DNA of 64,000 bases from contig NZ_CP074372.1 of the NCBI RefSeq assembly GCF_018362995.1, forward strand, positions 3,100,001 to 3,164,000. Reading direction: 5' to 3'. The stretch comes from Chryseobacterium indologenes. GTDB taxonomy: Bacteria; Bacteroidota; Bacteroidia; Flavobacteriales; Weeksellaceae. The translations under genes were made by a program, and so were the position numbers. Below the pieces are notes generated by a model. The model made no database searches. It had not been told where the DNA came from and saw nothing but the letters and a program-made list of their open reading frames with translations. This document shows positions 1 to 64,000 of the stretch, in pieces; the stretch's first letter is position 1, and the number at the start of each line of letters is the position of its first letter.

Positions 1-490
1 AAATGATCATCTCTATGCCCTCCTTTGATCAGCAATGAGCATTTATTGGAATCCGGTAAAAGATTCTTTTCCTTTAAAACATTGTACTCATTGTAATTGG
101 GAGTTATCAAACTGAGTTTATTAACAACCGTTTTTAATTGAGAAAGGGTTTCAAGATCAAAGAAATTGAATTCGGAAGTGCTTTTCAGAACGGGGTCCCA
201 GACGACTTTCACATGAAGATTTCCTTTTTGAACAGTTTCTACAATTTTATTCAGAAATTCAGCATCCTTCACTATTCCTATTTTCACGGCAGATACGGGA
301 TAGGTTTCCATCAACACGTGAATGGCTTCGGTGACTTCATCTATAGGTCGCCATTCCAGACTTAAGCATTTGGAAGCAGTTTGTAATGTCAATGCTGTAC
401 ATACTCCCAACCCCATTACTTTTGATTGCTCAAAGGTTTTACTATCTGATAATAAGCCTGCTCCACCGCTGGGATCGAAACCAGCGATAC

Positions 491-515
<25 letters not shown>
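1..515 (-). CDS. thiD: Hydroxymethylpyrimidine/phosphomethylpyrimidine kinase ThiD (3' end cut by window edge)
   Basis: Partial gene: 171 codons are visible and the rest lies left of the window. Translation begins MQERPYVISIAGFDPSGGAG, the glycine-rich substrate and nucleotide motif at the N-terminus of ThiD kinases, followed by a Rossmann-like ribokinase-fold pattern. ThiD phosphorylates HMP and HMP-P to HMP-PP for thiamine synthesis in the cytoplasm. The start ATG (513-515) lies inside the end of thiE, giving a 25-base overlap, so the two are very likely translationally coupled. It is the fourth visible gene of the thiS-thiC-thiE-thiD operon under the TPP riboswitch. The ATP-binding C-terminal half cannot be inspected. 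Confidence 0.93.
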
Positions 516-2910
<2,395 letters not shown>

Positions 2911-3117
2911 TTAACCGCCCTGAGTGGCAGTGATGATTAAAACTGAATCGTTGTTGTTGAGAATGGTTTCCGCCCAGACTGATAGCGGGATAATGCGATT
3001 ATTAAGCGCTACAGCAATACCTTTTTTCTTTCCGGGTAATTCAATAGCCAGTAATGCTTCCAGGTTGGCAGGAAGTACATCAAATGTTTTTCGGGTGTGG
3101 TTGATTATAAGTTCCAT
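2911..3117 (-). CDS. thiS: Sulfur carrier protein ThiS
   Basis: About 68 residues with the ubiquitin-like ThiS fold, ending in the obligatory Gly-Gly (TATQGG) that is adenylated and then thiocarboxylated to carry sulfur for thiazole formation. The open frame extends 12 codons further upstream (to 3153), but the internal Met beginning MELIINHTRKTF matches the family N-terminus, so I chose that start. It is the first gene of the operon, about 75 bases downstream of the TPP riboswitch on the same strand. Confidence 0.93.
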   Translation of the reverse strand: MELIINHTRKTFDVLPANLEALLAIELPGKKKGIAVALNNRIIPLSVWAETILNNNDSVLIITATQGG

Positions 3118-3189
3118 TCCTAATAATTTTAAATATACTTTAGGAATGGCCATTATTGTACAATAGAATGTACAGCAAAAGTCATCTAC

Positions 3190-3270
3190 TTTTCCCTACG
3201 CTGGTATGATCCAGATCAGGTTCAAAGGGTAAAGTCTCAGTCTGTTGATACAGACACCCCTAAAGTTGGG
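3190..3270 (-). promoter_or_regulatory. TPP riboswitch (THI element)
   Basis: On the minus strand the sequence reads GGGGTGTCTG, then CTGAGA, then ACCCTTTGAACCTGATCTGG, then a stretch ending CAGCGTAGGGAA. These are the hallmark conserved blocks of the THI-box aptamer (CUGAGA and the ACCUGAUCUGG-UAAUACCAGCG-UAGGGAA strand). It lies just upstream of thiS, so thiamine pyrophosphate should repress the thiS-thiC-thiE-thiD operon. No clear terminator sits between aptamer and thiS, which suggests control of translation initiation. Confidence 0.96.
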
Positions 3271-3323
3271 AACGAAGTTAGACATTATTTTGAAATAAGC
3301 AAAATTGATTTTTGTTTATAATG

Positions 3324-3356
3324 AAAAAAGACCATCTCGGTTTTGAGACAGTCTTC
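3324..3356 (-). terminator. Rho-independent terminator after the panB-lipoprotein unit
   Basis: An 11-base stem (AAGACTGTCTC / GAGATGGTCTT on the minus strand, two G-U pairs) is followed by a T run. It sits 21 bases past the stop of the lipoprotein at 3377 and separates that unit from the thi operon riboswitch. Confidence 0.75.
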
Positions 3357-3376
3357 ATTTTATTTTAAATAGTTCT

Positions 3377-4219
3377 TTAGTAAAACAGCTTCAAGCTTCC
3401 ATTAGAATTATATTGATTAGTCCAATTGGATTGGCTCAGAAAAAATTCGGAGCTGTAAGGTTTATATTCTTTTGAAATCATTCTTTGAGGATTATTTTTT
3501 GATAATGAAAAGTAGAAATAATCTTCAAAAACACCCAGATTCTTAAATGGATTTTGTGCAGCATCAAAGTTATCCAATGTAATTTCATTTGTAACATAAG
3601 CATCAATATTATTATGCTTTTCAGTTTTAATTGCCTTTTCTAAATTTCCTGAGGTGTTATAAATAAACTTTTCTACGTAGGTCAAAATATAATCTTGTGG
3701 ATCAGTCGGATCGTATGGAGCATTAGGATATTGAGTTAAGATCTCAATTAACTTTCCTGAAGCATCATAAGTATAGGTCAAATACTTATCCATATATTGA
3801 TTATTAGCCTGTGGAATAACTACTTTAATAACTCTACCCTGATTATCAAATTCAAATTTCCTTTCATTCAATGGAACATTAAATGATGGATCTGAGCTAT
3901 AATTTCCTACAACAGCTGTATTTCCTGTATAAGATATTTTAGTATAAATCAGATTTGTAAATCGGTCCGGAGCTCCCGAAGCTCCTGAGGACTTCAAAAT
4001 TCCTCCATTTTTTTTATAAACTCTTCCCTGAGCATCATATTCGAACATATAATTTTGTTCCAATCCATTAAAAACAGGTGATAAAAAAGGATAATTCCAC
4101 GATATTTTACTAGTATTTTCAGTAATCGTCTGTTGTGAATTATCAACCGGCAATTCATCATTGTCTGAACAAGATGCCATAACCAGCAATGTGGCTAATA
4201 AAAGTGATTTGAATTTCAT
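3377..4219 (-). CDS. Lipoprotein with YD-like repeats, unknown function
   Basis: About 280 residues. The frame is open much further upstream (to 4387), but that part overlaps the pseudouridine synthase antisense to nothing sensible; the internal Met starting MKFKSLLLATLLVMASCSDN gives a clean SPII lipoprotein signal with lipobox MASC. The mature part contains spaced FDNQGR, YTYDASGKL and YNTSGNLEK motifs, resembling the YD/RHS-type repeats found in many Bacteroidota lipoproteins. Probably anchored in the outer membrane and surface-facing. It lies 22 bases after the pseudouridine synthase and may be its operon tail. No enzymatic motif is seen. Confidence 0.8.
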   Translation of the reverse strand: MKFKSLLLATLLVMASCSDNDELPVDNSQQTITENTSKISWNYPFLSPVFNGLEQNYMFEYDAQGRVYKKNGGILKSSGASGAPDRFTNLIYTKISYTGNTAVVGNYSSDPSFNVPLNERKFEFDNQGRVIKVVIPQANNQYMDKYLTYTYDASGKLIEILTQYPNAPYDPTDPQDYILTYVEKFIYNTSGNLEKAIKTEKHNNIDAYVTNEITLDNFDAAQNPFKNLGVFEDYFYFSLSKNNPQRMISKEYKPYSSEFFLSQSNWTNQYNSNGSLKLFY

Positions 4220-4241
4220 GGTATAGTTTTTTATGATATGC

Positions 4242-4919
4242 TTATTCTTCACAAGCTCTCCAGATCGCATCATTCTGCGGAACGGGAGCTGTAATTTCAA
4301 TATTTTCTTTGGTAACGGGATGAATAAATTCCAGCTTTCTTGCATGAAGATTGATTCCTCCATCCGGATTGGAACGTGGGGCTCCATATTTCAGGTCTCC
4401 TTTAATCGGAACTCCTGTTTTAGATAATTGTGCTCTGATCTGATGGTGTCTTCCGGTTTCAAGGTCAATTTCAAGCAGCAAATAATTGTCTAATGTTTTG
4501 ATCACATGATAAGTCAAGATTGCTTCTTTGGCTCCTTCCGTAGCTTTAGGAAAGACGATGGCCTTATTATTTTTTTCGTTTTTCTTTAAATAATGTACCA
4601 GTCTCTGACTTTGGGGAATCATTTCTTTACCCACAACTGCCCAATATGTTTTTTTTACCTCTCGGTTTTTCACCATCTGCGTAAGACGGGAAAGTGCTTT
4701 GGAAGTCTTAGCATAGATCACCAGCCCGGAAGTTGGACGGTCTATACGATGAACCAAGCCGAGAAAAACATTTCCCGGCTTAGCATCTCTTATTTTTATA
4801 AAATTCTTGATGGATTCTAACAGTGATTCATCACCGGTCTTATCACCCTGAACGAGCTGGCCAATCTTTTTATTAATCACCAGAAGATGGTTGTCTTCAT
4901 ATATAATCTGCTCCTTCAT
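4242..4919 (-). CDS. RluA-family RNA pseudouridine synthase
   Basis: A 225-residue enzyme with the family signature HRIDRPTSG, catalytic Asp at residue 60, and the C-terminal ETGRHHQIRAQL motif. It is expected to isomerise uridine to pseudouridine in rRNA or tRNA. It lacks an S4 domain, so it belongs to the short RluA/TruC-like group rather than RluD; the RNA target cannot be told from sequence alone. Spacing to the membrane protein gene upstream is 11 bases, consistent with the panB-led operon. Confidence 0.92.
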   Translation of the reverse strand: MKEQIIYEDNHLLVINKKIGQLVQGDKTGDESLLESIKNFIKIRDAKPGNVFLGLVHRIDRPTSGLVIYAKTSKALSRLTQMVKNREVKKTYWAVVGKEMIPQSQRLVHYLKKNEKNNKAIVFPKATEGAKEAILTYHVIKTLDNYLLLEIDLETGRHHQIRAQLSKTGVPIKGDLKYGAPRSNPDGGINLHARKLEFIHPVTKENIEITAPVPQNDAIWRACEE

Positions 4920-4930
4920 ATTTCTTCAGT

Positions 4931-5245
4931 CTATCTTCTTCTATTGGATAATGATAGGATGATTCCTGCCAGAAGTCCTACTGTTTTTACTGCAGAAAGT
5001 TTTGAACCTTCCGGAATGAATGCTCCCAATACACAGATAGCAGCGGCAGCATACATAGCATAGACAAAATTCTTATTGGTAAGCAGTGGAGCCTGGATAA
5101 AGAAGCTTGCACCTATCAGAACATAAAAAACTTTTCTTGAAAGTAAATGATTGATTTCCGGAGAAAATAAATTAAACCATCCCACAGCAAGACAAATCAG
5201 TGCTGCAATAGATAATATTCCCTGGATAGATTGTTGATTCTGCAT
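4931..5245 (-). CDS. Small integral membrane protein, unknown function
   Basis: A 104-residue hydrophobic protein with about four predicted membrane helices (roughly residues 8-26, 37-55, 61-78 and 85-100) and a short basic tail SNRRR. I recognise no family. It lies three bases after the panB stop and 11 bases before the pseudouridine synthase, so it is part of that operon. Confidence 0.78.
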   Translation of the reverse strand: MQNQQSIQGILSIAALICLAVGWFNLFSPEINHLLSRKVFYVLIGASFFIQAPLLTNKNFVYAMYAAAAICVLGAFIPEGSKLSAVKTVGLLAGIILSLSNRRR

Positions 5246-5248
5246 AGA

Positions 5249-6064
5249 TTAATAGCTTTCATTTTCGTTTGGAAACTCTACGTTCTTCACATCTTTTACA
5301 TATTGAGAAACGGCTCCTGTAATTTCTGTGTAAAGGTCAAGGTATCTTCTTAAGAATTTCGGGCTGAAACCTTTGTTCATTCCTACCATATCGTGATATA
5401 CCAAAACCTGCCCATCACAATCTGCTCCGGCCCCGATTCCGATAGTAGGAATGGAAATGCTTTCAGTCACTTTTTTCGCCAATTCTGCAGGTATTTTTTC
5501 CAATACAACAGAAAAACAGCCTAATTCTTCCAAAAGCTGTGCATCAGCAATGAGTTTTTCAGCTTCTGCCTCTTCTTTAGCTCTTACTTTATACGTTCCG
5601 AATTTATAGATAGACTGTGGTGTTAATCCCAAGTGTCCCATCACTGGAATTCCGGCATTGATGATTTTCTTAATAGACTTGGAAATTTCTTTTCCGCCTT
5701 CAATTTTCACGGCATGCGCTCCACCTTCCTTCATCATTCTTACCGCAGACTCCAATGCTTTTTCAGGATTACTCTGATAAGTTCCGAAAGGTAAATCTGC
5801 TACTACCAAAGCTCTGTCGGTTCCTCTTACCACACTTTGAGCATGATAGATCATTTGATCCAGCGTAATAGGTAATGTAGTTTCAAAACCGGCCATTACA
5901 TTCGCTGCAGAGTCTCCAATCAAAATAGCGTCTACTCCACCTGCATCTACCATCTTTGCCGTGGTAAAATCATAGGCTGTAAGCATTGTTATTTTTTCCT
6001 TGTCGAATTTCATTTTACGCAAGGTTTCAGTCGTAACTTTTTTAATTTCAGAGTGAACAGACAT
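5249..6064 (-). CDS. panB: 3-methyl-2-oxobutanoate hydroxymethyltransferase PanB
   Basis: A 271-residue TIM-barrel enzyme that transfers a hydroxymethyl group from methylene-THF to alpha-ketoisovalerate, giving ketopantoate for coenzyme A synthesis. Seen motifs: [31 protein letters not shown], the metal- and substrate-binding VKIEGG, and the catalytic-region [10 protein letters not shown]. Full length for the family. First gene of a compact minus-strand unit with a membrane protein and a pseudouridine synthase. The crp terminator at 6090-6110 lies just upstream, so PanB should have its own promoter or depend on read-through. Confidence 0.98.
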
Positions 6065-6089
6065 AATTTATCTATTTTTAAAAGTTAAA

Positions 6090-6113
6090 AAGTCGGCCTT
6101 GAGCCGACTTAAG
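6090..6113 (-). terminator. Terminator after the Crp/Fnr regulator
   Basis: AAGTCGGC-CTTGA-GCCGACTT hairpin with eight perfect pairs, followed by a T run on the minus strand. It is located between the crp-like gene stop (6126) and panB. Confidence 0.85.
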
Positions 6114-6125
6114 TTTTTGTATGAT

Positions 6126-6839
6126 TTATAAAACTACGTGACCGAGTTTCATGAGTTTGTCGTGATTTAAGATCTTGATATTTCTTCCGTCTACTTCAAT
6201 GAGACTATCCTGTTTGAATTCTGAAATCAGACGGATGGCACTTTCTGTAGCGGTACCGATGATATTGGCAATTTCTTCTCTCGTTAATGAGATCTTGATA
6301 AAGCCTTCAGGGTCTACTCCCAGCTTCTGTTCCAAAAGCAGCAGTATTTCAGCCAGTCTTTCTCTTACCGTTTTCTGGGCAAGGAAAGTAATGGTATTTG
6401 AAGATTCTCCTAATTCGTATGAGATTTTTTGAAGCATTACGAAAGACAGCTGCGGATCTACTTCCAGAAGATACATGAAAATATCTGCGGGTAAGAAAAC
6501 ACATTCAATATCTGTCATTGCTTCTGCTTTGGCCTGGAAATTTTCCCCGCAAAGCAAAGAACGATAGCCGATGATATCCCCTTCTTTGATAAATCTTAAA
6601 ATTTGGTCTTTCCCGAACGCTCCTGATTTCGAAAGTTTGGCAGCCCCTTTTTCCAGGACAAATACTCCTTTTGGAGTTTCCCCATCCTCGAAAATGGTTT
6701 CATGTTTCTGAAAACTCAGTTTCTTTTTGCCATTAATGTATTTTTCAAAATCTGCGCTAGAAAGTCTTTCTTTAAATGATTTATCATTAAAAACTCTGGC
6801 GAACCTCTCTTCAATTGCTATCTGTTGTTCCTGCGGCAT
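6126..6839 (-). CDS. Crp/Fnr-family transcriptional regulator
   Basis: A 237-residue regulator with an N-terminal cyclic-nucleotide-binding-like beta barrel (about residues 30-150), a dimerisation helix and a C-terminal winged helix-turn-helix (about 182-215: LTREEIANIIGTATESAIRL). It lacks the N-terminal four-cysteine cluster of Fnr and has only two cysteines, so it should not sense oxygen through an Fe-S cluster. It is divergent from the cbb3 oxidase cluster, which suggests control of microaerobic respiration. A dyad TGAT-N4-ATCA, the Fnr/Crp half-site pattern, lies between its -7 box and start codon, consistent with autorepression. Confidence 0.92.
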   Translation of the reverse strand: MPQEQQIAIEERFARVFNDKSFKERLSSADFEKYINGKKKLSFQKHETIFEDGETPKGVFVLEKGAAKLSKSGAFGKDQILRFIKEGDIIGYRSLLCGENFQAKAEAMTDIECVFLPADIFMYLLEVDPQLSFVMLQKISYELGESSNTITFLAQKTVRERLAEILLLLEQKLGVDPEGFIKISLTREEIANIIGTATESAIRLISEFKQDSLIEVDGRNIKILNHDKLMKLGHVVL

Positions 6840-6845
6840 TTTATA

Positions 6846-6857
6846 TGATATTTATCA
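6846..6857. promoter_or_regulatory. Candidate Crp/Fnr-type operator
   Basis: TGAT-ATTT-ATCA matches the core of the Fnr/Crp dyad TTGAT-N4-ATCAA. It lies at about the predicted start point of the regulator's own promoter and about 61 bases upstream of the predicted ccoI start point. That fits autorepression plus class I activation. Inference from pattern and position only. Confidence 0.5.
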
Positions 6858-6889
6858 CAAAAATAGAACTTTTTAACGCGATAAACAAA
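6858..6889 (-). promoter_or_regulatory. Promoter of the Crp/Fnr regulator
   Basis: On the minus strand TATTTTTG (6858-6865) matches the Bacteroidota -7 consensus TAnnTTTG, with a TTTG at 6886-6889 as -33 element and a 20-base spacer. Confidence 0.6.
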
Positions 6890-6900
6890 AAAATTTGTTA

Positions 6901-6908
6901 TAATTTTG
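6901..6908 (+). promoter_or_regulatory. -7 box of the cco cluster promoter
   Basis: TAATTTTG matches TAnnTTTG about 20 bases before the ccoI start. No good -33 TTG is seen at the right distance, as expected for a promoter that needs an activator. Confidence 0.5.
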
Positions 6909-6927
6909 TAGTTCAATATTTTATGGG

Positions 6928-9306
6928 GTGAGCGAGAACTGTTTTCATTGTGGTCAAGGGATAGAAAAAGAGAGAATTTTATTTGATGAAAAGACTTTCT
7001 GTTGTAATGGATGTAAATCTGTTTATGAAATTCTAAATTTAAATAATTTAAGCAATTTCTATGAGCTTAATAAAGGGGCAGGAATTCGTCCGAATGACGA
7101 AAATTCTACTCAATTTGACTACTTAGATACACCGGAAATTTTTGAAAAAGTGACTGATTTCTCTGAAGGAAGTACCAGTCTCGTAACATTCAAAATCCCT
7201 GTAATTCACTGTTCTTCTTGCATCTGGCTATTAGAAAGCCTTCACACGTTAAATAAGCATATTAAATATTCGCAGGTTAATTTTACAAGAAAGACCTTAC
7301 AGATCTCATTCAACCATAACGATCTGAAATTAAGCGAACTCGCTAAATTTTTAACCAACCTAGGATATAAACCGATCATCAGCCTTGAAACCGCTGATAA
7401 AAATGAAGATCATCTCGACAAATCTTTATTGGTAAAATTTGCCATTGCTGCCTTTGCTTTCGGTAACGGAATGTTCCTTGCTTTTCCCGAATATATCGGA
7501 GGTGAAGATTATTGGATGGACCATTATAAAGGCTTATTCAGAACCTTGATATTCCTTCTGGCAACACCTGTTGTTTTTTACTCAGCTTCAGATTATTATA
7601 AATCTGCATGGTATGGTTTAAAAAATAAAATCGTCAACATTGATGTTCCGATTGTCTTAGGAATTTTCGTTTTATATGGAAGAAGCATTTATGAAGTTGT
7701 AACAGATTATGGTCCAGGATATTTCGATACTCTTTGCGGACTTTTATTCTTCATGCTTCTTGGTAAAATTTTCCAAAAAAGAACATACAACGCTCTTTCC
7801 TATGACAGAGATTACAAATCTTTCTATCCTATTGCTGTAACGAAAGTTGATTTTGAAGGAAAACAGGATAATATTTTATTGTCTGAAATAAAAGTGGGTG
7901 ACAGAATTCTTGTTAGAAATCAGGAAATTATCCCGGTAGATGCTATTCTGATCAACGGAGAAGGAAACATCGACAACAGTTTCATCACAGGAGAAAGTGA
8001 AAGTATCAGCAAACAGCCTGGTGATAAGATCTTTGCCGGAGGTAAGCAAATAGGTTCGTCTCTGGAGCTGGAGGTCATCAAAAATGTTGACCAAAGTTAT
8101 CTTACCCAGCTATGGAATAAGGAAGCCTTTAAGAAACATGAGACCGGACTTGACACGTTGACAAACAACATCAGTAAATATTTCACATTCATCATTTTAG
8201 GCATTGCTCTTGTTGCAGGAATTTATTGGGCATTTATTGATTTAGAGAAGATGTTCCAGGTAATTTCAGCCATTCTGATCATTGCATGTCCTTGTGCTCT
8301 TGCACTCTCTGCACCGTTCACTTTCGGTCACATTATGAGAATCTTAGGCCGGAATAAGTTTTATGTAAAGGACACTTTAACGATTGAAAAAATCGCGAAG
8401 CTTGATACGATTGTCTTTGACAAAACCGGAACGATTACCCACAGAAAAAAATCAAATATCAAATACGAAGGACCTGAGATCAATGAATTTGATTCTCTAA
8501 ATATTAAAACGTTATTAAAGAACTCCAACCACCCTCTTTCAAAATCATTATATGAATTCATTGAAGTAAATGATGATTATTTCCCAGTAGAAAATTTTGT
8601 TGAAATTTCAGGAAAGGGATATGAAGCCAATGTAAGAGGAAATATTTATAAAATTGGCTCTGCCCGTTATAATGGTCAAGAGCCTAAAAATCTGGAAACA
8701 GCGGTTTATATCAGCAAAAACGGAGCGTATTTGGGTAAATTCATCTTTAAAAATGAATACCGTCCGAAACTAAAAGAACTTTTCACAAAACTTACCAACT
8801 ACAAAATATTTATTCTGAGTGGAGATAATTCCTCAGAAGAAAACCAGCTTAAAGAACTTATTCCAAATTATAAAGGAATGGCCTTTAATCAGAACCCGGA
8901 AGACAAGCTGAATTACATTAAAAACCTTCAGGATCAACATATGAAAGTTGCAATGCTGGGAGATGGGCTTAATGATGCAGGAGCTTTAAAACAAAGTAAT
9001 GTAGGGATTGCAATTGCTGACGACACAAACAGTTTCACGCCATCTTCCGATGTGATTATGAACGGCGACAAAGTGGTTACACTTGACAATTACCTGAACG
9101 TTTGTAAGGGCTCTATCACCATTGTGAAAATGACATTTATAATCAGTTTTCTATACAATATCGTTGGTTTAAGTTACGCTGTTACAGGACATATGCATCC
9201 GCTCTTCGCTGCAATCATCATGCCAATCAGTTCGATCACAGTGGTTACATTTACCACACTTTCAACCTGGATTTTAGGTCGGAAATATTTTAAAAAACGG
9301 GCTTAA
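6928..9306 (+). CDS. ccoI: Copper P1B-type ATPase for cbb3 oxidase assembly (CcoI/FixI)
   Basis: A 792-residue P-type ATPase that delivers copper for maturation of the cbb3 oxidase at the inner membrane. N-terminus: a Cys-rich metal-binding domain (CFHCG at 5-9, CCNGC at 25-29), then an HMA-like domain with CSSC near 95-98. The membrane part carries the CPC transport motif (about 454-456); the cytoplasmic part has TGES, the phosphorylated DKTGT (Asp498) and GDGLND (about 678). The start is GTG at 6928; an ATG five bases upstream is blocked at once by a stop in its frame. It leads the cco cluster and is divergent from the Crp/Fnr gene. Confidence 0.95.
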   Translation: MSENCFHCGQGIEKERILFDEKTFCCNGCKSVYEILNLNNLSNFYELNKGAGIRPNDENSTQFDYLDTPEIFEKVTDFSEGSTSLVTFKIPVIHCSSCIWLLESLHTLNKHIKYSQVNFTRKTLQISFNHNDLKLSELAKFLTNLGYKPIISLETADKNEDHLDKSLLVKFAIAAFAFGNGMFLAFPEYIGGEDYWMDHYKGLFRTLIFLLATPVVFYSASDYYKSAWYGLKNKIVNIDVPIVLGIFVLYGRSIYEVVTDYGPGYFDTLCGLLFFMLLGKIFQKRTYNALSYDRDYKSFYPIAVTKVDFEGKQDNILLSEIKVGDRILVRNQEIIPVDAILINGEGNIDNSFITGESESISKQPGDKIFAGGKQIGSSLELEVIKNVDQSYLTQLWNKEAFKKHETGLDTLTNNISKYFTFIILGIALVAGIYWAFIDLEKMFQVISAILIIACPCALALSAPFTFGHIMRILGRNKFYVKDTLTIEKIAKLDTIVFDKTGTITHRKKSNIKYEGPEINEFDSLNIKTLLKNSNHPLSKSLYEFIEVNDDYFPVENFVEISGKGYEANVRGNIYKIGSARYNGQEPKNLETAVYISKNGAYLGKFIFKNEYRPKLKELFTKLTNYKIFILSGDNSSEENQLKELIPNYKGMAFNQNPEDKLNYIKNLQDQHMKVAMLGDGLNDAGALKQSNVGIAIADDTNSFTPSSDVIMNGDKVVTLDNYLNVCKGSITIVKMTFIISFLYNIVGLSYAVTGHMHPLFAAIIMPISSITVVTFTTLSTWILGRKYFKKRA

Positions 9307-9316
9307 AAGCCGTTAT
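9294..9316 (+). terminator. Weak hairpin at the end of ccoI
   Basis: AACGGGCT-TAAA-AGCCGTT, a seven-pair stem with one bulged G and a poor T tract, overlaps the ccoI stop. It may attenuate transcription between ccoI and ccoS rather than end it. Confidence 0.35.
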
Positions 9317-9376
9317 TTAGACTGATTTTAAATTAGCTGAAATCGTCTTTTCGTGATGAAAGTCATTATTTTTCAC

Positions 9377-9384
9377 TAAATTTG
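9377..9384 (+). promoter_or_regulatory. Possible internal -7 box before ccoS
   Basis: TAAATTTG matches TAnnTTTG 32 bases before the ccoS start, within the 109-base gap after ccoI. TGA-N6-TCA (9354-9365), a loose Fnr/Crp-like dyad, sits just upstream. Suggests that ccoS-ccoNOQP can be transcribed separately from ccoI. Confidence 0.4.
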
Positions 9385-9415
9385 AACCCCGAAAATAGGT
9401 TAATTTTGTTGTCCA

Positions 9416-9628
9416 ATGGATATTCTATATTTAATGATCCTCTGCAGTGTTTCTTTGGCTGCGATTTTCTTGGTCGTATTTATAGTGTATGCCCGAAAAG
9501 GACAGTTTGAAGATGATGAATCTCCGGCTGTCAGAATCCTTTTTGATGATGAAAAAATCAAAGAAAATGATGAACCTGGCAACAAAGATAAAGACGAGAA
9601 AGAAATAGGAGAAAATAATAAAAATTGA
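9416..9628 (+). CDS. ccoS: cbb3 oxidase assembly protein CcoS
   Basis: A 70-residue protein: one N-terminal membrane helix (about residues 3-25), then a short motif RKGQFEDDESPAVRILFDD typical of CcoS, then a charged tail rich in Lys, Glu and Asn. CcoS is needed for inserting heme and copper into CcoN. Placed directly before ccoNO as in other Bacteroidota cco clusters. Confidence 0.9.
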   Translation: MDILYLMILCSVSLAAIFLVVFIVYARKGQFEDDESPAVRILFDDEKIKENDEPGNKDKDEKEIGENNKN

Positions 9629-9649
9629 GAAAAATAGTGAATAGTTGAT

Positions 9650-11911
9650 ATGGAAACACAGAAGTTTAGTTATGACAATAGTATTGTCCGTGCGTTCCTT
9701 TATGCGACCTTAGTTTTCGGTCTTATAGGGTTTACGTTCGGGCTTACGGCGGCATTAATGCTTTTCTACCCTGAATTACCTGAATTCTTTTTCGGGACAG
9801 ATGACACAACCATCAAAAGTTTGGCATCAGGAAATATTCAAGGTTTAATAAACACTCATGGTGCATTTGGTTTTGGTAGAATCAGAATGCTGCACACCAA
9901 CACCGTAATCTTTGCATTCGTTTGTAACATTGTTTACACGGGTATTTATTACTCATTACAGAGATTATTAAAAACAAGAATGTACAGTGACACATTGTCT
10001 TGGTTACATTTCTGGACTTGGCAGTTTATGATCGTTGCTACGTTCATTACGTTCTTTATGGGAATCAATACCTCTAAGGAATATGCTGAACACGAGTGGC
10101 CGATCGACATATTGATCGCATTCTCATGGATCATTTTTGGTATCAATATGTTCCTGACTATTTCAAAGAGAAGAGTGAGACACCTTTATGTAGCAATCTG
10201 GTTCTATATCGGTACATGGATTGCAGTAGCAATGCTTCACATCTTCAACAATCTTGAAGTACCTTTATCTTTCACAGGCTGGAAATCTTATTCAGCATAT
10301 GCAGGGGTAAAAGATGCTATTGTACAGTGGTGGTATGGACACAATGCGGTTGCATTCGTATTGACGACTCCGGTTCTAGGTTTAATGTATTACTTCCTTC
10401 CGAAGGCTGCAGACAGACCGGTATTCTCTTATAAACTGTCTATTATTCACTTCTGGTCATTAATTTTCGTATATATCTGGGCTGGTCCTCACCATCTTCA
10501 GTATACAGCTCTTCCGGCTTGGGCTCAGGCGGTAGGAACCGGGTTCTCTATCATGCTTATTGCACCATCTTGGGGAGGAATGTTAAATGGTCTTCTTACG
10601 TTAAGAGGAGCTTGGGATAAAGTAAGAGAAAATCCTATCCTTAAGTTCTTCGTAGTAGCTGTTACCTGTTATGGTATGGCAACGTTTGAAGGACCACTTT
10701 TGGCAACTAAAAACATCAACAAAATTGGTCACTTTACAGACTGGGTTATCGGTCACGTACACTTAGGAGCTCTTGGATGGAATGGTTTCATGGCATTCGG
10801 GGTTATCTATTATCTGGTACCAATTATGTGGAGAACAAAACTTTGGTCTGTAAAATTAGCTAACTGGCATTTCTGGTTAGGTACTTTAGGAATTATTTTC
10901 TATGCAGTTCCAATGTATATTTCAGGATTTACACAAGGATTAATGTGGAAGCAATTCAACCCGGACGGAACATTATTATGGAAAAACTGGTTGGATACGG
11001 TAACGGCTATTATTCCTTACTTCAAAATGAGATTCGTAGGAGGTTTATTCTATATCTCAGGATCTATCCTAATGATCGTAAACGTAATTGCTACGGTAAG
11101 AAAAGGATCATTCCAGAAAGAAGTTCCTGCTGAAGCTCCTGCATTAGCAAACATCAGTAAAAACAGAAAAGAAGGAGAAGGTACTCACCTTTGGTTAGAA
11201 AGAACTCCGGTATTATTAGGTATTTTATCTTTTATCACAATATCTATTGGTAGTTCAATTGAGATCATCCCTACTCTATCTCTTAAGAAAAGTGTACCTA
11301 CGATTTCAGCGGTAAAACCTTATTCACCACTTGAACTTGAAGGTAGAGATATTTATATCCGTGAAGGATGTAACGCTTGTCACTCTCAGATGATCAGACC
11401 GTTCAGAGATGAGATCACAAGATTCAACGGTAAAAACGGACAATACTCCAAAGCTGGAGAATTCGTATACGACAGACCGTTCTTATGGGGTTCTAAAAGA
11501 ACTGGACCGGATTTACATAGAGAAGGTGGTAAAAACCCAAGTTCTTGGCACTACAAGCACATGTACAACCCAAGATCAACTTCTGCAGGTTCCATCATGC
11601 CTCGTTACCCTTGGTTAATTGCTACTGACTTAGACAGAACTAAGATGGTAGACAAAATGAAGCTGATGAAAAATGTATTCGATGTACCTTATTCTAAGGC
11701 TGAAATCGATTCTGCAGATAAATGGGCAAACAACCAATCAGCAAAAATTGTAAAAGATATCTTCTCTGAAGCAAATGACCTTAAGCAGGCTTATGCTAAG
11801 AGACCTCAGGGAGAATTAGAGAAAAAAGAAATTGTAGCTCTTATTTCTTATCTTCAGAGATTAGGTACAGATATTAAAACAACTGAAATCAAAACAGCAA
11901 GTAATAACTAA
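9650..11911 (+). CDS. ccoNO: cbb3-type cytochrome c oxidase, fused subunits I and II (CcoN-CcoO)
   Basis: 753 residues. The N-terminal 470 or so form the polytopic heme-copper subunit CcoN, with the His-rich motifs WWYGHNAV, WAGPHHLQ and IGHVHLGALGWNGF that bind heme b, heme b3 and copper. The C-terminal part is the monoheme cytochrome CcoO, with CNACHSQM near residues 573-580 and the axial-Met motif MPRYPW near 650. The fusion is the usual state in Bacteroidota, whereas proteobacteria have two genes. The complex is a high-affinity terminal oxidase in the inner membrane. It is preceded by ccoS and followed by ccoQ after 22 bases. Confidence 0.98.
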   Translation: METQKFSYDNSIVRAFLYATLVFGLIGFTFGLTAALMLFYPELPEFFFGTDDTTIKSLASGNIQGLINTHGAFGFGRIRMLHTNTVIFAFVCNIVYTGIYYSLQRLLKTRMYSDTLSWLHFWTWQFMIVATFITFFMGINTSKEYAEHEWPIDILIAFSWIIFGINMFLTISKRRVRHLYVAIWFYIGTWIAVAMLHIFNNLEVPLSFTGWKSYSAYAGVKDAIVQWWYGHNAVAFVLTTPVLGLMYYFLPKAADRPVFSYKLSIIHFWSLIFVYIWAGPHHLQYTALPAWAQAVGTGFSIMLIAPSWGGMLNGLLTLRGAWDKVRENPILKFFVVAVTCYGMATFEGPLLATKNINKIGHFTDWVIGHVHLGALGWNGFMAFGVIYYLVPIMWRTKLWSVKLANWHFWLGTLGIIFYAVPMYISGFTQGLMWKQFNPDGTLLWKNWLDTVTAIIPYFKMRFVGGLFYISGSILMIVNVIATVRKGSFQKEVPAEAPALANISKNRKEGEGTHLWLERTPVLLGILSFITISIGSSIEIIPTLSLKKSVPTISAVKPYSPLELEGRDIYIREGCNACHSQMIRPFRDEITRFNGKNGQYSKAGEFVYDRPFLWGSKRTGPDLHREGGKNPSSWHYKHMYNPRSTSAGSIMPRYPWLIATDLDRTKMVDKMKLMKNVFDVPYSKAEIDSADKWANNQSAKIVKDIFSEANDLKQAYAKRPQGELEKKEIVALISYLQRLGTDIKTTEIKTASNN

Positions 11912-11933
11912 AAAACATTAAAAGGCTCATATT

Positions 11934-12134
11934 ATGATTCCTCAGAACTTTAAAGATATATTATCCAATACAGAAAACGCTGGTTTCTACCAGACGCTGG
12001 CTCTGATTTTCTTTATGCTGTTCTTCATAGCTTTGGTAATCTATGTTTTTAGCAGACCTAAAAAATATTACAAAGAAGAAGAAGAGGCACCTCTTGGGGA
12101 TGATGAAGATGATGATTTTAATTTAAAAAATTAA
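11934..12134 (+). CDS. ccoQ: cbb3 oxidase subunit CcoQ
   Basis: A 66-residue single-span membrane protein: helix at about residues 19-41 followed by SRPKKYYKEEEE and an acidic tail. Size, position between ccoO and ccoP, and the acidic C-terminus fit CcoQ, which stabilises the oxidase complex. Sequence conservation in this family is low, so the call rests mainly on context. Confidence 0.85.
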   Translation: MIPQNFKDILSNTENAGFYQTLALIFFMLFFIALVIYVFSRPKKYYKEEEEAPLGDDEDDDFNLKN

Positions 12135-12144
12135 ACTATTTTTT

Positions 12145-13026
12145 ATGAAACAAAGAACACCTGTTGTTATAAACATCTTAATAATAATCGGACTTTTAAT
12201 AGTTTTTTATTATTTATTTGTACAGAGCTACGCGTTCCTAGCTTCGCCTTACTTCTGGGGAACTGTTGTGATCGCTGGTATCCTTGCCTATATCCATGGT
12301 GCAATTGGAGATCTGATTGAAAACAACAAATTCAAAAAATTATCTCCGGAGGAGAAAGCAGCCTATTTAGCTGAAAAGAAAGTACCTTTCTTAAAAAGAA
12401 TGTATTTGGCTGCATTCAAAAAGCAATCTGAAACTGAAGAGAAAGATATCCTTATTGACCACGGTTTCGATGGAATCATGGAATTAGATAACCAATTACC
12501 AAAATGGTGGGTAGGTTTATTCTATTTTGGGACCGCTTTTTGTATTGTATATATTGCTGCATACTCTTTCACAGACTTCGCTCACCCGTTAAGCGAATAT
12601 GAAAAAGAGTATAAAGAGCAGTTAGCCAGTATTGAAGAATATCAGAAATCTCAGCCTCCTGTAACCATTGAAACAGCGAAGTATTCAGCTGATAACATTG
12701 CAGAAGGTAAAGAATTATTCAAAACAAACTGTGCATCTTGTCACAAAGAAGACGGTAGTGGAGGTATCGGACCAAACCTTACTGATAACTACTGGATCAA
12801 CCAGCCTGAGAAAACGTTATTTAAAAACGTATTCCATATGGACTGGAATGGTTCTCCTACTAACCCTGCGATGAGAGCATTCGGTAAAAACGGAGAAGTT
12901 TCAGGTGCAGAGATTGAAAAGATTGCAGCGTATGTATATCACATCAATCAAGAGCAGCCACCAGTGACTCCGGCTCAGGGAGGAGCAGCTCCTCAAGGAA
13001 CTGAAGCACATTGGGAAAAAGAATAA
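12145..13026 (+). CDS. ccoP: cbb3 oxidase subunit CcoP, monoheme
   Basis: 293 residues. Two membrane helices precede the FixP_N-type segment around LPKWWVGLFYFG, then one cytochrome c domain with CASCHKEDGSGGIGPNLTD (heme Cys near 196 and 199) and a distal Met around NPAMRAFG. Proteobacterial CcoP has two c-type hemes; only one CxxCH is present here, so the domain next to the membrane or its partner was lost or never gained. The C-terminus is Pro/Ala/Gln rich. It passes electrons from soluble cytochrome to CcoO/CcoN. Ten bases after ccoQ. Confidence 0.95.
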   Translation: MKQRTPVVINILIIIGLLIVFYYLFVQSYAFLASPYFWGTVVIAGILAYIHGAIGDLIENNKFKKLSPEEKAAYLAEKKVPFLKRMYLAAFKKQSETEEKDILIDHGFDGIMELDNQLPKWWVGLFYFGTAFCIVYIAAYSFTDFAHPLSEYEKEYKEQLASIEEYQKSQPPVTIETAKYSADNIAEGKELFKTNCASCHKEDGSGGIGPNLTDNYWINQPEKTLFKNVFHMDWNGSPTNPAMRAFGKNGEVSGAEIEKIAAYVYHINQEQPPVTPAQGGAAPQGTEAHWEKE

Positions 13027-13047
13027 TTTAAAAAATTAGAAACATAT

Positions 13048-13106
13048 GAAAAAAACATAATTTGTTATTAGATTAAAATAGTAACGAATTATGTTTTTTC
13101 TTTTTT
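13048..13106 (+). terminator. Long AT-rich hairpin between ccoP and ccoG
   Basis: Arms 13049-13070 and 13079-13100 pair over about 21 bases with two G-T or mismatched positions and an eight-base loop; a T run follows. It may terminate part of the ccoNOQP transcript or protect its 3' end, giving less ccoG than oxidase subunits. Confidence 0.6.
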
Positions 13107-13121
13107 AAAACCTATTAACAT

Positions 13122-14576
13122 ATGTCAGACATAGAAGAAATAGAAGTACGCGGCGGACAGGGACAGGTTCTGGACCCTGAGACTTACAGAGATTCTATAG
13201 GGACAATGGAGCAATCCGGAAAAAGAAGATGGGTCTTTCCAAGAAAACCTAAAGGAAAGTACACCAACTATAGAAACATTGTAAGCTATCTACTATTAAT
13301 TATTTATTTTACATTACCATTCATCAAAATCAATGGCAACCCATTGTTGATGTTTAATGTAATAGACAGGGAGTTTTTCATCTTTGGACAGCCTTTCTAT
13401 CCACAGGACTTTTTCATCCTCACTTTAGGTGCTATTGCCTCCTTAATCTTTATTATTGTTTTTACGATTGCGTTCGGAAGAATTTTCTGCGGGTGGATTT
13501 GCCCTCAGACAATTTTTATGGAATCGATTTTCCGTAAAATAGAATATCTGATTGAAGGTGACAGAAACAAGCAAATGAAGCTGGACAGACAGGAGTGGAA
13601 CAGCGAAAAGATCTGGAAAAGAAGTTTAAAATGGACTGTTTATATCATCATTTCATTAATAATCACCCACTTCATGTTCATGTATATTGTAGGATATGAA
13701 GAGGTATTCAAGATCATTGGTGAAGGGCCATTTGCACATCCTACCAATTTTATCGTAATGATTCTTCTTACTGCTGCATTTTACTTTGTATTTGCATGGT
13801 TCAGAGAGCAGGTTTGTACATTGGTATGCCCATACGGAAGACTTCAGGGAGTATTAATTGATAAAGACACAATCAATGTTTTCTATGACTTCAAAAGAGG
13901 AGAAAACAGGTCAAAATGGAGAAAAGGCGAAGATCGTAAGGCTGCCGGCAAAGGAGATTGTATCGACTGCCACCAGTGTGTAGTGGTATGTCCTACCGGA
14001 ATTGACATCAGAGACGGACAACAGCTGGAATGTATCAACTGTACCGCATGTATTGATGCCTGTGATGAAGTAATGGAGAAAGTAGGTCTTCCAAAAGGAT
14101 TGATCCGATATGCTTCTGAGAACGAAATTGAAAAAGAAACTCAATTTAAGTTTACAGGAAGAATGAAAGGATTTGCTGTATTCTTATTCCTTCTTGTAGG
14201 ATTCTTAGGATACCTTCTTTACAGCCGTGGTGAAATGGAAGCAAAATTCATTAAACCGGCAGGAAGTACATTCTTTGTAAAAGAAGGTAAAATTACCAAT
14301 ACCTATAATTATACATTCCTGAATAAGACAAACGAGAAAAAAATCGTTACGATCAAAGTAATTGATCCTGCACATGGTGAAATCACTTACAGTGCATCCA
14401 GTAAAATTCAGGTAGACCGGGATAAAATTTCTAAAGGAACTATTAATATCAGCTTCCCGGAAGATGAAATGAAACTCTCTAAACAGAATATTACCATTGG
14501 CGTTTACGATATGAAAGGAAAACTGGTCGATTCATATCAGACTTATTTTGAAGGACCATTCAAACTGCAATTTTAA
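13122..14576 (+). CDS. ccoG: cbb3 oxidase assembly iron-sulfur protein CcoG (FixG/RdxA)
   Basis: 484 residues. Membrane helices near 52-72, 97-120, 168-190 and 350-370 surround a NapH-like region with CGWICPQ (about 124-130) and CTLVCPYGR. Two [4Fe-4S] motifs follow, CIDCHQCVVVCP (about 281-292) and CINCTACIDACD (about 307-318). The C-terminal 110 residues form the FixG_C Ig-like periplasmic domain. CcoG is a cupric reductase that supplies Cu(I) to the CcoI-dependent maturation route. Full length for the family. Confidence 0.96.
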   Translation: MSDIEEIEVRGGQGQVLDPETYRDSIGTMEQSGKRRWVFPRKPKGKYTNYRNIVSYLLLIIYFTLPFIKINGNPLLMFNVIDREFFIFGQPFYPQDFFILTLGAIASLIFIIVFTIAFGRIFCGWICPQTIFMESIFRKIEYLIEGDRNKQMKLDRQEWNSEKIWKRSLKWTVYIIISLIITHFMFMYIVGYEEVFKIIGEGPFAHPTNFIVMILLTAAFYFVFAWFREQVCTLVCPYGRLQGVLIDKDTINVFYDFKRGENRSKWRKGEDRKAAGKGDCIDCHQCVVVCPTGIDIRDGQQLECINCTACIDACDEVMEKVGLPKGLIRYASENEIEKETQFKFTGRMKGFAVFLFLLVGFLGYLLYSRGEMEAKFIKPAGSTFFVKEGKITNTYNYTFLNKTNEKKIVTIKVIDPAHGEITYSASSKIQVDRDKISKGTINISFPEDEMKLSKQNITIGVYDMKGKLVDSYQTYFEGPFKLQF

Positions 14577-14586
14577 TTAGAAAAAA

Positions 14587-15039
14587 ATGAAGAACTTTAG
14601 TTGGGGACACGGTGTTGTAATTGCATTATTAGCATTCATAGTTTTTATATTATCCATGATGTTCCTTTTCCCGAACGGGCAGAAGAACTCTGAAATGGTA
14701 ACGGATAATTATTATGAAGAGGAGTTGAAATATCAGGATGTCATTGATGCTAAGAAAAAAGCAGATGAATTACCGGAAAAACCAGTATACAGCCAGGATC
14801 CTAAGGGAATTAAAATTACTTTTCCAAAAGAATATAACAACTCAAATACTACGGTAAAATTTGTTTTAAACAGAACCGACGACCAGAATTTAGATATCAA
14901 AAAATCTGTACAGCTTGATGCCAGCCAGTCTTTCATAATCCCTTCACAGGTATTGAAAATGGGTAACTATACACTTAGACTGAGTTGGACAACAGACAAA
15001 ACAGACTACAGAATGGATTATGATGTGATATGGAAATAG
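14587..15039 (+). CDS. ccoH: FixH/CcoH family protein
   Basis: A 150-residue protein with one N-terminal membrane helix (about residues 8-28) and a periplasmic FixH-like beta domain. CcoH assists late cbb3 assembly. It follows ccoG by ten bases and its end overlaps the next gene by ten bases, showing tight co-expression. Confidence 0.9.
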   Translation: MKNFSWGHGVVIALLAFIVFILSMMFLFPNGQKNSEMVTDNYYEEELKYQDVIDAKKKADELPEKPVYSQDPKGIKITFPKEYNNSNTTVKFVLNRTDDQNLDIKKSVQLDASQSFIIPSQVLKMGNYTLRLSWTTDKTDYRMDYDVIWK

Positions 15040-15755
15040 GACTTATTGTATCGGCTATTGCTTTAGGCTTTGCTTCCGGTTTTCACTGTATCGGAATGTG
15101 CGGACCTATTGCCTTGTCGATGGGATTAACTAAAAAACAGGCAGCCAATTTCTATCTTCAAAACCTTACCTATCAATTCGGAAGAATTTTCACCTATTCA
15201 TTTTTAGGGGCACTTCTTGGGATTATCGGACAGGGATTTGAAATGGCGGGCTTCCAGAAATATCTGACTATTACTGCAGGGATTCTTTTGATCATTATGG
15301 CTGTATTTTCATTTGGCGGAAAAGATTTTGCATCAAAGATTCCTTTCCTATCCAAATTTCTATATAGTGTAAAAATGAATCTGGGAAAGCTTCTTCAGAA
15401 AGCAGATTACCGTTCAAGATTTACCACAGGACTTCTTAATGGTTTTTTACCATGTGGAATGGTTTACATGGCTCTTACGGCAAGTCTTGCAGGCGGAGGA
15501 ATATGGCAGGGAGCTTTATATATGGCTTTATTTGGTTTGGGAACCCTTCCGTTCATGTTTGCCATTGTTTTGGCTGGAAATCTCATGAATCAGGCTTTTA
15601 GAGTGAAAGTTTTGAAAGCGGTTCCGGTAATCATGATTATTTTAGGAGGATTATTTATTCTAAGAGGTCTTGAACTGGGAATTCCTTATGTTTCTCCAAA
15701 AGCAGAAGCAATGACAATCTCTAAAGATCCGAACGGAGCTGTTAACTGCCATTAA
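15030..15755 (+). CDS. SafE/UreH-like (DsbD_2) membrane protein of the cco cluster
   Basis: A 241-residue polytopic protein with about six helices. The motif FHCIGMCGP at residues 15-23 (two cysteines in helix 1) and NGFLPCGMVYMAL in the second half are typical of the TauE/SafE-UreH-like family that accompanies cbb3 clusters. A role in copper or redox handling during oxidase maturation is inferred from context. The start overlaps fixH by ten bases. Confidence 0.88.
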   Translation: MEIGLIVSAIALGFASGFHCIGMCGPIALSMGLTKKQAANFYLQNLTYQFGRIFTYSFLGALLGIIGQGFEMAGFQKYLTITAGILLIIMAVFSFGGKDFASKIPFLSKFLYSVKMNLGKLLQKADYRSRFTTGLLNGFLPCGMVYMALTASLAGGGIWQGALYMALFGLGTLPFMFAIVLAGNLMNQAFRVKVLKAVPVIMIILGGLFILRGLELGIPYVSPKAEAMTISKDPNGAVNCH

Positions 15756-15773
15756 TTCGTATTTAAATACACC

Positions 15774-16511
15774 ATGAAGAAAACCATTGTCTTATTTCTG
15801 ATAAGCTTTTTTATGCTGCAGTCCTGCAGTGTGAATTCTGAAATTGTCTATCACAAGGACGCCGCCTCTACTTCCGTAACCGATATTGATACGAAAGAGT
15901 TTATGACAGAAATGATGGCCATGACTCCAGACTCGCTAAAGCAGAAAGAATTTGGAGAAGTGGACAAGCTTCCAACAACCTGGACAAGTATGTACGATCT
16001 TGCCAAAAAGGAAGGAAAATTAAAAACTGAAAATCCGGATTCAATCAGGATCATGAGAAAGATATTCATGAAATCAACGAAAGAAGACAATAAACTGGCA
16101 GGGTTTTCTTTTAAAATGGAACATTTTGCTCCAGAAGATTATCAGGCTCTGAAAAATTTTACAAAAAAGGAAAAGATCCCTTTGGATCAGAACATTTACA
16201 ATAACTGGGACGGAAAAACACTGACGATTGATACCGAAAATTTTAATCTTAAAAGTATTGAAGAGGCTATTCGCTCCAAAAGCTCAAAGGAGGAAACTGA
16301 GAAGATGGCCGGAATGATGATTATGTTTTTCAAAAATATCGGTACTACTTTAAAGTTTGAAAATCCCATAAAATCAATGACAGGGAAGCATGACTGGGTA
16401 AAGCAGATCGATGATCATTCCATAAGAATAGAATATGATCTGAAAGCCATTTATGATAAGGATACAAAACTCAAAAACGAAGATAAAAAGATTATCATCG
16501 TTACAGAATAA
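15774..16511 (+). CDS. Lipoprotein of unknown function at the end of the cco operon
   Basis: 245 residues with an SPII signal MKKTIVLFLISFFMLQSCS (lipobox LQSC). The mature part has a Met-rich acidic helix region (FMTEMMAMTPDSLK), a central alpha/beta region and a C-terminal segment ending in KKIIIVTE. No known domain. It lies 18 bases after the SafE-like gene and is followed at once by a strong terminator, so it should be transcribed with the oxidase assembly genes. Methionine clusters could bind copper, but that is speculation. Confidence 0.85.
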   Translation: MKKTIVLFLISFFMLQSCSVNSEIVYHKDAASTSVTDIDTKEFMTEMMAMTPDSLKQKEFGEVDKLPTTWTSMYDLAKKEGKLKTENPDSIRIMRKIFMKSTKEDNKLAGFSFKMEHFAPEDYQALKNFTKKEKIPLDQNIYNNWDGKTLTIDTENFNLKSIEEAIRSKSSKEETEKMAGMMIMFFKNIGTTLKFENPIKSMTGKHDWVKQIDDHSIRIEYDLKAIYDKDTKLKNEDKKIIIVTE

Positions 16512-16514
16512 AGC

Positions 16515-16541
16515 AAAACCCACCGATCTCGGTGGGTTTTT
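16515..16541. terminator. Strong bidirectional terminator between cco cluster and serS
   Basis: AAAACCCACCGA-TC-TCGGTGGGTTTT, a 12-pair GC-rich stem with A and T runs on both sides. Serves the plus-strand cco operon and the minus-strand serS. Confidence 0.93.
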
Positions 16542-16567
16542 ATTGTATACTCAATTAATTGATTAGT

Positions 16568-17836
16568 TTAGTTGATTACTTCAAATCTTGCATATTCTGC
16601 AATCTTTTTAGGAAGCCTAATTCCTTCCGCTGTCTGGTTGTTCTCAAGCAATGCCGCCATAATTCTTGGCAGTGCCATTGCAGATCCGTTCAGGGTGTGA
16701 ACCAACTGAGATTTACCATCACCTTTGTAACGGCATTTTAATCTGTTCGCCTGGAACGTTTCAAAGTTGGAAACAGAGCTTACTTCCAGCCACATTTCCT
16801 GCGCTGCACTCCATACTTCAAAATCATAAGTCATAGCAGATGCAAAACCAGTATCACCGCCACAAAGTCTCAATACTCTGAATGGAAGTTCAAGATCTGT
16901 AAGGATTTCCTTGATGTGCTCTACCATTTCTTCCAAAACAGCGTAAGAGTTTTCAGGCTTTTCAATTCTTACAATCTCTACTTTTTCAAACTGGTGAAGA
17001 CGGTTCAAACCTCTTACATGAGCTCCATAGCTTCCCGCTTCTCTTCTGTAGCACTGAGAGAATGCCGTATTCTTGATTGGAAGATCTTTCTCATCAAGCA
17101 ATACGTCACGGTAAAGGTTCGTTACAGGAACTTCCGCTGTAGGAATAAGGTATAGCTTATCTTCGTTGATATAATACATCTGTCCTTCTTTATCCGGCAG
17201 CTGTCCGGTTCCAAATCCAGATGCTTCATTTACAACGTGAGGAGGATTTACTTCTGTATATCCTTTTTCTACGTTTTTATCCAAGAAATACTGAACCAAG
17301 GCTCTTTGCAATCTTGCCCCTTTCCCTAAATAAACCGGGAAACCTGCTCCTGCAATTTTAACCCCTAATTCAAAATCAATAAGGTTATATTTTTTGGCCA
17401 GTTCCCAGTGAGGAATAGCGCCTTCACCAAGACCTTCTACCGGATGAGACTGGAAAATCATTTCATTATCATCAGCAGAAGCTCCGCTTTTTACCAATTC
17501 ATTTGGAATGTTCGGAAGCTGGTACAGGATATTCAGTAAGTCATTTTCTTTAACTTCTAACTGGGATTTCAATTCTGAGCTCGACTCTTTGTATTGTGCT
17601 GTTTTAGATTTTGCAGATTCCGCTTCTTCTTTTTTCCCTTCTTTCATCAAAAGCCCGATTTCTTTCGAAATTTTGTTGATTTCGGATAGCTGGGAATCTA
17701 GTTCAAACTGGATTCTTTTTCTTTCGTCGTCGGCAGCGATAGCCTCGTCTACCAACTCAAGATTTTTGAATTGTCTTTTCTTAAGACCTTCTAAAACGCG
17801 TTCTTTATTGTCGCGCAAAAAATTGACTTGTAACAT
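16568..17836 (-). CDS. serS: Seryl-tRNA synthetase
   Basis: A 422-residue class II aminoacyl-tRNA synthetase that charges tRNA-Ser. The N-terminal 100 or so residues form the long antiparallel coiled coil that grips the tRNA long arm. Class II motifs are visible: FSQCYRREAGSYG (motif 2) and LNGSAMALPRIMAALLENNQ (motif 3). Full length. It ends at the shared terminator with the cco cluster and follows the lipoprotein gene by 66 bases. Confidence 0.98.
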   Translation of the reverse strand: MLQVNFLRDNKERVLEGLKKRQFKNLELVDEAIAADDERKRIQFELDSQLSEINKISKEIGLLMKEGKKEEAESAKSKTAQYKESSSELKSQLEVKENDLLNILYQLPNIPNELVKSGASADDNEMIFQSHPVEGLGEGAIPHWELAKKYNLIDFELGVKIAGAGFPVYLGKGARLQRALVQYFLDKNVEKGYTEVNPPHVVNEASGFGTGQLPDKEGQMYYINEDKLYLIPTAEVPVTNLYRDVLLDEKDLPIKNTAFSQCYRREAGSYGAHVRGLNRLHQFEKVEIVRIEKPENSYAVLEEMVEHIKEILTDLELPFRVLRLCGGDTGFASAMTYDFEVWSAAQEMWLEVSSVSNFETFQANRLKCRYKGDGKSQLVHTLNGSAMALPRIMAALLENNQTAEGIRLPKKIAEYARFEVIN

Positions 17837-17902
17837 TTTATTTAGATGTTAAATATTAGATGTTTAGCTTATAATAAGCTAACAATTGTACAAATTTAAA
17901 AA

Positions 17903-18421
17903 TTATTTTGTGATAGTAACGGTATTTATCGAAGTTGGTGCATCAGCATCTTTTGAAAATACCGGAACCCTGTTATACAAAACTTTTGAAACCTGGAATA
18001 CGGTTGGTGTATTACGATACTGAATTTCCAAAGTATCAATCACATTGTCAGCTACATTAGTACTTTTTGTGTAGGTAATCTGCATTCTGGAATAGTAAGA
18101 ATTTCCTGTACCCGGTTGATCCGGGCTGATAGAATCCAGCCTTCTTCTTTTTGCTCCTGCCAGATACTCCATATAGAATAATGAATCCGTTGTCATTCTT
18201 AACGAAACACTTACCGGGGAAATATCTTTAGTTCCAAAAATATCATTTACCGAAAATCCTGTATAAGACCCGGCCTTTTTACTGTTCAGAAGATCCTGTC
18301 CAGCGCTGTTTTTCATATAAATATTAAGTACCTGATCTATTCTCTGCAAAGAATCATCATCACTTTTACAACTTACAAGTGCAAAAACCGCAACAAGTAT
18401 GCCCCAAAAATATTTCATCAT
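17903..18421 (-). CDS. Lipoprotein, unknown function
   Basis: 172 residues starting MMKYFWGILVAVFALVSCKS, an SPII lipoprotein signal with lipobox LVSC. The remainder looks like a beta-rich domain with RMTTDSLFYMEYLAGAKRRR and a C-terminal VNTVTITK-like strand. It resembles small DUF4843-type Bacteroidota lipoproteins only in general form; I do not assign a family. Located 38 bases after asnB. Confidence 0.8.
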   Translation of the reverse strand: MMKYFWGILVAVFALVSCKSDDDSLQRIDQVLNIYMKNSAGQDLLNSKKAGSYTGFSVNDIFGTKDISPVSVSLRMTTDSLFYMEYLAGAKRRRLDSISPDQPGTGNSYYSRMQITYTKSTNVADNVIDTLEIQYRNTPTVFQVSKVLYNRVPVFSKDADAPTSINTVTITK

Positions 18422-18459
18422 AAATACAAAGGTAAAATATTAATCTTTAGGCTCCTTCT

Positions 18460-20358
18460 TTATTTTTCAAAATATTTCTGATACCACAGTTCAAAAGTCA
18501 CCAGCTGCCAGATTTTCACCCAATCATACTCATGTTCCTGGTGATTCCACCACTCATCTATTACTGCAGCGTTGAAAAAATTTCTCTTTTTTAAACTTTC
18601 AAGATTTTCAACAATGAAATCCCTTACTCTTCTTTCATTCTTAATAAAATAATGCACCGGAAAAGAAAATCCTTTCTTAGGCATATTCAAAACGGATTCA
18701 GGAAGATATTTTTCAGCTGTTTTACGCAGTAATGGTTTATTCTGACTTCCGTTAAATCTGATATTCTCAGGTAATGACGCTACATAATTGATCAGATTAT
18801 TACTCAGATAAGGATAGCGAAATTCCACGCTATATTTCATCGCACTCAGATCATCCCTGAATACATGATGGGAAGACAGGGAATATTTCATATCATATTC
18901 AAAATATCCGGAATAGCTTTTTGTTTCAGAAGTATGGTAACCGGACAAATCAGTATTAATATTTTTAAAAATAGAAGTATGAAAAAGATTTTTTACTTCC
19001 GAAGGCATCATACTGATCTGGCTCTGTCTGAAAAAATCAAACATATCATCCTGAGAAAAGTAGTTTTTTACCCGTTGCGAAAATTTATCTTTGGTAAAAA
19101 TAAAAGGCTTTACAAAGTTAAAATTCCTCATCAGCAGCCATCTATTCAGCTTCAAGGTATGGGAATAACCGGCAAAAAGTTCATCGGCACCATTTCCGCT
19201 TAATACCACTTTAAAATCTTTGTCATGTGCATATTTTGCAGCATTGATCAAGACTTCAAAACTGCTGTAAGGTTCTTCAAAATGCTGGATATTTTCCTTA
19301 AGCTGTTCCAGCGCTTCATCATCACTCACTTCTTTTATGTCATGCGAAATGCCAAAATGTTGGGCAGCCAGAGAGGCGTTTTTCACTTCTTCTTCAGAAA
19401 ACGGATAAGAGATAGTGTATGTATTGATATCTGGATTAAAAGGTTTTGATTTTGAAGCAATTAAAGTAGAATCTATTCCACCGCTCATCATCATTGCTAC
19501 AGGAACATCAGCGTATAACTGTTCTGAAATGCTTTCCGAAAGCAATTCATCTATTTTTCTTACAGCTTCTTCTTCCGGAATATTTTTAACAGACGGTGAA
19601 GGGAGTGTCCAGAATTTTTCTTTGGTAATTTTTTGATCTGATAAATCAACGGTCATCAAAGAGGCAGGTTCCAGGGATAAAATATCCTGAAAACAGGTTT
19701 GCGGTGCTAATGTTGTTTGAAAAAGGAAATTGGTGTAAACTCCATTCCAGTTGATTTCAGGCTTTACAAATTCATTTATCAGCAGTGCTTTTATTTCTGA
19801 AGCCCAAACCAGTCCCTCTTCACTTTGATAGTAAAAAAGCGGTTTCATTCCTACTCTGTCCCTTGCCAGTATAAGTTTTTTATTGGTAAGGTCAACAATA
19901 CAGATCGCAAACATCCCATCCAGCTTCACAAAGGTTGAATTTCCCCACTCCTTATAGCCCCTGAGGATAACTTCAGTATCAGAATTGCTTCGGAAAGAAT
20001 GACCTAAGGACTCGAGTTCTTTTCTTAATTTTTTAAAATTATAAATCTCTCCATTAAAAGTAATAATGACCTGTTCATTCTCTGAAAGCATCGGCTGATG
20101 ACCTTTTTCAGAAAGGTCAATAATGGATAATCTGCGGAAACCCAGGGCAATATCAGAGCTTCTTTCCTGTAAAACCGGAAACTGTTCTTTAATTTTAGGG
20201 GTAGAATCATTTCCTGAGAAAGAAATCCCCTGCTCATAATCATACAGCCAGAACCCTTCATCATCGGGCCCGCGATGTTTGATCGCCTGATTCATTTCCA
20301 GAATATTTGTGGAGGAAATACTTTTATGAAATGAATAATAACCGCTGATTCCGCACAT
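18460..20358 (-). CDS. asnB: Asparagine synthase (glutamine-hydrolysing) / polysaccharide amidotransferase
   Basis: 632 residues. Begins MCGISGYYSF, so Cys2 is the glutaminase nucleophile after Met removal; the class II amidotransferase domain covers about residues 2-200. The ATP-PPi synthase domain has SGGIDST near 290-296. Length fits the AsnB family variant common in surface polysaccharide clusters (WbpS-like), and the two genes transcribed before it are a flippase and a glycosyltransferase. So it may amidate a sugar acid rather than make free asparagine. Both roles use the same chemistry. Confidence 0.93.
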   Translation of the reverse strand: MCGISGYYSFHKSISSTNILEMNQAIKHRGPDDEGFWLYDYEQGISFSGNDSTPKIKEQFPVLQERSSDIALGFRRLSIIDLSEKGHQPMLSENEQVIITFNGEIYNFKKLRKELESLGHSFRSNSDTEVILRGYKEWGNSTFVKLDGMFAICIVDLTNKKLILARDRVGMKPLFYYQSEEGLVWASEIKALLINEFVKPEINWNGVYTNFLFQTTLAPQTCFQDILSLEPASLMTVDLSDQKITKEKFWTLPSPSVKNIPEEEAVRKIDELLSESISEQLYADVPVAMMMSGGIDSTLIASKSKPFNPDINTYTISYPFSEEEVKNASLAAQHFGISHDIKEVSDDEALEQLKENIQHFEEPYSSFEVLINAAKYAHDKDFKVVLSGNGADELFAGYSHTLKLNRWLLMRNFNFVKPFIFTKDKFSQRVKNYFSQDDMFDFFRQSQISMMPSEVKNLFHTSIFKNINTDLSGYHTSETKSYSGYFEYDMKYSLSSHHVFRDDLSAMKYSVEFRYPYLSNNLINYVASLPENIRFNGSQNKPLLRKTAEKYLPESVLNMPKKGFSFPVHYFIKNERRVRDFIVENLESLKKRNFFNAAVIDEWWNHQEHEYDWVKIWQLVTFELWYQKYFEK

Positions 20359-20424
20359 ACAATGAATTAATAGATTTGTAAAAATAGGAAAATGACTTTA
20401 TTTTCCGTCCCTGAACTGAGTAAA

Positions 20425-21678
20425 TTATTTTTTCAAAAATTTTTCTTTTAAAAGCTGAATTTCTTCTTTTGATACCATGTAATCTTTCAAACTGAAGGTG
20501 GTAGAACTATAAAATTTCCGAAACAGCAGAAAGGCAGAAACCAAATATGATGATGTGGTTGCAAGACAAGCACCCAAAATTCCCCATCTTGGTATGGCAA
20601 TGAAAGAAAACACTACCGTAACAATAAGTCCTACAATTGATTTTATATTGAGAATTTTCAATTCCCTCATTCCAGAGAAGTAATGTCCTACCATATCACT
20701 CACAGCGATGGCAAAAATTCCCGGAGATAAGAGAAGCATAATTTCTTTGGTATTTCTGAATTCTTCTCCGAAAATCATTTCATAGACCTGTGACGGGATC
20801 ATAATGATTCCCAGTACAAAACCTATCATCAAAATGAAAGTCAGTTTTAAAGCTTCTTTTGTTTTTTCTATAGATTCCTCACTGCTTTTACTATTCACCA
20901 CATCTGAATATAAAATTACAGCAATACTGCGGGTAATCGTCCAGATCGCTTCGGAAAAAGTGACCCCGATAGAAAAAATCCCTACGCTGGCAATGCCTTC
21001 AAAATATTCAAGAAAATAAAATGAAAGTCTATAGTTCAGAAACTGAACAAATGCACTTAGCTGGGTTTTCCAGCCGTATTCAAACATATTCCTGGCAACA
21101 TCTTTACAGAATGATATTTCGGAAATATTGCATTTTTTGATGATCTGAAAAAAGCTGGTCAGAAAAAGAAGTGCCAGACATCCGATCTGTGCAAGAAAGT
21201 ATACTGAAACATCTTTCTTTCCGAAGAGATATACCAATATTCCGATAAAGATGATGTGTATCAGCTGTTGTAAAACAGTATAAATATTAAACTTCCTAAT
21301 ATCCTGTGTTCCAATAAACAAACTAATATTGGTGGACAACAGTGAAGAGAAAACAGAGATTCCGATAAGACACAAAAGATATTCACCCTGAATAGATGCC
21401 AGGCTAAATAGAAAAGGAATCAAAAGCCCCGTCAGAAGAGACCACAAGTAGGCAAATAATAAAACTTTCTCTATTTTAAATCTTGAAGCAAAATAGGAAG
21501 CACTGCTTCCCGAAAAGATACTGCTGAAAAAACTCACTGCTGCAGCATTGGCAACCACAATAGAAATGGTTCCCTTTCCTTCGCTTCCCCACATATTCGT
21601 AGAATAGATCACCAGCCCGAAACTCAGGATCAGAATAAGAAAACGTGAGACAAAGGTTTTAATAATAGTAAGCTGCAT
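20425..21678 (-). CDS. Oligosaccharide flippase (Wzx-like, MOP superfamily)
   Basis: A 417-residue hydrophobic protein with about 12 predicted helices and few charges, typical of polysaccharide flippases that move lipid-linked sugar units across the inner membrane. The first helices (SRFLILILSFGLVIYSTNMW, with GSEGKGTISI after) match the family. It lies five bases after the glycosyltransferase and 66 bases before asnB. Confidence 0.88.
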   Translation of the reverse strand: MQLTIIKTFVSRFLILILSFGLVIYSTNMWGSEGKGTISIVVANAAAVSFFSSIFSGSSASYFASRFKIEKVLLFAYLWSLLTGLLIPFLFSLASIQGEYLLCLIGISVFSSLLSTNISLFIGTQDIRKFNIYTVLQQLIHIIFIGILVYLFGKKDVSVYFLAQIGCLALLFLTSFFQIIKKCNISEISFCKDVARNMFEYGWKTQLSAFVQFLNYRLSFYFLEYFEGIASVGIFSIGVTFSEAIWTITRSIAVILYSDVVNSKSSEESIEKTKEALKLTFILMIGFVLGIIMIPSQVYEMIFGEEFRNTKEIMLLLSPGIFAIAVSDMVGHYFSGMRELKILNIKSIVGLIVTVVFSFIAIPRWGILGACLATTSSYLVSAFLLFRKFYSSTTFSLKDYMVSKEEIQLLKEKFLKK

Positions 21679-21683
21679 AGCAA

Positions 21684-22817
21684 TTATTTATCAATAGATT
21701 TTTTCACAAAATCAACAAACGAATCTTTTATCGTTCCCCAATTATATTTTCTTTCAAATTCATTCCGTGCATTGAGAGCATGCAGATGATACAGTTCCGG
21801 GTTTCTTACATAATTGAGAATAATTTCTGAAATAGCCTCAGCATTCTGCGGATTTACCAAACTGCCAAACGGAAGCGTGCCCATATGTTTTCTGATGCCT
21901 TTTAAATTTGAATAGATCACAGGTTTTCCCGCTCCCATAAAGTAAAATAATTTTATTGGCAGTGAGTGGTTGTTTTCAAAATTGATTTCCCGAAGGTCAA
22001 AACATAGGTCTGCATCTGTCAACGCTTCTGTAAATTGCTCAAAAGCAGCAGGTTTTCTGATCTCGATATCATCAAAAGAATATTTCTCCAATAATGCTGA
22101 AAAATAGAGTTCATCACTTTCCTGTACTGTTGATCCGATAATCAGAATCTTAATATGAAGGGCTGGAACCTTTTGACGGAGAAGATCTACGGCTTTAAAG
22201 AAATTTTCAATCCCTTTATCCTTAGAAATCTGGCCTGTATAGCATAAAGTAATGACATCAGATCCAAGATTCCTGATATTTTCACTGATATAAACAGGAT
22301 CGGGATAATAAGGAAGAATCATCTGCTTTTTAAAACAGAAAAAATATGCTAAAGGAAACTTTTTGGTAGTTTCTCCGAAAATAATATGAGTGCTTAAAGA
22401 CCCTGCATACCACTGAATAAGAGAAAACTTAACGGCCTGAAATATTTTAGCCGGAAAACGATACCTGTCCAGCATCGACATAGAAGGATACCATTCTGTA
22501 ACATCATAAATACAGCTTGCATTATGCTTTTTTACAAATTTCTTTGAAGCTACCACAGCAAGAGGTTCGGAACAAATAATAGTCTGGGGCTGAAAATTGT
22601 CGCAAACCTTACGGAATGTTTCCATTTTCTTTTCTATACTTTCTTCCAGTATGGCGTAGGATTCTATTTCAATTCCGTCAATAACTCCGTTGTACTCTGC
22701 ATATAAACTGCATATTTTTACTTCATACCCATTATCTCTAAGAGCCTTTGCCTGATGATAAAAAATACGGTCATCATTATAGCTGTGGGATGTCGTTAAA
22801 AAAAGTACTTTAGGCAT
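21684..22817 (-). CDS. Glycosyltransferase, GT4-like
   Basis: 377 residues. Opens with the GT-B N-terminal strand and loop KVLFLTTSHSYNDDRI. The C-terminal half has ITLCYTGQISKDKGIENF, typical of the GT4 sugar-nucleotide domain, and GAGKPVIYSNLKGI, the family's E-x7-E-like region. Acts in the cytoplasm on surface glycan assembly. Sugar donor and acceptor unknown. Operon with flippase and asnB. Confidence 0.9.
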   Translation of the reverse strand: MPKVLFLTTSHSYNDDRIFYHQAKALRDNGYEVKICSLYAEYNGVIDGIEIESYAILEESIEKKMETFRKVCDNFQPQTIICSEPLAVVASKKFVKKHNASCIYDVTEWYPSMSMLDRYRFPAKIFQAVKFSLIQWYAGSLSTHIIFGETTKKFPLAYFFCFKKQMILPYYPDPVYISENIRNLGSDVITLCYTGQISKDKGIENFFKAVDLLRQKVPALHIKILIIGSTVQESDELYFSALLEKYSFDDIEIRKPAAFEQFTEALTDADLCFDLREINFENNHSLPIKLFYFMGAGKPVIYSNLKGIRKHMGTLPFGSLVNPQNAEAISEIILNYVRNPELYHLHALNARNEFERKYNWGTIKDSFVDFVKKSIDK

Positions 22818-22857
22818 TAGTCTTAGTCGAATCTATACAAATATACATTAAAACAAA

Positions 22858-22882
22858 AAAGTGAGAAATAGGTTCTCACTTT
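22858..22882 (-). terminator. Terminator after the 162-residue conserved gene
   Basis: AAAGTGAGAA-N5-TTCTCACTTT with ten perfect pairs and a T run on the minus strand, between the stop at 22915 and the glycosyltransferase. Confidence 0.85.
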
Positions 22883-22914
22883 ATGATTATTCAGTTGTAT
22901 AAGCTTAATAGTGT

Positions 22915-23403
22915 TTATTTTATAGAAGCCGCCCAGCTTTTCTCTAAAGGAAGAAGGAAGTGGCTCAAAAAGTCAAGGTAAGTGTTTTTTGAGAAGTCAA
23001 AAACCTGGATATCGTCTGAAAGTTCTCCGTTTCTCAATTTTGATTTAAAATCAATCAGCTTTAAAGTTTTCACTTCACCATTTTCTACAAAACTAGCTTT
23101 CATTCTGTCGAAAAGCCCCAATTGATATTCTTCATCAATTTCTCTCATTACCTTCCCTAAAGCATCAATGCTGCATCCTGAAGCCATTTCTTTTTCTTCA
23201 TCTACACACACCACAATAAACTGATTCTTTTCAATTTTAAATGAAGAAGAAAGCGGTTTACCATGTGCGGCCCATGTAGCAAGGAAATCAAATAGTTTTT
23301 CGGTAATTGTCTTTGCTTCTTTAGTTTCAAAAGGTCTTGAAGCCGGATATATAATGACTCTGTAGTCGTTGGTTTCTACAATATTAGATTCTTCGATTTT
23401 CAT
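22915..23403 (-). CDS. Conserved Bacteroidota protein often labelled ABC transporter ATPase
   Basis: 162 residues, soluble, no signal peptide. Databases often call this family an ABC transporter ATPase, but no Walker A, signature or Walker B motif is present, so that name is not supported. Visible conserved-looking stretches are RVIIYPASRPF, TWAAHGKPLSSSF and ASGCSIDALG. In flavobacteria it commonly sits with MlaD-type and Fe-S protein genes, as here. The function is unknown. Confidence 0.85.
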   Translation of the reverse strand: MKIEESNIVETNDYRVIIYPASRPFETKEAKTITEKLFDFLATWAAHGKPLSSSFKIEKNQFIVVCVDEEKEMASGCSIDALGKVMREIDEEYQLGLFDRMKASFVENGEVKTLKLIDFKSKLRNGELSDDIQVFDFSKNTYLDFLSHFLLPLEKSWAASIK

Positions 23404-23512
23404 AATGTAAGTATTTATTTTTCAAGGACCTCTGCAATCATTTTCAGTTCTGATTCCTGATCAGAATATTTCTGAGATTGTGATTTCAGATCCTTATTAT
23501 CTTAAAGCAAAA

Positions 23513-24649
23513 TTACGCAATTTTCTCGAGTTTGAGATCATTGTATTTTTTACTCAATACATAGAGCATCATAATAAAAAGCGGAAAAATAAACGGAAAG
23601 AAGAACCTCAATGCTGCCGACTGCGGAAAGAAAAAGAATTTGATGTACACGTTCACAAGGAAAAGTACTGAAATCATCCTTACCCAAGCATCTTTTGAAC
23701 GCCAAAAAATTACTGCAATCATGATGCCTACAGATAAAGTCACCTTTTTGAAGTAAATAATCTTGATATAGATAATACTCAGATAGTCTTTTAAACTTAC
23801 ATCGATGGGATGTGTCGAAATAATAGGTCTTCTGTCAATAAAAGTATCATAAAACAGATCTTTCCATCCGGGATAATGATAAAACTTAATGATGGCGAGA
23901 TACATGGCAAGAAGTACGATTCCCTGTGCGATAAAAGAAACATCAATCTTCTTTTCTCTGAAATAGTAAAAGAAGAAAACAGCCATAATATAAGTCAGGG
24001 TAAATGTAATATAGTCCGGCCGTATAAAGGTGATTGAAAACAGAAGTACAAACATCCCCCATTTGTTCCATTTTTTGAGCAGCCCAATGATAAAGATCAG
24101 GATAAACTGAAAAATGAACATATCCGGTGTGGAAACCCTGGACATATACGTCACTGGCGGCAAAAGCATGCAGGCAACTGTTAATACTGTTGCTAACCAG
24201 TATTTCCTTGGAAACAGAAGTTTTAGAATATAAAACAATAATAATCCGGAAAAAAAGTAAGAAATAAGACTAGTAAACAGGACCGCCATTGGAGAGCTAA
24301 GTCCCAGCTTATAAAAAAGGGTTATTACAAGAATATACCCTACTTTAATTTGAAAATAGGGTAATTGTTCTGTAAAAGATTGTGTATTTTTTACGAAATA
24401 CTGCCTGGGAATATCCCACTGTTTTATTCCGATGATGTCTGTATAATGATCCGCAGGAGCTTCTTTTTTTATTTCATCATAAGTGATTATCCGAACTTTA
24501 TCCGGTGAATTCGGGAATTCAGAAGTGTACATACTTCCTAAATACCCCGGCATATCCCAGTCATATACTCTGTTCTGGTAATTCCAGAATGTAAGAGCAG
24601 CAAGTATCGAAATTATAAACAAAAAGGAGAGTCTCCATTCTACCTTCAT
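23513..24649 (-). CDS. Polytopic membrane protein, possibly GT-C-type glycosyltransferase
   Basis: 378 residues with about nine or ten membrane helices. The first periplasmic loop holds YDWDMPGYLG (Asp residues close to the first helix), which recalls the acidic motif of GT-C glycosyltransferases. No further family motif can be named. It lies 20 bases after the CCG-domain protein and appears inserted in an otherwise conserved MlaD-FeS-FeS gene string. Function inferred weakly from topology and nearby polysaccharide genes. Confidence 0.7.
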   Translation of the reverse strand: MKVEWRLSFLFIISILAALTFWNYQNRVYDWDMPGYLGSMYTSEFPNSPDKVRIITYDEIKKEAPADHYTDIIGIKQWDIPRQYFVKNTQSFTEQLPYFQIKVGYILVITLFYKLGLSSPMAVLFTSLISYFFSGLLLFYILKLLFPRKYWLATVLTVACMLLPPVTYMSRVSTPDMFIFQFILIFIIGLLKKWNKWGMFVLLFSITFIRPDYITFTLTYIMAVFFFYYFREKKIDVSFIAQGIVLLAMYLAIIKFYHYPGWKDLFYDTFIDRRPIISTHPIDVSLKDYLSIIYIKIIYFKKVTLSVGIMIAVIFWRSKDAWVRMISVLFLVNVYIKFFFFPQSAALRFFFPFIFPLFIMMLYVLSKKYNDLKLEKIA

Positions 24650-24669
24650 AAACCTGTGTAAGATTACAA

Positions 24670-25455
24670 TTATAAATCTTCTGCTTCAGCAAGAAGTTCA
24701 ACAATATCTTTTACGGCAACTTCGGTATTTTTGTTAAAGTGTTTTACACCATCTGTCATCATGGTATTACAGAATGGACATCCTGTAGCAATTACTTTTG
24801 GCTCAAAAGATAAAGCTTCTTCTGTTCTTTCGATATTGATGTCTTTATTTCCTTTTTCAGGTTCTTTAAACATCTGTGCTCCTCCTGCTCCACAGCAAAG
24901 TCCGTTGGTTTTACAACGCTTCATTTCTACAAGCTCTGCATCCAGCTTCTCAAGCAGCATTCTTGGAGCTTCATATTCATCATTGGCACGTCCCAGATAA
25001 CAAGGATCATGGAAAGTGATTTTTTTCCCTTTGAATGCGCCTCCTTCTATTTTCAGTCTTCCTTCTTCCATCAAGGTTTTAAGGAACTGAGTATGGTGCA
25101 CTACATCAAAGTGCCCACCTAAGCTTGGATATTCATTTTTCAGGGTATTGAAACAGTGTGGACAAGCCGTTACGATTTTCTTTACTTCGTAAGCATTCAG
25201 CACTTCAATATTCGTAAGGGCCATCATCTGGAAAACGAATTCGTTTCCTGCTCTTTTTGCAGGATCGCCGGTACAGCTTTCTTCCTGTCCTAAAACCGCA
25301 AATTCAACCCCTATCTTATTTAATATCTTGCAAAATGCTTTTGTAATTTTTTTAGCACGGTCATCAAAGCTTCCCGCACATCCAACCCAAAATAAAACTT
25401 CCGGGGCTTTTCCTTCGGCAGCATATTCTGCCATTGTTTTTATATTGAAATCCAT
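24670..25455 (-). CDS. CCG-domain iron-sulfur protein (HdrB/LutA-like)
   Basis: 261 residues with two cysteine-rich CCG domains: VGCAGSFDDR, CPHCFNTLKNEYP and NGLCCGAGGAQMF, then ATGCPFCNTMM. These bind Fe-S clusters in HdrB, GlpC, LutA and related electron-transfer proteins. The neighbour upstream is the membrane-bound 4Fe-4S protein, so the two probably form a quinone-linked redox module. Substrate unknown. Confidence 0.92.
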   Translation of the reverse strand: MDFNIKTMAEYAAEGKAPEVLFWVGCAGSFDDRAKKITKAFCKILNKIGVEFAVLGQEESCTGDPAKRAGNEFVFQMMALTNIEVLNAYEVKKIVTACPHCFNTLKNEYPSLGGHFDVVHHTQFLKTLMEEGRLKIEGGAFKGKKITFHDPCYLGRANDEYEAPRMLLEKLDAELVEMKRCKTNGLCCGAGGAQMFKEPEKGNKDINIERTEEALSFEPKVIATGCPFCNTMMTDGVKHFNKNTEVAVKDIVELLAEAEDL

Positions 25456-25542
25456 TTCTTTTTCAATTTGAAAATGTGAGAATCTGGAAATTTGAAATGA
25501 TTAGAATTGCATCAATTTCAAATTTTCAAATCGATTAATTAT
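25456..25542. repeat. Imperfect AT-rich inverted repeat between the two Fe-S genes
   Basis: Repeated TTTGAAA and TTTCAAA units; GGAAATTTGAAATGAT pairs imperfectly with ATCAATTTCAAATTT further right. It looks like a member of the small palindromic intergenic elements common in flavobacteria. Confidence 0.5.
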
Positions 25543-26880
25543 CTAGTTTTCCGATGCCCAGTTAAGACGGTCAGCCTGATTATACTGCCAAGGAGCTGCA
25601 TTATTTTCCACATTGGTCATCATCAGATTCAGTTCCTGTGGAGCAGCAGACTGTTCCATCACCAGGAATCTTCTCATTTCAAAAATAATGGAAAGCGGAT
25701 CAAGCAATACCGGACAGGCTTCTGTACATGCATTACATGTTGTACAAGCCCAAAGTTCTTCTTTTGTGATATAATCGTTCAGCAGTTTTTTACCGTCATC
25801 AACAAATTTTCCATTTGCATCAATATTTCTTCCTACTTCTTCCAATCTGTCTCTGGTTTTCATCAGGATCAGTCTCGGAGAAAGTTTTTTTCCGGTAATA
25901 TTAGCCGGACAAACGGAAGTACAACGTCCGCATTCTGTACATGAATACGCATTAAGCAGCTGTACCTGGTTCAGGTCAAAGATATCTTCAGCACCGAATT
26001 TAGACGGTACATCAGCTTCAGCTCCTTCAGCTGGTGCAGCATAAGGATCTGCGTTAGGATCCATCATTAATTTGATCTCCTTGGTTACAGAGTCAAGATT
26101 ATTGAATTTTCCTTTTTTATCAAGATTTGCATACCAAGTACTTGGAAATGCAAGGATAATATGCAGGTGTTTTGAGTAATAAAGATAGTTCATGAAGAAA
26201 AGAATCCCCACAAAATGGAACCACCAGGCTCCTTTTTCTGTGAACATCAAAAATCCGCTATCAAAATTGAAGATTTCCAAAAACGGAACGAATGTCATTT
26301 CACTGATCGGGAAGCTTCCATGTTCAGGAAAAACACCTCTCGCCTGTAAAATAAAATCTGAAGCATTCATCATAAAGAAAGCCATCATCAGTGCGAATTC
26401 GATGATCAAAATCCAGTTTGCATCATTTTTTGGCCAACCGAAAAGTTCTTTCATGGTTAACCTTTTCACTCCGTAAAAATTTCTACGGATAAAGAAAATA
26501 ACAACTCCAATCACCACCAAAAGTGCTAAAACTTCTAGTGTTGCAGTGAAGAAATTATAAAATGTATGTCCTAAAATGCTTGATAAGAAACGATGCGTCC
26601 CAAATATTCCATCAACAACAATTTCTATTAATTCAATATTAATAATCACAAAACCGACATATACAAAAAGGTGCAAAACTCCTGCAACAGGACGTGCTGT
26701 CATTTTACTCTGCCCCATTGCTACACGAGCCATAGTTCCCCAACGTTCTCCTTTTCTGTCGTTTCTGTTGATTTCATGACCCAACCTGATATTTCTATAG
26801 ATCTTTAGAAGGCTTTTGGCAAACAAACCAAATCCGGCCACTAATAAAATCAGGAAAATAATGTTATCGATGTACTGCAT
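25543..26880 (-). CDS. Membrane-bound 4Fe-4S electron-transfer protein (HdrE/HdrD-like)
   Basis: 445 residues. The N-terminal 240 or so hold about five or six helices with several histidines, resembling the NarI/HdrE cytochrome b-like subunit. The C-terminal part has two [4Fe-4S] motifs, CTECGRCTSVCP and CTTCNACTEACP. Together with the CCG protein it likely passes electrons between a soluble donor and quinone in the inner membrane. The MCE gene lies eight bases upstream. Confidence 0.9.
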   Translation of the reverse strand: MQYIDNIIFLILLVAGFGLFAKSLLKIYRNIRLGHEINRNDRKGERWGTMARVAMGQSKMTARPVAGVLHLFVYVGFVIINIELIEIVVDGIFGTHRFLSSILGHTFYNFFTATLEVLALLVVIGVVIFFIRRNFYGVKRLTMKELFGWPKNDANWILIIEFALMMAFFMMNASDFILQARGVFPEHGSFPISEMTFVPFLEIFNFDSGFLMFTEKGAWWFHFVGILFFMNYLYYSKHLHIILAFPSTWYANLDKKGKFNNLDSVTKEIKLMMDPNADPYAAPAEGAEADVPSKFGAEDIFDLNQVQLLNAYSCTECGRCTSVCPANITGKKLSPRLILMKTRDRLEEVGRNIDANGKFVDDGKKLLNDYITKEELWACTTCNACTEACPVLLDPLSIIFEMRRFLVMEQSAAPQELNLMMTNVENNAAPWQYNQADRLNWASEN

Positions 26881-26888
26881 ACGGTGTA

Positions 26889-27839
26889 TTAGTCTTTATT
26901 ATTTTTACCGAAAACCGAGAAGTTGATATATCTTTTCGGGTTCGCTTTCATATCTTCAATTAATGTATTCAAGTTGGAAGATGCTGAGTTCAGATTATTG
27001 TAAAGCTGATCATCTTTCATCAATTTACCTAAACTTCCTTCTCCTTTGTCTATTCCACCAATTACCTGATTCAGTTTTCCTACAGTAGCATCCAAGTTGG
27101 CGATAGTTGCATTCAATTGTTTAGTATCAATGCTCTGAGCCAGATTTCCGTATTTATCCAGCGTCACTTTTCCACTCTGCATCGTAAGACTGGCATCATC
27201 CAGTACTTTCTGCAGTTTAGGGTCATTGTGTCCTACAAGGTTGTTTACACTTCCTGCTGTAGTCTGTAGTGCACCTACTGTTTTATTAAGATTGGATAAT
27301 AAAGCTTTTATTTCAGCTCTGTTTTGAGCATCCACAAGCAGATTGGCATTAGCCATCAGAGAGTCTACTCTGTGTAGAACCACCTGCAGCTGATCTTTTA
27401 CCGGACCTACCTGAGAAGAAAGACTTCCCAATGTTCCCAGTTTAAAAGCACCTTTCAGGGTATCACCGTCTTTTGCAGTCGCACCTCCGTATGCAAGGTT
27501 TACTCTCATTTCTTTGCCGGACATTAGTCCTGGTTCAAAGATTTCTAATGATGAATTTTTTGAAAATTCAAATTTGTTATCTACTGTAATTTTTACAACA
27601 AAATTAATTTTACCGTCTTTTGAGGTCAGAGGAATAATTTTATCCACCTGCCCTACTTTCAATCCGTTGATAGAAACTGCCGAAGACTGCGCCAGACCTT
27701 CTACATTATCATATTTTGCGTAAAATATATTGTCGGTAGTAAAAAGGCTTTTCCCTTTCATAAACTGAAACAACACGACAAAGCCTACAATAGCCAGAAG
27801 TGTGATCACACCAGCTTTTAATTCTTTACTGAACTTCAC
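26889..27839 (-). CDS. MCE/MlaD family lipid-transport protein
   Basis: 316 residues. One N-terminal membrane helix (about 7-26), then an MCE domain (about 35-115: KYDNVEGLAQSSAVSINGLKVG...), then a long helical region rich in Asn and Leu. Periplasmic substrate-binding part of an Mla-like phospholipid transporter. The permease and ATPase (mlaE-mlaF) lie separately at 44645-46212. It leads a minus-strand string with two Fe-S proteins. Confidence 0.93.
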   Translation of the reverse strand: MKFSKELKAGVITLLAIVGFVVLFQFMKGKSLFTTDNIFYAKYDNVEGLAQSSAVSINGLKVGQVDKIIPLTSKDGKINFVVKITVDNKFEFSKNSSLEIFEPGLMSGKEMRVNLAYGGATAKDGDTLKGAFKLGTLGSLSSQVGPVKDQLQVVLHRVDSLMANANLLVDAQNRAEIKALLSNLNKTVGALQTTAGSVNNLVGHNDPKLQKVLDDASLTMQSGKVTLDKYGNLAQSIDTKQLNATIANLDATVGKLNQVIGGIDKGEGSLGKLMKDDQLYNNLNSASSNLNTLIEDMKANPKRYINFSVFGKNNKD

Positions 27840-27920
27840 TTGCTAATTTTTTTTCTAATAAGCAAATATAACACATTTTAAATAAATCTTTTCCAATATT
27901 GTTCTGCGTTAAATACAAAA

Positions 27921-27949
27921 AAAGGCGACAAAAAAAATTTGCCGCCTTT
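27921..27949 (-). terminator. Terminator after ppiD
   Basis: AAAGGCGGCAAA / TTTGTCGCCTTT stem of 12 bases with one mismatch, A-rich loop and T run on the minus strand, 20 bases past the ppiD stop. Confidence 0.8.
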
Positions 27950-27969
27950 ATATCATTGAAATGTATTTC

Positions 27970-30123
27970 TTATTGTTGCTGATTTCCAAGCTTACCCCAG
28001 ATCTCGATTCTAAAATCTTCAATATCTGCATTGTCCTGAAGACTCTTCATCCAAGCCTGTCCGAACATTCCAGAACTTCTCTGAGTAAGAGACTCTGTAA
28101 ACTGCTTAAGATCTCCAGGTTGTTTGTTGATCGTTTCTGATTTTTTGATCAAAACATAAACTCCAGTTCCTCCTTCAACCGGGTTAGAAAGCTTACCTTT
28201 TGCAACACCGAATGCTGCACCGGCAACTTTAGGCTCCATAGCACCCGCTACTGAAGGGTTCAATAGATTTACCTGAGCAGACTGTTTAGGAGCTGCAAAT
28301 AATTTAGCTACCTGATCTAAGCTTGAAGCTTTTGCTGCAGTAATTTTATCAGAAATTTGTTTTGCAGCCAGTTTATTTTTAACGATAGTTTCAATCTGAT
28401 CTCTTACAGATTCCGGATCAGCAAGACCTGCATCTTGTTTTCCGTTCAGATAAACTACAATTTTATCACCTGTTCCATCTACAGTAAATAGTTCAGTATC
28501 TCCTTTAGTTCTTTTCTTGTCGAAAGCCCAGGTAAGGATGTCTGCATCTTTTTCAGTACCTAAGCCCTGAATCTGACCTTCAAATCTTTTTGCTGCTTTT
28601 GGATTAGAGAACTGGTAATTTCCTTTTTTAGCAATGTTCACGAAATCGTTGAAAGATTTTCCTTGAACCTGCTGAATGAATTTTCTTGATTTTTTGTCTG
28701 ATTCAGCCTCAGTAGCATCTGAAGGTTTAATTGCTTTCACAAGGTTGGCAACTTTATACCCCATTGATCCTGATTTTTTATCTTCAATATTGATGATATG
28801 GTAACCGAACTGTGTTTCTACTACACCTGTAGCTCCTTTAGGATTGCTTGCAAGGTAAGCAAGGAATTCTGGTACGAAAGGTGTTTCCGGAGTTGTCCAC
28901 CCTAAGCTACCTCCCTGTGCTGCAGAATTCGGATCGCTGGAAAGCTTAAGGAACTCTGTAAATTTAGCAGGAGTTGCTTTTACAATAGCACCAATAGAGT
29001 CTGCTAATTTCTTAGCCTGCTCTTTAGTTCTTGTTACTCCTTCACCCGCAGGGCTTCCTTTGAACGCAATAAGGATATGTCTAGATAAAGTAGAGTCTGA
29101 AGCTCTTTTACCTATAAGTTTAGAAACTACATAAACATCTTGCTCTTTATAAGGTCCAAAAGTCTGACCTATTGCTGCTGTAGTGATCTGATCTTTGATC
29201 GTTGGAGGCAATTGAGCAGGACTTGTATACTGAGGATTGAATGGCGCATCAGAATTTGCCATTACAAACATAGAATCATTTTTCGTATTCTGGAAGTTTT
29301 CCGTACCCCCGCTTGCATCTGTACCTCCTGAATATAATTTTGTAATTTCTTTCAGAGTTGCTGCATCATCTGCTGCACTAGGTTTTGATGGGAAGTATAC
29401 AACACCGATATTTCTGCTTGGTTCAGCTTTGAACATTACAGGGTGCTTCTGGATGTAGTCTGCAAGATCCTGTGTTGTAACATTGATCTTGGTTTTCTGA
29501 AGATATGCCGCATAATCCACTTTCACAAAGTCGATATCTGCAAGCTGATCTCTCTGCTTCATCAATTCTTCTGCTTCTTTCTTACCGGTAGTGATACCTG
29601 CTGAAATATTGGTAAACACCTGTCTTGCCATTAGTCTGTACTCAATCGTCTTTCTAGTTTTCAACCATTGATTATATCCTTCAGGATTGGTGTTTTTTAA
29701 TGTTTCAATTTCTTTTTTAAGATCTTGAGTTTTAAAGTTACCTTTCTCATCAAAGAACTGTTGATTCTGGGCAAACATCTGATCGTACTGGATTTGGTTC
29801 CAGAAATAATCATCAGTCATTTCAAAACCTAGTTTCTCAAACTGTTGTTTGATAAGTTTAGATTGTACAAGTAACTGCCACGCCTGCTCTTCAAGACCGG
29901 CTTTCGGACGACCTTGTTGTTCAGCCTGCTGCTGCAACACGAAAAGCTGATCATTGAACTCTTCGCGGGTGATTTTCTCACCATTTACTTTTCCTAAAAC
30001 GTCAGGATTTTTACCAAAAACCTTGTCGATACTATCGGGGTTCACCAAGAACGCCAAAAGCGCTAAGGCTATTACTCCCATTAAAAGCCAAGGCTTACTC
30101 CTAATCTGTCCTAAAATTGCCAT
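27970..30123 (-). CDS. ppiD: Peptidyl-prolyl isomerase / periplasmic chaperone PpiD
   Basis: 717 residues. N-terminal membrane anchor (about 10-28), SurA_N-like chaperone domain (about 35-240), then a parvulin PPIase domain around residues 345-450 (SRHILIAFKG and GGSLGWTTPETPF), and a C-terminal helical region. It helps fold proteins leaving the Sec translocon on the periplasmic face. Longer than E. coli PpiD (623), as usual in Bacteroidota. Divergent from lon with a 260-base gap. Confidence 0.93.
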   Translation of the reverse strand: MAILGQIRSKPWLLMGVIALALLAFLVNPDSIDKVFGKNPDVLGKVNGEKITREEFNDQLFVLQQQAEQQGRPKAGLEEQAWQLLVQSKLIKQQFEKLGFEMTDDYFWNQIQYDQMFAQNQQFFDEKGNFKTQDLKKEIETLKNTNPEGYNQWLKTRKTIEYRLMARQVFTNISAGITTGKKEAEELMKQRDQLADIDFVKVDYAAYLQKTKINVTTQDLADYIQKHPVMFKAEPSRNIGVVYFPSKPSAADDAATLKEITKLYSGGTDASGGTENFQNTKNDSMFVMANSDAPFNPQYTSPAQLPPTIKDQITTAAIGQTFGPYKEQDVYVVSKLIGKRASDSTLSRHILIAFKGSPAGEGVTRTKEQAKKLADSIGAIVKATPAKFTEFLKLSSDPNSAAQGGSLGWTTPETPFVPEFLAYLASNPKGATGVVETQFGYHIINIEDKKSGSMGYKVANLVKAIKPSDATEAESDKKSRKFIQQVQGKSFNDFVNIAKKGNYQFSNPKAAKRFEGQIQGLGTEKDADILTWAFDKKRTKGDTELFTVDGTGDKIVVYLNGKQDAGLADPESVRDQIETIVKNKLAAKQISDKITAAKASSLDQVAKLFAAPKQSAQVNLLNPSVAGAMEPKVAGAAFGVAKGKLSNPVEGGTGVYVLIKKSETINKQPGDLKQFTESLTQRSSGMFGQAWMKSLQDNADIEDFRIEIWGKLGNQQQ

Positions 30124-30357
30124 TTTATAAATTATAGTTTTTTATCAGTTTGCGAAAATACACATTTTTAAGAAATTACAGAAACAGAACTGCTTTATTT
30201 TGATTTTTAATGCAAAGATTATCTAAAAAAGGAAATTTTGACCGTATTTTTAAGTAAAAAACAAATGGCATAAGTATTGTGCATTTTTAGAATATTATAA
30301 TATGCCACACGTTTTCAGAGCATATTATAAAAAATCCCTTTAACGATAAAAAACGAA

Positions 30358-30374
30358 AATGACAATTTGTCATT
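30358..30374. promoter_or_regulatory. Dyad operator or 5' UTR hairpin before lon
   Basis: AATGACAA-T-TTGTCATT, eight perfect pairs around one base, ending ten bases before the lon ATG. Possible repressor site or a hairpin masking the start. Confidence 0.45.
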
Positions 30375-30383
30375 AGATTGACT

Positions 30384-32789
30384 ATGATAGAATTTGAAGA
30401 TATTAGTTTAGAAGAAATGATCAGTGACGGATTTGATATCGTAACTGAAGAAATCAATCTTTCCGACTTCGCTGAGACTGATAAAAATTCCGAACAGAAA
30501 ATATTCCCTATACTTCCCGTAAGAAATATGGTGATGTTCCCCAATGTGGTAATTCCTATTACTGCAGGGAGAAAAACCTCTATACAGCTTCTTGAGGAAG
30601 CACAGAAGAACGGAGATTTCATTGGAATTGTAAGCCAGAAAAATTCGGATATGGAACAGCCTGCCGAAAAAGATATTTATACAACAGGTACCTTAGCAAA
30701 AATCATTAAGATTATTAAGCTTCCGGAAGGAAATATTACGGCGATCACGAAAGGCTTCCATCGATTCAAGATTAAAAAGATTATTGAAAATCAGCCTTAT
30801 TTCAGGGCAGAAATATCAAAATTAAAAGATACACGTCCTAAAAATCAGGAGGAATATGAAGCATTGCTTGAGAATATCAAGGATCTTGCTTTAAAGATCA
30901 TTGAACTGGACCCGAATATCCCTAATGCAGCCAATTTTGCGATCAAAAACATCAATAATAATGATGACCTTCTTAATTTCATCTGCACCAATGCCAATTT
31001 TTCTTCAATAGCAAAACAAAAGCTTCTTGAAGAGAAAAACCTGATGATAAGAGCAAATCAATGCTACGAAATGATGCATGAAGATTTCAGAAAACTGGAA
31101 CTGAGAAGCCAGATCCATCAGAAAACTTCAAAGGATCTTGACAAGCAGCAGAGAGAATATTTCCTGAATCAACAGATCAGAACCATCCAGGAAGAATTGG
31201 GCGGAGGACCTGAAAGTGATGTGGAAGATCTGATTGCCAAGGCTAAAACCAAAAAATGGAGTAAAGAAGTAGAGGAGCATTTTCAAAAGGAAATCGGCAG
31301 ATTACAGCGCCAGAACCCTAATTCTCCCGACTATAATGTACAGAGAAACTATCTGGATTTCTTTACAGACCTTCCCTGGGAAACGTATACAAAAGATATT
31401 TTTGATATTGCAAAAGCAGAAAAAGTGCTTGACAAAGCTCACTTTGGGCTGGAAGATATCAAGAAAAGAATTTTGGAACACATGGCTGTTTTAAAATTAA
31501 AAAACAACATGAAGTCTCCTATTTTATTACTGGTAGGGCCTCCGGGAGTTGGTAAAACCTCTTTAGGAAAATCTATTGCAGATGCTTTAGGAAGAAAATA
31601 TGTGAGATTATCTTTAGGTGGTCTTCATGACGAGAGTGAAATCCGCGGACATAGAAAAACCTATATCGGTGCTATGGCGGGAAGAATTTTACAGTCGATC
31701 AAGAAATCCGGTACTTCAAACCCGGTAATCGTACTTGATGAGATTGATAAAATCGGACAGGGACTTCATGGTGATCCAAGCTCAGCACTATTAGAGGTTC
31801 TTGATCCTGAACAAAATAAGTCTTTCTATGACAATTTCCTTGAGATGGGTTATGACCTGTCAAAAGTAATGTTTATTGCTACAGCCAATTCTCTTTCAAC
31901 GATACAGACTCCTCTTTTAGACAGAACGGAGATCATTCAGATTGCCGGTTATACTTTGGAGGAAAAGATTGAGATTGCGAAAAGACACTTAATCAAGAAA
32001 CAGCAAGAGGAAAATGGTCTGGATGCAAAGTCATTCAAACTTGGAAATGCAGAGCTTAAACATATTATAGAAGCCCACACTTCGGAGAGCGGTGTAAGAA
32101 CTCTGGAGAAAAGAATTGCTGCCATTGGAAGATGGGTGGCCCTTCAGACTGCTTTGGTAAAAGAATATGATCCAAAAATTTCTGTTGCTAAAGTAGATGA
32201 AATTCTTGGGGTTCCAAGACCGAAAAGCCTGTCAGAAATTACCGGAGTTCCAGGCGTTGTAACAGGTCTTGCCTGGACAAGCGTAGGCGGAGATATTCTT
32301 TATATTGAAAGTATTCTAAGTAATGGTAAAGGGGCATTAACGATGACCGGAAACCTTGGTACAGTAATGAAAGAGTCTGCAACTATTGCCTTAGAATATA
32401 TTAAAGCTAAGCATGACGAACTGGGAATTCCTCAGGAGGAACTGGACAAGAAAAACATCCACGTACACGTTCCTGAAGGAGCAACTCCTAAAGATGGACC
32501 GTCTGCAGGTATTGCAATGCTTACATCAATGGTTTCTTCTTTTAAAAACAAGAAGATAAAACCTCACCTTGCGATGACCGGAGAAATTACTTTAAGAGGA
32601 AAAGTACTTCCTGTAGGAGGAATCAAAGAAAAACTTCTTGCTGCTACAAGAGCCGGAATTAAAGATGTTATCCTTTGTGAAGCTAACAGAAAAGATGTTG
32701 AAGAGATCAAAAAAGACTATTTAAAAGATCTGAAAGTACATTACGTCAGCAGAATGGAGGAAGTCATTGACATCGCCATTGAAGAATAA
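30384..32789 (+). CDS. lon: ATP-dependent protease Lon
   Basis: About 801 residues. N-terminal substrate-binding domain (to about 250), AAA+ module with Walker A GPPGVGKT near 385-392 and Walker [12 protein letters not shown], and a C-terminal serine protease domain with DGPSAG (Ser707) and the catalytic Lys in [10 protein letters not shown]. Cytoplasmic quality control and regulatory proteolysis. The open frame begins with a TTG two codons earlier (30378); I prefer ATG 30384, which gives [12 protein letters not shown]. Followed by a strong terminator. Confidence 0.97.
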
Positions 32790-32822
32790 AACAATTTGTA
32801 ACATATTAACTTCTCAATAAGG

Positions 32823-32856
32823 AAACACGTTCTGAGTATCAGAGCGTGTTTCTGTT
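32823..32856 (+). terminator. Terminator after lon
   Basis: AAACACGTTCTGA-GTA-TCAGAGCGTGTTT, 13 pairs (one G-T), followed by a T-rich tract. Confidence 0.92.
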
Positions 32857-32996
32857 TTATAAACAAATACATTCCTTTCTCCGCTGCATGGAATAAAATT
32901 TGATACAATAGAAGAAAATCCTGAAGGATTGAATAAAAAATTTTTCAATTCAGATGGGTTTTCTTATTTTTATTCCACACTGCAGATTTTTAGATT

Positions 32997-34109
32997 ATGA
33001 ATTTTCTTAGACTTCCTTTCCTTGTCAAGCTTACGCTCGTGGTCATTTCTATCATTGGCCTTGGCTACCTTCTGGCGTTAGGACAGAGCATTTTAGCTCC
33101 GTTTTTTCTTGCATTCCTTATGGCTATGCTATTTTTGCCGGCAGCCACTTTTATGGAAAAAAAGTTAAGATTTCCGAGATCCATGTCTACCATGACTTCA
33201 GTATTTATTATGCTGATGATTCTAGGCGGTATTATTTATTTTTTCACCAATCAGCTGTCTGATTTCAGCAAAGATCTTCCACACCTCAAGGAGCAGTTCA
33301 CCACCGTTTTCAATAGCCTTCAGCACTGGGTTTCAAAAACATTTAATGTGAAAGTGGATGAACAGGTGGATTATATTAATCAGGGATTAACTAAACTGCT
33401 GTCTTCTTCGGGGGTAATTTTAGGATTTACCTTTGGAATATTTTCAACAGGATTCGGTTTTATTATATTTTTCACTCTGTTTTTTATCTTTATTTTAAAT
33501 TACAGAAGGCTTTTAAATAATTTTATCGTCACCGTTTTCAACGAAAGACACAAAGCAAGCGTACAGGAAGCTGTAAATGAGATCCGTATCATGACCAAGA
33601 AGTATATCTTCGGGCTTTTTCTTCAGGTAATCATCGTTTCTGTTTTAACATCTATTCTCCTTACAGTTTTAGGAGTAAAATATGCCATTCTCTTAGGAGT
33701 TCTTACCGGATTATTAAATGTTATTCCATATCTGGGAATTTTTATTTCCCTTTTAATCTCCTGTTTTATAGCTTTTGCAACTTCTACTCCTTCAACGTGT
33801 ATCTATGTTGCTTTGGGATATATTGCAATTCATGCTGTAGACGGAAATATTGTCCTGCCATTTGTGGTGGGCTCCAAAGTAAAAATCAATGCTTTATTTT
33901 CCTTCATCGGGATTCTTTTAGGAGAGCATCTCTGGGGAATTGCAGGAATGTTCCTGTGTATTCCGGCGATTGCCATTATTAAGATTATTTGTGAAAGAGT
34001 AGATGACCTTAAACCTTGGGGAAGATTGCTTGGGGAAGAACAGAGACCTGATAAAAAGAAGAAAAGTTATAAGATTTCTAAAAATATTACGTTGAAGGAA
34101 ATGGACTGA
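32997..34109 (+). CDS. AI-2E family transporter (PerM-like)
   Basis: 370 residues with about eight membrane helices and the family motif GLLNVIPYLGIFIS near 240-253. PerM/AI-2E proteins are exporters or permeases; substrates differ, including autoinducer 2 and Na+/H+ exchange, so the family name should not be read as proof of AI-2 export. Single gene with its own terminator downstream. Confidence 0.9.
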   Translation: MNFLRLPFLVKLTLVVISIIGLGYLLALGQSILAPFFLAFLMAMLFLPAATFMEKKLRFPRSMSTMTSVFIMLMILGGIIYFFTNQLSDFSKDLPHLKEQFTTVFNSLQHWVSKTFNVKVDEQVDYINQGLTKLLSSSGVILGFTFGIFSTGFGFIIFFTLFFIFILNYRRLLNNFIVTVFNERHKASVQEAVNEIRIMTKKYIFGLFLQVIIVSVLTSILLTVLGVKYAILLGVLTGLLNVIPYLGIFISLLISCFIAFATSTPSTCIYVALGYIAIHAVDGNIVLPFVVGSKVKINALFSFIGILLGEHLWGIAGMFLCIPAIAIIKIICERVDDLKPWGRLLGEEQRPDKKKKSYKISKNITLKEMD

Positions 34110-34150
34110 TCATTACTAATGAGTAATTTGTAATGAGTAATAAATAATAT
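34110..34150. repeat. Short direct repeats after the AI-2E gene
   Basis: ATTACTAATGAGTAAT followed by TAATGAGTAATAAATAAT: the unit TAATGAGTAAT occurs twice within 30 bases. Low-complexity intergenic repeat. Confidence 0.5.
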
Positions 34151-34182
34151 TATTTTGAAGACTTGAGCTTTTAAATTAAATA

Positions 34183-34216
34183 AAAAAAACTGCCTTTTCA
34201 AGACAGTCTTTTTTTA
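34183..34216. terminator. Convergent terminator between AI-2E gene and Cys-rich peptide
   Basis: A stem ACTG-CTT-TTC-AAG-CAGT with one internal mismatch is flanked by A7 and T7 runs, so it can act in both directions. Confidence 0.75.
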
Positions 34217-34219
34217 TTG

Positions 34220-34468
34220 TTATGGAAGAGGACACAAAGGACTCGTTCCATTTGGACAAGTTTCTGTACATAGAATATAAGATTGACTGTCCGGACAGTA
34301 TCCATAAGTCGGACCTCCGGGTTCTCCTCCGGGGCCACCTAAACAAGGATCCCCAGGTGGAATTTTACATGGACATCCTATCGGTCCTATATCACATTTT
34401 CCAACACCTCCTCCCCCTTGGATTTCTCTTAAATCCGTACGGTTTAATTTTTTAAGATTTTTTAGCAT
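34220..34468 (-). CDS. Cysteine-rich peptide with double-glycine leader (bacteriocin-like)
   Basis: 82 residues. The N-terminus MLKNLKKLNRTDLREIQGG is a typical Bacteroidota double-glycine leader (ComC/bacteriocin class) that a PCAT-type ABC exporter would cut after GG at 18-19. The mature part of about 60 residues is rich in Gly and Pro and has eight cysteines (KCDIGPIGCPCKIPPGDPC and later YC, LC, TC, LC), which could form four disulfides. No exporter, modification enzyme or immunity gene is visible in the window. Such orphan bacteriocin-like genes are frequent in Chryseobacterium; the activity is unknown. Confidence 0.8.
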   Translation of the reverse strand: MLKNLKKLNRTDLREIQGGGGVGKCDIGPIGCPCKIPPGDPCLGGPGGEPGGPTYGYCPDSQSYILCTETCPNGTSPLCPLP

Positions 34469-34620
34469 GATTTATAGTTTTGATTTGCTTTTCGAAGATA
34501 TGCAATAAAATTATACAAAAGCACTAATTAACGCACATTAACAATTGATTTAATATTTTATGTTAAATAAATAACAAAATATTCTATTTTTATTTTACAT
34601 TTGATATCAAATCATCAATC

Positions 34621-34998
34621 ATGAAAATAATAAAATTCATTTTATGCTTACTGTTCGGTCTTATGTTTATTAATGCCGGATTAAACAAGTTTTTTAACTA
34701 TATGCCTATGGAGAAACCTACTCCGGAGCAAATGAAACTCTTCTCTGCTTTCGGAGAAATCAGCTGGCTCATGCCATTAGTGGGTATCGTAGAAGTCATT
34801 GGTGGATTACTGTTTATTTTCCCAAAAACGAGGGCGCTGGGAGCTATTGTTATTTTACCCGTGATGGTAGGAATTGTTGCCCATGTTTTCACTTTAGACA
34901 AATCTCCAATGGGTATGGGTATTGCCGGGGTGATGTTCCTGATCAACCTTTGGATACTCATTGACAACAAGGAGAAATATAAAAACTTAGTTTCATAA
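34621..34998 (+). CDS. DoxX family membrane protein
   Basis: 125 residues, about four helices, with INAGLNKFFNYMPM at the start as in DoxX/DoxD-like proteins. Related members act in quinone-linked redox or resistance to oxidative stress; the specific role here is unknown. An inverted repeat follows directly. Confidence 0.85.
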   Translation: MKIIKFILCLLFGLMFINAGLNKFFNYMPMEKPTPEQMKLFSAFGEISWLMPLVGIVEVIGGLLFIFPKTRALGAIVILPVMVGIVAHVFTLDKSPMGMGIAGVMFLINLWILIDNKEKYKNLVS

Positions 34999-35003
34999 GG
35001 TTG

Positions 35004-35047
35004 CAGATAATAGGTTGTAGGTCGCATTGCCCACAACCTATTATCTG
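35004..35047. repeat. Perfect 15-bp inverted repeat between doxX and acyl-CoA dehydrogenase
   Basis: CAGATAATAGGTTGT (35004-35018) and ACAACCTATTATCTG (35033-35047) pair perfectly around a 14-base loop. Outer flanks AGGTTG and CTACCT also pair in part. It can serve as the convergent terminator, but the GGTTGTAGGT-like motif suggests a dispersed palindromic element. Confidence 0.75.
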
Positions 35048-35066
35048 TTTTCTGCTACCTATTCCT

Positions 35067-36425
35067 CTACACAAAAGCACTGAAGCCTGTAATAGAACGT
35101 CCTACAATCAAAGAATTGATTTCTTTCGTTCCTTCATAAGAATAAATGGCTTCTGCATCAGCAACAAACCTGGCTACATCGTATTCCAGTAGAATTCCAT
35201 TTCCTCCCATTACTTCTCTTGCTCTGGAAACAATATCTCTGGTTCTGAGCGTACAGAAAACTTTAGCCAAAGAGGCATGTTCATCTTTCAAAATTCCTTC
35301 ATCCTGCATTTCAGACAACCGGAACACCATCGTTTGCATCGCAGTAAGATTGGACAACATTTCTACCAAATGCCCCTGAATCATTTGAAATGAAGCAATA
35401 GGTCTTCCAAACTGTTCTCTTTTTCTGGTATAATCCAGGGCACTTTCATAGGCCCCTCGTGCGCAGCCGGTTGCCATCCATGCCACCCCAGCTCTGGTCA
35501 TTCTGAGTACTTTTCCGGTATCTTTAAATGAGTTGGCATTCTGAAGACGGTTTTCTTCAGTTACAATACAGTCTTTTAATGTGATCAATCCGTTCTGGAC
35601 AATCCTTAAGGCCATTTTCCCTTTGATCTTTTCTACAGAAAATCCGGGATTATCTTTTTCAACAATAAATCCTTTCACCTCTCCGCTATCAAGATCTCTT
35701 GCCCAGATAATAATTATATCAGCAAAAGTGGCGTTCCCTATCCATTTTTTCTGACCATTCAGAACCCAGCCTTCAGGTGTTTTTTTACACGTTACGGTGA
35801 GACCGCCTGCTGCTCCGGAACCTACTTCCGGCTCTGTAAGTCCGAAAGCACCTATTTTTTCAAATTTCTGCATCTGCGGAAGCCATTTTTGTTTCTGTTC
35901 TTCAGATCCGCAGATATAAATAGATCCCATTGCCAGCCCAGATTGTACTCCGAAAAACGTTGCTATGGAAGCATCTACTCTTGCCATTTCCATAGCAATG
36001 ACTCCTTCCATCAGGAAAGGCATTCCCGGACAGCCATAACCTTCGTAAGTCACGCCGCAGATATCCAGTTTTTGGAATTTGGGAATCAATTCAAATGGAA
36101 ACTCGTCTCTGAGCCAGTAATGATTCACCAGAGGTTTTACTTCTTTTTCCATGAAAGCTCTTACTTTAAGCTGAATTTCGCGCTGTTCGGGAGTAAGAGT
36201 ATGGTAGATATCATAGAAATCTCCGTCAATAGGTGGAAGTTCTTTCTTTTTCTTTTCCGGATCCAGCATTTTCATAAGCCCGGAAAGCTGTTTATCATCC
36301 AGTTTTGAGAAATTATGCATCAGTTTGGGAAGATCCACTTTTTGAGAAATGGCACTCAGCTGATCAAAATCTATGGATGTGAATAGTCCTATTGCGTTTC
36401 TGATTTTGGAAAAGGTATTTGACAT
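35067..36425 (-). CDS. Acyl-CoA dehydrogenase, glutaryl-CoA dehydrogenase-like
   Basis: About 452 residues from the Met MSNTFSKIRN; the frame extends 25 codons upstream but without family similarity. Conserved features: FGLTEPEVGSGAAGG, which binds FAD; KKWIGNATFAD; and the C-terminal YSYEGTKEINSLIVGR, holding the catalytic Glu typical of glutaryl-CoA dehydrogenases. The enzyme would oxidise a CoA thioester and pass electrons to ETF. Exact substrate (glutaryl-CoA versus a related acyl-CoA) is not proven by sequence alone. Confidence 0.88.
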   Translation of the reverse strand: MSNTFSKIRNAIGLFTSIDFDQLSAISQKVDLPKLMHNFSKLDDKQLSGLMKMLDPEKKKKELPPIDGDFYDIYHTLTPEQREIQLKVRAFMEKEVKPLVNHYWLRDEFPFELIPKFQKLDICGVTYEGYGCPGMPFLMEGVIAMEMARVDASIATFFGVQSGLAMGSIYICGSEEQKQKWLPQMQKFEKIGAFGLTEPEVGSGAAGGLTVTCKKTPEGWVLNGQKKWIGNATFADIIIIWARDLDSGEVKGFIVEKDNPGFSVEKIKGKMALRIVQNGLITLKDCIVTEENRLQNANSFKDTGKVLRMTRAGVAWMATGCARGAYESALDYTRKREQFGRPIASFQMIQGHLVEMLSNLTAMQTMVFRLSEMQDEGILKDEHASLAKVFCTLRTRDIVSRAREVMGGNGILLEYDVARFVADAEAIYSYEGTKEINSLIVGRSITGFSAFV

Positions 36426-36633
36426 AGTGATAGATTGTAGTTTTGGTTTGTAAAAGATAAGCAAAAATTGCTCCGAAAGCAAACACCGGAACTCTACCAC
36501 ATTTTACAAAACACTTATTTTCAATCAATTAAAACTGAATATTCCGTTTACAAGTTTTTTACTTTTGATTTTCAAGCGTTACAAAAGATCCTGCCTGAAC
36601 TTTGACTCAAGGAAAACAACAAAAATCAACGCT

Positions 36634-37545
36634 ATGAAACCGACTTACATTAAATTATCTCTATCCGCTGTACTTTTATTAGGAATTTATTCATGTAAAA
36701 AAGGCGAAGTTGCTGAGACAGATCTTAATGCTTATGCTACAACAGATTCAACTTCTGCTATTGTTTCAGACAGTATTTCATCTGTTGCTGAGATGAAGGT
36801 AAAAGACAAACAGTTCATCAAGACCGCAGATGTCAGCATGGAAGTAAAAGATGTGTATAATGCAACTATCGCAATTGAAAAATCGGTTCAGGAACTTGGA
36901 GGTTTTGTCACCAACAGTAATCTTCAAAGCAATGTAATTTCTGAAGACACTTACAACACTTCCAATGAAGAAGCGATGTTGGTTAAAAAATACCAGTCGG
37001 AGAATAGAATGCAGGTACGTATTCCTACTGAAAAGCTGGGTGAACTTTTAACAGCAATCAACTCAAACAAATTATTTCTTAATTCAAGATCCATCAATGC
37101 AGAAGATGTGACGGCCAACATCAAGTATTCTGAACTGGAAGGAAAAAGAAATCAAAAGACATCTGAGAACATCAGCAAGTTGAAAACAAATAAAGATAAA
37201 GTAACGCTGGATGATGAGAATATGTCTGAAGGAAATCTTCAAAAGCTGGCGAGTATGAATATGACAGACGACCTGAAATACAGCACCATCGACATCTATA
37301 TCAAAGAACCTCAATTGCGTATCGCTGAAATTGCCGTTGCCAATACCACAAGCATTGATAATAAATATAAATACAATTTCATCTATGACGCGAAAGATGG
37401 TTTTGTCTATGGTTTTTATCTGATTCAGAGAATTATAGTTGCCCTTATTAATATCTGGCCAATTCTATTAATTGCAGCTGCTCTGATTTATTTCCTAAGA
37501 AAAAGAAAAATTTCAAAACCTGAACAACCGAAGATCCAACAATAA
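36634..37545 (+). CDS. DUF4349 lipoprotein
   Basis: About 303 residues from MKPTYIKLSL; an upstream frame start at 36565 would put 23 odd residues before the signal. Lipobox IYSC. The mature protein has the DUF4349 motif QFIKTADVSMEVKDV, a coiled-coil middle (SELEGKRNQKTSENIS) and a C-terminal membrane helix (about 270-290) followed by a basic tail. Envelope protein of unknown role. Confidence 0.88.
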   Translation: MKPTYIKLSLSAVLLLGIYSCKKGEVAETDLNAYATTDSTSAIVSDSISSVAEMKVKDKQFIKTADVSMEVKDVYNATIAIEKSVQELGGFVTNSNLQSNVISEDTYNTSNEEAMLVKKYQSENRMQVRIPTEKLGELLTAINSNKLFLNSRSINAEDVTANIKYSELEGKRNQKTSENISKLKTNKDKVTLDDENMSEGNLQKLASMNMTDDLKYSTIDIYIKEPQLRIAEIAVANTTSIDNKYKYNFIYDAKDGFVYGFYLIQRIIVALINIWPILLIAAALIYFLRKRKISKPEQPKIQQ

Positions 37546-37594
37546 AAAAACTCTACTAACCAATTGGTTATCATCATAATTTTAGATTTTACAG

Positions 37595-37618
37595 CCTCCT
37601 GTTTTCGGGAGGTTTTTA
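37595..37618 (+). terminator. Terminator after DUF4349 gene
   Basis: CCTCC-N8-GGAGG stem followed by a run of T. Confidence 0.75.
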
Positions 37619-37703
37619 TTTTTTTGAAAAAAAAACTGTAACGATTGTAATACCTGCTTTACCTACTATTTAAAAGAACAGAAAATCAAAAAAATTAATT
37701 ATT

Positions 37704-38582
37704 ATGAAAAATTTAGTAAAACTTGGATTCGCAGCGTTATTATCATTGAGTTCTATGACATTAAAAGCACAGAGCTACATCACCAGCAAAGACAACAGCC
37801 TGCTTTGGGAGGTTTCCGGAAATGGTCTTTCCAAGCCTTCTTATATTACAGGAACATTTCATATCTTATGCACTAAAGATTTTGAAATAAAACCTAAGGT
37901 ATTAAAAGCTCTCGAGAAATCTGACAACTTTGTTATGGAAATCAATTATACAGATCCTGCTGAAATGATGTCACTACAAAAAATGTATCAAAAGACGAAT
38001 AAAAAAATTTCTGACCAGCTTTCTCCGGAAGAAGCCAAGGAACTGAATACTATTCTCGCCAATTACGGAACGGATCTGAAAAGCGTAGATTCTTCAAATC
38101 CTCAGACACTCTATGCACTGCTTTCCACCAAGGCTATTCCTTGTCCTCAGACCGAAGTAAAGCTTTACGAAATGGAACTTCTTAAAAAAGCCATCAAAGA
38201 TAAAAAAAGCATCAAAGGCCTGGAAAAAGTAGATGATCAGATGAAAGCTATTAGCGAAGCCTATGATCTGAAAAGCACCATTGCTCAATTAAAAATGGGT
38301 AAAGAATATGAAAGACTCTTCAGTCAGATGATTGAAGCTTTCAAAAGTGAAAAGGTACAATCCCTTTACAGCCTTTTTAAAGATAAAAGATTCATGAATA
38401 CCCGACAGGAAAAGGCAATGCTGACTGACAGAAATCAAAACTGGGTAAAAACAATGCCGGAAATGATGAAAAAGGGAAGCTCCTTATTTGCGGTTGGTGG
38501 TTCTCATCTTATGGGAGAAAATGGCATCATTCCACTTCTTCAGTCACAAGGCTACACGGTAAAACCTGTGACGAGTTTATAA
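37704..38582 (+). CDS. TraB/GumN family protein
   Basis: 292 residues with an N-terminal signal sequence (cleavage likely after SMTLKA). TraB/GumN motifs: YITGTFHILC near residues 46-55 and the C-terminal FAVGGSHLMGENGIIPLL. Members are periplasmic or membrane-linked and probably metalloprotease-like, but a defined function is lacking. Next downstream is the ECF sigma factor after 24 bases. Confidence 0.88.
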   Translation: MKNLVKLGFAALLSLSSMTLKAQSYITSKDNSLLWEVSGNGLSKPSYITGTFHILCTKDFEIKPKVLKALEKSDNFVMEINYTDPAEMMSLQKMYQKTNKKISDQLSPEEAKELNTILANYGTDLKSVDSSNPQTLYALLSTKAIPCPQTEVKLYEMELLKKAIKDKKSIKGLEKVDDQMKAISEAYDLKSTIAQLKMGKEYERLFSQMIEAFKSEKVQSLYSLFKDKRFMNTRQEKAMLTDRNQNWVKTMPEMMKKGSSLFAVGGSHLMGENGIIPLLQSQGYTVKPVTSL

Positions 38583-38606
38583 CAGTAACCTAACCATGAA
38601 ATTATT

Positions 38607-39110
38607 GTGAGTAATCCAACCGAAACTGCCTTTTTAAAGCTTATCAACCAGCACAAAGGTATCTTATACAAAGCCTCGCGGATCTATGCAGATTCTGTAG
38701 AGGACCGGGAAGATCTGCAGCAGGAAATCCTTATCCAGCTTTGGAAGTCTTATCAGAATTTCAAAGGGAACAGTGAGTTCTCAACCTGGATGTATCGGGT
38801 TGCCATCAATACTGCGATTACATTTTTAAAAAAGGAAAAGCAGAGATCCAATAATCATACAGATGCTCCTCATCATTTTGAGGTACTGCAGGAAGATTAT
38901 AATCCCACAAAAGACAGACAGCTGGAAATTTTCTACAGCGCTGTTCAGGAATTAAATTCCTTAGAAAAAGCAGTCATATTTTATTTCATGGAAGGAATGT
39001 CACACAAAGAGATTGGAAACAATCTCGGCCTCAGCGAAGGCAATGCCCGCGTAAAACTCAACAGAACAAAAGAAAAAATACAGCAAATCATAAAAAAAAT
39101 CAGGCTATGA
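38607..39110 (+). CDS. ECF-type RNA polymerase sigma factor
   Basis: 167 residues with region 2 (about 10-80, DREDLQQEILIQLWKSYQNF and FSTWMYRVAINTA) and region 4 helix-turn-helix (about 115-160, SHKEIGNNLGLSEGNARVKL). The only start in frame is GTG at 38607. A five-codon frame ATG AAA TTA TTG TGA ends with its TGA overlapping this GTG, suggesting translational coupling. It overlaps the membrane protein downstream by four bases, which is probably its partner. Confidence 0.9.
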   Translation: MSNPTETAFLKLINQHKGILYKASRIYADSVEDREDLQQEILIQLWKSYQNFKGNSEFSTWMYRVAINTAITFLKKEKQRSNNHTDAPHHFEVLQEDYNPTKDRQLEIFYSAVQELNSLEKAVIFYFMEGMSHKEIGNNLGLSEGNARVKLNRTKEKIQQIIKKIRL

Positions 39111-39712
39111 ATTTTGATCAATTAAAAGAACAATGGAATAAAGAAGACAGTGATGTCCATATTCCTGACACCATAAAGCAATTAAAGGAAAGCAAACACC
39201 CTATAGAAAAAATCCAGAAAAACATGAAAAGAGAATTCCCTATGCAGATTCTGGCGATTATCCTCATGGCTTTTTTTCCTCTTCAGTTTCAGTTTCCTTC
39301 TTCACAGTATATTATTTATTATGTGTCCTATACAGTGATGGTCGTAATATCTTCATATTATCTGTTTGGGTTTTATAAATTTTACAAACAGACGGAGCTT
39401 TACACAGGAAGCACAAGAAATAGTCTTTGGAAGATCTATCACGAACTCAAATTAAATATGGAAAGATACCAGTCGTTTGGATTTTTGTTACTTCCCCATT
39501 TTCTAATAACATTAGGTCTAGTGGCATATAATGTTTTGGAGAAAAAAGGTGAATCATTGGCGGATATTAGCCATGAACATCAAATATCCCTTATTTTATT
39601 AGTATTGATAGGCGTTCTTTCTGTTGTAGTAAGTATTATTTTATGGACAAAATATTTTTACGGGCCTAGTGCCAAACAATTGGAAAAAATCCTGAACGAA
39701 ATGGACGAATAG
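39107..39712 (+). CDS. Membrane protein coupled to the ECF sigma factor, possible anti-sigma factor
   Basis: 201 residues: a soluble N-terminus (1-45, MNFDQLKEQWNKED...) and four membrane helices (about 47-65, 68-87, 121-140 and 155-178). The ATGA overlap with the sigma gene and the topology with a cytosolic N-terminus fit an anti-sigma factor, but no zinc-binding anti-sigma motif is seen, so this is only inferred. Confidence 0.7.
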   Translation: MNFDQLKEQWNKEDSDVHIPDTIKQLKESKHPIEKIQKNMKREFPMQILAIILMAFFPLQFQFPSSQYIIYYVSYTVMVVISSYYLFGFYKFYKQTELYTGSTRNSLWKIYHELKLNMERYQSFGFLLLPHFLITLGLVAYNVLEKKGESLADISHEHQISLILLVLIGVLSVVVSIILWTKYFYGPSAKQLEKILNEMDE

Positions 39713-39745
39713 TATTGAAAACTCTTATCACAAAACACATTTTAC

Positions 39746-39778
39746 AAAACCTCAGACCTGCTCTGAGGTTTTGTTTTT
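39746..39778 (+). terminator. Terminator after the sigma/anti-sigma pair
   Basis: AAAACCTCAGA-CCTGC-TCTGAGGTTTT, 11 perfect pairs followed by a T run. Confidence 0.9.
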
Positions 39779-39918
39779 TAAAAAATCGTTATTTATCATC
39801 TTCAAATTTATCTGAGGTTTTATTTTTCCGTAAATTTGCAGATCAGAAATAAATCATTATGGATTATGAGCTATTTTCATCCGGTATATGACTTTCTGAA
39901 CGATAAAAATTCTGTAAT

Positions 39919-41559
39919 ATGCTATCAAAAATAAATCCAACACAAACTAACAGCTGGAAAGCGCTTGATGAACACTTCGGTGGAAATGACTTTGATCTTA
40001 GAAGCCTTTTTCATTACAACCCGAACCGTTTTAATGAGTTTTCCCTGCAAAAGGACAACTATCTTTTTGATTACTCTAAAAATTTAATCGATTCAAGAAC
40101 GAAGGATCTTTTATTACAACTGGCTGAAGAAAGTCAGTTAAAAGATGCCATTTCCAGAATGTTCTCTGGTGATAAAATCAATGAAACGGAAGGAAGAGCA
40201 GTTCTTCATACGGCACTGAGAGATTTTTCAGACCGCGAAATTCTTGTGGATGGCGAAAATATCAAGCCACAGATCAAAAGAGTTCTTGATCATATGAAAT
40301 CTTTTTCTGAGAAAATCATTTCAGGAAAACATAAAGGTTTCAGCGGAAAAGAGATCACAGATGTAGTAAACATCGGAATCGGTGGATCAGATTTGGGCCC
40401 GGTAATGGTTTGTTCTGCTTTAAAGCATTTTAAAACAAGATTAAATGTTCACTTTGTTTCCAATGTGGACGGAAATCATATTGCAGAAGTGGTGAAAAAC
40501 TTAAATCCTGAAACCACTTTATTCATCATTGCTTCCAAGACTTTTACGACTCAGGAAACAATGACGAATGCAAATTCAGCAAAGGACTGGTTCCTGAAGG
40601 CTGGAAAGCAGGAAGATGTGGCAAAGCATTTTGTAGCATTATCTACTAATATTGAAGAAGTTAAGAAGTTCGGAATCGCAGAAGAAAATATTTTTGAGTT
40701 CTGGGATTGGGTAGGCGGAAGATATTCTCTTTGGAGTGCTATCGGATTGAGTATCGTACTTTCTGTAGGATATGAAAACTTTGAGCAGCTTTTAAAAGGT
40801 GCTTTTGATACTGACCAGCACTTCCAGACTGCCGATTTCTCTGAAAATGTTCCCGTATTAATGGGACTTCTGGGAATCTGGTATCGTAATTTCTATGCAG
40901 CAACTACTTATGCAATTCTACCTTATTCCCAATATCTGGACAGATTCGCAGCGTATCTTCAACAGGGAGATATGGAAAGCAACGGAAAATGTGTAGACAG
41001 AAACGGTGAATTTGTAGAATATGAAACGGGGCCTATCATCTGGGGAGAACCGGGTACAAACGGCCAGCATGCTTTCTATCAATTGATCCACCAAGGTACA
41101 GAGTTGATTCCGGCAGACTTTATTGCCTATACAAAAAGCCCGAATAAAGTTTCTGATCATCAGGATAAATTATTAGCTAACTTTTTCGCTCAGACTGAGG
41201 CGCTTGCCTTCGGAAAACTGGAAGAAGAAGTTGAAGAGGAACTTAGAAATGCAGGAAAGTCTGATGAAGAAATAGACAGACTGATCAATTTCAAGGTCTT
41301 CCACGGAAATACACCCACTAACTCTATATTATTCAAAGAATTAACTCCTTTTTCATTAGGTCAGCTGATTGCTTTATATGAACACAAGATTTTCGTTCAG
41401 GGAGTTATCTGGAATATTTTCAGCTTTGACCAGTTTGGTGTGGAATTAGGAAAAGTATTAGCCAACAAAATCCTTCCTGAGCTTGAAAACAATGAGGCAA
41501 TAAGCTCTCATGACAGCTCTACCAACGGATTGATCAATTACTATAAAGAAAATAAGTAG
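39919..41559 (+). CDS. pgi: Glucose-6-phosphate isomerase
   Basis: 546 residues, full length. Conserved sequence includes [45 protein letters not shown] and the catalytic-region [15 protein letters not shown]. Converts glucose-6-phosphate to fructose-6-phosphate in glycolysis and gluconeogenesis. A -7-like TAAATTTG lies at about 39832-39839. FolD follows after 47 AG-rich, repeat-like bases. Confidence 0.98.
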
Positions 41560-41606
41560 TAAGTAAAAAGAAAGTAAAAGTAAATCTATAAAGTAAAAAA
41601 GTAAAA
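41560..41606. repeat. AGTAAAA-type low-complexity repeat between pgi and folD
   Basis: Several copies of AAGTAAAA or close variants fill the whole gap; no other signal is seen. Confidence 0.5.
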
Positions 41607-42491
41607 ATGGCAGAAATTCTTGACGGACTTAAAGTATCCAAGGAAATTAAAGCAGAGATCAAGGTTGAAGTAGAAAAGATTCTCGCAAGCAAAAAAAGAG
41701 CTCCCCATTTGGTAGCTATTCTTGTAGGGAATAACGGAGCTAGCAAGGCCTATGTAAACTCTAAAGTAAAAGACTGTGAAGAAGTAGGATTTCAATCCAG
41801 CTTAATCAAATTTCCAAGCACAGTTTCTGAATCGGAACTATTGGAAAAAATTGATGAGCTTAATAAATCTAAAGCAGTTGACGGATTTATCGTTCAGTTG
41901 CCTTTACCGGACCAGATAGATCAGGAAAAGATTATCAACGCAATTGATCCAAGAAAAGACGTGGATGGTTTCCACCCTGAAAACTTCGGAAAAATGGCGC
42001 TTGAAATGGATACTTTCTTACCAGCTACTCCTTTCGGTATTTTAACATTACTGGAAAGATATAATATTGAAACCAAAGGAAAAGACTGTGTAATTATCGG
42101 AAGAAGTAAAATTGTAGGAAGACCTATGAGTATTCTGATGGGAAGAAAAGATTTCCCTGGGAACTCTACCGTTACCCTTACACACTCTTATACGAAAGAC
42201 ATTGAAGAATACACGAAAAAAGCAGATATCGTAATTACCGCTTTGGGTGATCCTCATTTCTTAAAAGGAGATATGATCAAAGAAGGAGCTGTAATTGTTG
42301 ACGTAGGTATTACAAGAGTAGATAATGACTCTCCAAAAGGATATTACCTTGCAGGTGACGTAGATTTTGACAGCTGTGCAGCTAAAGCAAGCTGGATTAC
42401 TCCGGTACCTGGAGGAGTAGGCCCAATGACAAGAGCGATGTTGATGAAAAACACCATCATTGCTTACAAAACTTCGGTCTATAACGACTAA
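41607..42491 (+). CDS. folD: Methylenetetrahydrofolate dehydrogenase/cyclohydrolase FolD
   Basis: 294 residues. The substrate-binding SKAYVNSKVKDCEEVG with its catalytic Lys, the QLPLPDQID motif and the C-terminal nucleotide-binding VIIGRSKIVGRPM and TPVPGGVGPMTRAMLM are present. Bifunctional one-carbon enzyme making 10-formyl-THF. QueE begins eight bases after the folD stop. Confidence 0.98.
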   Translation: MAEILDGLKVSKEIKAEIKVEVEKILASKKRAPHLVAILVGNNGASKAYVNSKVKDCEEVGFQSSLIKFPSTVSESELLEKIDELNKSKAVDGFIVQLPLPDQIDQEKIINAIDPRKDVDGFHPENFGKMALEMDTFLPATPFGILTLLERYNIETKGKDCVIIGRSKIVGRPMSILMGRKDFPGNSTVTLTHSYTKDIEEYTKKADIVITALGDPHFLKGDMIKEGAVIVDVGITRVDNDSPKGYYLAGDVDFDSCAAKASWITPVPGGVGPMTRAMLMKNTIIAYKTSVYND

Positions 42492-42498
42492 TTTTAAA

Positions 42499-43128
42499 AT
42501 GAATAAAGAAGAAGATATTTTATTAAAAGAAGGTAAAATGCTCCCTGTAATGGAGCATTTTTACACTTTACAGGGAGAAGGAGCACACACCGGAAAAGCC
42601 GCATACTTTATCAGGCTGGGAGGTTGTGATGTAGGATGTCACTGGTGTGATGTAAAAGAAAGCTGGAATCCTGAACTCCATCCTCTGATGAATGCAGTAG
42701 AAATTGCAGAAACAGCTGCGAAACATTGTAAAACCATTGTCCTGACTGGTGGAGAACCTCTGATGTGGAACTTAGATATACTAACTTCCAGATTGAAAGA
42801 GCTGGGATGTACTGTACATATTGAAACCTCGGGAGCTTATCCTATGAGCGGACAACTGGACTGGATTACCCTTTCGCCAAAGAAAACAGGACTGCCTAAA
42901 GAAGAGATCTATCAAAAAGCTCATGAACTTAAAGTGATCATTTTCAATCAGCATGACTTTACGTTTGCACAGGAACAGGCCTCAAAAGTTTCTGAAAACT
43001 GTAAGCTTTATCTTCAAAGTGAATGGAGTAAAAGAGATGAGATGTATCCAAAGATCACAGATTTCATCCTGGAGCATCCGGAATGGCAGGCGTCAGTTCA
43101 GACTCACAAATATCTGAATATCCCGTAA
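42499..43128 (+). CDS. queE: 7-carboxy-7-deazaguanine synthase QueE
   Basis: 209 residues from MNKEEDILLKEG; an earlier in-frame ATG (42460) lies inside folD and adds no similarity. The radical-SAM cluster ligands are Cys43, Cys47 and Cys50 (CDVGCHWC), preceded by MEHFYTLQGEG. QueE converts CPH4 to CDG for queuosine tRNA modification. The start region holds two mutually exclusive hairpins (42535-42577), one with a terminator look. Confidence 0.95.
   Translation: MNKEEDILLKEGKMLPVMEHFYTLQGEGAHTGKAAYFIRLGGCDVGCHWCDVKESWNPELHPLMNAVEIAETAAKHCKTIVLTGGEPLMWNLDILTSRLKELGCTVHIETSGAYPMSGQLDWITLSPKKTGLPKEEIYQKAHELKVIIFNQHDFTFAQEQASKVSENCKLYLQSEWSKRDEMYPKITDFILEHPEWQASVQTHKYLNIP
42535..42577 (+). promoter_or_regulatory. 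Overlapping exclusive hairpins in the start of queE
   Basis: AAAATGCTCC (42535-42544) pairs with GGAGCATTTT (42552-42561), ten perfect pairs with T residues after it. CTCCCTGTAA (42541-42550) also pairs perfectly with TTACAGGGAG (42568-42577). The two stems share CTCC and exclude each other, as in an attenuator. Lies in codons 13-27 of queE. Confidence 0.45.
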
Positions 43129-43170
43129 AAAAACTTAAATTAGCAGGGATTATCCGCTATATACCGATAG

Positions 43171-44541
43171 ATGCAGAGAATTCGATACTCTAGATACCTG
43201 AAATCGATCATTATGTTGCTTGACCTCATGGTTATTGCATCTATCTTCATATTCTTTTTTATAAGCAGAAACGAAAGTTTAAAATACCATAAGGAAACCT
43301 GGTATCAGAATATTTTTTCTCTGATTCTGTTGTTTTTGTTCTGGGTGCTTCTGAGTGGCAGGACAAAAATATACAACATTCCGAGAAACCTTACCTATAC
43401 CTTGTTTCTTGAACGCCTTTTAATCCACTTCCTCTTTTTTATACTTGGCGTACTGCTTATAGGAAAGGTAAGTAATAATGTATTTTTCAATTCGGATATA
43501 TATTGGCTCTCACTATATCTTTTCATTTTCATCTTCCTTGTAAAGTCATTGGTCTATTTCGCGATCAAGTATTTACGTTCCCTTGGAGCTAACTACAGGA
43601 ATGTCATGTTTTTAGGAGACAGCCACTCTATAGAGATCCTGAAAAATATTTTCACAGACCGTAAAGACTACGGATACAGAATATTTGAATACGAAAATTC
43701 TGATATCAATAGTAATGAACTGGTTGCTTTCTGGAAAAAGAACGGGATCCATACCTTATTCTTATCCATGGAAAACTCCTACGGTGAGTGGATTCAGAAT
43801 GAGATTTTCAAGTTGGCAGAAGATAATAAGATTCATATTTCACTTATTCCAAGTATCACGCAAAGCGATTTTTTCCTGTATGATCTTGGGTATATACAAA
43901 CCCAGCCGGTCCTTAACCAGGCAAGATATCCTCTAGATTATTATTCTAATTTTATAATGAAAAGGACGTTTGATGTTTTGTTTTCTGTTATTATACTGGT
44001 TTTTATCTGTTCGTGGGTATTCCCGATCATAGCGGTTTTAATCAAGGCAACTTCCAAAGGTCCTGTATTTTTTCTTCAGAAAAGGTATGGTTTCCATGAA
44101 GAAGTTTTCAATTGTTTTAAATTCAGAACAATGGTTGTAAATGATGAGTCTACAACCAAAACCACATCAATAAATGATTCAAGAATTACCAAAGTAGGCA
44201 AGTTTTTACGAAAAACAAGTCTTGATGAGCTTCCACAGTTCATCAATGTACTGAAAGGGGAAATGTCCGTAGTAGGTCCGCGTCCTCATATGCTCTCTGT
44301 AGATAATTATTATAAACCAAAAATAGGGAGATACAGTTTAAGAAGTATGGTAAACCCCGGTATCACAGGATTGGCACAGGTAAACGGGCTTCGCGGTGAC
44401 TTCGGAGATGTGGAAGTAGAAATGAAAAAACGGGTTCTGGCCGATGCTTTCTATGTAAGAAACTGGAGTTTTATCCTTGATCTGGTGATTATTTTAAAAA
44501 CCGTTTTCCTGGTGATAGGCGGAGATAAAAATGCAAAATAA
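43171..44541 (+). CDS. Undecaprenyl-phosphate sugar phosphotransferase (polyprenyl glycosylphosphotransferase)
   Basis: 456 residues. About five N-terminal helices are followed by a CoA-binding-like middle and the C-terminal bacterial sugar transferase domain from about 263 (KRTFDVLFSVIILVF), with KFRTM, KTSLDELPQFINVLKG and MSVVGPRPH. It transfers a sugar-1-phosphate to undecaprenyl phosphate, the first step of a surface polysaccharide. No other polysaccharide gene is next to it here; the flippase/glycosyltransferase group is about 20 kb away. Confidence 0.93.
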   Translation: MQRIRYSRYLKSIIMLLDLMVIASIFIFFFISRNESLKYHKETWYQNIFSLILLFLFWVLLSGRTKIYNIPRNLTYTLFLERLLIHFLFFILGVLLIGKVSNNVFFNSDIYWLSLYLFIFIFLVKSLVYFAIKYLRSLGANYRNVMFLGDSHSIEILKNIFTDRKDYGYRIFEYENSDINSNELVAFWKKNGIHTLFLSMENSYGEWIQNEIFKLAEDNKIHISLIPSITQSDFFLYDLGYIQTQPVLNQARYPLDYYSNFIMKRTFDVLFSVIILVFICSWVFPIIAVLIKATSKGPVFFLQKRYGFHEEVFNCFKFRTMVVNDESTTKTTSINDSRITKVGKFLRKTSLDELPQFINVLKGEMSVVGPRPHMLSVDNYYKPKIGRYSLRSMVNPGITGLAQVNGLRGDFGDVEVEMKKRVLADAFYVRNWSFILDLVIILKTVFLVIGGDKNAK

Positions 44542-44644
44542 AGAACAGGACCAAACCAGTATTGAAATAATTTTAACACAAAACCAGGCTTTAGTCTTCT
44601 TCCCGACTGTAGCCCAATTAAATAAAAAAGTCTAATTTAGCAGT

Positions 44645-45397
44645 ATGTTAAAAAAGTTTTTCACAGCAGTAGGGGAATACATGATCCTCTTGGGAAAATC
44701 CCTGCAGAAGCCTCAGAAAATGAGGGTTTTCTGGAAGCTGTTCATGAGAGAAATTAATGATTTGGGAGTAAATTCTTTCGGACTTGTCATCTTCACATCC
44801 ATATTCGTTGGAGCGGTAGTGGCTATTCAGATGTTCAATAACTTTGATGCTTCTTCCTTTCCTATTCCGCCTTCATTTGTAGGATATGCTACGAAAGCGG
44901 TTTTGGTTTTGGAATTTGCCCCTACCATTATCAGTCTTATTCTGGCAGGTAAGGTAGGTTCCTATATTGCGTCAAGTATTGGAACAATGAGAGTTTCCGA
45001 ACAGATTGATGCATTGGACATCATGGGAGTAAACTCACCCAATTTTCTGATATTTCCTAAAATTATCGCCTGTATGCTGTTTAATCCCCTTCTTATTGCT
45101 ATCAGTATCGTATTCGGTATTGGTGGTGGATATATTGCCGGGATTTTAACAGGAAACTGGACAGAAAATGATTATATCGTTGGTATTCAAATGTATATGC
45201 CGAATTTATTTATTTACTATGCATTTACCAAGACTATAGTTTTCGCTTTTATTATTGCAACGGTTCCTTCTTATTTCGGATACAATGTAAAAGGAGGATC
45301 ACTGGAAGTAGGTAGAGCAAGTACACAGGCAGTGGTATGGACAATGGTATTCATTATCATTTCTGAATTAATTTTAACCCAATTAATATTAAGCTGA
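44645..45397 (+). CDS. mlaE: ABC transporter permease MlaE
   Basis: 250 residues with about five to six helices and the MlaE permease pattern SIFVGAVVAIQM, FAPTIISLILAGKVGS and MGVNSPNFLIFPK. Inner-membrane part of the phospholipid (Mla-type) transporter that keeps outer-membrane lipid asymmetry. The stop overlaps the ATG of the ATPase (TGATG). Confidence 0.95.
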   Translation: MLKKFFTAVGEYMILLGKSLQKPQKMRVFWKLFMREINDLGVNSFGLVIFTSIFVGAVVAIQMFNNFDASSFPIPPSFVGYATKAVLVLEFAPTIISLILAGKVGSYIASSIGTMRVSEQIDALDIMGVNSPNFLIFPKIIACMLFNPLLIAISIVFGIGGGYIAGILTGNWTENDYIVGIQMYMPNLFIYYAFTKTIVFAFIIATVPSYFGYNVKGGSLEVGRASTQAVVWTMVFIIISELILTQLILS

Positions 45398-46212
45398 TGA
45401 TTGAGGTAAAAGATCTTAAGAAAAGTTTTGATGATGTTGAAGTATTGAAAGGAATTTCAACTTCATTTGATAAAGGAAAAGTAAACTTGATCATTGGGCA
45501 GAGTGGTTCCGGTAAAACCGTTTTTTTAAAAAGTTTATTGAATGTTTATATGCCATCTTCCGGAGAAATTTTATTCGATGGCAGAAATGTCAATACCATG
45601 AACAGGGAAGAAAAACAACATCTTCGTTCAGAAATCGGGACCGTTTTCCAGGGAAGTGCATTATTTGACTCCTTAACTGTGGAAGAGAATATTATGTTTC
45701 CTCTTGATATGTTTACCAATCTTACCTACAGAGAAAAAAAGAAAAGGGTTTTTGAAGTTATAGGAAGAGTGCATCTTGATAAGGCAGATAAAAAATACCC
45801 TTCAGAGATCTCAGGAGGAATGCAGAAAAGAGTTGCTATTGCCCGGGCGATTGTCAACAATCCTAAATATCTGTTCTGTGATGAGCCTAATTCCGGACTG
45901 GATCCGTATACTTCAAAGATCATTGATGATCTTCTTTACGAGATTACCAAAGAATATAATACCACCACCATCATCAATACTCACGACATGAACTCTGTAA
46001 TGACGATTGGCGAGAAAATTGTATACCTAAGGCTGGGAATCAAAGAATGGGAAGGGAATAAAGACATCCTGATTACCGCAGGCAATAAAAATCTGATTGA
46101 TTTCGTTTATTCTTCAGAACTGTTTAAAGAACTGAGAGAATATTTACTTGAGAATAATAAAACGATTGAAACTTCAAATACAAAAATAGACGATAATGAA
46201 AAAGGTACTTAG
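45397..46212 (+). CDS. mlaF: ABC transporter ATPase MlaF
   Basis: 271 residues. Walker A GQSGSGKT at 34-41, signature ISGGMQKRVAIARAI, Walker B LFCDEPNSGLDP and the H-loop NTHDM are all present. ATPase of the Mla lipid transporter with MlaE. The substrate-binding MlaD-like gene is at 26889-27839. The end overlaps the barrel gene by 17 bases. Confidence 0.96.
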   Translation: MIEVKDLKKSFDDVEVLKGISTSFDKGKVNLIIGQSGSGKTVFLKSLLNVYMPSSGEILFDGRNVNTMNREEKQHLRSEIGTVFQGSALFDSLTVEENIMFPLDMFTNLTYREKKKRVFEVIGRVHLDKADKKYPSEISGGMQKRVAIARAIVNNPKYLFCDEPNSGLDPYTSKIIDDLLYEITKEYNTTTIINTHDMNSVMTIGEKIVYLRLGIKEWEGNKDILITAGNKNLIDFVYSSELFKELREYLLENNKTIETSNTKIDDNEKGT

Positions 46213-46807
46213 TATAGCGTTAATAGGATTTTCAATGTGGGCTTCTGCACAGATTTCACTGGCAGGGAAAGCTAACTTAATTTTTCCTACCGGCTCTCCT
46301 TCCTGGTCTAATATTAAAGGAACAGTGAATGATGCCATTGACGGAACAGGTAAAAACAATGTAGGGTTCAATGTCGGACTTTCATTAAAAGTGGGTCTTC
46401 CTACTTCCTTGTTTGTGATGCCGGAGATCTATTATACTCACTTCAAAAATGAGTTTACTACAGAGAACACTACTTTTGATGTTAAAAGCAACCGTATTGA
46501 TGTTCCGGTTCTTTTAGGGTACAACCTTTTGGGGAATATGTTAGGTGTTTTCGTAGGACCTGTTGGAAGTTTTAATTTAAATAAAGACAATACTTACAAT
46601 GATTTCAAAGAAAATGCTAAAAATGACTTTACAGTAGGTTATCAGTTTGGAGCACAGCTTGAAATCAAAAAGCTTATTGTAAATGCAAGATATGAAGGAG
46701 CTTTCAGTAAGGATGAAAGAAACTTTATCAACAGAGTTTCCGGTTCGGAAATCAGATATGATAACAGACCTAACCTGTTTATGGTAGGTTTAGGATACAA
46801 ATTCTAA
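46196..46807 (+). CDS. Outer-membrane beta-barrel protein (PorT/OMP_b-brl-like)
   Basis: 203 residues with a signal peptide (cleavage after WASA) and alternating amphipathic strands ending in a terminal phenylalanine (VGLGYKF), typical of eight-stranded outer-membrane barrels. It overlaps mlaF, so it may be the outer-membrane partner of this lipid transporter; that is inferred only from coupling. Confidence 0.85.
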   Translation: MKKVLSIALIGFSMWASAQISLAGKANLIFPTGSPSWSNIKGTVNDAIDGTGKNNVGFNVGLSLKVGLPTSLFVMPEIYYTHFKNEFTTENTTFDVKSNRIDVPVLLGYNLLGNMLGVFVGPVGSFNLNKDNTYNDFKENAKNDFTVGYQFGAQLEIKKLIVNARYEGAFSKDERNFINRVSGSEIRYDNRPNLFMVGLGYKF

Positions 46808-46832
46808 TTTAATATCGAAATAACAACTTTAG

Positions 46833-46860
46833 ACCCTCAAATTAAATTTGAGGGTTTTTA
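46833..46860. terminator. Convergent terminator after the barrel gene
   Basis: ACCCTCAAAT-TAA-ATTTGAGGGT with ten pairs and T run. It overlaps the stop of the minus-strand coiled-coil gene. Confidence 0.85.
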
Positions 46861-47153
46861 TTTTGTTCTTCAAGTTCAGCCTGACGTTTTGCAATGTCTG
46901 CAGCCTGTTTTTCAAGCTCTTCTTTGTCTTTCTGCAGCTGTTTGAATTCTTTTTTCTTCTGTTCCGCTTTTATAGCGCTTCCTTTGCTTACATACCCTAC
47001 CATTCCTCCAATGATAAGTCCTATTCCTACTCCTGCCATCACTCCCATAATGTGAGAAATTTTTATTTGTTCTACGGCAAAATCAGTAGTTAAATAGAAA
47101 AGCAATGCAGAAACAGCCAAAAGTATAAGTCCGGTAATTGATAAACTCTTCAT
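46842..47153 (-). CDS. Small membrane protein with C-terminal coiled coil
   Basis: 103 residues: two helices (about 4-22 and 32-54, the latter Gly-rich VMAGVGIGLIIGGMVGYV) and a charged coiled-coil tail (62-98, KEFKQLQKDKEELEKQ). Unknown role; glycine-zipper-like helix suggests oligomerisation. Confidence 0.75.
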   Translation of the reverse strand: MKSLSITGLILLAVSALLFYLTTDFAVEQIKISHIMGVMAGVGIGLIIGGMVGYVSKGSAIKAEQKKKEFKQLQKDKEELEKQAADIAKRQAELEEQNKNPQI

Positions 47154-47183
47154 AATATTGTGTTTAGGTGGTTACATAAAAAA

Positions 47184-47216
47184 GCCTTATCAAATTTACT
47201 AAAAATTTAATAAGGC
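47184..47216 (-). terminator. Terminator after the M48 protease
   Basis: GCCTTATTAAATTT / AAATTTGATAAGGC stem (one wobble) followed by T on the minus strand, 23 bases past the stop at 47240. Confidence 0.75.
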
Positions 47217-47239
47217 CTTATTCAAGATTAAAATTCTAA

Positions 47240-48046
47240 TTATAATTTTCCTCCCGCAGCCTTATAATATTCTAAAGCTTTCGGAAGATCTTTGTTGATA
47301 TCTGAAATTCTTGTTTCCGGATTCGGGTGGGTGGATAAGAATTCCGGCTGTCTTGCTCCTGTAGATGCCGCTTCCATTCTGTTCCAGAAAGGGATTGCCG
47401 CTCTCGGATCATATCCTGCCATAGACATCAGGTAAAGTCCCATTTCATCTGCTTCAGATTCCTGACCTCTTCCGTATTTCAATAAAGCTACCTGTGAACC
47501 AATAGGATATACCTTCTGGAAAACACTCGCCCATTGTGAGTTTGAAATTGTTCCTCCCAGGATAGCTCCTCCGTACTGGGCTACCATTGCCTGAGAAATT
47601 CTTTCGTTTCCGTGGCCTGCCAGCGCGTGGGAAACCTCATGTCCCAATACTACTGCAAGTCCGTTATCGTCTTTTGTTACCGGTAATATTCCAGTATAAA
47701 CGGCTACTTTACCACCAGGCATACACCAGGCATTCAGTTCATTGCTTTGCAGAAGATTAAACTCCCAGCTATAGTTGGCAAGATCTGCTGATCTTCCTAT
47801 ACTCTGATAATATCTTTCTGCTGCACTTTTAATTCTGTTTCCTACATTTACCACTCTCTTTGCATCTGCCGTACCGGTAATCACCTTACCTTTGGACAAT
47901 GTCGTCTTATATTCCTGTGAAGACATTGTTAAAATTTCCGAGTTGTTGGCCAGCTGTAAAGACGATCTTCCGGTAATCGGGTTTGTAGTACAGGCAACAG
48001 CCGACAGAGCAATAGCTCCCATTCCTAATAGATGTGTAACTTTCAT
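47240..48046 (-). CDS. M48 family zinc metalloprotease lipoprotein
   Basis: 268 residues. Lipobox AVAC near residue 19, HEVSH zinc motif at 136-140, and third-ligand region GRGQESEADEMGLYLM. LoiP/BepA-like; expected in the periplasm, anchored to the outer membrane, with quality control of outer-membrane proteins as the known family role. Confidence 0.93.
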   Translation of the reverse strand: MKVTHLLGMGAIALSAVACTTNPITGRSSLQLANNSEILTMSSQEYKTTLSKGKVITGTADAKRVVNVGNRIKSAAERYYQSIGRSADLANYSWEFNLLQSNELNAWCMPGGKVAVYTGILPVTKDDNGLAVVLGHEVSHALAGHGNERISQAMVAQYGGAILGGTISNSQWASVFQKVYPIGSQVALLKYGRGQESEADEMGLYLMSMAGYDPRAAIPFWNRMEAASTGARQPEFLSTHPNPETRISDINKDLPKALEYYKAAGGKL

Positions 48047-48151
48047 AGTTTGAGTGTTAATAATTCAACCTTAACAATTTTTATTCCAAAATATTTCAGA
48101 AAGAATATATTTGCATACATTTTGCTGTTTAAATTTAATAATTATCTCATT

Positions 48152-48700
48152 ATGAAAAAGTATATTTCTTTACTAATGATTTTTGGATTCCTGTTCTTTT
48201 TTCAGAGCTGTGCTTCACAGGGTTCATTAGACTCGAAAACAGTGGACACATTAATTGATTCTCAAGAATTTACATTCCACGCGGAAAGAGCTAATCCTAC
48301 GAATTATGATGTTATCAATGTCATGAATTCAATGCCTAATGCTACGGCAACGAGAATATTGAATCTGAATGGCGATTATACTATTGACGTAAGTAAAAAT
48401 ACACTGGATGTAGTTCTTCCTTATTTTGGAAGACTGTTCAATCCAACTTATGGAAATACAAGTGATAACAGCTACAGATTTACTTCAAAAGATTTTACAG
48501 TAACAAAAACTCAGAATAATAAGGGAAAATGGACTTTAAAGTTTAAGCCAAAAGATGTAAAAACCGTTGATGAGATGAATATTGAGATCTTTAAAAACGG
48601 TAAAGCTTTCGTTTCTATGAGAAGTAATGACAGACAGCCGATTAGTTATGACGGTTACATCTCTAAAACTGAGGTGAAACAGGAAAAAGAGAAACCTTAA
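48152..48700 (+). CDS. DUF4251 lipoprotein
   Basis: 182 residues from MKKYISLLMIFG; the frame is open upstream to 48032 but that overlaps the M48 gene start and has no signal. Lipobox FQSC. Contains FHAERANPTNYDVIN and the YFGRLFNPTYG-like core of DUF4251 beta-rich proteins. Function unknown. Its stop overlaps tail to tail by four bases with meaB. Confidence 0.87.
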   Translation: MKKYISLLMIFGFLFFFQSCASQGSLDSKTVDTLIDSQEFTFHAERANPTNYDVINVMNSMPNATATRILNLNGDYTIDVSKNTLDVVLPYFGRLFNPTYGNTSDNSYRFTSKDFTVTKTQNNKGKWTLKFKPKDVKTVDEMNIEIFKNGKAFVSMRSNDRQPISYDGYISKTEVKQEKEKP

Positions 48701-49689
48701 TCCCTGTTTTCATTCGATAAAAATTTTTCAACAAATAATTTTGCTTCAGTGCTTGGATTGGAAACCATCGCTGAAGCATTTTTTTTGTGCAAATGATAGG
48801 CTTCTTCTACAGCATTGCTCTTTTTCATCAGGGATAAAATATATTCCTGAACCCAATATTCAAATCGCTTTTCTGCCTGCTGAACACGGATTTCTTCAAA
48901 ACGACCGCTTTTCTTTTTCAGATCAATAAACTCGAAGATTGTATCATAAACGTCCTGTAATCCTTCGTTATGTAGAGCAGAACCCAGTAAAACAGGAATT
49001 TTCCAGCCTTTTTCTTTAGGTGGAATAAAATCCAGGGCTCTTTTTAATTCCAGTCTTGTATTTTTTGCTTTCTGAAGATTGTCCTGATCTACTTTATTGA
49101 TGAAAATAAGGTCTACCATTTCCATGATTCCGCGTTTTATGCCCTGAAGTTCGTCTCCGCCTCCAATAATTTTAAGGAATAAGAAAACATCGGTAATATC
49201 AGCAACAAGGACTTCTGACTGCCCTACTCCAACGGTTTCTATCAAAATATAATCATATCCTGCTGCTTCACAGATCATCATGGTTTCAAAAGTAGTATTG
49301 GCTACTCCGCCCAGAAAACCTGAACTTGGAGAAGGACGAATGAAAGCATTTTCTTCTTTGGCCAATTCTTCCATTCTGGTTTTGTCTCCCAGAATGCTTC
49401 CTTTATTGATTGCTGAGCTGGGATCAATAGCGAGAACGGCTACTTTTTTACCCTGTGCAATTACCAACCGGCCGAAGTTTTCTATAAAGGTAGATTTTCC
49501 GGCTCCCGGAACTCCTGTTACTCCTACTCTCACAGAGTTTCCGGTAAAAGGCATAATCTTCTTCAGAAGGTCTTCTGCCTGTACCCTGTGTTCTGCTTTT
49601 TTACTTTCAACCAATGTAATAGCTTTTGCAATCAGGCGTTTGTTTCCTGACTGTATTCCGTCTATTAGCTCTTCTGTAGAAAATTTCAT
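48697..49689 (-). CDS. meaB: Methylmalonyl-CoA mutase-associated GTPase MeaB
   Basis: About 330 residues from MKFSTEELIDG (an upstream in-frame Met lies 12 codons earlier). G3E-type GTPase: P-loop GVPGAGKST at 59-67, switch-region ETVGVGQSE and INKVD specificity motif. MeaB protects and loads adenosylcobalamin into methylmalonyl-CoA mutase, whose gene lies at 55940-58060. Confidence 0.96.
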   Translation of the reverse strand: MKFSTEELIDGIQSGNKRLIAKAITLVESKKAEHRVQAEDLLKKIMPFTGNSVRVGVTGVPGAGKSTFIENFGRLVIAQGKKVAVLAIDPSSAINKGSILGDKTRMEELAKEENAFIRPSPSSGFLGGVANTTFETMMICEAAGYDYILIETVGVGQSEVLVADITDVFLFLKIIGGGDELQGIKRGIMEMVDLIFINKVDQDNLQKAKNTRLELKRALDFIPPKEKGWKIPVLLGSALHNEGLQDVYDTIFEFIDLKKKSGRFEEIRVQQAEKRFEYWVQEYILSLMKKSNAVEEAYHLHKKNASAMVSNPSTEAKLFVEKFLSNENRD

Positions 49690-49888
49690 TGATTCAAAAT
49701 TAATAATTAAAATGGGAATGGTCAATAGCCGGCTTACAATGATGAGACAAAAGGCTTAAATTATCTTTATTCAGGATTACCGATTTTACGTGAATTTAAT
49801 TTTTATTTCTTCTAAATTAAAACTAGAACGCCCTATATCAACGGCTTAAGGAATTTATTACATTTGTTATATGTCAAAAAGAAGAAAC

Positions 49889-50182
49889 ATGAAAAAACTC
49901 ATCGCTGCGGCTTCGTTTACTGGTATTTTGCTGGTTTCCTGTACGCCGAAAGCTGCTACATCCACTGCTACTGCAGGCACTTCAACATCTACTGCGGAAC
50001 AGATCGCTCAGGGGAAAACTATTTTTGAAAACTCTTGTGGAAGATGTCATAAATTACCTGATCCTGCTTCTCACAACCCTGTGCAATGGGTAGGAATCAT
50101 GAATTCTATGGCTCCAAAGGCAAAATTAACGGATGAACAGCACCAATGGGTTTATGATTATATTGTTTCTGTGAAGAAGTAA
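49889..50182 (+). CDS. Monoheme cytochrome c lipoprotein
   Basis: About 97 residues from MKKLIAAASF; a Met six codons earlier is possible. Lipobox LVSC, a Thr/Ala/Ser-rich linker, heme motif CGRCHKLPDP, and probable axial Met in IMNSMAPKAKLTDEQ. A small electron carrier anchored to the membrane. The next gene is a close paralogue, so this is a tandem duplication. Confidence 0.9.
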   Translation: MKKLIAAASFTGILLVSCTPKAATSTATAGTSTSTAEQIAQGKTIFENSCGRCHKLPDPASHNPVQWVGIMNSMAPKAKLTDEQHQWVYDYIVSVKK

Positions 50183-50202
50183 TCATCAAACAAAAATAGG
50201 AT

Positions 50203-50490
50203 ATGAAAAAATTCATCTTAACCGGTATCGCAGCATCAGCATTTCTGGTATCCTGCGGACCAAAAAGTGTGGCTGTAACAGGGCCAAAGTATACCTCATC
50301 TGAGCAGTTGGCGCAAGGAAAAACCATTTTTGAAAATTCCTGTGCAAAATGCCATAAGCTGCCAGAACCAACGAAACATGACGACAAGGGATGGATCAAC
50401 ACGTTAAGCAGAATGGCTCCAAAAGCTAAACTGAGCGATGACCAGCATCAAATGGTGTATGACTATCTGATCTCTGTTAACAAAAAATAA
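50203..50490 (+). CDS. Monoheme cytochrome c lipoprotein (paralogue)
   Basis: 95 residues. Lipobox LVSC, heme motif CAKCHKLPEP and SRMAPKAKLSDDQHQMVYDYL. Very similar to its upstream neighbour but with a shorter linker. The pair may feed the cbb3 oxidase. Stop overlaps the start of a palindromic terminator. Confidence 0.92.
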   Translation: MKKFILTGIAASAFLVSCGPKSVAVTGPKYTSSEQLAQGKTIFENSCAKCHKLPEPTKHDDKGWINTLSRMAPKAKLSDDQHQMVYDYLISVNKK

Positions 50491-50518
50491 GCTTTCAATT
50501 GAAAGCTTATTTTTTTAA
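50489..50518. terminator. Palindromic terminator after cytochrome pair
   Basis: AAGCTTTCAATTGAAAGCTT, ten perfect pairs, followed by a run of seven T. Confidence 0.85.
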
Positions 50519-50535
50519 TAGGCTTGAAAATCAGA

Positions 50536-51042
50536 TTATTCCGTCTTTTTTATAGTTCTGTTTCTGGTTACTTTTCCTTTGACAAGTTTCTCTCTATCTT
50601 CAAGTATTTCGAGAGCTGCACGGTTGTAAGCAAATTTTTTAGCTTCTTTAAGGGTTCCTAAAGCTTGCTTATACTCAAAGTTTCTTTCCTGCAGAAGAGA
50701 GAGACAGTTCAGAATTTCCGATTTGTCAATTCCTTTTAATTTTAGAGCGAATTCAATTAATTTTTCAGCTTCTTTATAATCTTCATTATTCAAAAGACAT
50801 TCAATATAATATTTAGGAGTATTGATATTGGCGATGTTACTCTGCATAGCTTCATCAAAATATTTCTTCGCTGTTTCGTAATCTTTCAGCTCTTCGGAAT
50901 ATACTCTTCCCATCAGGCAAAGACTGTCTGCGTCTTCAGGTTCGTAAGACAGAGCATAGTTAAGTGCATCCATACATTCAGAAAGATTGAATGGAAAGTA
51001 GTCTAATGCTTCAAAATAATATTTACTTTTAGTTAAGGTCAT
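50536..51042 (-). CDS. TPR-like protein in the RNA-repair cluster
   Basis: 168 residues, helical, with TPR-like units (MDALNYALSYEPEDADSLCLMGRVY, in which A-L-Y-P spacing fits, then ETAKKYFDEAM and EAEKLIEFALKLKG). Basic C-terminus KGKVTRNRTIKKTE. Its start overlaps the prfH end by 14 bases, so it is coupled to it. Likely an adaptor that binds a protein partner; its role in the cluster is unknown. Confidence 0.8.
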   Translation of the reverse strand: MTLTKSKYYFEALDYFPFNLSECMDALNYALSYEPEDADSLCLMGRVYSEELKDYETAKKYFDEAMQSNIANINTPKYYIECLLNNEDYKEAEKLIEFALKLKGIDKSEILNCLSLLQERNFEYKQALGTLKEAKKFAYNRAALEILEDREKLVKGKVTRNRTIKKTE

Positions 51043-51727
51043 TGTTGTAGTTTTTAAGGTCGTTTTTCAAGGCATTCCTTTGTTTTTTGAATGTCTTGTC
51101 TTCGTAATTCTTTTTGAAATCTGTTCCTGAAAATGTCCGGACAGGATTTCCACGTTCTACCTGCATCTGAAGAGACCAGGTTTCTTTCAGTTTTCTTTCC
51201 AGCTGTTGGATATAAGCTGCCATTACTTTTTCTTTTAATCTGATAGCAGAAAGTTTTTTATTCTCCAGCTGCGAGCGTGAGTCCTGTACAAACACTGTTT
51301 CTTTGGTCAGAATATGAGTAGCACGCACCGCTGTATTCACTTTGTTTACATTCTGTCCTCCGCTTCCCTGGCTTCTCGCTGTTTGAAATCTGATATCTTT
51401 TTCATTGAAATCAACCATTTTTACATCATCCAATTCAAAAATTCCGATAAACCAATTGCTTCTTTTATGGAGTTTCCTGAATGTGCTTTTTCCTATCCAG
51501 CAAACAGTTCCCAACCAGTTTTTAAGAAACAGGTTTATCTCTTTTCCTTTTAAAAGCAGGGTTACTGATTTTAATGTAAGGTTTTCATCACCGTTTTCAC
51601 GATGAATGATTTCGTATTCTATTGTATTTTGCTTGGCCTCTTCAAGAAAGGTCTTCAGAACCTTTGCGGCAACCCACTGACATTCTAAAGGACCTCTTCC
51701 TGAAGTGATCTGTATTAATTTTTCCAT
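51029..51727 (-). CDS. prfH: Peptide chain release factor homologue PrfH
   Basis: 232 residues. Carries the peptidyl-tRNA hydrolysis motif GSGGQ (GGQ at 123-125) in QGSGGQNVNKVNTAVRATH, but lacks the tripeptide anticodon region of normal RF1/RF2. This is PrfH, known to free peptides from ribosomes whose 16S rRNA decoding centre has been cut, so that RtcB2 can repair the rRNA. One base after the nucleotidyltransferase and overlapping the TPR-like gene. Confidence 0.93.
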   Translation of the reverse strand: MEKLIQITSGRGPLECQWVAAKVLKTFLEEAKQNTIEYEIIHRENGDENLTLKSVTLLLKGKEINLFLKNWLGTVCWIGKSTFRKLHKRSNWFIGIFELDDVKMVDFNEKDIRFQTARSQGSGGQNVNKVNTAVRATHILTKETVFVQDSRSQLENKKLSAIRLKEKVMAAYIQQLERKLKETWSLQMQVERGNPVRTFSGTDFKKNYEDKTFKKQRNALKNDLKNYNNDLN

Positions 51728-51728
51728 T

Positions 51729-52274
51729 TTATGTTGGCATTTTGCTTAATAAAGGGTGTCCTACCGGATCTGTCCCTTTTTGTAATAAATCTTTTGCAGC
51801 CATTACTGCCCAGCATTTGTCACTGGAGTGTATATTTCTGTAAAATGAAAGTAAAATATCAGGCTTTACGACAGTAAAACCATTGGCTTCTATAGTTTCA
51901 AGATCGTCTCTTTCAAAGAAATCTATGGTAATTCTGTGGAATTTATCATTCTCCAGTTCTACTGTTTTCTCGTACCTGCGGAAGTTTTCTTCACTCGGCA
52001 GGTGATCATACCGGGTCCAGACTTTCTGAAATCCTTCCTGTTGAAGAATGATAACTACATCTGCAACATTTTCTTTCTTTACAAAAACATCAATATCCTT
52101 ATGGTCGTGCGCATGTTTGTATTCCGTATGTCCTGTTTCAGACATAAAATGCCATGCCCAGCCACCTGAAATAATGATTTTATCTTTTAATATGTTTAAA
52201 ATTCCGAGTCCTAACCGGATTCTGAATTCCGGCCAGACTTCGCCGTATCTTTTTATGTTATGTGGTGCTCCCAT
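51729..52274 (-). CDS. Minimal nucleotidyltransferase in the rtcB2-prfH operon
   Basis: 181 residues with the full Pol-beta-type nucleotidyltransferase signature: ISGGWAWHF (Gly37-Gly38), DHKDIDVFV (catalytic Asp60 and Asp62) and a third acid Asp118 in HRITIDFFE. No C-terminal RNA-binding domain such as that of CCA enzymes. Resembles small aminoglycoside-type or AbiEii-like NTases in size only. Sited between rtcB2 and prfH (1 base from prfH), it could add nucleotides to damaged RNA ends or act as a modifying antitoxin-like enzyme; neither is shown. Confidence 0.85.
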   Translation of the reverse strand: MGAPHNIKRYGEVWPEFRIRLGLGILNILKDKIIISGGWAWHFMSETGHTEYKHAHDHKDIDVFVKKENVADVVIILQQEGFQKVWTRYDHLPSEENFRRYEKTVELENDKFHRITIDFFERDDLETIEANGFTVVKPDILLSFYRNIHSSDKCWAVMAAKDLLQKGTDPVGHPLLSKMPT

Positions 52275-52294
52275 TACTTTGTTTTTAAATTAAA

Positions 52295-52346
52295 AGCTGA
52301 AAGTTTATAGTTGAAAGCTCAATATTTTCAGCTGACAACTATAAAC
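52295..52346. repeat. Palindromic element between rtcB2 and the nucleotidyltransferase gene
   Basis: GTTTATAGTTG (52303-52313) pairs with CAACTATAAAC (52336-52346), and AGCTGAAA (52295-52302) pairs with TTTCAGCT (52326-52333). It fills most of the 83-base gap and no T run follows; likely a small mobile-type or mRNA-processing element. Confidence 0.6.
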
Positions 52347-52357
52347 GATCAACCAAA

Positions 52358-53749
52358 TTATCTGTCCATTCTCACAATTCTCGGCTGGAATGTTCCCAGG
52401 ATATCTACCAGTTCACTCTGTGCATTCATTACTTCATTGATGTCTTTATAGGCCATTGGTGCTTCTTCTGCATTTCCGCCCATCAGTGTGACATTTTTAA
52501 GTTTTAATTCTTTCTTGATATCATGCTGAGTGAAAAGGGTTCTGCATTCTCCTCTGGAGTGTGCTCTTCCTGCGCCATGAGATGCTGAATTCAGGGATTC
52601 CGGGTTTCCTTTTCCGCGAACGATAAATCCTTTCGCTGTCATGGATCCGGGAATCATTCCCAGTTCATTTTCATTGGCAGGTGTTGCTCCTTTTCGGTGA
52701 ACAATCACTTCTTTTCCGTTATGGATTTCTTTCCAGGCAAAGTTGTGATGGTTCTCAATTCTGGCTTTTACTCTTCCACCAACGGCTTTTACCAGCCTTC
52801 TGTGAATATCATCATGACAGGCTGAAGCATAATCTCCAGCGAGATTCATTGCCGTCCAATATTCCAATCCAAGGTGTGTGCTAAGATCCAGCCAGGCGAA
52901 GTTTTGGGCTTCTTTTGGTAACGGACACTGTTCTGTAGCCACTCTTGAGTAATATTGGGCAATTTCTGCTCCAAGACCTCTTGAGCCACTGTGAGAAAGT
53001 ATTCCAAGATATTTTCCTTTCGGCAGGCCAATCTGCTCATCTTCTTCGGTGATTTCCACTTCTCCGAATTCGACAAAGTGATTTCCTCCGCCTGAGGATC
53101 CCATCTGTTTAATGGCTTTTCCCTTTAATCTTCTTAAGATCGGGATCATGTCGAATGTATCTCTTTCAAAAATCTCATGGTCTATGTGAGACTTGTGCGT
53201 TTCATACATCCCGAATTTTGTATGTTCGGCAAGCGCTTTTTCATATTTATCTCTTGCACCTTCAAGATATGAAATAGGTGTATCCAAAATACTGAGGCTC
53301 ATTCTGCAGCCAATATCCATTCCTACTCCGTAAGGAATTACTGCATTTTCCACTGCCAGAACTCCCCCAATCGGAAGTCCGTAGCCGCTGTGGGCATCGG
53401 GCATTAATGCTCCCTGTGTAGAAATTGGCAGTTTCAAAGCTGTGTACAACTGATTTTTTGCCTCTTCTGAGATATTGTTACCAAAAATCTGAAATGTAGC
53501 ACGTTGTGAATTCAACATTCTTTTTTCCGTTTTTTTGGATGAAAGCAAGGTTTCTGCAATTTGTCCGAAAGTCAGATCTTTTTCAAATTCTTCCGGATTA
53601 AGCAGAATTTCCTTTAAAATAGATTTTACATGATGAATATTCTTCGTTGCAAAATTTCTTTTCATGACTTCCAATGCTACGTTTACGCTTTGATTATTTG
53701 GATAGCCCAGTTTTAATATATCTTTTCCTTTTAGTTTTAAATTTCCCAT
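52358..53749 (-). CDS. rtcB: RtcB2-type RNA-splicing ligase
   Basis: 463 residues. The metal site DIGC (Asp145, Cys148), GGGNHFVEFG (220-229), ILSHSGSRG, and the guanylated-His motif HGAGR (His391) are intact, so the enzyme should join 2',3'-cyclic phosphate ends to 5'-OH ends. HGAGRAHSRG instead of the common GAGRxMSR and the long N-terminus (about 80 residues, KGKDILKLGYPNNQ) fit the RtcB2 branch that pairs with PrfH. Twenty-seven bases after the unknown basic protein gene. Confidence 0.94.
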   Translation of the reverse strand: MGNLKLKGKDILKLGYPNNQSVNVALEVMKRNFATKNIHHVKSILKEILLNPEEFEKDLTFGQIAETLLSSKKTEKRMLNSQRATFQIFGNNISEEAKNQLYTALKLPISTQGALMPDAHSGYGLPIGGVLAVENAVIPYGVGMDIGCRMSLSILDTPISYLEGARDKYEKALAEHTKFGMYETHKSHIDHEIFERDTFDMIPILRRLKGKAIKQMGSSGGGNHFVEFGEVEITEEDEQIGLPKGKYLGILSHSGSRGLGAEIAQYYSRVATEQCPLPKEAQNFAWLDLSTHLGLEYWTAMNLAGDYASACHDDIHRRLVKAVGGRVKARIENHHNFAWKEIHNGKEVIVHRKGATPANENELGMIPGSMTAKGFIVRGKGNPESLNSASHGAGRAHSRGECRTLFTQHDIKKELKLKNVTLMGGNAEEAPMAYKDINEVMNAQSELVDILGTFQPRIVRMDR

Positions 53750-53776
53750 TGTTTTTGTTTTAAATAACAGTTGGAC

Positions 53777-54511
53777 TTATACGTCCTGTAAGCTTTCTGC
53801 AATCTCTGTTGCAGACATTTTGTAGTGAAAGTATTTTGTACTTTCATTTTGATCAGATTTGTATTTCATCTTCCATGAACTTGGCTTTCCATATATTGTT
53901 TTATGGATAATCCCAGCAACTTTGTGTTGTCCTAAATAATCTCCCAGCTCTGCATATTCTTTTTCGAGTTCAAAGTCTACAGGCTTATAATGGGTAATCA
54001 TATTGGGTCTTATTCTAAGGATAAACCTCCACGGTTCAATGAATTCGTAGTAAATCTCATACCTCTTCCTTATAGGGCAATATTCTTCCTTTTGCAAAAA
54101 ATACTGCCTTTCCATTGGTGTAAGTCCGAATTTCGGATCATTCCAGGCATATTCTGAAACTCGATTGAGCTTCTGCTCTCTTTCCACATAGATTCTTCTT
54201 CCGGATTTTCTTTTCTTTTTAAGAAATTTTCTGCTTTCAGAATACATGTAAGTATTGATTTTCTTCAGAATTCCTTCAAAGAATTCTCCGTATTTGGATC
54301 TCATTACATCTTCCCTTACCACAAAGAATCTTACAAATCCTCTTTGATAAGGCTTATCCAAAGGAATCCATTGGATATTTCTTCTGATGTCTGAAAGTTC
54401 TTCACTACGTCGATATTTTTTTCTGATCTGTTTTTCTACATCTTTTCTAATTGTTCTTTTTCTGCTTCTCAAGCTTCTCAGCCGGGAAAACAGAAAGTTA
54501 TCATTTTCCAT
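53777..54511 (-). CDS. Unknown basic protein, first gene of the RNA-repair cluster
   Basis: 244 residues. The first 40 residues are extremely basic (SRLRSLRSRKRTIRKDVEKQ...), followed by an alpha/beta part with QWIPLDKPYQRGFVRFFVV, RVSEYAWNDPKFGLTPMERQ and EPWRFILRIRPNMITHY, and the C-terminus KMSATEIAESLQDV. No signal peptide or membrane segment. I recognise no family. Basic character and place before rtcB2 suggest that it binds RNA or ribosomes. Inferred only from context. Confidence 0.85.
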   Translation of the reverse strand: MENDNFLFSRLRSLRSRKRTIRKDVEKQIRKKYRRSEELSDIRRNIQWIPLDKPYQRGFVRFFVVREDVMRSKYGEFFEGILKKINTYMYSESRKFLKKKRKSGRRIYVEREQKLNRVSEYAWNDPKFGLTPMERQYFLQKEEYCPIRKRYEIYYEFIEPWRFILRIRPNMITHYKPVDFELEKEYAELGDYLGQHKVAGIIHKTIYGKPSSWKMKYKSDQNESTKYFHYKMSATEIAESLQDV

Positions 54512-54551
54512 TGTTCACAGAAGTATGATGCGAGATTGTAAAGTTTTTTAT

Positions 54552-54618
54552 CTCACACAACTTTTAATCAACTAAAATATTAGTTGAATGGATTAATAAT
54601 AGACGGCTACAGTGTGAG
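54552..54618. promoter_or_regulatory. Nested dyad operator upstream of the RNA-repair cluster
   Basis: TCAACTAA-AATA-TTAGTTGA (54568-54587), eight perfect pairs, is flanked by CTCACAC (54552-54558) and GTGTGAG (54612-54618), also inverted. It lies about 57 bases before the first gene, at a likely promoter position. Either a regulator site or a structured leader. Not assigned to any known regulator. Confidence 0.5.
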
Positions 54619-54694
54619 GATATAATTCACCTGTTTCGTCTGTAATGACACTAAAAAAGATTTCGGGTAAACCTGGGAGTTTGAAATATTGCGC

Positions 54695-54730
54695 AATAAA
54701 AAACCCGAAATCTCTACGACTTCGGGTTTT
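54695..54730 (-). terminator. Terminator of the leader transcript
   Basis: AAAACCCGAA (minus-strand arm 54730-54721) pairs with TTCGGGTTTT, ten pairs and T run. A third strand ACCCGAAATC at 54668-54659 can also pair with GATTTCGGGT of the hairpin, an alternative fold. Confidence 0.8.
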
Positions 54731-54752
54731 GATATTTTATTGTACTGTTATT

Positions 54753-54830
54753 CTAAGAATGTACCAAACCGCGAAGCCTTACCACCATAAGTGGCAATCC
54801 AACTGTAGAATTCTGTTTAGTTCTGAACAT
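54753..54830 (-). CDS. 25-codon ORF in the leader transcript
   Basis: ATG-TAG frame beginning MFRTKQNSTVG and ending RGLVHS, rich in Leu, Val and Arg. It starts about 37 bases after the predicted transcription start. No Shine-Dalgarno sequence, which is normal here. The peptide could be real, a regulatory leader, or chance. I recognise no homologue. Confidence 0.4.
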   Translation of the reverse strand: MFRTKQNSTVGLPLMVVRLRGLVHS

Positions 54831-54871
54831 TGCTTCGTCGTTTTTTATTGGTTAAACTTGATTTTCAGGTG

Positions 54872-54900
54872 CAAATATATAAATTTTTCTGAGAATCAAA
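54872..54900 (-). promoter_or_regulatory. Strong Bacteroidota promoter of the leader transcript
   Basis: TATATTTG (54872-54879) is a perfect TAnnTTTG -7 box; TTTG (54897-54900) is the -33 element; spacer 17 bases. Confidence 0.7.
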
Positions 54901-54910
54901 ATTATTTTTT

Positions 54911-55897
54911 TCACTTAAGGTGAATAATACTGAGAAAAATAGCATCAATAACTTTTGTCATTCTCTTTGTATCGAGGGTTTCCAGAGTGTCTGTGGGTTG
55001 GTGATAATTTTTATTTCTGAAAAAAGATGAATCGGTGATCATGAGTGCCTGAAAATCAAAATTCCAATAGTTGAGATGGTCGGAAAAGTCTATTCCAGCC
55101 ACAAATTTAGGCGCTGAGAAGGTTTCTATTTTGATCTGCTCAGAGCCTTTAAATTTGTCGATAAAGTTTTTTACAAACGGACCTGCCCCACTGAACTTTT
55201 TAGCCAAAGTAATAAAGTCTCCTTTATCACCGTAAAACCATGAAAGAATGCCTAAAGGAAAGCTCTGCGATCCCTTTTCATCTCTGAAGTATCCAATCAT
55301 TTCCACGCTGGCCATCCCATACACATCGATATTATTGTCTTTTAAGTATTTTGCATGGACATAACTTCCCATATTTTCAGTCCTGAAATAAGGAGGTTCT
55401 TCCAATGTGTAAGCTACAAGATCAACTCTGTACTTCAGCTTTTGTCCTTTAAGCATTCTTGCCAGCTCCAAGAGGGCTGTAACTCCGGTTGCATTATCAT
55501 CTGCACCCTGCTGATCTCCGCAAACATCGTAATGAGCTCCTATAATGATTCGTTTTTTGTTTTCTGTTCCAAAGGAAGTAATTACGTTCTTATATATTTT
55601 CCCATCCACTTTATATTCCTGGTAAGCAGTGCTGTCGCCATAGGTATTGAAAGTCTGATGGATATAGTCTGCGATTGTATTAAGCTGGTCTATATTTTTA
55701 TGGTTTCTGAATTGTGGTGTTTGGGTAAGCGCTGTCAAATGTTTTTTAACCAAAGTAGTATCTGCAATGATCTTCGAGCTTTGTATGGATCTATTTTTCT
55801 TCCCCGAAGCTAACAGGAAAATACCAGCGATAATAAATAAGCCTACGAGAAGAAACAGTTTTTTCCTCGTAGGCTTTATTATATTTTTCAGATTCAT
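54911..55897 (-). CDS. M28 family zinc aminopeptidase
   Basis: 328 residues with an N-terminal membrane signal-anchor (about 12-30) and the dinuclear zinc site: GAHYDVCGDQQGADDNATG and LEEPPYF. An exopeptidase of the envelope or periplasm that releases amino acids. The promoter may lie in the 42 bases before it, which contain the palindrome described separately. Confidence 0.9.
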   Translation of the reverse strand: MNLKNIIKPTRKKLFLLVGLFIIAGIFLLASGKKNRSIQSSKIIADTTLVKKHLTALTQTPQFRNHKNIDQLNTIADYIHQTFNTYGDSTAYQEYKVDGKIYKNVITSFGTENKKRIIIGAHYDVCGDQQGADDNATGVTALLELARMLKGQKLKYRVDLVAYTLEEPPYFRTENMGSYVHAKYLKDNNIDVYGMASVEMIGYFRDEKGSQSFPLGILSWFYGDKGDFITLAKKFSGAGPFVKNFIDKFKGSEQIKIETFSAPKFVAGIDFSDHLNYWNFDFQALMITDSSFFRNKNYHQPTDTLETLDTKRMTKVIDAIFLSIIHLK

Positions 55898-55907
55898 AGG
55901 ATGTGTT

Positions 55908-55930
55908 TTAATTTCAAATTGAAATTAAAG
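55908..55930. repeat. Palindrome between scpA and the M28 peptidase
   Basis: TTTAATTTCAA-A-TTGAAATTAAA: 11 perfect pairs around one base. Ten bases after the scpA stop; it may act as terminator, though the T run is short. Confidence 0.7.
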
Positions 55931-55939
55931 CTTTTCTGT

Positions 55940-58060
55940 TTATTTTTCTAAAAACCTCTCTAAAATTTCTACTGCACATTTCGGCAGGTTGGTTCCAGGT
56001 CCGAAAATAAAGTCTGCACCGTTGGCATATAGGAATTCATAATCCTGTTGGGGAATTACTCCTCCTACAACGATGGTGATATCATCTGCTCCCAGTTTGG
56101 ATAATTCTTCCACTACCTGCGGAACTAATGTTTTGTGTCCGGCAGCCAGTGAAGAAACTCCTAAAATATGGATATCATTTTCCACGGCCTGTTTAGCTAC
56201 TTCTTCCGGTGTCTGGAATAATGGAGCGACATCTACGTCAAATCCCATATCGGCAAATGCTGTGGCTACTACTTTCGCACCTCTGTCATGTCCGTCCTGT
56301 CCCATTTTAGCTACCATAAGTCTTGGGCGGCGTCCTTCTTCTTCTTCAAATTTCTGAGTCAGATGAAGGGCTTTTTCAAAGTATTCATTTTTACCGGCAT
56401 TCATTGCGTATACACCAGAGATTGTTTTAATATTTGCTTTATATCTTCCAAAGGTTTCTTCCATAGCATCACTCATTTCGCCAAGGGTAACTCTTCTTCT
56501 TGCTGCTTCGATACATAATGCCAGAAGATTTCCTTTTCCTGTTTTTGCGCTTTCACGGATCTCATTCAGGATTTGTTCAACAGCAGCTTTATTTCGTTCA
56601 GCTTTAATAGTATCTAATCTTTCGATCTGCTTTCTGCGAACTTCTGTATTATCAATGTCTAAGATTTCTATCTGGTCCTGTTTCAATGAGGATTTGAATG
56701 AATTCACTCCGATAATGAATTCTTCTCCACTGTCGATCTTAGCTTGTTTTTTAGCAGCAGCTTCTTCAATTCTCATTTTGGGAATTCCGGCTTCGATGGC
56801 TTTGGTCATACCTCCTTCCTGCTCTACCTCATCAATGTACCTCATCGCTTCTTCGATCATTTGCTGAGTAAGGCTTTCCACCAGGTTACTTCCTCCCATC
56901 GGATCTACCACATCGCATATTCCGCTTTCCTGCTGAAGAATGATCTGTGTATTTCTTGCAATTTTTGCTGAATAGTCTGTAGGAAGAGCAATGGCTTCAT
57001 CCAGTGCATTGGTGTGGAGAGACTGTGTACCTCCTAAAGCTGAAGACAAAGCTTCAATGGCTGTTCTTGTAATATTATTGAAAGGTTCCTGCTCTGTCAG
57101 AGACCATCCGGACGTCTGGGAATGGGTTCTTAATGCCAGAGATTTTGGATTCTGAGGATTAAACTGTTTTAAAAGGGTTGCCCAGATATATCTTGCGGCA
57201 CGCATTTTAGCAATTTCCATGAAATGATTCATCCCGATTGCCCAGAAGAAAGATAGTCTTGGAGCAAAATCGTCTACATTCATTCCTGCTTTTATTCCTG
57301 TTCTTACGTATTCAAGACCATCGGCCAGCGTATAAGCCATTTCAAGTACCGGTGTGGCACCCGCTTCCTGCATATGATATCCGGAAATGGAAATAGAATT
57401 GAATTTTGGAATGTTTTGCGAAGTGTATTCAAAAATATCTGCGATAATTTTCATGGAAGGTGCCGGCGGATAGATATAGGTATTTCTTACCATGAACTCC
57501 TTCAGAATATCATTTTGAATGGTTCCTGAAAGCAGTTCCTGTTTTACTCCCTGCTCTTCTGCTGCTACGATATAGAAAGACAAAATAGGAAGTACCGCCC
57601 CATTCATGGTCATGGATACTGAAATCTGGTCCAGTGGGATTTCATTGAAAAGGATTTTCATGTCTTCCACAGAGTCGATGGCAACTCCTGCTTTTCCTAC
57701 GTCACCCACCACTCTTGAGTGATCAGAATCATATCCTCTGTGCGTTGCCAAGTCAAATGCCACCGAAAGTCCTTTCTGACCTGCGGCAAGATTTCTTCTG
57801 TAAAAAGCGTTGGATTCTTCGGCAGTAGAAAACCCTGCATATTGACGAACCGTCCAAGGTTTCTGTACATACATCGTAGAATACGGTCCTCTCAGATAAG
57901 GAGCAATTCCTGGAGAAGTCTGCGTTAATGATTCATCTTTTACATCTTTTTTCTCATAAGATGATTTGAGTTCAAGCCCGTCTTTTTCAAAATTGTAAAT
58001 CTCTCTTTCCTGAGGTAATACATTAAAATCCGGTTTTTTCACAGAAATTGTCTTTCGCAT
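55940..58060 (-). CDS. scpA: Methylmalonyl-CoA mutase (Sbm/ScpA-like)
   Basis: 706 residues. N-terminal TIM barrel with RPYSTMY... pattern, then the C-terminal B12-binding Rossmann domain with [10 protein letters not shown] near residues 590-600. Adenosylcobalamin-dependent interconversion of succinyl-CoA and methylmalonyl-CoA. No small subunit gene (mutA) is next to it, so it should work as an Sbm-like homodimer unless the partner is encoded elsewhere. MeaB is encoded 6 kb away. Confidence 0.95.
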
Positions 58061-58152
58061 TCCAATTATTTTTGTCCCCGTAAAGTTAATTTTTTTGAAC
58101 GAAACATGAAACTTCTGTTAACGTTCTGTTTTACTTCAATTTAGCAAAAGAA

Positions 58153-58178
58153 AAAGGCCGGACAAATGCCCGGCCTTT
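58153..58178. terminator. Terminator after the reprolysin-like protease
   Basis: AAAGGCCGG-N8-CCGGCCTTT, nine GC-rich pairs, 20 bases past the protease stop; T-rich on the minus side. Confidence 0.88.
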
Positions 58179-58198
58179 CTTATTGATATATCGTCTGC

Positions 58199-61100
58199 TT
58201 ATTTTTTGATAAGCTTCGTATTGTAAGTGTTTTTGTCATCTTTTATCGTGATCACATACATTCCTTTGATTAATGAAGCAACATTAATTCTTTGTCCATC
58301 AATCTGACCTTCCTGAGCTAATCTTCCGTCAGCAGTATAGATTTTGTAATCTGCCTTACCTTTAAGATTTTTCACTTCCACGAAAGTATCTGCAGGGTTA
58401 GGATAAATTGAAATTTCAGTTGATTTAACGTCTTTTGTTTCATTTACCGCAAGAGTTTCTGAAATTTTTACAGAGAAATCTTTGAATGAACCTTGTGAAA
58501 TAACACCACCTCCCTGTACCGGAACTGATGGGCTGCCACATGGTCCTGTAGCTGCATTAAAGAAAGTATTTGCCACTCTCATTCTTAAGAGTTTATCTCC
58601 TGCATATGCAGTAGCTGGTACAGTGAATACCATAGTTCCTGTATATTGTCCATTTGCTGGAGGAACAGTTGTTTTAGTACCTATTTTCTCTGAAGCTTCA
58701 AAAACTCCGTTTCTGTTAAAGTCAATCCAAACTTCCATTTTGTCATTATAACCTGCTGTGTTACCAACATTGAAATAAGACAATGTATATTGTGTTCCTT
58801 TGGTCAAATTAACCTGTTTTGTTACATCTTCAGTAAAATCCTGATAAGTACTGAAAATAGTTTTATAAGTTAATTGAGAATACGCTAAGTTCGCTAAGTT
58901 TAATTGAGCTAAACCACTGTTAAAGCTAAAGCTTGCAAAGCTATTTCCACCTGTTGTCATTAAACAATAGTCTGAACCAGTTCTTAAGCCTTTTGTTTTG
59001 AACGCATAAGTAGAAGAATATGTTCCGGGAACTGTATTCACTACTGCAGCCACCTGAACTTCATAGTTAGTCTCGTCTTCAAGAGAGCTCAACGATACAA
59101 AATTAGTAGCGCTGGTAGTATTTGTCCAGTTAGTTTCTCCCAGTTTTCTATATTTGATAGCATATGTAGCACCTGGTACACTATTCCATCCGATAGTAGC
59201 AGATGTTTTCAAAATCCCTGCAGCGATTGAACCTACCCCTGTTGGAGCGTCTGTAGTTGAAGTAGGAGCAGCTCCAACTATAATCTTAGGAGATACAGCG
59301 TAGAATACATTTCCAATGGCAGAAATTCTCAATTTAACAGGTCCTGTTAAACCAGAAGGCATTTGAGCTGTATAACTTCCTGTGTTAGGAGTAGAAGCTA
59401 CAAGCTCTGTCCATGTTGATCCGTTAACAAGATCTGTGGTATATTCAATTTTTACATTAGCAGCATTATAAGGCGCAGCGTTGGTATTAGCTACATCCCA
59501 TGAAATTGTATTGGCTGCATTGTTATATAATGTAGTATTATCAATAAGACCACTAAATTTAAAAGGCCCGTCATTGGTAACAGTTACTGTAGTTTCAGCA
59601 GATACCAGCATTGGTTTAGCAGCATTCTCATCTCTAACAGTTACTGCGTATTTAAGTACTCTTGGAATATAAGAAACAGTTTCCCATTTCGTTTTATCAG
59701 TTAAAGATCCTCCCATTACTACAGGAAGACTTGGGAAGTATCTTCTTCCGCTTGCTGTACCAAAATAAGATCTCGTCAAAGCACCTTGAGCATTATATCC
59801 CCAACCGCTGTCTCCTGAGATTGAGTTGTAAGAATCAACACTATCATACTGTTCCCAAGTATACTTAATAGGATCAGTATCTGTAGCAGAAGCATCAAGA
59901 TAATATGCAGTTCCTTTTGGAATACTGTAAGCAGGAAGAGCTGAAATTACCGGAGCCGTATTTGTTGTTATATTTTCTGATGTTCCACATCCAGGTTTGC
60001 TGTCTAAACTATTAAGAATCTGATTAACAGAAGAATAATGGAAATAAGCATCAGTAAAATCCTGAACATTATCTCCTGTAATTCCGGCATATCCCATAAT
60101 AGTAGTTCCTCCTCCCGGCTCAATATTTACTCCTGAACCTTCTGAAACATGTGAGAATGTATGGTTACCTCCCAGCTGATGTCCCATTTCATGAGCAACA
60201 TAGTCAATATCAAAAGAGTCACCTACCGGATTTGTATTCTGTGTAAATGCAGATCCTTTTGCCAATGAAGTAGGGGTTGCAGGATCAACACATGTAGATC
60301 CGATAGAACCAGCATTTCCATTACCTCCGGAAGCATTGAAAACATGCCCCATATCGTAATTAGCATTTCCTACCACACTTGTTAAAGTTTGCTGAAGCTG
60401 TAGATTTAAATTCCCTGTATAAGGATCAGTTGCAGGGTCAGTATAGATAATATTCTGAAGATCCTGAATAATAAGTTTGATGGCAAAATCTTTCTGGAAA
60501 ATACCGTTTACACGGGTCATCGTAGCATTCATCTGAGTAACCGTATTGACTATTCCTCCAGACGGATCAAATTTCTTGGTATACTCTCCTGTTGTTGAAA
60601 GCGCTAATCTATACGTTCTGTATTTTGTACTTGCCGGTCTGTTTGTAATTCCTACATTAGAAAGATTTTTTTTCCCGAAAGCTTCCAAAGACTTTATATC
60701 TTTTAAGCTTTTTTCTTCTGTAGAACATTCAAAGCCATGATCAGCATCTGTTCTTTTTGTTTTGTAAAAAACTCCATATACCTGCTTATCTGTAGTAATA
60801 GGTTCTATAAACTGGAATTTTCCATCTTTGATAATCATTGACTGCATTTCAGTAGGTGCAGTACTGAATCTTACATATTTGCCGGGATCATCAACCCCTA
60901 CTCCTATATAAGATCCCAATTGGTATCTGTCAGCCATAGATTTTTCCATAACAGGATCACTATATACCGCAAACTTTTCAATCTTTCCTTCTGCTGTAGG
61001 GAGAGATACAATAACAGCCTGAGCTCCTTTCCCTGTTTCTACAGCATCTTTTAAAATGTTTCTAAGCGACTGCAAATCAAATCTGTAAGAATACTGAACT

Positions 61101-61213
61101 TCTACTTCTTTTCTGATTTCTGATGTCCTTTGTGAGGCCGGTTCCCACCTCTGTGCATTAAAGCTGGACAGCCCGGCAGCCAATGCACAAACCAGTAAAA
61201 TTCTTTTTTTCAT
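58199..61213 (-). CDS. Secreted reprolysin-like metalloprotease with T9SS sorting domain
   Basis: 1004 residues. Signal peptide (cleavage near SSFNA), long propeptide-like N-terminus (to about 190), zincin catalytic domain with HEMGHQLGGNH (about 340-350), a jelly-roll-like middle, a fibronectin III domain (about 655-745), a GEVED domain (WIDFNRNGVFEASEK, about 770-880) and a C-terminal type A T9SS sorting signal with ISIYPNPADTFVEV. Exported through the Por system to the cell surface or medium. Digests external protein. Confidence 0.95.
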   Translation of the reverse strand: MKKRILLVCALAAGLSSFNAQRWEPASQRTSEIRKEVEVQYSYRFDLQSLRNILKDAVETGKGAQAVIVSLPTAEGKIEKFAVYSDPVMEKSMADRYQLGSYIGVGVDDPGKYVRFSTAPTEMQSMIIKDGKFQFIEPITTDKQVYGVFYKTKRTDADHGFECSTEEKSLKDIKSLEAFGKKNLSNVGITNRPASTKYRTYRLALSTTGEYTKKFDPSGGIVNTVTQMNATMTRVNGIFQKDFAIKLIIQDLQNIIYTDPATDPYTGNLNLQLQQTLTSVVGNANYDMGHVFNASGGNGNAGSIGSTCVDPATPTSLAKGSAFTQNTNPVGDSFDIDYVAHEMGHQLGGNHTFSHVSEGSGVNIEPGGGTTIMGYAGITGDNVQDFTDAYFHYSSVNQILNSLDSKPGCGTSENITTNTAPVISALPAYSIPKGTAYYLDASATDTDPIKYTWEQYDSVDSYNSISGDSGWGYNAQGALTRSYFGTASGRRYFPSLPVVMGGSLTDKTKWETVSYIPRVLKYAVTVRDENAAKPMLVSAETTVTVTNDGPFKFSGLIDNTTLYNNAANTISWDVANTNAAPYNAANVKIEYTTDLVNGSTWTELVASTPNTGSYTAQMPSGLTGPVKLRISAIGNVFYAVSPKIIVGAAPTSTTDAPTGVGSIAAGILKTSATIGWNSVPGATYAIKYRKLGETNWTNTTSATNFVSLSSLEDETNYEVQVAAVVNTVPGTYSSTYAFKTKGLRTGSDYCLMTTGGNSFASFSFNSGLAQLNLANLAYSQLTYKTIFSTYQDFTEDVTKQVNLTKGTQYTLSYFNVGNTAGYNDKMEVWIDFNRNGVFEASEKIGTKTTVPPANGQYTGTMVFTVPATAYAGDKLLRMRVANTFFNAATGPCGSPSVPVQGGGVISQGSFKDFSVKISETLAVNETKDVKSTEISIYPNPADTFVEVKNLKGKADYKIYTADGRLAQEGQIDGQRINVASLIKGMYVITIKDDKNTYNTKLIKK

Positions 61214-61290
61214 AATTACTTAATTAATTTAGAATTAATAAACTTTAAATATCCGGCATAAAAATAAGAATTATAAACACAACCGCATAA

Positions 61291-61328
61291 AAAAAACAGT
61301 CAATTTTAAATAAAATTGACTGTTTTTT
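61291..61328. terminator. Bidirectional terminator between the two proteases
   Basis: AAAAAACAGTCAATTTTA-AA-TAAAATTGACTGTTTTTT, 18 perfect pairs. It ends the prolyl endopeptidase transcript. Confidence 0.92.
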
Positions 61329-61349
61329 TAAATATTATTCTTTTTAGAG

Positions 61350-63452
61350 TTATTTATTTATTCCCATCTCAAATAAAGCAAATGATATAAGATCTGCATT
61401 TTCACTAATAACCTGATCTGTGGCTCTTCCGGCTCCGTGACCTGCATTCTTTTCAATTCTCAAAAGAATAGGATTTTTACACGCTTGCTTTTCCTGAAGT
61501 TCTGCTCCAAATTTGAACGAGTGTGCCGGAACTACTCTATCATCATGATCACTGGTGATAATCATTGTTGATGGATAGCAAGTTCCTGCTTTTACATTAT
61601 GTACTGGAGAATAGGATTTAAGATATTCGAACATTTCTTTACTGTCTTCTGCAGTACCATAATCGTAAGACCATCCTGCTCCAGCAGTAAATTTGTTATA
61701 TCTTAACATATCCAACACTCCTACTCCCGGGAAAGCCACTCTTGCCAGGTCCGGTCTCATCGTCATTGTTGCACCAACCAATAATCCTCCATTTGATCTT
61801 CCTGAAAGAGCCATGTATTGTTTTGAAGTATATCCTTTGCTTTGAAGATATTCTCCGGCAGCAATAAAGTCTTCAAAAACATTTTTCTTCTGTTGCTTTG
61901 TTCCTGCATCATGCCATTTTTTACCATACTCACCTCCTCCACGGATGTTTGGAACGGCATAAATTCCTCCATTTTCCATCCAAATCGCATTGACTACAGA
62001 GAATGAAGGCTGTAAGCTGATGTTAAAACCTCCATAAGAATATAGGATCGTAGGGTTTTTACCGTTAAGTTTAGTTCCTTTCTTATAATTGATCATCATA
62101 GGAACTTTTGTACCGTCTTTTGAAGTATAGAATACCTGTTCTGAAACATAATCATCCGGATTAAACTTCACTTTAGGCTTTTGATACACTTCAGATTTTC
62201 CTGAGTCTACATTGAATTTATAAGTGGTTCCCGGTGTAATATAATTGCTGAAAGAAAAGTAAACATCTTTCTCTTTTTCTTTTCCTCCAAATCCTGAAAC
62301 ATTTCCTTTACCGGGAAGTGTAATTTCTCTAACCTGTTTTCCTGTTTTATCAAACTGTTTTACCTGATCTATAGCATCAATCATATAGGTTGCAAAGAAA
62401 TAGCCTCCGCCTGTAGAAATTCCCAATACATTTTCAGTTTGTGGGATTACATCTTTCCATGTTGTAGGAGCAGGATTGCTTATCGTAGTTTTTACAAGAC
62501 GCATATTCGGAGCATCTTTATCGGTGAAAATGAAAAGGTCATCACCTTGTGTATCTACAATGCTGGCATTGATATCAAACCCATTTACTATTTGTACAAA
62601 ATCACCTCTTTTCTGAAGGTCTTTTATGTATAATTCATTACCATTGGTAGCATTAGCAGCAGAAATAATCAGGTATCTCTGGTCCTCAGAAACGCCGGCA
62701 CTTAAATATCTTCTTGGCGTTTTTTCTCCTCCGAAGATCAATTGATCTTCAGACTGTTTCGTCCCTAATTTGTGAAAGTATACTTTATGCTTGTCTGTCA
62801 TACCGGAAAGCACTGTTCCTTCTTTTGGCTTATCGTAGCTTGAATAGTAGAATCCTTCATCTCCCTGCCATGAAATCCCGCTGAATTTTACATCCAGTAA
62901 AGTCTCATCAATCTGTTTTTTGGTAACAGCATCAATGATAATAATCTTGTTCCAGTCACTTCCGCCTTCAGAAATAGAATAAGCCGCAAGGTTTCCTTTT
63001 TTATTGAATGAAAGATTGGAAAGCGAAGTAGTTCCTTTTTCCGAAAATTTATTCGGATCTAAAAATACTTCTGTAGCATTGGTCTTGTTGTTTGTTCTGT
63101 ACAAAACAGATTGTGCCTGCAAACCATCGTTTTTATAATAATAAGTATAATCTCCTTCTTTGAAAGGAGCTGAAATTTTTTCATAATTCCAGATTTCCTT
63201 CAGCTGATTTTTAATTTTATCCCTGAACGGAATTTTTGAAAGGTAATTCTGACTGTAAGCTACTTCTTCATCTACCCATTTCTTTGTAGGTTCGGAATCA
63301 TTTTCCAAATCTCTGAAGGGATCAGAAACAGCAGTTCCGAAATAGGTATCTGTCTGGCTTCCTTTTAACGCTTTAGGATAATTCATTTTCTGAGAATAAA
63401 AAGATGCTGAAAATAAAACTCCAGCTGTTAACAATATAGGTTTAAAATTCAT
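61350..63452 (-). CDS. Prolyl endopeptidase (S9A)
   Basis: 700 residues, with signal peptide MNFKPILLTAGVLFSASFYS. N-terminal seven-bladed propeller, C-terminal alpha/beta hydrolase. Catalytic Ser in SGRSNGG (about 551), Asp in DHDDRVVP, and His in NAGHGAG. Close in length and sequence style to the Flavobacterium meningosepticum enzyme (705 residues). Cleaves short peptides after proline, periplasmic or secreted. Confidence 0.96.
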   Translation of the reverse strand: MNFKPILLTAGVLFSASFYSQKMNYPKALKGSQTDTYFGTAVSDPFRDLENDSEPTKKWVDEEVAYSQNYLSKIPFRDKIKNQLKEIWNYEKISAPFKEGDYTYYYKNDGLQAQSVLYRTNNKTNATEVFLDPNKFSEKGTTSLSNLSFNKKGNLAAYSISEGGSDWNKIIIIDAVTKKQIDETLLDVKFSGISWQGDEGFYYSSYDKPKEGTVLSGMTDKHKVYFHKLGTKQSEDQLIFGGEKTPRRYLSAGVSEDQRYLIISAANATNGNELYIKDLQKRGDFVQIVNGFDINASIVDTQGDDLFIFTDKDAPNMRLVKTTISNPAPTTWKDVIPQTENVLGISTGGGYFFATYMIDAIDQVKQFDKTGKQVREITLPGKGNVSGFGGKEKEKDVYFSFSNYITPGTTYKFNVDSGKSEVYQKPKVKFNPDDYVSEQVFYTSKDGTKVPMMINYKKGTKLNGKNPTILYSYGGFNISLQPSFSVVNAIWMENGGIYAVPNIRGGGEYGKKWHDAGTKQQKKNVFEDFIAAGEYLQSKGYTSKQYMALSGRSNGGLLVGATMTMRPDLARVAFPGVGVLDMLRYNKFTAGAGWSYDYGTAEDSKEMFEYLKSYSPVHNVKAGTCYPSTMIITSDHDDRVVPAHSFKFGAELQEKQACKNPILLRIEKNAGHGAGRATDQVISENADLISFALFEMGINK

Positions 63453-63556
63453 ATTGATCGGTTTTTCTCAAAAATACGTAAAGTATATTAAACAAAAAAA
63501 CAGACCTTATTTCCTTGTAATCTATATTAAAATAATGTTAAATTTCATCTTTTTTT

Positions 63557-63596
63557 AAATGTAATAAACGTTGTTACATTTAAAATTCTATATTTG
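63557..63596 (+). promoter_or_regulatory. Promoter and dyad operator of the solute-binding lipoprotein
   Basis: AAATGTAA (63557-63564) and TTACATTT (63574-63581) form an inverted repeat around TAAACGTTG. A TATATTTG -7 box follows at 63589-63596. The dyad overlaps the -33 region, fitting a repressor, perhaps LacI-like given the AACGTT centre. Confidence 0.5.
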
Positions 63597-63643
63597 TTTT
63601 TTTTTATGAATTCAAATTTTTATTAACCAACCAAAAAAACACA

Positions 63644-64000
63644 ATGATTAAAAAAGTTTTTGTAATTCTTATTACAAGTATTATTGCTCTATCATGCAAT
63701 AATGAACAGGATAATACTAATACTCCTGAACAGGCAGAAATGAATGAAATTCAACGGCTTTATAATGAAGCAAAGACCGTGGACAAAGAAATAACAATAT
63801 GGGGAGGTGGAGATGCACCTGGTCGGTTAGATTGGATAAGAAATGAATGGGAGAAAGATTTTCCCGATATTAAAATAAATGTAAGAGTAGATCTTTCAAA
63901 ATTTTTAGATGCAGAGGTTGACCAACAGCTTGCTAGCAATACATTAGTCCCAGATGTTGTACAATTACAGACTGTTCACGATTTCCATCGTTGGAAAAGT
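63644..64000 (+). CDS. Extracellular solute-binding lipoprotein (N-terminal part)
   Basis: Partial: 119 codons up to the window edge. Lipobox ALSC after MIKKVFVILITSIIALS, then KEITIWGGGDAPGRLDWIRN, a family 1 solute-binding (sugar or peptide) start, and NTLVPDVVQLQTVHDF. Probably the substrate receptor of an ABC importer whose other genes lie right of the window. Confidence 0.85.
   Translation, partial: MIKKVFVILITSIIALSCNNEQDNTNTPEQAEMNEIQRLYNEAKTVDKEITIWGGGDAPGRLDWIRNEWEKDFPDIKINVRVDLSKFLDAEVDQQLASNTLVPDVVQLQTVHDFHRWKS

What the first reader, a model, noticed from the sequence alone, without database searches (positions are those of the whole stretch)
50536..54511. RtcB2-PrfH repair pair expanded with three extra genes
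Seen: a minus-strand string of five genes with gaps of 27, 83 and 1 base and a 14-base overlap. Known: RtcB2 and PrfH together rescue ribosomes cut in the 16S decoding centre. Inferred: the basic protein, nucleotidyltransferase and TPR-like gene are further parts of an RNA or ribosome repair system that has not, to my knowledge, been described as a five-gene unit. It could counter ribotoxins or phage-triggered anticodon nucleases.
Basis: partly seen in the sequence, partly recalled or inferred. Interest (0 to 1): 0.78.

Follow-up and report, generated by a model that had tools for sequence, protein, structure and literature searches.

The report
Ribosome-repair operon with RNA leader switch
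The five genes are a version, already described in outline, of a bacterial kit for rescuing and re-sealing cut ribosomes; what looks new is a conserved stretch of RNA in front of them that seems built to switch the kit on when ribosomes get stuck.

Summary
The five genes, gaps and overlap are as stated: PrfH (above cut-off), an RtcB ligase, a Pol-beta-type nucleotidyltransferase, a TPR protein and a charged protein. The novelty claim fails: Burroughs and Aravind 2019 (PMC6514570, section 2.4 read) list these accessory classes around prfH-rtcB. Co-occurrence holds: in 296 genomes of the order prfH is in 62; the TPR gene is in 60 of 62 loci; transferase (23 genomes) and basic gene (24) occur only with prfH, bar one weak transferase hit. 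The RtcB2 label is not supported by sequence. Two findings go further. (1) A leader of about 165 nt (54690-54862) precedes the operon: promoter box, 25-codon upstream ORF (36 of 36 aligned), covarying hairpin, competing terminator and antiterminator pairings. A covariance model finds it in 52 of 286 genomes, all prfH-positive. I read it as a ribosome-sensing attenuator; I found no description. (2) The transferase family also occurs in giant phages, 9 of 14 records with RtcB, none with PrfH above cut-off. The leader's trigger and the extra proteins' functions are inference.

The parts
54872..54899 (-). Promoter-like pair TTG-17 nt-TATATTTG (Bacteroidota type TTG / TAnnTTTG; consensus recalled)
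   Evidence: TAnnTTTG just upstream of the leader in 36 of 36 aligned loci against 3.1% of random windows (both boxes 29 of 36 against 0.7%); 11 of 57 more distant loci
54690..54862 (-). Conserved leader RNA with terminator (attenuator candidate)
   Evidence: (z -4.18); Rfam BTnc005 sub-threshold 29.8 of 174.8 bits
54753..54830 (-). Upstream ORF, 25 codons, MFRTKQNSTVGLPLMVVRLRGLVHS, stop TAG
   Evidence: exactly 25 codons in 36 of 36; synonymous share 0.43 against 0.24 expected; in-frame ATG ORF in 47 of 57 distant loci
54832..54837 (-). Region 1, CGAAGC, just 5' of the uORF start; pairs with region 2
   Evidence: helix 1, 98.1% of cells paired; nearly invariant, so no covariation support
54766..54778 (-). 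Region 2, GGCTTCGCGGTTT, inside uORF codons Arg-Leu-Arg-Gly; pairs with region 1 or with region 3
54779..54797 (-). Covarying hairpin inside the uORF
   Evidence: three pairs with changes on both sides
54698..54729 (-). Intrinsic terminator; its 5' arm (54718-54729) is region 3
   Evidence: 100% of cells paired; antiterminator 97.0% of cells paired
53777..54511 (-). Basic, charged protein, 244 aa, no known family
   Evidence: model pLDDT 83.4, pTM 0.62
52358..53749 (-). RtcB-family RNA ligase, 463 aa, longer at the N-terminus than the E. coli prfH-linked ligase
   Evidence: seven active-site residues kept
52275..52357 (-). rtcB-nucleotidyltransferase spacer with strong hairpin
   Evidence: z -5.91; no second copy in the genome
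51729..52274 (-). Pol-beta-type nucleotidyltransferase, 181 aa (SGGWAWH, HKDID, TIDFF)
   Evidence: phage relatives
51029..51727 (-). PrfH (peptide chain release factor H), 232 aa, GGQ present
   Evidence: PDB 9mor/9mq4 E 4.3e-95
50536..51042 (-). TPR protein, 168 aa
   Evidence: next after prfH in 60 of 62 loci

Best explanation
This is the Flavobacteriales form of the PrfH-RtcB ribosome rescue and repair operon. One promoter makes a leader RNA that is both a short reading frame and a terminator switch. Region 1 (next to the uORF start) can pair with region 2 (in the uORF), which leaves region 3 free to form the terminator: off. If a ribosome has loaded on the uORF but does not move, it covers region 1; region 2 then pairs with region 3, the terminator cannot form, and the operon is read: on. 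No ribosome, or a ribosome that runs to the stop codon, gives off. Ribosomes cut in the 16S decoding centre should do just what turns it on: start and then stick. PrfH then frees the trapped peptidyl-tRNA and RtcB re-seals the RNA. The TPR and basic proteins are read as scaffold or rRNA-binding helpers. The nucleotidyltransferase is read as adding nucleotides to damaged RNA (tRNA or rRNA) ends. Shown: the genes, their linkage, the leader's conservation, the uORF, the alternative complementarities, and the lack of a TAnnTTTG box after the terminator in 35 of 36 loci. Inferred: the switching, its trigger and all accessory functions.
For: PrfH above cut-off; RtcB active site complete; linkage of the accessory genes. 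Leader in 52 of 286 genomes, every one prfH-positive; 52 of 53 matches lie upstream of the operon (51 on the contig of prfH; in G267 the operon is split and the leader is on the contig of the transferase). Leader stays when the basic gene is absent. uORF of 25 codons in 36 of 36; CTT-to-stop distance 7 codons in 36 of 36 and in 47 of 57 distant loci, all four pairing motifs in 54 of 57. Structure 98.2% of cells paired, 48 doubly changed cells against 18.0 in shuffles; antiterminator 97.0% paired. Promoter box before the leader 36 of 36, between terminator and first gene 1 of 36, expected 4.4. Precedent: HflXr (PMC6310831, passages), a ribosome-splitting factor induced through a small-ORF attenuator. 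PMC9223846 (passages): PrfH releases fMet from fMet-tRNA on E3-cut 70S ribosomes, which I take as a state stuck at the start.
Against: No expression data. Region 1-2 and antiterminator pairs hardly vary, so covariation supports the hairpin and one terminator pair, not the switch itself; two of the five measures are not above shuffles (pairs with double change 4, reached by 162 of 500; further pair types 15, reached by 500 of 500), and relatedness can inflate the others. The motif count has no chance control. 10 of 57 distant leaders lack an in-frame ATG ORF through region 2. Seven of 64 further loci gave no leader at E 0.1: L082 and L148 inside the order and with prfH, L164, L178, L179, L181 and L182 outside it. 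One extra match lies away from the operon (G088, E 6.6e-4). Rfam's nearest, weak match is a Bacteroides sRNA. An added nucleotide leaves a 3'-OH, whereas RtcB joins 3'-phosphate ends (established knowledge), so 'refill, then RtcB seals' is not straightforward.
Confidence: 0.6

Rival explanations
1. The leader is a free-standing small RNA (BTnc005-like) that ends at its terminator; the operon has its own promoter after it.
For: Terminator stem fully paired in the 36 aligned copies; sub-threshold match to Bacteroides sRNA BTnc005, E 7e-4.
Against: No TAnnTTTG box between terminator and first gene in 35 of 36 loci (other promoter types not tested); leader on the operon's strand 5' of its first gene in the hits; uORF kept.
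Confidence: 0.2
2. The leader is an attenuator, but answers a ribosome-binding antibiotic or tRNA/amino-acid shortage rather than cut ribosomes.
For: 31 of 36 leader peptides carry Arg-Leu-Arg, the motif named for macrolide-type leader peptides in PMC6310831 (passages).
Against: The RLR codons are region 2 itself, so a ribosome held there would hide the antiterminator; the Flavobacterium peptides printed lack RLR and keep Leu-Arg-Gly; no run of one codon.
Confidence: 0.3
3. The extra genes are passengers of a defence island and do not act with PrfH-RtcB.
For: They are patchy: transferase in 22 and basic gene in 24 of 62 loci; other accessory genes occupy the same slots; of 80 loci fetched by the basic gene, 5 lack RtcB or PrfH in the stretch held, one of them (L149) both.
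Against: 0 of 234 prfH-negative genomes of the order sample carry the basic gene and only one weak transferase hit; fixed slots in that sample; identities track RtcB (r 0.93 and 0.86); one basic-RtcB fused ORF (L166).
Confidence: 0.08
4. The nucleotidyltransferase modifies a protein or small molecule (antitoxin- or lincosamide-transferase-like) rather than RNA.
For: Nearest known relatives by profile include lincosamide and aminoglycoside nucleotidyltransferases, all below cut-off or at E 0.05.
Against: Phage relatives: RtcB in 9 of 14 records and tRNA genes near 6 of 14 loci, four distinct after two near-duplicate pairs.
Confidence: 0.3

Closest known systems
prfH/RFH-RtcB operon with accreted genes (Burroughs and Aravind 2019, PMC6514570, section 2.4 read; two-gene form Baranov 2006, PMC1586002, passages)
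   Same: PrfH plus RtcB with TPR, Pol-beta transferase and charged protein; same kind of proposed role
   Different: Here counted across 296 genomes; a leader RNA and phage relatives of the transferase are not in the section read; figures and supplement of that paper not seen
E. coli RtcB2-PrfH (PMC9223846, passages)
   Same: PrfH and ligase side by side; protects against colicin E3 in that work
   Different: No extra genes of these classes annotated at the E. coli plasmid locus viewed; ligase there is 379 aa and 31% identical
hflXr leader rli80 of Listeria (PMC6310831, passages)
   Same: Small ORF plus alternative RNA structures upstream of a ribosome-rescue gene; peptide with RLR
   Different: Other gene; 14-aa ORF; trigger there lincomycin and erythromycin; sequences not compared here
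Rfam RF04178 BTnc005 (Bacteroides sRNA)
   Same: Weak similarity over the whole model, clearest in the 3' part and terminator
   Different: 29.8 bits against a gathering score of 174.8
RlaP transferases of phages (PMC7824862, passages)
   Same: Pol-beta transferase said to work beside RNA ligases in jumbo phages
   Different: Not compared here; PMC6514570 says the PrfH-linked transferase is not specifically related to RlaP

Membership tests
PrfH-RtcB rescue/repair operon | Release factor of the PrfH family | tested here: met
   TIGR03072 205.4 bits, cut-off 166.65; GGQ seen in the sequence
PrfH-RtcB rescue/repair operon | RtcB ligase gene in the same gene string, active site intact | tested here: met
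   PF01139; equivalents of E. coli RtcB1 D75, C78, N167, H168, H185, H281, H337 kept (that these are the active-site positions is recalled)
PrfH-RtcB rescue/repair operon | Ligase of the E. coli RtcB2 (TIGR03073) subfamily | tested here: not met
   141.3 bits, cut-off 271.8; not grouped with E. coli RtcB2 in the tree, long branches warned of
PrfH-RtcB rescue/repair operon | Release and re-ligation on cut ribosomes | not testable with these tools
   biochemistry
Accessory classes of PMC6514570 | TPR gene, Pol-beta transferase, charged helical protein linked to prfH-rtcB | tested here: met
   charge of the basic protein judged from its letters, not computed; identity with that paper's proteins not checked, its supplement not seen
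Accessory classes of PMC6514570 | Zinc-ribbon protein | tested here: not met
   no room for it in the window; a Cys-pair protein is in 9 of 62 loci of the order sample, sub-threshold zinc-ribbon matches for the one scanned
Ribosome-mediated transcription attenuator | Translated leader ORF | tested here: inconclusive
   ORF conserved; translation itself not shown
Ribosome-mediated transcription attenuator | Mutually exclusive antiterminator and terminator | tested here: met
   by complementarity, not by covariation
Ribosome-mediated transcription attenuator | Read-through controlled by ribosome position | not testable with these tools
   needs reporter or in vitro transcription
BTnc005 (RF04178) | Gathering score reached | tested here: not met
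   29.8 of 174.8 bits

The most novel reading that the evidence does not exclude
The leader is a dedicated damage sensor: decoding-centre-cut ribosomes start the uORF, stick there, free region 2 and switch on the very operon that rescues and re-seals them, closing a feedback loop. The extra transferase is an RNA-end repair enzyme traded between this operon and the RtcB/tRNA gear of giant phages.
Probability: 0.33. Interest if true: 0.82.

Novelty: new variant of a known kind. Interest (0 to 1): 0.56.

Why it matters
The operon itself is known in outline. A leader RNA tied to it would explain how a repair kit of this sort is regulated, and it can be tested with a simple reporter. If the trigger is damaged ribosomes, it would be a direct cellular readout of cut 16S rRNA. 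The phage relatives give an independent handle on what the uncharacterised transferase does.

Tried and rejected
RtcB2 label: rejected by score and tree. Plasmid spread of the transferase or basic gene: no match at E 0.01 in 72,556 plasmid records; basic gene not found in 50,697 phage records nor by the pattern scan of viral contigs. Defence library: no useful match. Dispersed-repeat origin of the rtcB hairpin: no second copy at E 0.001. Sigma-70 promoter and terminator scan: 14 promoter-like sites against 11.7 in shuffles and 4 terminator-like against 3.0; it did not list the leader terminator; not relied on. Control for the RtcB rate in giant phages: the query drew only itself, so no base rate is given. 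A transferase structure and all fold searches could not be run. Homology of the leader to BTnc005: left open; no paper with that name was found.
Full report
What is there. One search confirms the five minus-strand ORFs with gaps of 27, 83 and 1 bases and a 14-base overlap. The window is part of a 5.0 Mb genome in one contig. The nearest named relatives of the basic gene are Chryseobacterium, so I take the host to be that genus (inference). Family searches give RtcB, PrfH (TIGR03072, 205.4 bits, cut-off 166.65) and TPR. The transferase shows only sub-threshold matches to nucleotidyltransferases and the basic protein has no family. RtcB keeps the seven residues aligned to E. coli RtcB1 D75, C78, N167, H168, H185, H281 and H337 (that these are the active-site residues is recalled).

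Prior art. PMC6514570 section 2.4 was read whole, other parts as passages. It says that around prfH-rtcB one finds, in some cases, a TPR gene, a Pol-beta nucleotidyltransferase, a zinc-ribbon protein and a protein with charged helical regions, and it proposes RNA repair and rRNA binding. I did not see its figures or supplement.

Co-occurrence. TIGR03072 is above cut-off in 62 of 296 genomes of the order, one match each, and in 29 of 29 genomes of the genus. I fetched 61 neighbourhoods and used the window as the 62nd. RtcB is upstream of PrfH in 61 of 62 (in L039 as two ORFs); L067 ends at a contig edge. The TPR gene follows PrfH in 60 of 62, one of them a short piece (L061); L053 and L089 lack it. 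The transferase is in 22 of 62, always between RtcB and PrfH; the basic gene is in 24 of 62, before RtcB. All five occur together in 13 of 62, one (L063) with the basic gene in two ORFs. A gene with Cys pairs that I read as the zinc-ribbon protein sits before PrfH in 9 of 62. Searched the other way, the transferase is in 23 of 296 genomes, all prfH-positive, plus one weak hit (G264, E 7.6e-5, prfH-negative); the 23rd (G267) has it on another contig than prfH. The basic gene is in 24 of 296, all prfH-positive. In the phylum sample PrfH is in 28 of 395 and the transferase in 8 of 395, all prfH-positive. Of 80 named loci fetched by the basic gene (best 80 of 114 relatives), 30 show exactly the window's order, 75 hold both RtcB and PrfH, and 5 do not: L145, L160 and L164 without PrfH, L150 without RtcB, L149 without either; some of these stretches end at contig edges. 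Protein identities track those of RtcB (transferase r 0.93 in 21 loci, basic 0.86 in 22, TPR 0.89 in 56; 0 of 2000 permutations each; L039, L061, L063 and L067 dropped beforehand). That fits inheritance together with repeated loss. One locus (L166) has the basic protein and RtcB in one 724-aa ORF; a sequencing error there is not excluded.

Other accessory genes. Capnocytophaga loci place the basic gene by PrfH rather than RtcB where both are seen, and carry a KptA/Tpt1 RNA 2'-phosphotransferase (L144), a NADAR protein (L145) or an RNase T-like exonuclease (L143) before RtcB. L127 carries two further uncharacterised ORFs of 162 and 209 aa without Pfam match; like ORFs are seen in L129, L133 and L135.

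RtcB subtype. The window ligase groups with other Bacteroidota prfH-linked ligases of about 460-480 aa, and not with the 379-aa E. coli prfH-linked ligase (31% identity); a Bacteroidota ligase not next to prfH (G311, second copy) falls in the same group. The tool warned of long branches, so I claim only that membership in the RtcB2 subfamily was tested and not met.

The leader RNA. A 161-base piece upstream of the operon matched 81 of 141 loci plus the window, on the operon strand and 5' of its first gene, whether that was the basic gene or RtcB. In L051 and L136 it overlaps an ORF start by 6 bases, in L144 only 69 bases match, and some genomes are present twice. Of these 82 I aligned 36, chosen by hand for diversity. 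The alignment shows a P1 helix, a covarying hairpin, a possible pseudoknot and a terminator. Cells paired 98.2%; doubly changed cells 48 against a shuffle mean of 18.0, 0 of 500 shuffles as high; slid versions reach at most 55.2%. Against this, the number of pairs with a double change (4) is reached by 162 of 500 shuffles and the number of pair types (15) by all 500. A 12-pair alternative between region 2 and the terminator's 5' arm is 97.0% paired, but it hardly varies. The uORF has exactly 25 codons in 36 of 36; single-base codon differences are synonymous in 0.43 of cases against 0.24 expected, a rough figure from non-independent pairs.

How far the leader reaches. A covariance model searched in 64 further loci found same-strand leaders at E up to 0.1 in 57, all 57 to 257 bases before an operon gene; three are weak (L087, L089, L142, E 0.03-0.07), and 11 weak opposite-strand matches were set aside. 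The other seven gave none: L082 and L148 inside the order, L164, L178, L179, L181 and L182 outside it. All four pairing motifs are present in 54 of 57 (loose motifs, no chance control), the CTT-to-stop distance is 7 codons in 47 and 6 in 6 of 57, and an in-frame ATG ORF runs through it in 47 of 57. The peptides diverge strongly outside Leu-Arg-Gly. In whole genomes the model hits 52 of 286, each of them prfH-positive. Of 53 matches 51 lie upstream of the operon on the contig of prfH, one (G267) on the contig of the transferase, and one (G088, 89 bases, E 6.6e-4) elsewhere. Nine prfH-negative genomes of the same family are listed without a match. Ten of the 62 prfH-positive genomes are not among the hits. 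G287 has a clear leader (L065), so it was probably not drawn into the smaller sample. Of the other nine (G002, G025, G072, G098, G128, G206, G231, G256, G286), eight show a leader and G098 (L082) none.

Promoter. A TAnnTTTG box lies just before the leader in 36 of 36 aligned loci against 3.1% of random windows, and in 11 of 57 distant ones. Between terminator and first gene it is found in 1 of 36 (expected 4.4). Other promoter types were not tested there. The simplest reading is one transcript that must pass the terminator.

Mechanism. Region 1 lies 2-7 bases before the uORF start; region 2 is its Arg-Leu-Arg-Gly codons; region 3 is the terminator's 5' arm. A ribosome at the first codons hides region 1 and leaves 2 free to pair with 3. 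That is the logic of known attenuators; HflXr of Listeria is a ribosome-rescue gene run by a small-ORF attenuator (PMC6310831, passages). PrfH is reported to act on E3-cut 70S ribosomes holding fMet-tRNA (PMC9223846, passages), which I take as the state that would sit at the uORF start. The step from this fit to a real sensor is inference.

Basic protein. A model from 51 relatives has mean pLDDT 83.4 and pTM 0.62, a long N-terminal helix (14-44) and a strand-rich core. No fold comparison could be run, and sequence search of solved structures gave nothing convincing.

Transferase in phages. The family has a 42% identical member in a 735-kb phage (two identical-looking records) and members in 13 IMG/VR contigs, 37-55% identical, with the same motifs. 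RtcB is present in 9 of 14 of these records; L185/L195 and L186/L187 look like near-duplicates, and several records are fragments. In 4 of 8 distinct RtcB-bearing records RtcB lies within about 10 kb of the transferase (distances worked out by hand; expected 1.0, P 0.008 under a uniform model). tRNA genes lie in 6 of 14 loci, four distinct. PrfH above cut-off is in 0 of 14; three records have a weaker release-factor match. No base rate for RtcB in giant phages could be measured.

Literature limits. Paper searches listed nothing on a leader for this operon; only listings were seen except for the papers named. The Rfam search covered window 50000-56000. PMC9723704 (passages) reports 64 structured 5' regions in Flavobacterium psychrophilum in a table that I could not see, so an unnamed earlier sighting is possible.

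Verdict. Observation right; gene-level idea already in print; leader and phage links are the new part, and the leader's switching and trigger await one reporter experiment.

Noticed in passing
L180 9977-10501; L183-L195 near 6001: Relatives of the window transferase in very large phages, with RtcB in 9 of 14 records and no PrfH above cut-off.
   Followed up: partly
L166 5938-8112: Basic protein and RtcB in one 724-aa ORF in Flavobacterium sp. DG2-3.
   Followed up: no
L143-L150: Capnocytophaga loci rearranged, with KptA, NADAR and RNase T-like genes near PrfH and RtcB; L149 keeps leader and basic gene without RtcB or PrfH in the stretch held.
   Followed up: partly
window 52275-52357: Strong hairpin right after rtcB; many other Chryseobacterium loci have hairpins there of unrelated sequence.
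   Followed up: partly
L127 6775-7263 and 9305-9934: Two more uncharacterised ORFs inside the operon of some Chryseobacterium.
   Followed up: partly
L002 1438-2853 (genome position about 4.71 Mb): A second, distant RtcB (26% identical) in the window's genome, far from prfH.
   Followed up: partly
window 51029-51727: PDB 9mor/9mq4 hold a very close PrfH (E 4.3e-95); no paper for them found in the library.
   Followed up: partly
window 49871-50490: Two short tandem genes with CxxCH motifs, cytochrome-like by eye, convergent with the operon.
   Followed up: no
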